Source: Pseudomonadota bacterium (GTDB taxonomy: Bacteria; Pseudomonadota; Alphaproteobacteria; Sphingomonadales; Sphingomonadaceae). From it: a stretch of DNA of 32,975 bases. The stretch is taken from assembly GCA_029781465.1 (NCBI GenBank), contig JAKOWQ010000185.1, positions 1-32,975 on the forward strand, read 5' to 3'. A program made the position numbers and the translations under genes. Positions 1 to 32,975 of this stretch are shown here, piece by piece; the stretch's first letter is position 1; each line of letters begins with the position of its first letter. The notes under the pieces are model-generated. The model saw nothing but the letters and a program-made list of their open reading frames with translations. It was not told where the DNA came from and did not search any database.

Positions 1-162
1 CGGCATTTTCGATCCCGCCAAAGGGTTTGTGTTTGCGCGAGGTCAACATGTCGCTAGCCTTCGCGGCATGGCCATTTCTGGCCGTCTATCCTTGGCATCC
101 AACTTGGGCGCCACATCTCATTGGAGCCGTGTCGCAGCGGCATGATCGATAGGGGCAAATAC

Positions 163-3100
163 ATGATGAACCGTCACAAGCGCGCGCTTTCGTGCGCGAC
201 AAGCCTGCGTGGTGCAGTGCTTGCCACCGCTTTGGTGGCCCTGGCCAGCCCGATGGCCGCCTTCGCGCAGGAAAGCGCGCCTGATTGTGTCGACGCGAAC
301 GGCGATGGCACCTGCGACAGCGCCGCGGATGGCACGATCGTCGTCACCGGCTCGCGCACCCGCCGCGACAATTTCGATACCCCCTCGCAGGTCAACGTGA
401 TCAACCGCGAAGACCAGATTCTTGCCGGTTCGACCTCGACCGCCGAAGTGCTGCAGGCTGCTTCGGTCACCTCGGGCACGTCACAGATCAACGGCTCGTT
501 CCTTGGCTTTGTGTCCGAAGGCGGCCCGGCGGCAAGCACGGTCGGTCTGCGCGGGCTTTCCTCCTCGCGTACACTGGTCCTGCTCAACGGACGCCGCCTG
601 GCCCCGGCCGGTGTCGGCCCGCAGCTGGTCGCGGCCGACCTCAACGTTCTGCCCTCGGCGGTGATCCGCCAGATCGAAGTGCTGCGCGAGGGCGCCTCGT
701 CGGTCTACGGTTCGGACGCTATCGCGGGCGTGATCAACGTCATCACCGAACCCAAGGTCGATGGTGTGACTTTCGACCTGTTCACCAACCAGCCGATCGA
801 GCACGGCGGCGGCGGGCGGAACTATCGCGGCTCGGTCGTGGCCGGCAAGGTCTGGGACCGCGGCCACATCACCGCCTCGTTCGAATACCGCGAACAGACC
901 GGCATGCGCGTGGGTGACCGCGATCTGTTTAGCTGCCCGCGTGACCTCTATTTCAGTCCGACCACCGGCCAGGAAGTCGGCGCGGTCGATCCGGCCACCG
1001 GCCAGCTGATGTGCTTCCCCTATACCACCAACGGTGGTTCGGGCATCGCCAGCGGGTACGGCATTTTCTTCAACTTCAACAACGGCCAATCGGGTCGTAT
1101 TACCTATGACAAGGATGGCACCACCCGTCTGGTCAACGGGCTGTTCCGCGTCGGGCCCAGCCCGCAGCAGCTGAAGGACCACGTTCTTTCGCCGGTGAAG
1201 ACCTATACCGGTTTCCTCAACGCCGCTTACGAGCTCGATGGTCTTGGCGACGCCGAAATCTACACCGAGGCGCTGTTCACCCGCCGTGAATCCCATCAGG
1301 ATTTCACCGGCCAGATCAGCATCAACCCGGTCAACCTCGATGGCGGCATCGAAGTGTATGGCGGCAGCTACGCCGGAACGCCCCTGTCGGATTATGGCTA
1401 TCCGACCAGCCCGTTCTTCCCGAATGCGCTCGCCAATCTGGGGATCAACTACTACACCCCGTTCATCGTCCCGGCCTATGAGCGTGAAAGCAAGCAGCGG
1501 GTCGATTTCCTGCGCTGGAACGGCGGTCTGCGCGGAAATCTTGGTTTCGGTGACTGGCGTTATGATGCAAACTTCCAGTATTCGCACACCAATTCGACCT
1601 CCTCGATCGACCAGACCACGCCCGAACGGCTGAGCAATGCGCTCGAAACCGTGCTGGCTCCGGCTGGAACCCCGAGCGAGCTGATCACCCACGCCACCAA
1701 CTATCAGGCCGGCAACGGAGCGGGCTACACCTGCGCCTCGAACGTCAACAGCTCGGGCCAGTTCATCGCCGGATCGACCTGCGTTCCGCTCAACATGTAC
1801 GACGTCGATATCCTGGTTGGCGGACAGATTCCGGCTGCGGTCTGGAACTACCTCTACCAGGCTGACGTGGGCCACACCAAGTTCGACCAGCTGACCGGGG
1901 CGATCAACCTGGACGGCACGCTGTTCGAACTGCCCTGGGGCAAGGTGCGCGCCGCGATCGGTTACGAGCATCGCTATGACAAGATCGTCGACACCCCGTC
2001 GATCGATGCCCAGAACAGCAATCTCTACAACTACAGCTCGGCCCAGATCACCCAGGGTTCGGACACGGTTGATGAGATCTACGGCGAATTGATCATTCCG
2101 CTGATGGCTGACAAGCCGCTGGTCAAGCTGCTCGAGCTCGACGTTTCGGGCCGCTACACCCACTATCGCTCGTATGGTTCGGACTTCACCTACCACTTCA
2201 ACGCACAGTGGGCGGTCAACGACTTCGTCCGGTTCCGCGCCAACTACGGAACCTCGTTCCGCGCGCCGAACCTGTATGAACAGTACGTCGCCGATCAGAC
2301 CGGATTTTACGGTTCGGCATCCGATCCGTGCTCAGGCTTCGGAACTGCCTACGCGCCGGGCGACAATGTCTATGACAACTGCCTTGCCGCGCTGACCCCG
2401 ATCCTTGGCGCCAATGCGGTCAACTACATCTCGACCGCCGGTCCGCAGGTCACGACCCGTGGCGGCGCCGGCTTCCTTTCGGCGGAAACCTCGCGTTCGT
2501 GGGGCGTGGGCGGCGTTCTGACCTTCCCGGTTGGTCCGGGCAACATCTCGTTCGCGACCGACTACTGGAACGTCAAGGTCAAGGGCGAAGTCACCACCCT
2601 TGGCACGCTGATCCTGCGGCGCTGCTATGAGGCAGATGATTTCCCCAACAACAATTACTGCGACCTGATTTCGGCTCGTCGCCCGGCGGGAGACCCCCAG
2701 CAAGGCACATTGTCGTCGTTCATCAACCCCTACCTCAACGTCTCGCAGCAGGCGGCGTCGGGGCTTGATTTCGACTTCCGTTATGCCACCCCGCTCGCCA
2801 ACGGCAAGCTGGTGGTGCGGGCTTCGGCCACGCGCAACATCCACCAGTACTACCAGCTGTTCGCGGACGATCCGGTCGATGATTACAACGGCACGTTGGG
2901 CGTCCAGGGCTTCGGCGCCGGTCCGAAGTGGGTCGGCAACCTCGAAATGCGATACACCTTCCCGGGTGACCGCGTGACCCTGCGTTATGGCGTTGATTAT
3001 GTCGGCAAGCAGGATTCCTCGCTGGGTTCGACCATCGGGGCGGCGTTCCTGGGCCAGGTCAATGTCGACCTGATCGCCGAGGAATACTGGAAGCACGGCA

Positions 3101-3297
3101 TCTCGCTGCAGTACAAGTGGCCCGATATCGGTCAGATCACCTTCGGTGTGAACAACCTGTTCGGGGCGACCCCGCCGGTGATCTCGTCGTGCCCGGTCTC
3201 GTCGTGCCAGTACACGCGCATCGGGAACGTGTTCAATTCGAGCAACTACGACATTCGCGGTCGTCAGGTGTTCCTGAACGTCACCCGTTCGTTCTGA
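163..3297 (+). CDS. TonB-dependent outer-membrane receptor (paralog 1)
   Basis: ORF with signal peptide (MMNRHKRALSCATSLRGAVLATALVALASPMAAFAQ), TonB box GTIVVTGSR, plug motifs (LRGLSSSRTLVLLNGRRLAP, SVYGSDAIAGVINVIT), C-terminal NNLFGATPP...RQVFLNVTRSF ending in Phe. Start moved from TTG 121 to ATG 163 (or 166), with AGGGG upstream, by comparison with the paralog at 5384. Confidence 0.95.
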   Translation: MMNRHKRALSCATSLRGAVLATALVALASPMAAFAQESAPDCVDANGDGTCDSAADGTIVVTGSRTRRDNFDTPSQVNVINREDQILAGSTSTAEVLQAASVTSGTSQINGSFLGFVSEGGPAASTVGLRGLSSSRTLVLLNGRRLAPAGVGPQLVAADLNVLPSAVIRQIEVLREGASSVYGSDAIAGVINVITEPKVDGVTFDLFTNQPIEHGGGGRNYRGSVVAGKVWDRGHITASFEYREQTGMRVGDRDLFSCPRDLYFSPTTGQEVGAVDPATGQLMCFPYTTNGGSGIASGYGIFFNFNNGQSGRITYDKDGTTRLVNGLFRVGPSPQQLKDHVLSPVKTYTGFLNAAYELDGLGDAEIYTEALFTRRESHQDFTGQISINPVNLDGGIEVYGGSYAGTPLSDYGYPTSPFFPNALANLGINYYTPFIVPAYERESKQRVDFLRWNGGLRGNLGFGDWRYDANFQYSHTNSTSSIDQTTPERLSNALETVLAPAGTPSELITHATNYQAGNGAGYTCASNVNSSGQFIAGSTCVPLNMYDVDILVGGQIPAAVWNYLYQADVGHTKFDQLTGAINLDGTLFELPWGKVRAAIGYEHRYDKIVDTPSIDAQNSNLYNYSSAQITQGSDTVDEIYGELIIPLMADKPLVKLLELDVSGRYTHYRSYGSDFTYHFNAQWAVNDFVRFRANYGTSFRAPNLYEQYVADQTGFYGSASDPCSGFGTAYAPGDNVYDNCLAALTPILGANAVNYISTAGPQVTTRGGAGFLSAETSRSWGVGGVLTFPVGPGNISFATDYWNVKVKGEVTTLGTLILRRCYEADDFPNNNYCDLISARRPAGDPQQGTLSSFINPYLNVSQQAASGLDFDFRYATPLANGKLVVRASATRNIHQYYQLFADDPVDDYNGTLGVQGFGAGPKWVGNLEMRYTFPGDRVTLRYGVDYVGKQDSSLGSTIGAAFLGQVNVDLIAEEYWKHGISLQYKWPDIGQITFGVNNLFGATPPVISSCPVSSCQYTRIGNVFNSSNYDIRGRQVFLNVTRSF

Positions 3298-3346
3298 TAG
3301 GCCGGGCCGCCCGGCAGGTCCGGGTGGCTCAAGGCGAACTGCAAGG

Positions 3347-3376
3347 GGGGCGGGACTACAAAGTCCCGCCCCTTTT
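3347..3376 (+). terminator. Rho-independent terminator after TBDR 1
   Basis: 11-bp perfect stem GGGGCGGGACT-ACAA-AGTCCCGCCCC followed by TTTTCGTT. Confidence 0.88.
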
Positions 3377-3408
3377 CGTTAGGGTCAAAAGATGGCCGGA
3401 GAATCCCC

Positions 3409-5124
3409 ATGACCAGTGCACAGGTTCCCGGGCCGATCGCGGCCCTGCGCGCCAGATCTGTAGCCTTGCGGGCCAGTGGCGACCTGGCCGGCGCTGAAGC
3501 AGCCGAGCTCGAAGCCATCGCCGCGGGGATCGAACGCCCCGAATTCCGCGCCGCCGAGGCGGCCTTTGACGATGGGAATCTCGAGCAGGCCGAAGTGCTG
3601 CTCCGTGCCCACCTGCGCAACGACCCGCTCGATCCTGCGGGCGCGCTGATGCTTGGCCAGATCGCGGCCAAGTGCGGCGCCGCGCGTGAGGCGACAAACC
3701 TGTTCATGCGGGCGATAAAGCTGGCGCCGGCCTATCTCGAGGCCCAACTCTCGCTCGCCAAGCACCACCGCGACCATGGCGAATACGACGCCGCGCTCGC
3801 CGCCGCACAAGTCATCCTCGCGCGCCAGCCCGATCACTTGCCCGCGCTATCGCTGCGCGCCTCGCTGTTTGAACAACTGCGCCGTTTCGAGGAAGCCGAC
3901 GCGGCATTCGAGGAACTGCACCGACGCCATCCCGGCGATGCCCGTGGCTGGGCCAACCACGCCTTCATGCTCAAGACCGTCGGGCGCCAGACCGATGCGA
4001 TCGACGCTTATCGCAAGGCTCTGGCACTCGATCCCGGACACGGGCACGCCTGGTGGGGCCTTTCCAACCTCAAGACCTACCGTTTCGATGCCGATGATAT
4101 CGCCGCAATGCGCCAGGCGCTTGCCGTTGACGATCTGTCCGGGGAAGCGCGCACCCACCTGTGGTTCGCGCTGGGCAAGGCGCTGGACGACACGGACCAG
4201 CCCGAGCAGGCCTTTGCCGCCTATTCGTCGGGGGCGGAGATCCGGCTTCGGGCGCATCCCTATGATCCGCAGAAGGTGCAGGATCACGTCTCGAAGTCGC
4301 AGCGTACCTGCACCAGCGCGTTCTTCGCGGCCCGCCAGGACTGGGGAAGCCAGGCGTCCGATCCGATCTTCATCGTCAGCCTGCCACGTTCGGGATCGAC
4401 GCTGATCGAGCAGATCCTGGCGAGCCATCCCGCTGTCGAAGGGACCGAAGAACTCAAGGATATCGAACGCATCGCGCTGTCGCTGGGGCCGAAAGGCGGC
4501 ACCGGGGCATGGCTCGATGCACTTGGCGAAATGGGCGCTGCCGATCTGGCCCGGCTGGGCGATCACTATGTCGAGGCGACGCGCCGGTTTCGCCATACCG
4601 ATCGCCCGCGCTTTACCGACAAGATGCCCAGCAACTGGGTCTATGCCGGGCTGATCCATTCAATCCTGCCCCGGGCCAAGATCGTCTCGGTGCGGCGCCA
4701 CCCGCTTGGCTGCGGCTTTGCCAACTATTCGCAGCACTTTAACTGGGGCATCAATTTTTCCTACGATCTGGAACACATCGGAGGATTCTATCGCGCCTTC
4801 GTGCGCCAGATGGCCCATTTCGATGCGGTGTTGCCTGGACGTGTACATCACGTGATCTACGAGGATCTGGTCCAGAATACCGAAAGCGAAGTGCGCCGCC
4901 TGCTCGATTACCTCGAATTGCCGTTCGATGAAGGATGCCTGCGCTTCTTTGAAACCAGCAGGCCGGTCTATACCCCCAGCTCGGAGCAGGTCCGCACTCC
5001 GATCAACAGCGAAGGCATGGAGCGCTGGAAGCGTTACGAGCCCTGGCTGGGGCCGCTAAAGCAGGCGCTGGGCGATGTGCTCGATTGCTATCCGCAAGTG
5101 CCGCCGGGAATCTCCTCGCAATGA
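3409..5124 (+). CDS. TPR-repeat sulfotransferase (N-terminal TPRs, C-terminal PAPS-dependent sulfotransferase domain)
   Basis: TPR-like helices (e.g. GRQTDAIDAYRKALALDPGHGHAWWGLSNL) followed by the P-loop/5'-PSB-like motif SLPRSGSTLIEQILASHPAVEGTEEL and a VSVRRHPLGCGFANYSQHF region typical of the sulfotransferase family. No signal peptide seen. Confidence 0.9.
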   Translation: MTSAQVPGPIAALRARSVALRASGDLAGAEAAELEAIAAGIERPEFRAAEAAFDDGNLEQAEVLLRAHLRNDPLDPAGALMLGQIAAKCGAAREATNLFMRAIKLAPAYLEAQLSLAKHHRDHGEYDAALAAAQVILARQPDHLPALSLRASLFEQLRRFEEADAAFEELHRRHPGDARGWANHAFMLKTVGRQTDAIDAYRKALALDPGHGHAWWGLSNLKTYRFDADDIAAMRQALAVDDLSGEARTHLWFALGKALDDTDQPEQAFAAYSSGAEIRLRAHPYDPQKVQDHVSKSQRTCTSAFFAARQDWGSQASDPIFIVSLPRSGSTLIEQILASHPAVEGTEELKDIERIALSLGPKGGTGAWLDALGEMGAADLARLGDHYVEATRRFRHTDRPRFTDKMPSNWVYAGLIHSILPRAKIVSVRRHPLGCGFANYSQHFNWGINFSYDLEHIGGFYRAFVRQMAHFDAVLPGRVHHVIYEDLVQNTESEVRRLLDYLELPFDEGCLRFFETSRPVYTPSSEQVRTPINSEGMERWKRYEPWLGPLKQALGDVLDCYPQVPPGISSQ

Positions 5125-5200
5125 TTCAGGCGGTCATTTGTCGACCTTTTCAAGTAACTTTAGTTATTTTCATTAGATAGCATAATATTGATGGCTCACT

Positions 5201-5221
5201 GTGATGTGAAAGCAACATCAC
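5201..5221. promoter_or_regulatory. Inverted repeat upstream of TBDR 2 (possible operator or leader hairpin)
   Basis: Perfect 7-bp arms GTGATGT-gaaagca-ACATCAC in an AT-rich intergenic region (5125-5383). Confidence 0.4.
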
Positions 5222-5383
5222 GGAATCAATTCGTTGCTCAACTGTAACAAGATATTGCAACCCGATACTTGTGATTTACCCCGGCACCATGACCCTTGCG
5301 GTCGGCTTCCGGTGCCGGGGCAAACTTGCCCGGAAGTTTCTTGAAAAGCCGCGGGTCGCGGCGAGTTTTTAGGGGCAAGAAAC

Positions 5384-8300
5384 ATGAACACCCAATTCAA
5401 GCGCGCGCTTTCGGGCGCGACCTGCCTGCGTGGGGCAGCTGTGGTTTCCGCGCTGGTTGCTCTCAGCAGCCCGGTGGCCGCATTCGCCCAGGATGCGCCG
5501 GCCGACTGCGTTGACGGCAGCGGCGCCGCCTGCGGCAAGGAAGCGACCATTGTCGTCACCGGCTCGCGCATTCGCCGCCCGGACAATTACAAGACCCCCG
5601 ATCCGGTTCAGGTCATCACCCGTGAGGAAACCACCCAGGCCGGCTTCAACTCGACCGCGGACGTGCTGCAGAGCACGTCGGTGACCAACGGCACCGCCCA
5701 GATCAACAACTCGTTCGGCGGCTTTGTCACTGCCGGCGGCCCCGGCGCGAACACCCTGTCGCTGCGTGGCTTCGGCGCGACCCGCACGCTGATCCTGCTC
5801 AACGGTCGCCGCGTCGCCCCGGCCGGTTCGCGCGGCTCGGTCGGTTCGGCCGACCTCAACGTGCTGCCCAGCGCGATGATCGACCACATCGAAGTGCTCA
5901 ACGGCGGCGCCTCGTCGATCTATGGTTCGGACGCGGTTGCGGGCGTGGTCAACATCATCACCCGCGACAAGGTCAAGGGCCTTCAGCTCGAAGCCCAGCT
6001 CAACGCGCCCGATAACGGCGCGGGCCTGGCCCAGCGCTATTCGGTGGTGTTCGGCTACAACACCGATCGCCTGCGCCTTTCGGGCTCGCTCGAATTCTAC
6101 GATCGCGGCGCGATGAAGGTCGGCGATGTCGACTGGACCCAGTGCCAGACCAGCTACCGCAAACTCAATGCCAGTTCGGCCCCCGGAACGGGCGACTTCA
6201 TCGACCCCAAGACCGGCCAGCCCAAGTGCTATCCCACCGGCAGCACCGGCGAAAGCGGCGTGACGATCAACACCATCGGCGTTCCCAACTTCGCCGGCAG
6301 CATCGTCGATCTCGCCGCCGGAATTCCCACCGGCTACGGTACGCTCCCGACTTCGGCCGGGTTTGGCGCTGCCCCGACCACGACCACGATCGGCGGCCCG
6401 GCCAACAACCAGCAGGTCTGCAACCGCTTCCGTCCGGATTCGACTGCTACCGGAGCGTTGCCGGGCTGGGAATGCGTTGGTGGCGGCGCCCTTTCGCTGG
6501 GCATCCGCGACACCTTCTCGCCCGCTATCCTCAACAACGACCTGATCTCGCCGGCGCGGGTCTACACCGGCTTCTTCCAGGGCGCCTACGATACGGGCGT
6601 ACTCGGCGATGCTCAGGTCTATGCCGAATTGCTGCTCAACCGGCGCGAATCCAGCCAGACGCAGAACCGCCAGTTCACCATCGACTATCCGTGGAAGAGC
6701 CCGCTGGTTCCCGCCAGCCTGACCTTCCCGGTCCGCTTCCTGCCGCCGCAGGCATCGAACCCGGGGGTCGACGTGGGCGTGCGCGTATTCGCGGACTACG
6801 GCAACTATGAAAACCGCCAGAAGGTCGATTTCATCAAGGCGACCGGCGGCCTGCGCGGCAGCCTCCCCGCCGATTGGCGCTATGACCTGACCTTCTCGAA
6901 GTCATGGTCGGATTCGGACTATACCAGCGACCTGATCCTCACCAACCGGCTCAACCAGAGCCTTGATGTGGTGGCTTCGGGCAGCGGCTTTGCCTGCCGC
7001 GACACCTCCAATGGGTGCATCGCCGCTCCGGCGCTGACCCCGGCGGTGGTTGGCGGGCAGTTCCCGGCAGACTGGTTCAACTGGGTAACCCAGCCGGTCA
7101 CCGGCCACACCGCCTACCGCGAATCGACCGTCAGCCTCGATCTCGATGGCAAGGTGTTCGATCTGCCCGGCGGTCCGGCCCAGGTCGCGCTTGGCTTCGA
7201 ATACCGCAAGTCGTCGATCGACGACACCCCGGCGCTCGACAGCCAGAACGGCAACCTCTACAACTTCACCTCGTCGTCGATCACCCGCGGGTCTGACTCG
7301 GTGTGGGAAGTCTATGGCGAAGCCGAGCTGCCGCTCGTTCGCGACACGCCGGGTATTGAGGACCTGACCTTTACGGTTTCGGGCCGCTACACCCACTACA
7401 AGTCGTACGGCGGGCAGTGGACCTACAAGTTCGGCGGCCGCTATGCCCCGATCACCTGGCTGGCCTTCCGCGGCAGCTACGGCACCTCGTACCGTGCTCC
7501 GGCGCTGTTCGAACAATACCTTGGCGCTACCAGCGGCTTCCAGTCCAGCGCTGGCGATCCGTGCAACAACCTGACTTCGGCTTCCAACCCGGTCCGTGTT
7601 GCCAACTGCGCCTCGGAAGGTATCGGCACGGGCTTCAGCGCCACCTCGAGCATCGCTGTGCTGCAAAAGGGCGGCGCGGCTTCGGGGCTCAAGGCTGAAA
7701 CCTCGAAGAACTGGACGATCGGCGCGGTGATCGAGCCTTCGCTCGGTGCCTTCGGCGATCTCTCGTTCTCGGCCGATTACTTCAACATCCTGGTTTCGAA
7801 CGGGGTTTCGCAGCTTGGCTATTCGACCATTCTGCAGCAGTGCTACGACGATCCGGACTTCCGGGCCGAAAGCATCTGCTCCTACGTCACCCGCAATTCG
7901 GCCGCGCCCTACAACCTGACCGTCGTCACCGGCTATGTGAACATCTCGACCGCCAAGGTTTCGGGCTATGACTTCACGATGCGCTATGCGGTGCCGGTCG
8001 GTCCGGGCAAGCTGACGATCAACGCGGACCTCACCAAGTTCGAAAACCGCTACAACCAGACCCTGCCGACCGATCCGGTTACCAACCTGATCGGCACGCT
8101 CAACAATCCGCGTTGGACCGGCACGCTTGATGTTCGCTACAAGATCAACCGGTGGGACTTCCGCTGGGGTCTTGACTGGATCCAGGGCACCAACAGCTCG
8201 GCCAGCTACCTGGGTCTGAGCCAGGCGACGCGTGACACCTACGTGTTCGAGGCGCCGGACTACTACCTGCACTCGGCCTCAGTGCGTTATCGCGGCGATC

Positions 8301-8455
8301 ACTACGGCATCACTGTCGGCGTGCGCAACCTGTTCGACCGGGAACCGCCGCAGATCTCGTCGGGTGCCTACAACCGCATTGGCAACTCCCCGCTCTACAG
8401 CGGTTACGATTTCGCCGGGCGGACCTTCTTCGTGAACCTTTCGGCCGCTTTCTGA
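5384..8455 (+). CDS. TonB-dependent outer-membrane receptor (paralog 2)
   Basis: Signal peptide MNTQFKRALSGATCLRGAAVVSALVALSSPVAAFAQ, TonB box ATIVVTGSRIRR, plug motifs LRGFGATRTLILLNGRRVAP and SIYGSDAVAGVVNIIT, C-terminal GRTFFVNLSAAF; RBS AGGGG upstream of the ATG. Confidence 0.96.
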   Translation: MNTQFKRALSGATCLRGAAVVSALVALSSPVAAFAQDAPADCVDGSGAACGKEATIVVTGSRIRRPDNYKTPDPVQVITREETTQAGFNSTADVLQSTSVTNGTAQINNSFGGFVTAGGPGANTLSLRGFGATRTLILLNGRRVAPAGSRGSVGSADLNVLPSAMIDHIEVLNGGASSIYGSDAVAGVVNIITRDKVKGLQLEAQLNAPDNGAGLAQRYSVVFGYNTDRLRLSGSLEFYDRGAMKVGDVDWTQCQTSYRKLNASSAPGTGDFIDPKTGQPKCYPTGSTGESGVTINTIGVPNFAGSIVDLAAGIPTGYGTLPTSAGFGAAPTTTTIGGPANNQQVCNRFRPDSTATGALPGWECVGGGALSLGIRDTFSPAILNNDLISPARVYTGFFQGAYDTGVLGDAQVYAELLLNRRESSQTQNRQFTIDYPWKSPLVPASLTFPVRFLPPQASNPGVDVGVRVFADYGNYENRQKVDFIKATGGLRGSLPADWRYDLTFSKSWSDSDYTSDLILTNRLNQSLDVVASGSGFACRDTSNGCIAAPALTPAVVGGQFPADWFNWVTQPVTGHTAYRESTVSLDLDGKVFDLPGGPAQVALGFEYRKSSIDDTPALDSQNGNLYNFTSSSITRGSDSVWEVYGEAELPLVRDTPGIEDLTFTVSGRYTHYKSYGGQWTYKFGGRYAPITWLAFRGSYGTSYRAPALFEQYLGATSGFQSSAGDPCNNLTSASNPVRVANCASEGIGTGFSATSSIAVLQKGGAASGLKAETSKNWTIGAVIEPSLGAFGDLSFSADYFNILVSNGVSQLGYSTILQQCYDDPDFRAESICSYVTRNSAAPYNLTVVTGYVNISTAKVSGYDFTMRYAVPVGPGKLTINADLTKFENRYNQTLPTDPVTNLIGTLNNPRWTGTLDVRYKINRWDFRWGLDWIQGTNSSASYLGLSQATRDTYVFEAPDYYLHSASVRYRGDHYGITVGVRNLFDREPPQISSGAYNRIGNSPLYSGYDFAGRTFFVNLSAAF

Positions 8456-8478
8456 TCGCAAGCGCCATACTGAAAACA

Positions 8479-8508
8479 AAGGGGCGGTACCGCAAGGTGC
8501 CGCCCCTT
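8479..8508 (+). terminator. Rho-independent terminator after TBDR 2 (probably bidirectional)
   Basis: 13-bp stem AAGGGGCGGTACC-GCAA-GGTGCCGCCCCTT with one G-T wobble, followed by CTTCTT. Confidence 0.87.
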
Positions 8509-8525
8509 CTTCTTGGGCGACGCCA

Positions 8526-9491
8526 TCACAGCGAGCGGGCGGCGAGGGTTTCCAGCAGGTCCGGCAGATCCGGCGCAGTCCTTTCAATCCAGTCGCTCGC
8601 CTGCTCGATCTCCGGTGCAAGCTCCCTTGTCAATCCGGCCCGGCGGCTCACCCGATCGGCATTAGCAAAGGCCACGCCCGGATTCTTCGAATAGGTCGAG
8701 AACAGCGGCCCCGCAATCAGCGCGTTGATTTCCGCCTTGCCCGCCTCGCGTCCGAAGTGGCGGGTGACCGCGGCAAGAACCACTCCCGGCTCGGCGAAGA
8801 AACGTTCCGCATCGAGTACCATGGCGGCTTCGCTGGCGGTCAGGGCTGCGGCGAAGCGGCGGGTCTGGGCCAGCCACAGTGCCGCGCCGCACTCGGCGTC
8901 GCTCAGCTCGCCCAGGTCGCCCAAATAGGCAGCAAGCTCGCCGGTTACCCGCCGCAGCCAGGCGCGGTGGTTTGGGTTGCGCAGGATCGCCAGCAGATAG
9001 TCCTCAAGCGCGAAATGCAGCAGCAGCGCCCGGTCCGACGTTCCCGCCGTGATGATTCGTTCGATCAGGAAATTGACCGGAACGTTGGCCTTGACCAGCG
9101 TAGGCAGCGCCGGATCATATCGCCGCCCCAGGAACATCCGCACCAACCCCACCCCGGTATCATCGGCGCCAAACGCCATCTGGCGCATCGCCAGCGGCTC
9201 ACGCAGCACAAGATTTGGAGCCAGCTCGTCAAGCGCACGGGCCAGCAAGGTCGAGCCGCAGTGGGCGACGTGGAAAATCCAGTCGACCGGCTCGGCTGGC
9301 CGCAGCGCAGGGATCAGCGCATCGACAGGAACCCGCATCGCGCCCTGCCCGGCGGGCGATATCCGGTCATCAAGGAAGATCGAGCGGCGATAGGCGGCGC
9401 GGTCCATCGGCACGAACAGCGCGTCGTCCCCGGCAAAGGAGTGCAGGTAGTGATCGGGCGAGCGGCAAAGTTCATCAAGGGTCAGGGCCAT
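8526..9491 (-). CDS. Sulfotransferase-like P-loop protein
   Basis: ORF with FHVAHCGSTLLARALDELAPNLVLREPL resembling the sulfotransferase-family P-loop and following 'RE(P/S)' segment. Start set at MALTLDELCRSPDHYL rather than the longer ORF start, giving a short divergent promoter gap. Confidence 0.65.
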   Translation of the reverse strand: MALTLDELCRSPDHYLHSFAGDDALFVPMDRAAYRRSIFLDDRISPAGQGAMRVPVDALIPALRPAEPVDWIFHVAHCGSTLLARALDELAPNLVLREPLAMRQMAFGADDTGVGLVRMFLGRRYDPALPTLVKANVPVNFLIERIITAGTSDRALLLHFALEDYLLAILRNPNHRAWLRRVTGELAAYLGDLGELSDAECGAALWLAQTRRFAAALTASEAAMVLDAERFFAEPGVVLAAVTRHFGREAGKAEINALIAGPLFSTYSKNPGVAFANADRVSRRAGLTRELAPEIEQASDWIERTAPDLPDLLETLAARSL

Positions 9492-9540
9492 GTTCCCGCG
9501 GCTATAGCCTGCGGCTTTGCGCTCGGCTATCACATTGGCC

Positions 9541-10501
9541 ATGGCCTTTCTGACATTGCCCGGTTCCGGCAACCCGCTCGCGCTGATCGAAGCCGAGGCA
9601 GAGCGCGACATCACCGCGCTAGATCGTGACCGGCTGATCGAACTCTACAAACAACATGGTGCATTGCTGCTGCGGGGCTTCGACGTCGGGGTCGATGCCT
9701 TCGGCGCCTTCTGCCGCAGCTTCTGCCCGACAGCGGCGATCAACGAATCTCCCGGTCGCAAGAACTTCGATGAGGAACTGGCGGTCCAGAGCGTCAACCT
9801 CGGTTCCGATCCCTTCCCGCTTCACCCCGAGCTCTCGCGCGAGCCGTGGAAACCTGACGCGGCGTTCTTCGCCTGTCTTCAGGCCCCTCGCCATGGCGGC
9901 CAGACCACGATCTGCGACGGGATCGCGCTGGCCAGGCATCTTCCCGAACCGATCCGTTACGCGCTGGCCCGGCATCGGCTGGTCTACCTCAGCCCGACAT
10001 TTCCCGAACTGTTCGAATTCTGGCTCGGCACCCGTGACCCCTCCGAGGCACAGCTTGCCAACCCGCCGCCGCAGTGCCCCTACAGCTTCCGCAAACTTGA
10101 AAATGGCCAGGTCGTGCGGATGTTCACCCGCCCGGCGCTGCACAAGCCGATGTTCGCCGACGACCCGGCCTTTGGCAACTTCCTGCTATTCTCTCGCTTC
10201 TACAACGGGCGCGGCGATTTTCCGCTGCTCGATACCCTGCGTCCGGTCCCCGAGGAATGGCTTCATGAAATCAAGGCACGCGGCGATGCGCTCAGCGTCG
10301 CGGTGGAGTGGCGCCAGGGCGACGTACTGATGCTCGACAACACCCGCTTCCTTCACGGACGGCTGCAGATCGATCCTGATGGCGAACGCGAGATCGCGAC
10401 CTTTTTTGGCTATCTCGCCTTTGCCGAACCTGACCCCGAGGAGCCTGAAATCGCTGTCTGGCGACTGGCGGATTTCGTTCCGCCCAGCCGCCCTGCGCCC
10501 G

Positions 10502-10515
<14 letters not shown>
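9541..10515 (+). CDS. TauD/TfdA-family Fe(II)/2-oxoglutarate-dependent dioxygenase
   Basis: [49 protein letters not shown]; metal-ligand candidates H95-P-E97 ([34 protein letters not shown]) and H272 ([20 protein letters not shown]). Confidence 0.88.
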
Positions 10516-13081
<2,566 letters not shown>

Positions 13082-13109
13082 GAGTGTATCAGCCTCCTGT
13101 CACACCGAG

Positions 13110-13137
13110 AGATAGTGTTGCGATTGGGCAACACAAG
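13110..13137 (-). promoter_or_regulatory. Candidate heat-shock (RpoH-like) promoter of clpB overlapping an inverted repeat
   Basis: On the minus strand CTTGTG-N16-CTATCT, resembling the alphaproteobacterial RpoH pattern (CTTG...CYTAT). GTGTTGC-N6-GCAACAC (13115-13134) fills the spacer. Confidence 0.45.
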
Positions 13138-13168
13138 GGGTGCGGGGCAAACAAAACCTCGTGAATGA

Positions 13169-13174
13169 TATAAT
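13169..13174 (+). promoter_or_regulatory. Possible -10 element for the DUF4139 genes
   Basis: Perfect TATAAT 55 bp upstream of the ATG at 13229, in an AT-rich patch; no convincing -35. Confidence 0.25.
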
Positions 13175-13228
13175 GTTTTATCGCTGGCGGGGCGGCAAGC
13201 TTCGTGCCACTCTGGTCCGACTATTGGG

Positions 13229-14719
13229 ATGAGGTTTACCATGCACTGTTCCCGGCTTGCCCTGATTGCCGCGCTTGCCAGCCTTCCGGCGGGCGCCATC
13301 GCCCAGAACGCCCAGGGCGATGTGGCGGTAACGATCTACAACAACAACCAGGCGCTGGTGCAGGACGTGCGCCAGGTGAACCTGCCGGGCGGGCGGACCC
13401 GCCAGGAATTCCCCGACGTTTCGGCGCAGATCCGCCCCGAGACAGTCACGCTTTCGGGCGACGGGTTCGGGATCGTCGAGCAGAATTTCGATTACGATCT
13501 GCTCACTCCCTCGGCGCTGATGGAAAAGGCCGTGGGCCAGACCATTACTCTGGTACGCACCAACCCGGCGACCGGCGCCGAAACCCGCGAGCGCGCCCAG
13601 GTTCTGGCCGCCAACGGCGGAGTCGTGCTCAAGATCGGCGAGCGGATCGAGGTACTGCGCGACGATGGCCTGCCGGTACGGGTGGTGTTCGATTCGATCC
13701 CGCCCAACCTGCGTGCCCGCCCGACCCTGTCGGTCACGCTCGATTCGAGCCGCGCGGGTCCGCGTCCGCTGACCCTGTCCTATCTCACCCCCGGCCTTGG
13801 CTGGGGCGCGGACTATGTCACCCTGTTCGATGAGAAGGCGGGCAAGATCGACGTCCAGGGCTGGGTCACGCTGACCAACAACACCGGCACCACATTCAGC
13901 AACGCCAGGGTGCTGATGGTTGCCGGGCAAGTCGGCAATGTCGCGCAGCGCTATGGCGGTTATCGTCCCACCAAGCCCGCGCCGCGCGGCAACGTGGCGG
14001 GCAGCGAGAGCGGCGGCGACCAGCTGGGCGATTTCCACATCTACCCGATCGAGGGGCGCACCACGATCGCCAACGCCCAGACCAAGCAGGTCAGCTTCCT
14101 CAACGCCGAGGGTGTGCCCGCGCAGAAGACCTACGAATACCGCTCGAGCTGGCTCGAAAGCCAGAGCGAGGCGCAAAGCGCGGCCTCGATCCTCAAGTTC
14201 TCCAATGCCCGTGCCGGGGGGATCGGAGCGGCCCTGCCGGCGGGGACGGTGCGGGTCTACATGCGCGATTCCAAGGGCCAGGCCCAGTTCATCGGTGAGA
14301 GCCAGATCCCGCACACGCCCGGCGGTTCGCGGCTGGCGATCCGCACCGGCGATGCCTTCGACGTCAAGGTCCAGCCGGTGGTCGACAAGCGCGAGGTGAT
14401 CTCCAGCGACGAATGGGAGATGTATGCCCGCTGGAAGGTCACCTACCCCGACGGCACGGTGAAGGAGGGCTATTCCGAACGGCCCAAGAGCTACTGGCGC
14501 ACCCAGATGCGCTATGTCGTCACCAATGCCCGCAATGTGCCGGTGACGGTCGACGTGGTCCAGGCCGGGCTCGGCCAATGGTGGTGGTGGCGTGACCTCA
14601 GGGTGCCCGCCGAATCGATTCCCGGCAGCCAGGACGACGCCGATACCCGCCACTGGGAAGTGCCGGTGCCCGCCCAGGGCAAGACCGAGCTGACCGTCAC
14701 CTTCCTGACCCCGTGGTGA
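13229..14719 (+). CDS. DUF4139 domain-containing exported protein (1)
   Basis: Signal peptide MHCSRLALIAALASLPAGAIAQ; DUF4139-like features (VAVTIYNNNQALVQDVRQVNLPGG..., SYLTPGLGWGADYV, YPIEGRTTIANAQTKQVSFL, ARWKVTYPDGTVKEG..). ATG at 13229 or 13241. Confidence 0.85.
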   Translation: MRFTMHCSRLALIAALASLPAGAIAQNAQGDVAVTIYNNNQALVQDVRQVNLPGGRTRQEFPDVSAQIRPETVTLSGDGFGIVEQNFDYDLLTPSALMEKAVGQTITLVRTNPATGAETRERAQVLAANGGVVLKIGERIEVLRDDGLPVRVVFDSIPPNLRARPTLSVTLDSSRAGPRPLTLSYLTPGLGWGADYVTLFDEKAGKIDVQGWVTLTNNTGTTFSNARVLMVAGQVGNVAQRYGGYRPTKPAPRGNVAGSESGGDQLGDFHIYPIEGRTTIANAQTKQVSFLNAEGVPAQKTYEYRSSWLESQSEAQSAASILKFSNARAGGIGAALPAGTVRVYMRDSKGQAQFIGESQIPHTPGGSRLAIRTGDAFDVKVQPVVDKREVISSDEWEMYARWKVTYPDGTVKEGYSERPKSYWRTQMRYVVTNARNVPVTVDVVQAGLGQWWWWRDLRVPAESIPGSQDDADTRHWEVPVPAQGKTELTVTFLTPW

Positions 14720-14729
14720 GGACCGCCCG

Positions 14730-16301
14730 GTGCGGCAGCTGATCGCCCTTGCATTGGCCTTGGCCCCGGCCCCGGCGCTGGCTCAGACCGCGCCGGTGAC
14801 TTCGGCCGGGCCGGACAAGGTGGCGGTGACCTTTTACCGCGATCCCTATCGCGGCAACGGCGAGATCGACCGTTTCAGCCCCGGCTCCTTCGCGCTGATC
14901 GTCGAGACCCGCACGGTCGACCTTCCCCCGGGCGAGGCGGTGGTACGCTTTGAAGGCGTGGCGGGCGGGATCGTGCCCAAGACCGCGATCCTGTTTGGCC
15001 CCTCCCCGCGCGAGCGCAACCGCGAGGCGGCGCTGCTTTCGCAAAAGGGACTGGTCGATGGATTCACCGGCCAGGCGGTGATCCTGCGCCGAACCGATCC
15101 CGCCACCGGCAAGGTGAGCGAGGAACGCGCAACGATCCGCTCCGCCGCCGACCGGCTGGTGGTGACCACCCCGCGCGGGGTGGAGGCGCTATATTGCAGC
15201 GGGCTCAACCAGACGCTGATCTACCCCGGCGTTCCGGCCGAGCTCTCGGCAAAGCCGGTGCTGACCATGACCACCAAGGACCAGCCGGGCGGACGGGCCA
15301 CGATCACGCTGGCCTATATCGCCACCGGGTTCGACTGGGATGCGACCTATGTCGGCACCCTGGGCGACGACGGCAAATCGTTGCAACTGCTGGCCTGGCT
15401 GACCATGGCCAGCGCGGATGAGACCAGCTTCCTCGATGCCCAGACCAACGCCGTCGCCGGGCGGATCAACCGCAGCGAGGATACCCGCGACGATACCGGC
15501 CAGTGGGCGCGCGCGGCGGCATCCTATCTCGACAAGTGGAGCGATTGCTGGCCCGCCGGGACCACCACCAGCGATCTCGGTTCCGGTGTGCCCCCGCCGC
15601 CGCCGCCACCGGCGCCCGCGCCGATGGCTGTGTCCTTCGAGAGCGCCGATATTGTCGTCACCGGGCAGCGGGTGCAGTCAAAGGCAATGGCGGCCCCGGT
15701 TGCCGTCACCGCGGTCTCGGAATCGCTGGGCGATCTCAAGCTCTATCGCATACCGGTGCCGGTCACCGTCGCCGCACGCAGTCAGAAGCAGGTCGCCTTC
15801 CTCAGCGCCGACAAGGTCCGGGGCGAGCTGGTCTATCGTTCGCAGGTCTGGCAGGATCCGGAGAGTCCGGAAATGCTGTTCCGCTTCCGCAACCGCAAGA
15901 GCGAGGGGCTGGGCGATCCGCTCCCGGCGGGCAAGGTCGTGCTCTATCAGGACAGCAAGTTCGGTCGCGCGCTGGTGGGCGAGAGCACCCTGCGCGACAA
16001 GACCACAGACGAGGAAGTGGAGATCGCCTTCGGCGAACCCAGCGGGGTAACGATCGACAGCAGCGACACGCTCGACGCCAAGAAGCGCTGGACCACGGTG
16101 ACCAGCACGATCCGTAACGCCAACCCCTTTGCGGTGCGCTTCGAGATCGAGTTCCCGACCGGCAACGGCTACGTCTATCGCGGCCTGCCCGGCAAGCTGG
16201 TGAGCAAGCCGGGCAAGAGAATCTGGGCAACAACGCTTGCGCCCGGCAGCGAGACCCGGTTCAGCTACCGCGTCGCCGAGGTCGAGGACGCGGCAGAATA
16301 G
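14730..16301 (+). CDS. DUF4139 domain-containing exported protein (2) with Pro-rich linker and TonB-box-like motif
   Basis: GTG start; signal peptide MRQLIALALALAPAPALAQ; paralogous to the upstream gene (ITLAYIATGFDWDATYVGTL, LKLYRIPVPVTVAARSQKQVAFLSADK); contains PPPPPPPAPAPMAVSFESADIVVTGQR. Confidence 0.85.
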   Translation: MRQLIALALALAPAPALAQTAPVTSAGPDKVAVTFYRDPYRGNGEIDRFSPGSFALIVETRTVDLPPGEAVVRFEGVAGGIVPKTAILFGPSPRERNREAALLSQKGLVDGFTGQAVILRRTDPATGKVSEERATIRSAADRLVVTTPRGVEALYCSGLNQTLIYPGVPAELSAKPVLTMTTKDQPGGRATITLAYIATGFDWDATYVGTLGDDGKSLQLLAWLTMASADETSFLDAQTNAVAGRINRSEDTRDDTGQWARAAASYLDKWSDCWPAGTTTSDLGSGVPPPPPPPAPAPMAVSFESADIVVTGQRVQSKAMAAPVAVTAVSESLGDLKLYRIPVPVTVAARSQKQVAFLSADKVRGELVYRSQVWQDPESPEMLFRFRNRKSEGLGDPLPAGKVVLYQDSKFGRALVGESTLRDKTTDEEVEIAFGEPSGVTIDSSDTLDAKKRWTTVTSTIRNANPFAVRFEIEFPTGNGYVYRGLPGKLVSKPGKRIWATTLAPGSETRFSYRVAEVEDAAE

Positions 16302-16313
16302 GGCTGGGCGGAC

Positions 16314-19130
16314 CTATTTCGCCTTGGAGATGACCGTCACCGGCTTCTTGCCGACCACATAGCCTGCAAAGAGCTGCTGCACCTGCGCGGCATCGACCCG
16401 CTCGATCCCTGTCACCTCGCTGAGCAGCACACTGCGAACACGCGGATCGATCAGCACCTGCGGCAGATTGCCGATCCACCACTCGTTGCTTTCATACTGC
16501 TTGGTGCGCGATTCGATCAGCGGGCGGCGGGCGCGGTCCAGTTCGTCGGCGCTGACCGGCTTGGCGGCAAGATCGGCGATCTGTTCGTCGAGCAGGCCCG
16601 CGAAGGTGGTGAAATTCCCTTCGGGAGTCTCGATCGAGACCGCAAGATAGCCCTGTCCGGCAATCTGCACCGAACCGACTGCCCCGGCGTTGGGCGAGTA
16701 GGTCAGCCCAAGTTTTTCGCGCACCGTATCGACCAGCCGCGCGCGCAGGATCGCGGCGGCGACATCGGCGGTGTAGCTGAGCGACGGATTGGCGAAATAA
16801 TCCGGCAGCGCCCAATAGCGGCCGTAGAATGCCTGGTCGGCGCGGCCCTTGTGGTTAACGATCCACGGCTCGTCGCGCCCGGCAGGCATGGTGATGGCGG
16901 GCTTGGCGACCGGCTTGCGCACCTGCTTGGGGCCGGCGGCGAAGGTGGTCTGCATCGCCTTGATCGCGCCGGCGACATCGATATCGCCGACAACGACGAC
17001 ATCCGCCGGGCCGGCCAGCGCCGGGCCGAGCAGCGCGGGCAGATCGGCCGGCGTGGTCGCGGCGATTTCGGCGCCGGTGGGCAGCTGTCCGAAACGCGAA
17101 TCCCCGCCGCTGGTCAGCCGCTGGGTCTCGCGCGTGAACACCGCACCCGCGTTGGCATCGACCTGGCCCGCAACCATCGGCCCGATCGCCGCCATCTTCT
17201 CGCCCAGCTCGGGCCGGAAACCCGGATCGCGGGCATAGGCGGCAAGCAGCTGCATCTCGCTGGCGAAGTCCGCCGGGCGGGTGTTGCCGGTCAGGCCGAA
17301 GCTGCGCACGCCGGCCTTGAGCTGGGCATTGACCACCAGCCCGCCCGACTGCGCCCAGCGCTGGATATCGGCCAGGGCCAGCTTGCCGGTGCCGCCCAGC
17401 GGCATCATGTCGACCGCCCACAGCGCCCGCAGCAGCGCCGGATCGGCGCCGGCGCGCCCGCTTCCCAACGAAACGCTGATCCGGATCTTGTCCTTCTCAA
17501 GCGTGCTCGGGCGGACCAGCAGACGGCTGCCGTTGGCGAAAGTCACCAGGGTGGTGCCAAGTTGCTTGTCCACCTTGCGCGCGACGACCTTACCCGGCGC
17601 GCCGAAGCTGGAATAGGGCCAGACGATAGCGGCATCGGCAGCGCGTGCGGCAAGCGGCTTGGCATAGTCCGCTGCCAATTCCGCGGCGAGCTTGTCGGCA
17701 CCGACGGGATCGCTCTGGCTTGAGCGGAACAGCACCGGCCCCTTGCCGGTAAAGGCCTGGCGCATCGCCGCCTCGACCGTTTCGGGGGTGAGCGCATCGA
17801 GAACCGGCCGCGCGAAATCGAGATCCTGACGCGGGCTGGTGTAGAGCTGATCCTGCGCGGCCGCGGTGAGCAGGCCATCGGCCAGATCCTCGTTCTTGCG
17901 GGTCGGCGCGTTGGCGGCGGCGGTATCAAGCTGGGTGCGCACCTGCGTTACCGCGCGCTTGAGCTCGTCGGCGGTAACCGGTCCGGCCGCCGCCTGGCGC
18001 TGCTCGAGAATCACCGCGGCCAGGGCCTCGTTCCATTTTTCGGGCGCGGCAGCCACTGCAAGCTGGGTCAGCGAGGCCGCCCCGACAAGATCGGGCACCA
18101 GCGCGGCCTGGCCGCCGACGAAGGGGCTGCCCGGCTTGGCGGCGCGATCGGCGATCCGGTTGTTGAGCACGGTCAGCGCGACGTACTGAACCAGCTGCGC
18201 CCGGTCATATTCGACCGTCGCGGCACGGGCGGCGCGCGGGCGCACCCAGCTCAGCGTCAGCAGATCGGGCGCCCCGGCGGAGGCATATTCGCTGGCGGGC
18301 ACGACCGGTTCGGGTTGACCCGGATCGAGCGTATCGGCCTGACCCTTGCCCTGCCAGTCGGAAAAACGCTCCTTGATCATCGCCTCGACCTTGGCCGGAT
18401 CGACATTGCCGACCACGATCAGGGTGGCGTTTTCGGGGCGGTAATTGGCCTCGTAGTAGCGTCGCAGCCGCGCGGGGCTGGCGCCCTTGATCGTCTCGAT
18501 CAACCCGATCGGCCAGCGCTGAACCGCGCGGGTTCCGGCCAGCGAGTTGCCGAGGTTGACCTTGACCGCCCGGTAGCCCGGAACATCGCGCACCCGCTCC
18601 TCCGAAAGAAGCACGCCGCGTTCGGCCTCGACCGTTGCCGGAGCCAGATCGAGCCGCCCGCCGATTTCGCGCAGCAGCATCAGCCCGGTTTCAAGCGCAC
18701 CGTCACCCGCCTTGGGGAAATTGAACATGTAGACCGTCTGGTCCTGCGCGGTGAAGGCATTGGTATCGGGGCCGAAACGCAGGCCATGGCGTTCGAGCAT
18801 CTTGATCACCTCGCCATCGGCAACATTGGTGCTGCCGCGAAAGGCCATGTGCTCGAGATAGTGGGCCAGGCCCTGTTCCTCGTCGCGCTCCTTCATCGAG
18901 CCTGAGCCGATCCGCATCCGCATCGCCACCCCGTCCGAGGGAGTCTCGTTGTGCAGGATCGCATAGCGCAGCCCATTGGGCAGCGTGCCGAACACCACCG
19001 CCGGATCGGCCTGACGCCCGGTATAGTCCTGCGCCCAGTGCCCCGCCTGCTTGAGCAGCGGTGCGTCGGCGATTGCCGGGACACACAGCAGCGTGGCCAG
19101 CATCAGGGCGAAAAAGGCGCGGATCTTCAT
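16314..19130 (-). CDS. M16-family zinc metallopeptidase (two-domain), exported
   Basis: HxxEH motif in HYLEHMAFRGSTNV; signal peptide MKIRAFFALMLATLLCVPAIADA. Start corrected from ORF start 19508 to ATG at 19130. Confidence 0.93.
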   Translation of the reverse strand: MKIRAFFALMLATLLCVPAIADAPLLKQAGHWAQDYTGRQADPAVVFGTLPNGLRYAILHNETPSDGVAMRMRIGSGSMKERDEEQGLAHYLEHMAFRGSTNVADGEVIKMLERHGLRFGPDTNAFTAQDQTVYMFNFPKAGDGALETGLMLLREIGGRLDLAPATVEAERGVLLSEERVRDVPGYRAVKVNLGNSLAGTRAVQRWPIGLIETIKGASPARLRRYYEANYRPENATLIVVGNVDPAKVEAMIKERFSDWQGKGQADTLDPGQPEPVVPASEYASAGAPDLLTLSWVRPRAARAATVEYDRAQLVQYVALTVLNNRIADRAAKPGSPFVGGQAALVPDLVGAASLTQLAVAAAPEKWNEALAAVILEQRQAAAGPVTADELKRAVTQVRTQLDTAAANAPTRKNEDLADGLLTAAAQDQLYTSPRQDLDFARPVLDALTPETVEAAMRQAFTGKGPVLFRSSQSDPVGADKLAAELAADYAKPLAARAADAAIVWPYSSFGAPGKVVARKVDKQLGTTLVTFANGSRLLVRPSTLEKDKIRISVSLGSGRAGADPALLRALWAVDMMPLGGTGKLALADIQRWAQSGGLVVNAQLKAGVRSFGLTGNTRPADFASEMQLLAAYARDPGFRPELGEKMAAIGPMVAGQVDANAGAVFTRETQRLTSGGDSRFGQLPTGAEIAATTPADLPALLGPALAGPADVVVVGDIDVAGAIKAMQTTFAAGPKQVRKPVAKPAITMPAGRDEPWIVNHKGRADQAFYGRYWALPDYFANPSLSYTADVAAAILRARLVDTVREKLGLTYSPNAGAVGSVQIAGQGYLAVSIETPEGNFTTFAGLLDEQIADLAAKPVSADELDRARRPLIESRTKQYESNEWWIGNLPQVLIDPRVRSVLLSEVTGIERVDAAQVQQLFAGYVVGKKPVTVISKAK

Positions 19131-19375
19131 GAGGGCACTCCGAAAGAAGCCAGGCGCGCCGCCAGGCGATCTGCCCAGGCACGCACGATAAGTGTGCTGC
19201 CTGAACACATTGTGCCACAATTTCAACAGCAAACCGACGCACGACATTTCAGTCCGAGCCCGGCGATTTGCGCTTGCGATGCCAGCCGGGGGGCCGCATG
19301 GCGTTGATCGAATTGACCTGTCCGGCAGCGGCAATATCGGGCTTGATGCCGGTGCGAACGATCCTTGGAGTTCCC

Positions 19376-22288
19376 ATGCGCCGTCTTGTTGCCGCCTGCA
19401 TCGCCGCTTCCGCGCTATCCGCCTGCGCATCCCCCCATACCGCGGCGCCCTCCGCGGTGGCGGCGGCGGCACCCGCGGTCGCCGCCACGCCGGCTCCCCA
19501 GCCAGCACCGCTGGCCGATCTGGTGAAGGCCGTCGACATCCCCTATGACATGTTCACGCTCGGCAACGGCCTGACCGTGATCGTTCACACCGATCGCAAG
19601 GCGCCGATCGTCGGGGTCACCACCTATTATCGGGTCGGTTCCAAGAGCGAACCCAAAGGCCGCACCGGCTTTGCCCACCTGTTCGAGCACCTGATGTTCG
19701 GCGGCAGCGAGAACGTGCCCAACTTCGACATCCCGCTGGAAGGCGCAGGGTCGACCCCGACCAACGGATCGACCTGGTACGATCGCACCAACTACGTCGA
19801 AACCGTGCCCACCGGCGCGCTCGATCTGGCACTCTTCATGGAAAGCGACCGGATGGGCCACCTGCTTGGCGCGGTCAGCCAGGACAAGCTCGACAAGCAG
19901 CGCGGGGTTGTCCAGAACGAGAAGCGCCAGGGCGATAACGATCCCTATGGCCTTGCCGACTACGCGATCACCGAGGGGTTGTTCCCGGTCGGCCATCCCT
20001 ATCGGCATTCGACCATCGGCTCGATGGCCGATCTTGACGCCGCGAGCCTGGCCGACGTGCGCAAGTGGTTTACCGACAACTATGCCCCCAACAACGTGGT
20101 GCTTGCGCTTTCGGGCGATATCGATGCCGCCACCGCCCGGCCGATGGTCGAAAAGTGGTTCGGATCGATCCCGCGCGGCCCCGACGTGGCGAAGCAGGAC
20201 GCGGGGCCGGTTACCCTGCCCGCCCCGCTGCGGCGCGACATGGCCGATCAGGTGCCGGTGGTGCAGGTCAACCGGATCTGGAGCGGCCCCGGGCTCAACG
20301 ATCCCGATGCCGCCGCACTCGATATGGGGATGCGGGTGCTGGGCGGGCTGGCCTCGTCGCGGCTCGACAACGAACTGGTGCGCGGTCAGCAGATCGCGGT
20401 TTCGGTTTCCGCCTCGGCCCAGCTCTATGAGCAGGTCTCGATCCTGCAGGTGACGATGGAGATCAAGCCGGGGGTCGATCGCGCCACGGCCGAGGCCGCG
20501 CTCGATGCGGTGATCGCGCGCTTTCTGGCCGATGGCCCGAGCGAGGACGAGCTGCGCCGGGCCGCGACCTCCACCGTCGCCCAGCAGATCGGAGCGCTCG
20601 AGCAGGTCGGCGGGTTTTCCGGCAAGGGCGCGCAGCTGGCCGAGGGGCAGCTCTATTCGGGCAATCCCGCCCAGTTCAAGGCCGATCTGGCGCGGATCGC
20701 GGCGCTGACCCCGGGCGAGGTGCGCACGGCGATGCAGCACTGGCTTTCGCGCCCGGTCTATGCCCTGGCCGTGGTGCCCGGAACCCGCACCGACAAGGGC
20801 GAGGCGATGGGCGGCTGGGGTGATGAAGCGGCCGCCGCCGCACCGCGCCGCGATGCCCGCAAGAAACCGCCCCGGCTGGAGCAGGGCCCCGCCCGGACCG
20901 CGCCGCCGGTCGCCCCGGTCGGCGATCTGGCGTTCCCGGCAATCGAGCGCACCACGCTTTCCAACGGCATCCCGGTGGCGCTGGCCCGGCGCGGCGCGGT
21001 GCCCACGGTGCTGGTCAGCCTGTCGTTCGATGCGGGCAATGCGGCGGATTCGCTCGATAGTCCCGGCACCCAGTCGCTGATGCTCGCCGCGCTCGACGAA
21101 GGCACCGCGACCCGCGATGCCACCGCCATCGCCGAGGAGAAGGAGCGGCTTGGCGCGCAGATCTGGAGCGGCGCGGGGCTCGACGATTCGACCGTGACGC
21201 TCTCTGCGCTCAGCGCCAATCTCGCCCCGTCGCTGGCACTGCTGGCCGATGTGGTGCGCAGCCCTGCATTCCGCGAGGCTGACGTCGTGCGGGTGCGCGA
21301 TCAACGCCTGGCCGATCTGTCGCAGGCCCTGGCCAGTCCGCGCGCGCTTGCCAGCCGCAGCCTGGCGCCGATCCTGTTCGGCAAGGACCATCCCTATGGT
21401 CTGCCGGGCGATGGAATGGGCGATCCCACCAGCGTCGCCGCGCTCGATCCCGCCGCGTTGAAAGCCGCGCACCAGCGCTGGCTGCGGCCCGACAACCTGC
21501 AGATCACCGTGGTCGGCGATATCGCGATGGAACAGTTGCGGCCAATGCTTGAGGCGGCTTTCGGTGGCTGGAGCGCCCCCGCCACTCCCGTGCCGGTGAA
21601 ACGGCTCGAAGCCCGCCCCCCCGCTCCGGTCGAGCGGATCGTGCTGATCGACCGGCCCAATTCACCCCAATCGGTTATCGTTGCCGGACGGGTGCTGCCG
21701 ATGATCGGGGGGACGCCGGGGATGGAAGCGCTCGATCTTGCCAACGAGGTGCTGGGCAACGGCTTTCTCTCGCGCCTCAACATGGATCTGCGCGAGGACA
21801 AGGGCTGGTCTTATGGGGTGCGCTCATCGGTTGCCAGCCCCAGGGGATCGCGCAGCCTGGTGCTGACCGCGCCGGTCCAGGCCGACCGTACCGGCGATGC
21901 CATCGCCCTGATCCGCAAGGACATGGCTGATTTTCCCGCCCGGCGCGGGGTCGATCCGATCGAGCTTGGGCGGGTGACCGATGGCAACATCCGCGCCTTG
22001 CCCAACCGCTTCGAGACCAACGCACAGGTGCTCGGCGCAATCCTGACCAACCGGCGGTTGGGACGCTCCGATGACTATTACGCCTCGCTTGCCGCGCGCT
22101 ATCGCGCGATCGACGCCGCCGCGATCGACGCCGCCGCGCAGGCCTATCTTCAGCCACAGGGTATGGTCTTCGTGGTGGTGGGCGACCGCAAACTGGTCGA
22201 GCCGCAACTCAAAGCGCTCGGCCTGCCGCTCGAAGTGCTCGACGCGCCGAGCGCGGCGGTTGACAGCGAAGCCGACAGCGGCGAGTGA
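19376..22288 (+). CDS. M16-family zinc metallopeptidase (two-domain), predicted lipoprotein
   Basis: HxxEH in HLFEHLMFGGSENV; lipobox-like signal peptide MRRLVAACIAASALSACASP; second, catalytically degenerate M16 half. Start set at ATG 19376. Confidence 0.93.
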   Translation: MRRLVAACIAASALSACASPHTAAPSAVAAAAPAVAATPAPQPAPLADLVKAVDIPYDMFTLGNGLTVIVHTDRKAPIVGVTTYYRVGSKSEPKGRTGFAHLFEHLMFGGSENVPNFDIPLEGAGSTPTNGSTWYDRTNYVETVPTGALDLALFMESDRMGHLLGAVSQDKLDKQRGVVQNEKRQGDNDPYGLADYAITEGLFPVGHPYRHSTIGSMADLDAASLADVRKWFTDNYAPNNVVLALSGDIDAATARPMVEKWFGSIPRGPDVAKQDAGPVTLPAPLRRDMADQVPVVQVNRIWSGPGLNDPDAAALDMGMRVLGGLASSRLDNELVRGQQIAVSVSASAQLYEQVSILQVTMEIKPGVDRATAEAALDAVIARFLADGPSEDELRRAATSTVAQQIGALEQVGGFSGKGAQLAEGQLYSGNPAQFKADLARIAALTPGEVRTAMQHWLSRPVYALAVVPGTRTDKGEAMGGWGDEAAAAAPRRDARKKPPRLEQGPARTAPPVAPVGDLAFPAIERTTLSNGIPVALARRGAVPTVLVSLSFDAGNAADSLDSPGTQSLMLAALDEGTATRDATAIAEEKERLGAQIWSGAGLDDSTVTLSALSANLAPSLALLADVVRSPAFREADVVRVRDQRLADLSQALASPRALASRSLAPILFGKDHPYGLPGDGMGDPTSVAALDPAALKAAHQRWLRPDNLQITVVGDIAMEQLRPMLEAAFGGWSAPATPVPVKRLEARPPAPVERIVLIDRPNSPQSVIVAGRVLPMIGGTPGMEALDLANEVLGNGFLSRLNMDLREDKGWSYGVRSSVASPRGSRSLVLTAPVQADRTGDAIALIRKDMADFPARRGVDPIELGRVTDGNIRALPNRFETNAQVLGAILTNRRLGRSDDYYASLAARYRAIDAAAIDAAAQAYLQPQGMVFVVVGDRKLVEPQLKALGLPLEVLDAPSAAVDSEADSGE
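22106..22135 (+). repeat. 15-bp perfect tandem duplication inside the M16 gene
   Basis: GCGATCGACGCCGCC repeated twice, encoding AIDAA-AIDAA. Confidence 0.85.
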
Positions 22289-22337
22289 TAGGTTACTTAC
22301 CCCCCTGTAAGTTGGAACGATTCTAGGGAGATTAGCG

Positions 22338-22637
22338 ATGTCCATTTCCGGCACTTACGACTGCGTCAGCAAGACCCCGATGGGGGATCAGAAGAGCCAG
22401 TTCACCATCGCGGTGGATGGCGATACCTTCACCGGCAAGAACGCCGGGGCGATGGGTTCGATGGATCTCGAAAACGGCAAGGTTGACGGCAACAAGCTGA
22501 CCTGGACCATGAACATGACCGTGCCGATGCCGATGAAGCTCGAAGGCGAAGCCACTGTCGACGGCGATACCATTACCGGCTCGATCAAGGCCGGCGCTTT
22601 CGGGAGCTTCCCGATGACCGGCACCAAGGTCGGCTGA
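22338..22637 (+). CDS. Small conserved hypothetical protein, probably beta-strand rich
   Basis: 99 aa MSISGTYDCVSKTPMGDQKSQFTIAVDGDTFTGKNAGAMGSMDLENGKVDGNKLTW...; RBS-like AGGGAG upstream; alternating polar/hydrophobic pattern. Confidence 0.8.
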   Translation: MSISGTYDCVSKTPMGDQKSQFTIAVDGDTFTGKNAGAMGSMDLENGKVDGNKLTWTMNMTVPMPMKLEGEATVDGDTITGSIKAGAFGSFPMTGTKVG

Positions 22638-22660
22638 AGTCGCACCGCGATACAAACAGC

Positions 22661-22690
22661 AAGGGCGCCGGAAGCGATTCCGGCGCCCTT
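22661..22690. terminator. Bidirectional terminator between convergent genes
   Basis: 13-bp perfect stem AAGGGCGCCGGAA-GCGA-TTCCGGCGCCCTT with GNRA-type tetraloop, between convergent CDSs ending at 22637 and 22712. Confidence 0.88.
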
Positions 22691-22711
22691 TGGTTTGGCC
22701 TGCGGTTCGGT

Positions 22712-23308
22712 TCAGTAGTGCGCGCTGGCCATGATCGCCTCGGCCTTGGCCCGATTCTGCTCATAGAAGTGGGTCGCTGGCGCGGTATAGCTGATAAGGT
22801 ACAGCACGCCCCCCGAGAGTGATCCGATCGCCATGCCGCGGCGCTTGAGCGGGCTGCCCTCGACCGCGTATTCGTAGTTGAACTTCACTGCATCACGCTC
22901 GCCCATCTTGGCCGGCTCAACCCCGGTAACGGTGAACAGCGAAGTGTTGAGCGCGATCCGGTTGGAGCTTTCGAAAAATTCCGGGATGTCGGTCAGCGTC
23001 ATGCCCTTGGTGAGGGTTGGCAAAGGCCGGTTCTTCTTGTCGGCATCACGGTATAGCGTTTCGCCCACGATCAGGCCGGAAACGAAATAGACCTCGTTGA
23101 GCCCGGTTCCGTCGAGCGTCCACACCTCGCCCTTCTTGATCGGGCGTACCGACCAGCGGTTCCAGTCGGCATCGGGAGTGACGGTGAGAGTGCCCTTGGC
23201 CACAGCAATCGGCTTGGCATGGGGAACCAGTTTCCAACCGGCCAGCGCCGGGGCGGCAGGCAGGCTTGCCAGGACCAGCGCGGCAAGCAACAGATTACGC
23301 TTCTTCAT
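22712..23308 (-). CDS. Exported hypothetical protein
   Basis: Signal peptide MKKRNLLLAALVLASLPAAPALA; start overlaps the stop of the M48 gene (translational coupling). Confidence 0.8.
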   Translation of the reverse strand: MKKRNLLLAALVLASLPAAPALAGWKLVPHAKPIAVAKGTLTVTPDADWNRWSVRPIKKGEVWTLDGTGLNEVYFVSGLIVGETLYRDADKKNRPLPTLTKGMTLTDIPEFFESSNRIALNTSLFTVTGVEPAKMGERDAVKFNYEYAVEGSPLKRRGMAIGSLSGGVLYLISYTAPATHFYEQNRAKAEAIMASAHY

Positions 23309-24504
23309 CGGGTTTCTCCTGCCATCATTGCAATCATCGCCTTGTCCACCGCGTCAGGGGATCGGCGAAGGTATTCGTTGAGATCGGTCTTGCCGTCTTC
23401 GGGGCGCTCCAGCTTGAGCCGCGCCAGCCCGCGACCGCGCCACAGTTCGGGCAGTTCGCCCCCAGCCTCGATTCCCTGGGAATAGAATTTCTCGGCATCG
23501 GCGATGTCGTTGCCCAACGCGCGGCGGCGGTAGAGTTCGCCGCGGGCATAGAGCAGCCACGGGCTCCAGCCCTGCTGCGCCAGCGCGGCCAGCAGATAGT
23601 CGCTCGCGCCCAGATCGTTGCGCTTGAGCTGATCGTCGAAGAACACCGGCCACCAGTGCCCCATCGCCGCGCTGTAGCTGTCAAGCCCGGTGGCCCCGGC
23701 AACACCGGGATTGGCCGTGGCCATTTGCGCCAGATTGGTCACCCGTTCGGCGGTGGGCGGGTGGGTCGCGAAGATCCCGCCGTTCTTGTCCTTGCGCGAT
23801 TTGGTGTTGCGCACCGCAGCGGTGGCATCCATCTCGGCGCGCAGCTGTTCCCACACTTTCGATGCCTCGCGGGTATCGTATCCCGCTGCCGCCATCAGTG
23901 CCAGACCGCCGCTGTCGGCCTCACGCTCCATGTCGCGCGAATAGCTGAACAGCGACGCCGCCATAGAGAACGAGGCGATCAGCCCGATCCCGGTAAAGGC
24001 CAGCCAGGCTGCCGCGGCGGATTTTTCCTTGACCTGCCGGAACATCCTTAGCCCGTGGTGGCCCGCGAAATGGGTGTATTCGTGCCCCAGCACCGCAGCG
24101 AGCTGGGCTTCGTTCTGGGTGCGCAGCAGCAGGCCCGAATAGACCACCATCGCCCCGTTGACCGCCATCGAGGCGTTGAAGTCGGGTGTGCGCACGATGT
24201 AGAGCCGGATACTGGTGCACTTGCCCTGCCCGACCAGGTTGCACAGCACCTTGCGGACATAGGCGTTGAGCGCCGGATCACGGATCACCTGCTGCGAGGC
24301 CTTGAGCTGGCGCTCACCCTCTTCGGTGTCCATCCACAGCCCGCGCTCGTCCTTGTCGACCGGCTTGTAGGTTTCCTCCTCGGCCACGGGCAGCGCTGCG
24401 GGCTGGGCCGCCGCTTCCTGCGCGCGCGCGGTCTCCACCAGCACCGGCTGGATTACCAGCAGTGCTGCCAGCACGATACGCAGGGAGCGGGCCAGCAGGG
24501 CCAC
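23305..24504 (-). CDS. M48-family zinc metallopeptidase, exported
   Basis: HExxH motif in AAVLGHEYTHFAGHHGLRMF, downstream EREADSGGLALMAAAGYD (third ligand), signal peptide MALLARSLRIVLAALLVIQPVLVETARAQ. Confidence 0.92.
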   Translation of the reverse strand: MALLARSLRIVLAALLVIQPVLVETARAQEAAAQPAALPVAEEETYKPVDKDERGLWMDTEEGERQLKASQQVIRDPALNAYVRKVLCNLVGQGKCTSIRLYIVRTPDFNASMAVNGAMVVYSGLLLRTQNEAQLAAVLGHEYTHFAGHHGLRMFRQVKEKSAAAAWLAFTGIGLIASFSMAASLFSYSRDMEREADSGGLALMAAAGYDTREASKVWEQLRAEMDATAAVRNTKSRKDKNGGIFATHPPTAERVTNLAQMATANPGVAGATGLDSYSAAMGHWWPVFFDDQLKRNDLGASDYLLAALAQQGWSPWLLYARGELYRRRALGNDIADAEKFYSQGIEAGGELPELWRGRGLARLKLERPEDGKTDLNEYLRRSPDAVDKAMIAMMAGETR

Positions 24505-24524
24505 TTGGCCGATCCTGTCTGGCT

Positions 24525-25319
24525 TCAGGGCTGAACCGCGGTGGGCTGCACCGGCGGCTTGGGAAAGCCGGCGAGCAACTGGGAGACGCGCTTTTGAGCG
24601 CCCTCGGCATCGCGCGGATCGCCGCCCATCGCCAGGTCGGTGTTGAACCAGACCACGTCGCCGGTCTTGAGGTCGATCATCGCGGCATAGCCGATATGGA
24701 CCCCGGCCGGGACATAGGCCCCGAACAGCCCGGCCATCAGCAGCTGCGCCACCTTGCGCCCTGCATCGCCGTAGGAATCGTGGGTGAAGAAGAACAGGGC
24801 ATAGTCACCCCCGGTCACCTCGCGCAGCCGATCGGTCTGCGCCCCAAGCGACCAGTCGATCCGGTACTGCTTTTTGGCATTTGGATCGGTGCTGGCAACC
24901 AGCTTGGTCGGCAGCCTGTCGCCCATGGTCACATGCTGGAACATGGCCCCGGCGACGGCCTCGAACAGGCCGCGGTTCTCATTGACCACATCGGCCTGTT
25001 CGCCCTCGAATTCACCCAGAAACGTCAGGTTTGCCTCACGCATCTGGGGCGAGGATTCCATTGCGGTCTGGATGTTGGTGCGCGCCGCTGCGGTCCAGTC
25101 GGCATTGGGTTCATCGAGCCCGCCGACCCGGAGCGATCCGACGCGAACATCGGGGCGAAACACCACGATCTTGATCGGCTGGCCTTGCGGATAGGCAAAG
25201 CCGTCACGCTGAACCGATCCGGCCACGGCGGGCGCAGCCCCTGCAATCAGGCACACGGCAACGATCGCGCCACTAACGGCACGCAACAGATTTCTGATCA
25301 AGGCAGCCCCCAAAATCAC
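24525..25319 (-). CDS. Exported conserved hypothetical protein
   Basis: Signal-like N-terminus LIRNLLRAVSGAIVAVCLIAGAAPAVAG; 20 bp upstream of the M48 gene on the same strand. Exact start (GTG 25319 or an internal TTG) uncertain. Confidence 0.75.
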   Translation of the reverse strand: MILGAALIRNLLRAVSGAIVAVCLIAGAAPAVAGSVQRDGFAYPQGQPIKIVVFRPDVRVGSLRVGGLDEPNADWTAAARTNIQTAMESSPQMREANLTFLGEFEGEQADVVNENRGLFEAVAGAMFQHVTMGDRLPTKLVASTDPNAKKQYRIDWSLGAQTDRLREVTGGDYALFFFTHDSYGDAGRKVAQLLMAGLFGAYVPAGVHIGYAAMIDLKTGDVVWFNTDLAMGGDPRDAEGAQKRVSQLLAGFPKPPVQPTAVQP

Positions 25320-25389
25320 AGCGATAGACGCAGGATTAGCGCAGCCTAAACGCTTCGCAAGTGGGTATTTTCGCTTGCGAAAAAAACGC

Positions 25390-26886
25390 TCAGCCGAGCC
25401 TGCTCTTGAGCACCTGGTTGACCAGTTGCGGGTTGCCCTTGCCCTGCATCGCCTTCATCGCCTGGCCAACGAAGAAGCCGAACAGCGCCTCCTTGCCGGC
25501 CTTGTATTCGGCGACCTTGTCGGCATTGGCGGCAAGCACCTGATCGACCGCCGCCTCGATCGCGCCGGTATCGGTTGTCTGCTTGAGGCCTTCGCGCTCG
25601 ACGATCGCCGCCGCGCCATCGCCGCTCTCAAGCATCTTTTCGAGCACCTGCTTGGCGATCGAGCCCGAGATCGTGCCATCGGCAACCAGCGCCAGCAGTT
25701 CCGCACCGTCCTCGGGGCTGACCGGGCTGTCATCGAGGCCCTTGCCCAGCTTGTTGAGCGCGCCGAACAGTTCGGAAATCAGCCAGTTCGATGCTTGCTT
25801 GGCAACCTCCGCCTCGCCCTTGCCGGCCTTGGCGGCGGTGGCGGTCAGCAGCGCCTCAAACCAGCGCGCGGTTTCGACCTCGGCGGTCAGAACGCCCGCG
25901 TTGTAGGGCGAAAGCCCCAGCGCACCTTCATAGCGGTGGCGCTTGGCGTCGGGCAGTTCGGGCAGGCTGGCGCGGCACTTCTCGACGAAGGCGTCGTCCA
26001 GCTCCAGCGGGAGCAGGTCGGGGTCGGGGAAATAGCGGTAATCGTGCGCGTCTTCCTTGGAGCGCATCGAACGGGTCTCGTTCTTGTCCGGATCGTAAAG
26101 CCGGGTTTCCTGAACCACCGCGCCGCCATCCTCGATCAGATCGACCTGGCGGCGCGCCTCGCTTTCGACCACGGCCATGACGAAGCGCACCGAGTTGACG
26201 TTCTTGGTCTCGGTCCGGGTGCCGAACGGCTCGCCCGGGCGGCGCACCGAAACGTTGACGTCGGCCCGCATCGAACCCTGGTCCATGTTGCCATCGCACG
26301 AGCCGACATAGCGCAGGATCGTGCGCAGCTTGGCGAGGTAGGCTCCGGCCTCGGCCGGCGAGCGCATGTCCGGGCGGCTGACGATCTCCATCAACGCCAC
26401 GCCCGAACGGTTGAGATCGACATAGGACATGGTCGGGTGCTGATCGTGCATCAGCTTGCCCGCGTCCTGCTCGACATGGATGCGTTCGATCCCGATCGTC
26501 TTGGTGCTGCCTTCCGGGTCCTTGGGATCGAGCACCACCTCGAGGCTGCCCTCGCCCACCAGCGGGTGATAGAGCTGGCTGATCTGATAACCCTGCGGCA
26601 GATCGGCGTAGAAGTAGTTCTTGCGGTCGAACCGGCTCCATTTGTTGATCTGCGCGTTGATCGCCAGCCCCGTGCGCACCGCCTGGCGGATGCATTCGCG
26701 GTTGGGCACCGGCAGCATGCCCGGCATGGCCGCATCGACCAGGCTGACCTGGGTATTCGGCTCGGCCCCGAAGGCGGTGGCTGCGCCCGAGAACAGCTTC
26801 GAGTTCGAGGTTACCTGCGCGTGGACCTCAAGGCCGATCACGACCTCCCATTCGCCCGTTGCGCCGTGGATGCGATAGTTGCTCAT
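25390..26886 (-). CDS. gatB: Aspartyl/glutamyl-tRNA amidotransferase subunit B
   Basis: [47 protein letters not shown]-terminal Yqey-like [10 protein letters not shown]. Confidence 0.98.
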
Positions 26887-26935
26887 GGGCCAAGCCGATA
26901 GGGCCAGGGCGGGTCTGTGAAAAGGGGGAAATCGG

Positions 26936-28096
26936 CTAACCGACCCGCGGCGCGATCCGGCGCGACCAATCCCGTGCGGGTTTTTCGATCAGGCGGTGGC
27001 CGGCCCAGGCCGCAGCCAGCGCGCAGGCCAGCGCAATCAGCGCCGCCCCATCGGCCAGCAGGCCGTATCCCGCGCCGATCGCCGGGCGGTTGTTACCCGC
27101 CACCGGGATGAAGGCATCGCCCCAACCGGCCAAGGTCGCGATCTGCCGCAGGCCGGTCATCGTCAGGCTCTCGACCAGCGGATGGACCATGTAGAGCGAA
27201 TAGGAAAGCAGCCCGCCCAGCATCAGCGGCCGGGTCAGCAGCAGGCCGGAAACACGCCCTCGTTCGGCCGCGAAGACCAGCACCGCCAGCGCGAACAGTC
27301 CGTCGCAGACGAGCATCGGGATGGTATCGTCGAAACCCGCAACCATCGTGAACACCCCAAGGCACAGCGCGATTTCAGCCAGCGTCATCACCGCGCGCGG
27401 CGCTGCCGCCAGCCGCCGTTCCAGGCGGCGCCAGGCCGCGAAGGTTCCCGCGCCCAGTCCGAACCCGCACAGCCCGCGCAGCAGCTTGTGATACAGCCCC
27501 ACCTGCTGTGGAAATTCCATCAGCGCTCCCGCGCCGAGGGCAAACACCACACCCGCCAGCCACCACCATCGGCCCAGCGCGCGCCAGCCGATCGCGGCAA
27601 GCGCATAGAGCACCATTTCCACCGCCACCGACCAGCTTTGCAGCGACCAGGCATACATCGCCGGAGTGTAAAGCGCCTGGAGCAGCAGGGCCTGGATCAG
27701 CAGCGCCGATACCGCGCGCTCCGGGGCAAAGGCCGTGCGCCCGGTCAGCCCGCTCCCGCCCTGCGCCAGCGCCAAAAGCTCGATCGCAAGATAGGCGATC
27801 AGGACCACGATGTGCATCGGCCAGATGCGCCCCACACGCAGCCACAGAAACCGCAGCGCGGGAAAGCCGCCGCGCAGCCGCTCGCCATAGGCGGCGGCAA
27901 TCACGAAGCCGGAAAGCACGAAGAAGAAATCGACGAACAGCCAGCCCGAACGGAAAAAAGCATGGCCGAAGACCGGCCCCTGGGCGTTGAGATGCTCGGC
28001 GGCAACCGCCAGCGCCGCCACTCCGCGCAGCGAATCGAGCGCCTCGAAGCGCGCCGCCCCGGCCGGATTTGCGCCAGGAGCGGCTGCTACCACCAC
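26936..28096 (-). CDS. Acyltransferase family 3 (OafA/YrhL-like) integral membrane protein
   Basis: [21 protein letters not shown]..., [25 protein letters not shown], multiple TM segments; GTG start overlaps the end of gatA. Confidence 0.9.
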
Positions 28097-29574
28097 CTCT
28101 CCGGCCTGGCGGCGAAGCCAGCGCGGCTTTCGATCGCAAGGCCCGCATTGAGCACACCCTGCTCGTCGAACGGCTTGCCGACGATCTGAAGCCCAAGCGG
28201 AAGTCCCTCGCGGTTGAGCCCGGCTGGCACCGACATCGCCGGCAGACCGGCAAGGCTGGCCGGAACCGCGAAGACATCGTTCAGGTACATCGCCAGCGGA
28301 TCCGAAACCATATCACCCAGGCCAAAGGCGGCGGTGGGCGCGGTCGGCGCCAGGATCACGTCGACCTCGGCAAAGGCGTTCCTGAAATCGTGGCTGATCA
28401 GCGTGCGGACCTTCTGCGCCTGGGTGTAATAGGCATCGTAGAAGCCCGCGGAGAGCACATAGGTGCCGATCAGAATCCGGCGCTTGACCTCGGCCCCGAA
28501 CCCGGCGGCGCGGGTCGCGGCGTACATCTCCTGAAGGTTCGCGCCATCGGGCAGATCGCGCAGGCCATAGCGCACGCCATCGTAACGCGCGAGGTTTGAC
28601 GAGGCTTCGGCCGGGGCGACGATGTAATAGGCCGGGAGCGCATACTTGGTGTGCGGCAGCGAAATGTCGATCACTTCGGCGCCGGCATCTTTCAGCCATT
28701 CGATCCCCTGGTCCCAGCTGGCGAGAACATCGGCATCGGTCCCGTCCATGCGGTATTCGCGCGGAACCCCGACCTTCTTGCCGCGCAGATCGGCGTTCAG
28801 GCCGGCTTCCCATTCGGGCACCGGCAGGTTCAGGCTGGTCGCATCCTTGGGATCGAAACCGGCCATCGCCTCGAGCATGATCGCGCAGTCACGCACGTCG
28901 CGGGCCATCGGCCCGGCCTGATCGAGCGAGGAAGCGAAGGCGACGATGCCCCAGCGGCTGCACCGGCCATAGGTGGGCTTGATCCCCGAAATGCCGGTGA
29001 AGGCGGCGGGCTGGCGGATCGAGCCACCGGTATCGGTCCCGGTTGCCGCCGGGCAGAGCCGTGCGGACACCGCCGCCGAACTGCCGCCCGAACTGCCACC
29101 CGGCGCCAGCGGGGCATTCCCGCCGTCATTGCGCCGCCATGGCGAGATCACGTTGCCGAAATAGCTCGTCTCGTTCGACGAGCCCATTGCGAACTGGTCC
29201 ATGTTGAGCTTGCCGAGCATGCCCGCGCCCGCGTCCCACAGCTTTTGCGAAACGGTGCTTTCGTACTCGGGCTCGAACCCTTCGAGGATATGGCTCGCCG
29301 CAGTGGTCTGCACGCCTCGGGTGGCGAACAGATCCTTCATCCCGATCGGCACGCCGCCCATCTTGCCCAGCGGCTGACCCGCGGCGCGGCGCGCGTCGGT
29401 GGCCTTTGCCGCCTCGATCGCGGCATCGGGCGTGGTGACGATGAAGGCGTTGAGCGCCGCTTGCGCCGCAGCGACATTGGCGTTGAAGGCCTCGGCTACT
29501 TCCACTGCGGTGAACAGGCCCTTGGCCACGCCGTCGCGGATCGCGGCAACGCCCAGATCGGTAAGGTCGGCCAT
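28087..29574 (-). CDS. gatA: Aspartyl/glutamyl-tRNA amidotransferase subunit A
   Basis: Amidase signature [46 protein letters not shown]. Confidence 0.98.
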
Positions 29575-29876
29575 TATTCGATCACCTTGGGCACGCCGAA
29601 AAAGCCATGCTCCGCCGCCGGTGCATTGGCCAGCACGGCTTCGCGCACCCCGCCGCCGGTCAGCGGATCGGCATCGATCACATCGTCGCGCAGCCGCAGG
29701 TGGTTTTCAATCACCGCAGTCATCGGTTCGATGCCAGTCACGTCGACTTCGCCGAGCTGTTCGACCCAGGCGAGAATTCCGTTGAGTTCGGGAACCATGG
29801 CCTCAAGCTCGGCCTCGCCGACCTTGAGCCGGGCGAGCGAAGCAATCCTGGCCACGGTGGCGGTATCGACCGACAT
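29574..29876 (-). CDS. gatC: Aspartyl/glutamyl-tRNA amidotransferase subunit C
   Basis: [55 protein letters not shown]. Confidence 0.97.
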
Positions 29877-29947
29877 GGCATTCCTTCAACAAATACAGCG
29901 TTGCATCGGCGCGCTAGCACCGGCGGACAAAGGCCGCAAGCGCGGGC

Positions 29948-30478
29948 CTATTCGGGCTTGGGTGCGCCCTGACCCTTGCCCTTTTGCTGCTCCTGCTGGG
30001 CCTGCATCTCCTGCAGCTGCTGCATCATGCGCTGCTGCTGCTCGATTTCGGCGCGGCTCTTGAAATCGATCAGCTCGATCTCGAAGGTCAGGTCGGTGTT
30101 GGGCGGAATCTCGCCGGCCTGGCGGTCCCCATAGGCCAGCTTGGCGGGAATGAAGACCTTGTACTTGCCGCCGCGCTGCATCTGCTCAAGCGCCTTGGTA
30201 AAGCCGGGGATCACCCCTTCAAGCGGCAGCACGGCCTGCTTGCCCTCATCGAACACCTTGCCGTCGGGAAGCATGCCCTTGTAGTTGATCATGGCCACAT
30301 CGGCGATGGTCGGGCTGGCGCCGATTCCGGCCTTGAGCACCTCGACATTGACCGAGGGCGGCAGGGTGGCCCAAGCAAGGCCAGCCGCGGCGAGCGCAGC
30401 GGCAACAACGCCCAGCCACAGCTTGCCAAGCGCGCCCTTGGCGATCGGCTGAAGGGGCACGCGGGTAATCTCGGTCAT
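29948..30478 (-). CDS. Membrane-anchored FKBP-type peptidyl-prolyl isomerase
   Basis: N-terminal TM segment (LWLGVVAAALAAAGLAWATL) then FKBP core (MINYKGMLPDGKVFDEG...VIPGFTKALEQMQRGGKYKVFIPAKLAYGDRQAGEIPPNTDLTFEIELI); Met/Gln-rich tail. Start at MTEITR. Confidence 0.93.
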   Translation of the reverse strand: MTEITRVPLQPIAKGALGKLWLGVVAAALAAAGLAWATLPPSVNVEVLKAGIGASPTIADVAMINYKGMLPDGKVFDEGKQAVLPLEGVIPGFTKALEQMQRGGKYKVFIPAKLAYGDRQAGEIPPNTDLTFEIELIDFKSRAEIEQQQRMMQQLQEMQAQQEQQKGKGQGAPKPE

Positions 30479-30508
30479 CGAACGGTTTCCTTCTGGGCGC
30501 CAAAGCAA

Positions 30509-30532
30509 AGGGCGCGGATTGCTCCGCGCCCT
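30509..30532 (-). terminator. Terminator downstream of rpsU
   Basis: 10-bp perfect stem AGGGCGCGGA-TTGC-TCCGCGCCCT, T-rich on the minus strand beyond it. Confidence 0.7.
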
Positions 30533-30561
30533 CATGGCTTATCGGCTAGACGCGCGCAAGC

Positions 30562-30768
30562 TTACTTGACGCCGTCACGCTCCATCCGCTTGCGCTCCAT
30601 CTTGCGGGCGCGGCGCACGGCGGCGGCCTTTTCGCGGGCGCGCTTTTCGCTGGGCTTCTCGTAATGACGGCGCAGCTTCATCTCGCGGTACACGCCCTCG
30701 CGCTGCAGCTTCTTCTTGAGCGCGCGCAGGGCCTGCTCGACATTGTTGTCGCGGACGAGAATTTGCAT
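30562..30768 (-). CDS. rpsU: 30S ribosomal protein S21
   Basis: [56 protein letters not shown]; start corrected to 30768. Confidence 0.97.
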
Positions 30769-30982
30769 AAACCGACACACCTCACATACGAAAAGGCCAG
30801 AACCCCGCCAAACACTCCGGTGCGGGGGAGCACCTTCAGATCGAAACGAAAAACGGGCCGAATCCGACAAGGATCGGCACGAACGGGCGGGCGGCTAGCA
30901 GAGAGTCGCAGCGATGGCAAGCCGGGAATGGTCAAAGGCAAGGGTGTGGCGCCCGGCACCGCGAGCGGCTAAGGCGGGGGCG

Positions 30983-31390
30983 ATGACCGCGCCCGGATTT
31001 CTTGCTTCCTCGTTTTTTGTTGCCCTTGGCGGCGCCTTTGGTGCCTGGCTGCGCTATCTGGCCGGCTGGGGCTGGACCCGCGCGATCGGGCCGGTGGCGG
31101 CCAGTGCCTTTCCCTGGGCGACGTTGAGCGTCAACCTGATCGGATCCTTCGCCATGGGGTTGCTGGCCGGATGGCTGGCGCGCCACGGCCAGGGAGGAGA
31201 GCAGTGGCGGTTGCTGCTGGGGGTCGGCCTGCTCGGGGGCTTCACCACCTTTTCCGCCTTCAGCCTGGAGATCGGCCTGATGATCGAACGCGGCGCGGCC
31301 GCAGCCGCGGCGCTCTATGCCGGAATTTCGCTGGCGGGCGGGATTGCCGGGCTGTTCGCCGGGCTGCTGGCAATGCGGGCCCTGGCATGA
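30983..31390 (+). CDS. crcB: Fluoride-specific ion channel CrcB/Fluc
   Basis: GGAFGAWLRYLAGW, NLIGSFAMGLLAGW, GLLGGFTTFSAFSLE motifs; start at ATG 30983. Confidence 0.95.
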   Translation: MTAPGFLASSFFVALGGAFGAWLRYLAGWGWTRAIGPVAASAFPWATLSVNLIGSFAMGLLAGWLARHGQGGEQWRLLLGVGLLGGFTTFSAFSLEIGLMIERGAAAAAALYAGISLAGGIAGLFAGLLAMRALA

Positions 31391-32568
31391 GCTCCGAGGT
31401 CCGCCAGTTCACCGTCGGGGCCGATGACGATGGCGTGCGGCTCGATCGCTGGTTCAAGCGCCACCTGCCGCAGGTCGGTTTCGCCACGGTCAGCCGCTGG
31501 GCGCGCACCGGACAGATCCGGGTCGATGGCAAACGCGCCGATCCGGCCGACCGGCTGAGCAAAGGGCAGGTGCTGCGGGTTCCTCCCGGCGGCGAGCAGG
31601 CCGAGCGCAAGCCGCGCGCCCGCAAACCGCTGAGCGAGGCCCAGATCGAGCTGGCCGACGCAATGGTGATCCACCGCGACCGCGCCGCGATCGTGCTCAA
31701 CAAGCCGCCCGGCCTGGCCACCCAGGGCGGCAGCGGCACCTATGAGCATGTCGACGGATTGCTCGATGCCTATGTGCAAAGCGGCCCGCGCCCGCGGCTG
31801 GTCCACCGGCTCGACAAGGATACCTCGGGCGCCTTGCTGATCGCCGCCACCCCGGGCAGCGCGGCGTTCTTTTCGCGGCACTTTTCGGGCCGCTCGGCTC
31901 GCAAGATCTACTGGGCACTGGTTGTGGGCGTACCCGACATCGAGGACGGGCTGATCGAACTGCCGCTGGCCAAGCAGCCGGGCACCGGCGGCGAGAAGAT
32001 GATGGTCGACAAGTCGGGCGAAGGGCAAAGCGCCCGCACCCGCTACCGCGTGCTTGACCGGGCGGGCAACCGCGCGGCCTGGGTGGAGTTGCAGCCGCTG
32101 ACCGGGCGCACCCACCAGCTGCGCGTGCACATGGCCGCGATCGGCCATCCGATCGTGGGCGATGGCAAATATGGCGGGCAGGACGCGTTCCTTTCCGGCA
32201 CGATCAGCCGCAAGCTGCACCTGCACGCGCGGCGGCTGCTGATAGACCACCCCGATGGCGCCCCGCTCGACGTGACCGCCGAGCTGCCCGAGCATTTCGC
32301 CGCAAGCATGGCCGGGCTGGGCTTCGACCCGGCCGACGGCGCCGAACTGCCCGAGGCACCGCCTGCCCCCAACCGCGAGGTGCGCAAGGCCGCGGCCAAG
32401 GCCCACGCCAAGCAATACCGCAAGGAGCGCCGGGGCGAACGGCGCAAGCGCGGCGCCGCCGAAGATGGCCCGCCGCGCAAGAACCGCGGCCCGACCAAGG
32501 GCAAGGGCTCGCCCAAGCCGGCGGGCAAGGCTGCGGGCAAGCCGGGGCCGGGCGCGAGGAAACACTGA
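31387..32568 (+). CDS. RluC/RluD-family 23S rRNA pseudouridine synthase with basic C-terminal tail
   Basis: N-terminal S4-like domain (RLDRWFKRHLPQVGFATVSRWARTGQIRVDGKRA), active-site motif RLVHRLDKDTSGALLIA, TGRTHQLRVHMAAIGHPIVGDGKYGG. ATGA overlap with crcB. Confidence 0.95.
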   Translation: MSSEVRQFTVGADDDGVRLDRWFKRHLPQVGFATVSRWARTGQIRVDGKRADPADRLSKGQVLRVPPGGEQAERKPRARKPLSEAQIELADAMVIHRDRAAIVLNKPPGLATQGGSGTYEHVDGLLDAYVQSGPRPRLVHRLDKDTSGALLIAATPGSAAFFSRHFSGRSARKIYWALVVGVPDIEDGLIELPLAKQPGTGGEKMMVDKSGEGQSARTRYRVLDRAGNRAAWVELQPLTGRTHQLRVHMAAIGHPIVGDGKYGGQDAFLSGTISRKLHLHARRLLIDHPDGAPLDVTAELPEHFAASMAGLGFDPADGAELPEAPPAPNREVRKAAAKAHAKQYRKERRGERRKRGAAEDGPPRKNRGPTKGKGSPKPAGKAAGKPGPGARKH

Positions 32569-32975
32569 TGCACCCCAATCCCGCCTTTCGCCGCCCCGAT
32601 CGCGCGCTGCTGGAAACGCTGATCGAGGAAATCGGCTTCGGCATGGTTTTCGCCGCCACCCCCGACGGGCCGCGCGTGGGCCATGTCGCGCTGCACTGGA
32701 CCCGCGACGGAGCACTGCAATTCCACCTCGCGCGCGGCAACGCCTTGACCCGGCATCTTGATGGCGCAACCGCGCTGGTGGTGATCAACGGACCCGATGG
32801 TTACGTCTCGCCGCGCTGGTATGGCGATGGGGGAGCGGAGCAGGTCCCGACCTGGAACTACGTTGCGCTTGAACTTGAAGGGCGGGTGCGGCGGATGGAC
32901 GGCGAAGGCCTGCTGGGGCTGCTGACCGAGCTTTCCGACACGCGTGAGGCGCGTATCGCCGAAGGCAAGCCCTGG
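32568..32975 (+). CDS. PaiB-like FMN-binding protein (truncated by window end)
   Basis: MHPNPAFRRPDRALLETLIEEIGFGMVFAATPDGPRVGHVALHW...VINGPDGYVSPRWYGD...VPTWNYVALELEGRV, characteristic of the PaiB (FMN-binding negative transcriptional regulator) family; starts on the rlu stop (TGATG). Confidence 0.88.
   Translation, partial: MHPNPAFRRPDRALLETLIEEIGFGMVFAATPDGPRVGHVALHWTRDGALQFHLARGNALTRHLDGATALVVINGPDGYVSPRWYGDGGAEQVPTWNYVALELEGRVRRMDGEGLLGLLTELSDTREARIAEGKPW

Follow-up and report, generated by a model that had tools for sequence, protein, structure and literature searches.

We found that the second of two tandem DUF4139-like proteins encoded in the window (the whole stretch of 32,975 nucleotides analysed here, from a member of the Sphingomonadaceae) carries, within an internal loop predicted to be disordered, a motif that in sequence terms is well supported as a TonB box. 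This protein, which we call B, is predicted to be a soluble periplasmic non-receptor, its location being assigned from the signal peptide alone. The features discussed below are collected in Table 1.

The translation of B includes SGVPPPPPPPAPAPMAVSFESADIVVTGQRVQSK, a linker stretch holding a poly-proline run followed by DIVVTGQR, exactly where the sequence-only reading of this DNA had located them. In the AlphaFold2 model (45 sequences, mean pLDDT 75), B is a two-part β protein, and the pLDDT drops below 50 over mature residues 228–305, between the two folded parts. The box occupies mature residues 288–295 within this segment, which is not docked onto the rest of the model; in the model, the motif thus escapes burial in a folded domain, an outcome that had been named beforehand as speaking against it. 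C137 and C254, both invariant in B, are a possible disulfide pair, perhaps clamping the base of the loop. Among the PDB fold matches listed for the B model, all of low TM-score, the top ones are OST1/ribophorin-like subunits (E 1e-4, TM about 0.14), and this likeness probably reflects generic β similarity. A Pfam search of the protein returned no match, and hence neither the Plug (PF07715) nor the barrel (PF00593) of a TonB-dependent receptor (TBDR), in agreement with the earlier view that the remainder of B is not a TBDR. The DUF4139 label proposed in that reading stands at the superfamily level only. B matches the MuiA model TIGR02231 below threshold (E 0.006, 15.3 bits against a cutoff of 112.6) and upstream paralog A reaches 19.7 bits against DUF4139 in Pfam, under the 31.8 cutoff; membership of B in DUF4139 (PF13598) or MuiA therefore fails the curated cut-offs.

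Table 1. Positions of the features discussed (window coordinates, except in the last line)
Feature	Position	Strand	Basis or remark
TonB box TIVVTGSR of TBDR 1 (ORF 121-3297), reference	334..357	+	sequence, Pfam
TonB box TIVVTGSR of TBDR 2 (ORF 5384-8455), reference	5546..5569	+	sequence, Pfam
Paralog A, DUF4139-like, short linker, no TonB box	13241..14719	+	Pfam, homology to B
B, DUF4139/MuiA-like exported protein, motif host	14730..16301	+	523 aa, GTG start
Predicted Sec signal peptide of B, VRQLIALALALAPAPALA followed by Q, no lipobox	14730..14786	+	inferred from translation
Cys codon, mature C137, invariant in B	15195..15197	+	invariant alignment columns
Disordered linker joining the two folded parts of B, mature residues 228-305	15468..15701	+	AlphaFold2 pLDDT < 50
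Cys codon, mature C254 (...CWP at linker start), invariant in B	15546..15548	+	invariant alignment columns
Pro-rich run PPPPPPPAPAP in B linker	15591..15623	+	from sequence
TonB-box-like motif DIVVTGQR in B	15648..15671	+	sequence; kept in orthologs
PVAVTA in B, like the first TBDR plug strand after the TonB box	15696..15713	+	ortholog-tail pattern, BLASTP of L037
L252, YfbK-like vWA lipoprotein	1577-3322 (G200:C1:2319076-2320821)		B profile search; relatives L256-L299

Paralog A is clearly homologous to B (pairwise comparison, E 9.6e-25). At the place equivalent to the B linker it has only ...RPTKPAPRGNVAGSESGGDQLGDFHIYPI, in keeping with the short linker ascribed to it earlier, and a scan of the equivalent 70 residues found the motif in 0 of 87 A paralogs, which rules out the box as a feature common to both. 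In the loci that we read, no further conservation of the gene neighbourhood was seen around the A–B tandem.

Homologs of B are present in 165 of the 301 genomes of the family Sphingomonadaceae, and a further search located them in named species, among these Sphingobium quisquiliarum, S. fuliginis, Sphingomonas kyeonggiensis, and Novosphingobium lentum; the S. fuliginis ortholog (L040) reads EDIVVTAQRR at the box. About half of the family genomes gave no B match, so the function of B is dispensable. Lack of conservation among orthologs had been named beforehand as an outcome that would speak against the motif. The linker could be delimited in 101 distinct B orthologs, and 92 of these linkers match the pattern [ILVMF][ILVMT][VLI][TS][GAS]x[RKNM], against a mean of 0.30 and a maximum of 3 when they were shuffled 500 times; a slightly wider pattern recovered the motif in 100 of 104 B proteins. 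Mean identity between random pairs of orthologs is 59% over the motif 8-mer, a value somewhat inflated since the rows were chosen by pattern, compared with 15% in the eight residues before it, 12% in the eight after it, and 45% in the folded core. Conservation peaks at V (97%) and T (96%), residues 310 and 311 in the full translation of B. The poly-proline follows the box instead of preceding it in orthologs L126, L128, L131, L138, L149, and L153, and these swaps of order indicate that the box is maintained as an independent short linear motif. The box is absent from a few B proteins, such as L120, L236, and one of the two tandem copies at L121. The L121 locus (G257:C1), with one boxed and one boxless copy in a single genome, offers a natural comparison pair.

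Both TBDRs of the window are receptors by Pfam, having Plug and barrel, and TIVVTGSR lies at their mature N-termini just past the signal peptide; the near-identity of DIVVTGQR to this string had been remarked upon earlier. The two receptor genes (121-8455) also sandwich a TPR-sulfotransferase gene (3409-5124). Thirty receptor N-termini from three sphingomonad genomes were scored with a position matrix built from the B motifs, which located the TonB box in 22 of them above the 99th percentile of shuffled N-termini; the other receptors have more divergent boxes. Pfam and NCBIfam searches with the short B linker peptides gave no match apart from one linker (L129) that weakly matches the start of Plug (E 0.023), so the plug similarity was followed through pairwise BLASTP and the matrix test in addition to this weak match. 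Ortholog L037 shares 21 of 35 residues with a receptor N-terminus by BLASTP; the pairs of B or vWA proteins with receptors were hand-picked, and their E-values are thus post hoc. The receptor-like similarity extends past the box into ...PIAVTAVS in roughly one B protein out of three, and the pattern P[ILVA][AST][VIM].. follows the box in 31 of 100 B tails versus 0.2 in shuffles.

A precedent for the two best conserved positions comes from the DdvT receptor of Sphingobium SYK-6, where the box reads IIVT at residues 40–43. The V42A and T43A mutants show reduced growth, and the double mutant does no better than a null in growth, conversion, or uptake (PMC6874591). The top-conserved V and T of B correspond to these two residues. 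Hydrophobic-x-V-T, the conserved V and T, and an exported segment predicted to be disordered, the features by which a TonB box is recognised, are all found in B.

The history of the box was traced in a tree of A and B built from the folded parts with the linker removed. No A falls within B, which is monophyletic in this tree with support 0.98. The most basal B, L120, has a Pro/Ala-rich stretch and no box, and 104 of the 111 B proteins carry the box. We conclude that the box probably arose once A and B had separated by duplication and was then retained, with rare losses; several independent gains at the base of the B tree are an alternative. Outside the family Sphingomonadaceae, L094 and L095 have the box and L236 is without it.

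The sequence-only reading had also raised the possibility of a module shared among exported proteins, and a second family bears this out. Lipoprotein L252, with vWA and YfbK_C domains, was recovered by the B profile through its poly-proline and box stretch alone, and among its sphingomonad YfbK-like vWA relatives the motif occurs in 30 of 45 N-terminal stretches versus 0.15 in shuffles. Certain of these lipoproteins have two boxes. Two of them, L270 and L275, run on into the receptor plug, L275 with 32 of 48 identities to a receptor in a hand-picked BLASTP pair (67% over 48 aa), which shows that the cassette came from receptors. Some B and vWA proteins keep the box alone, without the part that follows it. 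The full motif is missing in vWA members L300-L305 and in plasmid-borne homologs of Rhizobium, Azotobacter, and Nostoc. Signal peptides place both the B and the vWA families outside the cytoplasm. Cassettes from receptor N-termini have thus been grafted onto unrelated envelope proteins in sphingomonads. Three genomes were scanned with a strict pattern and 30 of the matches were read; besides B and vWA proteins, the in-frame exported ones were receptors, the folded amidohydrolase-like protein L166, and L181; a reversed control pattern gave 2–6 matches per strand in these genomes. L181 (1396-2262; G027:C1:1555395-1556261), considered as a third host, is a small exported non-receptor with EDIVVTGERP at its N-terminus, but its family proved to be rare.

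We propose that the box was taken from the N-termini of TonB-dependent receptors and has been maintained in the flexible, proline-rich loop of B, where it would pair as a β-strand with the TonB C-terminal domain, like the receptor boxes, and so bring B to TonB. Such binding, one of the roles put forward in the sequence-only reading, seems likely. Strand addition is the way in which TonB as well as TolA binds its outer-membrane partners, with the added strand supplied by a disordered segment; TonB boxes in the free state, like the N-terminus of TolB, are without order and become folded in this manner (PMC12905483). TolB is itself a soluble periplasmic partner (PMC12927319). The host genome encodes a TonB with adjoining ExbB/ExbD-like ORFs and further TonB_C proteins (TonB C-terminal domains at L058-L061). 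Hence, the known strand addition by TonB and TolA, the soluble nature of TolB, and the TonB and ExbB/ExbD-like ORFs of the genome all favour recruitment of TonB to B. TonB driven by ExbB/ExbD would then pull on the loop, and B would change shape or be released from a partner, with its tandem neighbour A as the leading candidate. This force-coupled role, in which TonB would act on B as a Ton counterpart of TolA acting on TolB, is a tentative suggestion by analogy that may well prove wrong. The internal rather than N-terminal position counts against a TonB box in B, as do the boxless B proteins and the family genomes with no B match; receptors with an N-terminal signalling domain also have an internal TonB box.

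The main rival to TonB recruitment with force coupling is a passive use of the box as a decoy or brake, which would occupy TonB and tune the receptors with no force exerted on B; competition for TonB had likewise been suggested in the sequence-only reading. It fits the same sequence evidence, and Tuckman and Osburne are said to have found in 1992 that a TonB-box pentapeptide inhibits TonB-dependent processes in vivo. However, a brake of this kind would require abundance and would have no need for a conserved two-part fold around the loop, and a role in structure is suggested by the invariant cysteine at the loop base and by the conservation of the tandem with A. We regard a passive tether or brake as the lesser alternative to force coupling, and as an unlikely account of the box. 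More unlikely still is a partner other than TonB, such as an assembly or export chaperone or a protease that handles receptor N-termini, or strand pairing with A. The evidence for a TonB partner is one of sequence, which leaves room for such a factor, and in roughly one B protein out of three the receptor likeness reaches as far as the first plug strand, more than is needed for TonB binding alone. Yet the post-box part is often absent, the positions kept best are the V and T that are essential in a sphingomonad receptor box, and AlphaFold2 leaves the segment undocked on B. The clear receptor-derived segments in relatives, especially in the vWA lipoproteins, would also suit a functionless remnant of recombination with receptor genes, but retention of the box in so large a share of the B tree, while the surrounding linker fell to background identity, makes this very improbable. 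A chance match in a valine-rich strand can be dismissed, as similar strings do occur at background rate in other frames and in folded proteins, but 92 motifs were observed where 0.3 were expected and paralog A has none.

We compared B with several known systems. Like the receptor boxes of DdvT and the window TBDRs, the B motif reads [DE]-I-V/I-V-T-G/A-x-R, is disordered, and has an acidic or Pro/Ala-rich lead-in, and a PIAVTAV plug strand often follows it as in TBDRs; unlike TBDRs, B has neither plug nor barrel, being a soluble β protein of two parts that holds the box in an internal loop. The pairing of TolB with TolA is similar in that B is predicted to be a soluble periplasmic protein whose disordered segment would pair with an ExbB/D-type force transducer through the C-terminal domain of the latter (PMC12905483), whereas the TolB segment is N-terminal and binds TolA, and B is non-homologous. 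TolB is marked by its TolA-binding N-terminal segment, a Rossmann-like domain, and a propeller of six blades. No TolB match to B was found in Pfam or among the PDB fold matches listed, the model being β-rich with an internal loop, and the likeness would thus be one of working manner only. The bacteriocins PyoS2 and KlebC, likewise non-receptors, bear their TonB box on an N-terminal segment that is disordered or detachable (PMC12927319), but they are toxins that are secreted and then taken up by a target cell, whereas B is a chromosomal, housekeeping-type exported protein. Pfam finds no cytotoxic domain in B, and the locus is a conserved tandem of paralogs, not a toxin–immunity pair. Sub-threshold profile matches and paralogy link B to MuiA/DUF4139 (TIGR02231, PF13598), from which it differs in lying under the cut-offs, with the long loop and box confined to B. 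The YfbK-like vWA lipoproteins (PF12034/PF12450) share the same poly-proline and TonB-box cassette in their N-terminal stretch, but their domains are unrelated, they usually have a lipid anchor, and the box lies between anchor and vWA domain. Finally, the organophosphate hydrolase of Sphingobium fuliginis is a non-receptor physically associated with TonB/ExbB/ExbD; it differs from B in being an unrelated enzyme, for which the passage on this association reports no TonB box (PMC7142613).

An earlier description of a TonB box in such non-receptor proteins was not found in the literature searched, outside which most subscription papers fell. In a recent survey of force transducers the term "TonB box" does not occur, and YfbK is mentioned solely as a free periplasmic protein (PMC12204202). 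The same literature holds almost nothing on DUF4139, its occurrences being unrelated by title and abstract.

TonB is usually viewed as serving outer-membrane receptors, with TolA/TolB-Pal as a separate envelope system. The presence of the cassette in the vWA lipoproteins as well makes B one of a class and not a single oddity, and it is a warning that scans for TonB boxes do not equal receptor counts. Mutating just two residues of a short loop would give a directly testable way into a protein family on which hardly anything has been published. Sphingomonads have very many TonB-dependent receptors, and it is quite possible, if somewhat short of probable, that they have spread receptor TonB boxes to at least two unrelated envelope families, so that the Ton motor would work on soluble and lipid-anchored clients as a counterpart of Tol-Pal. 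A conserved chromosomal family of non-receptors with a TonB box would in itself enlarge the client list of the Ton motor.
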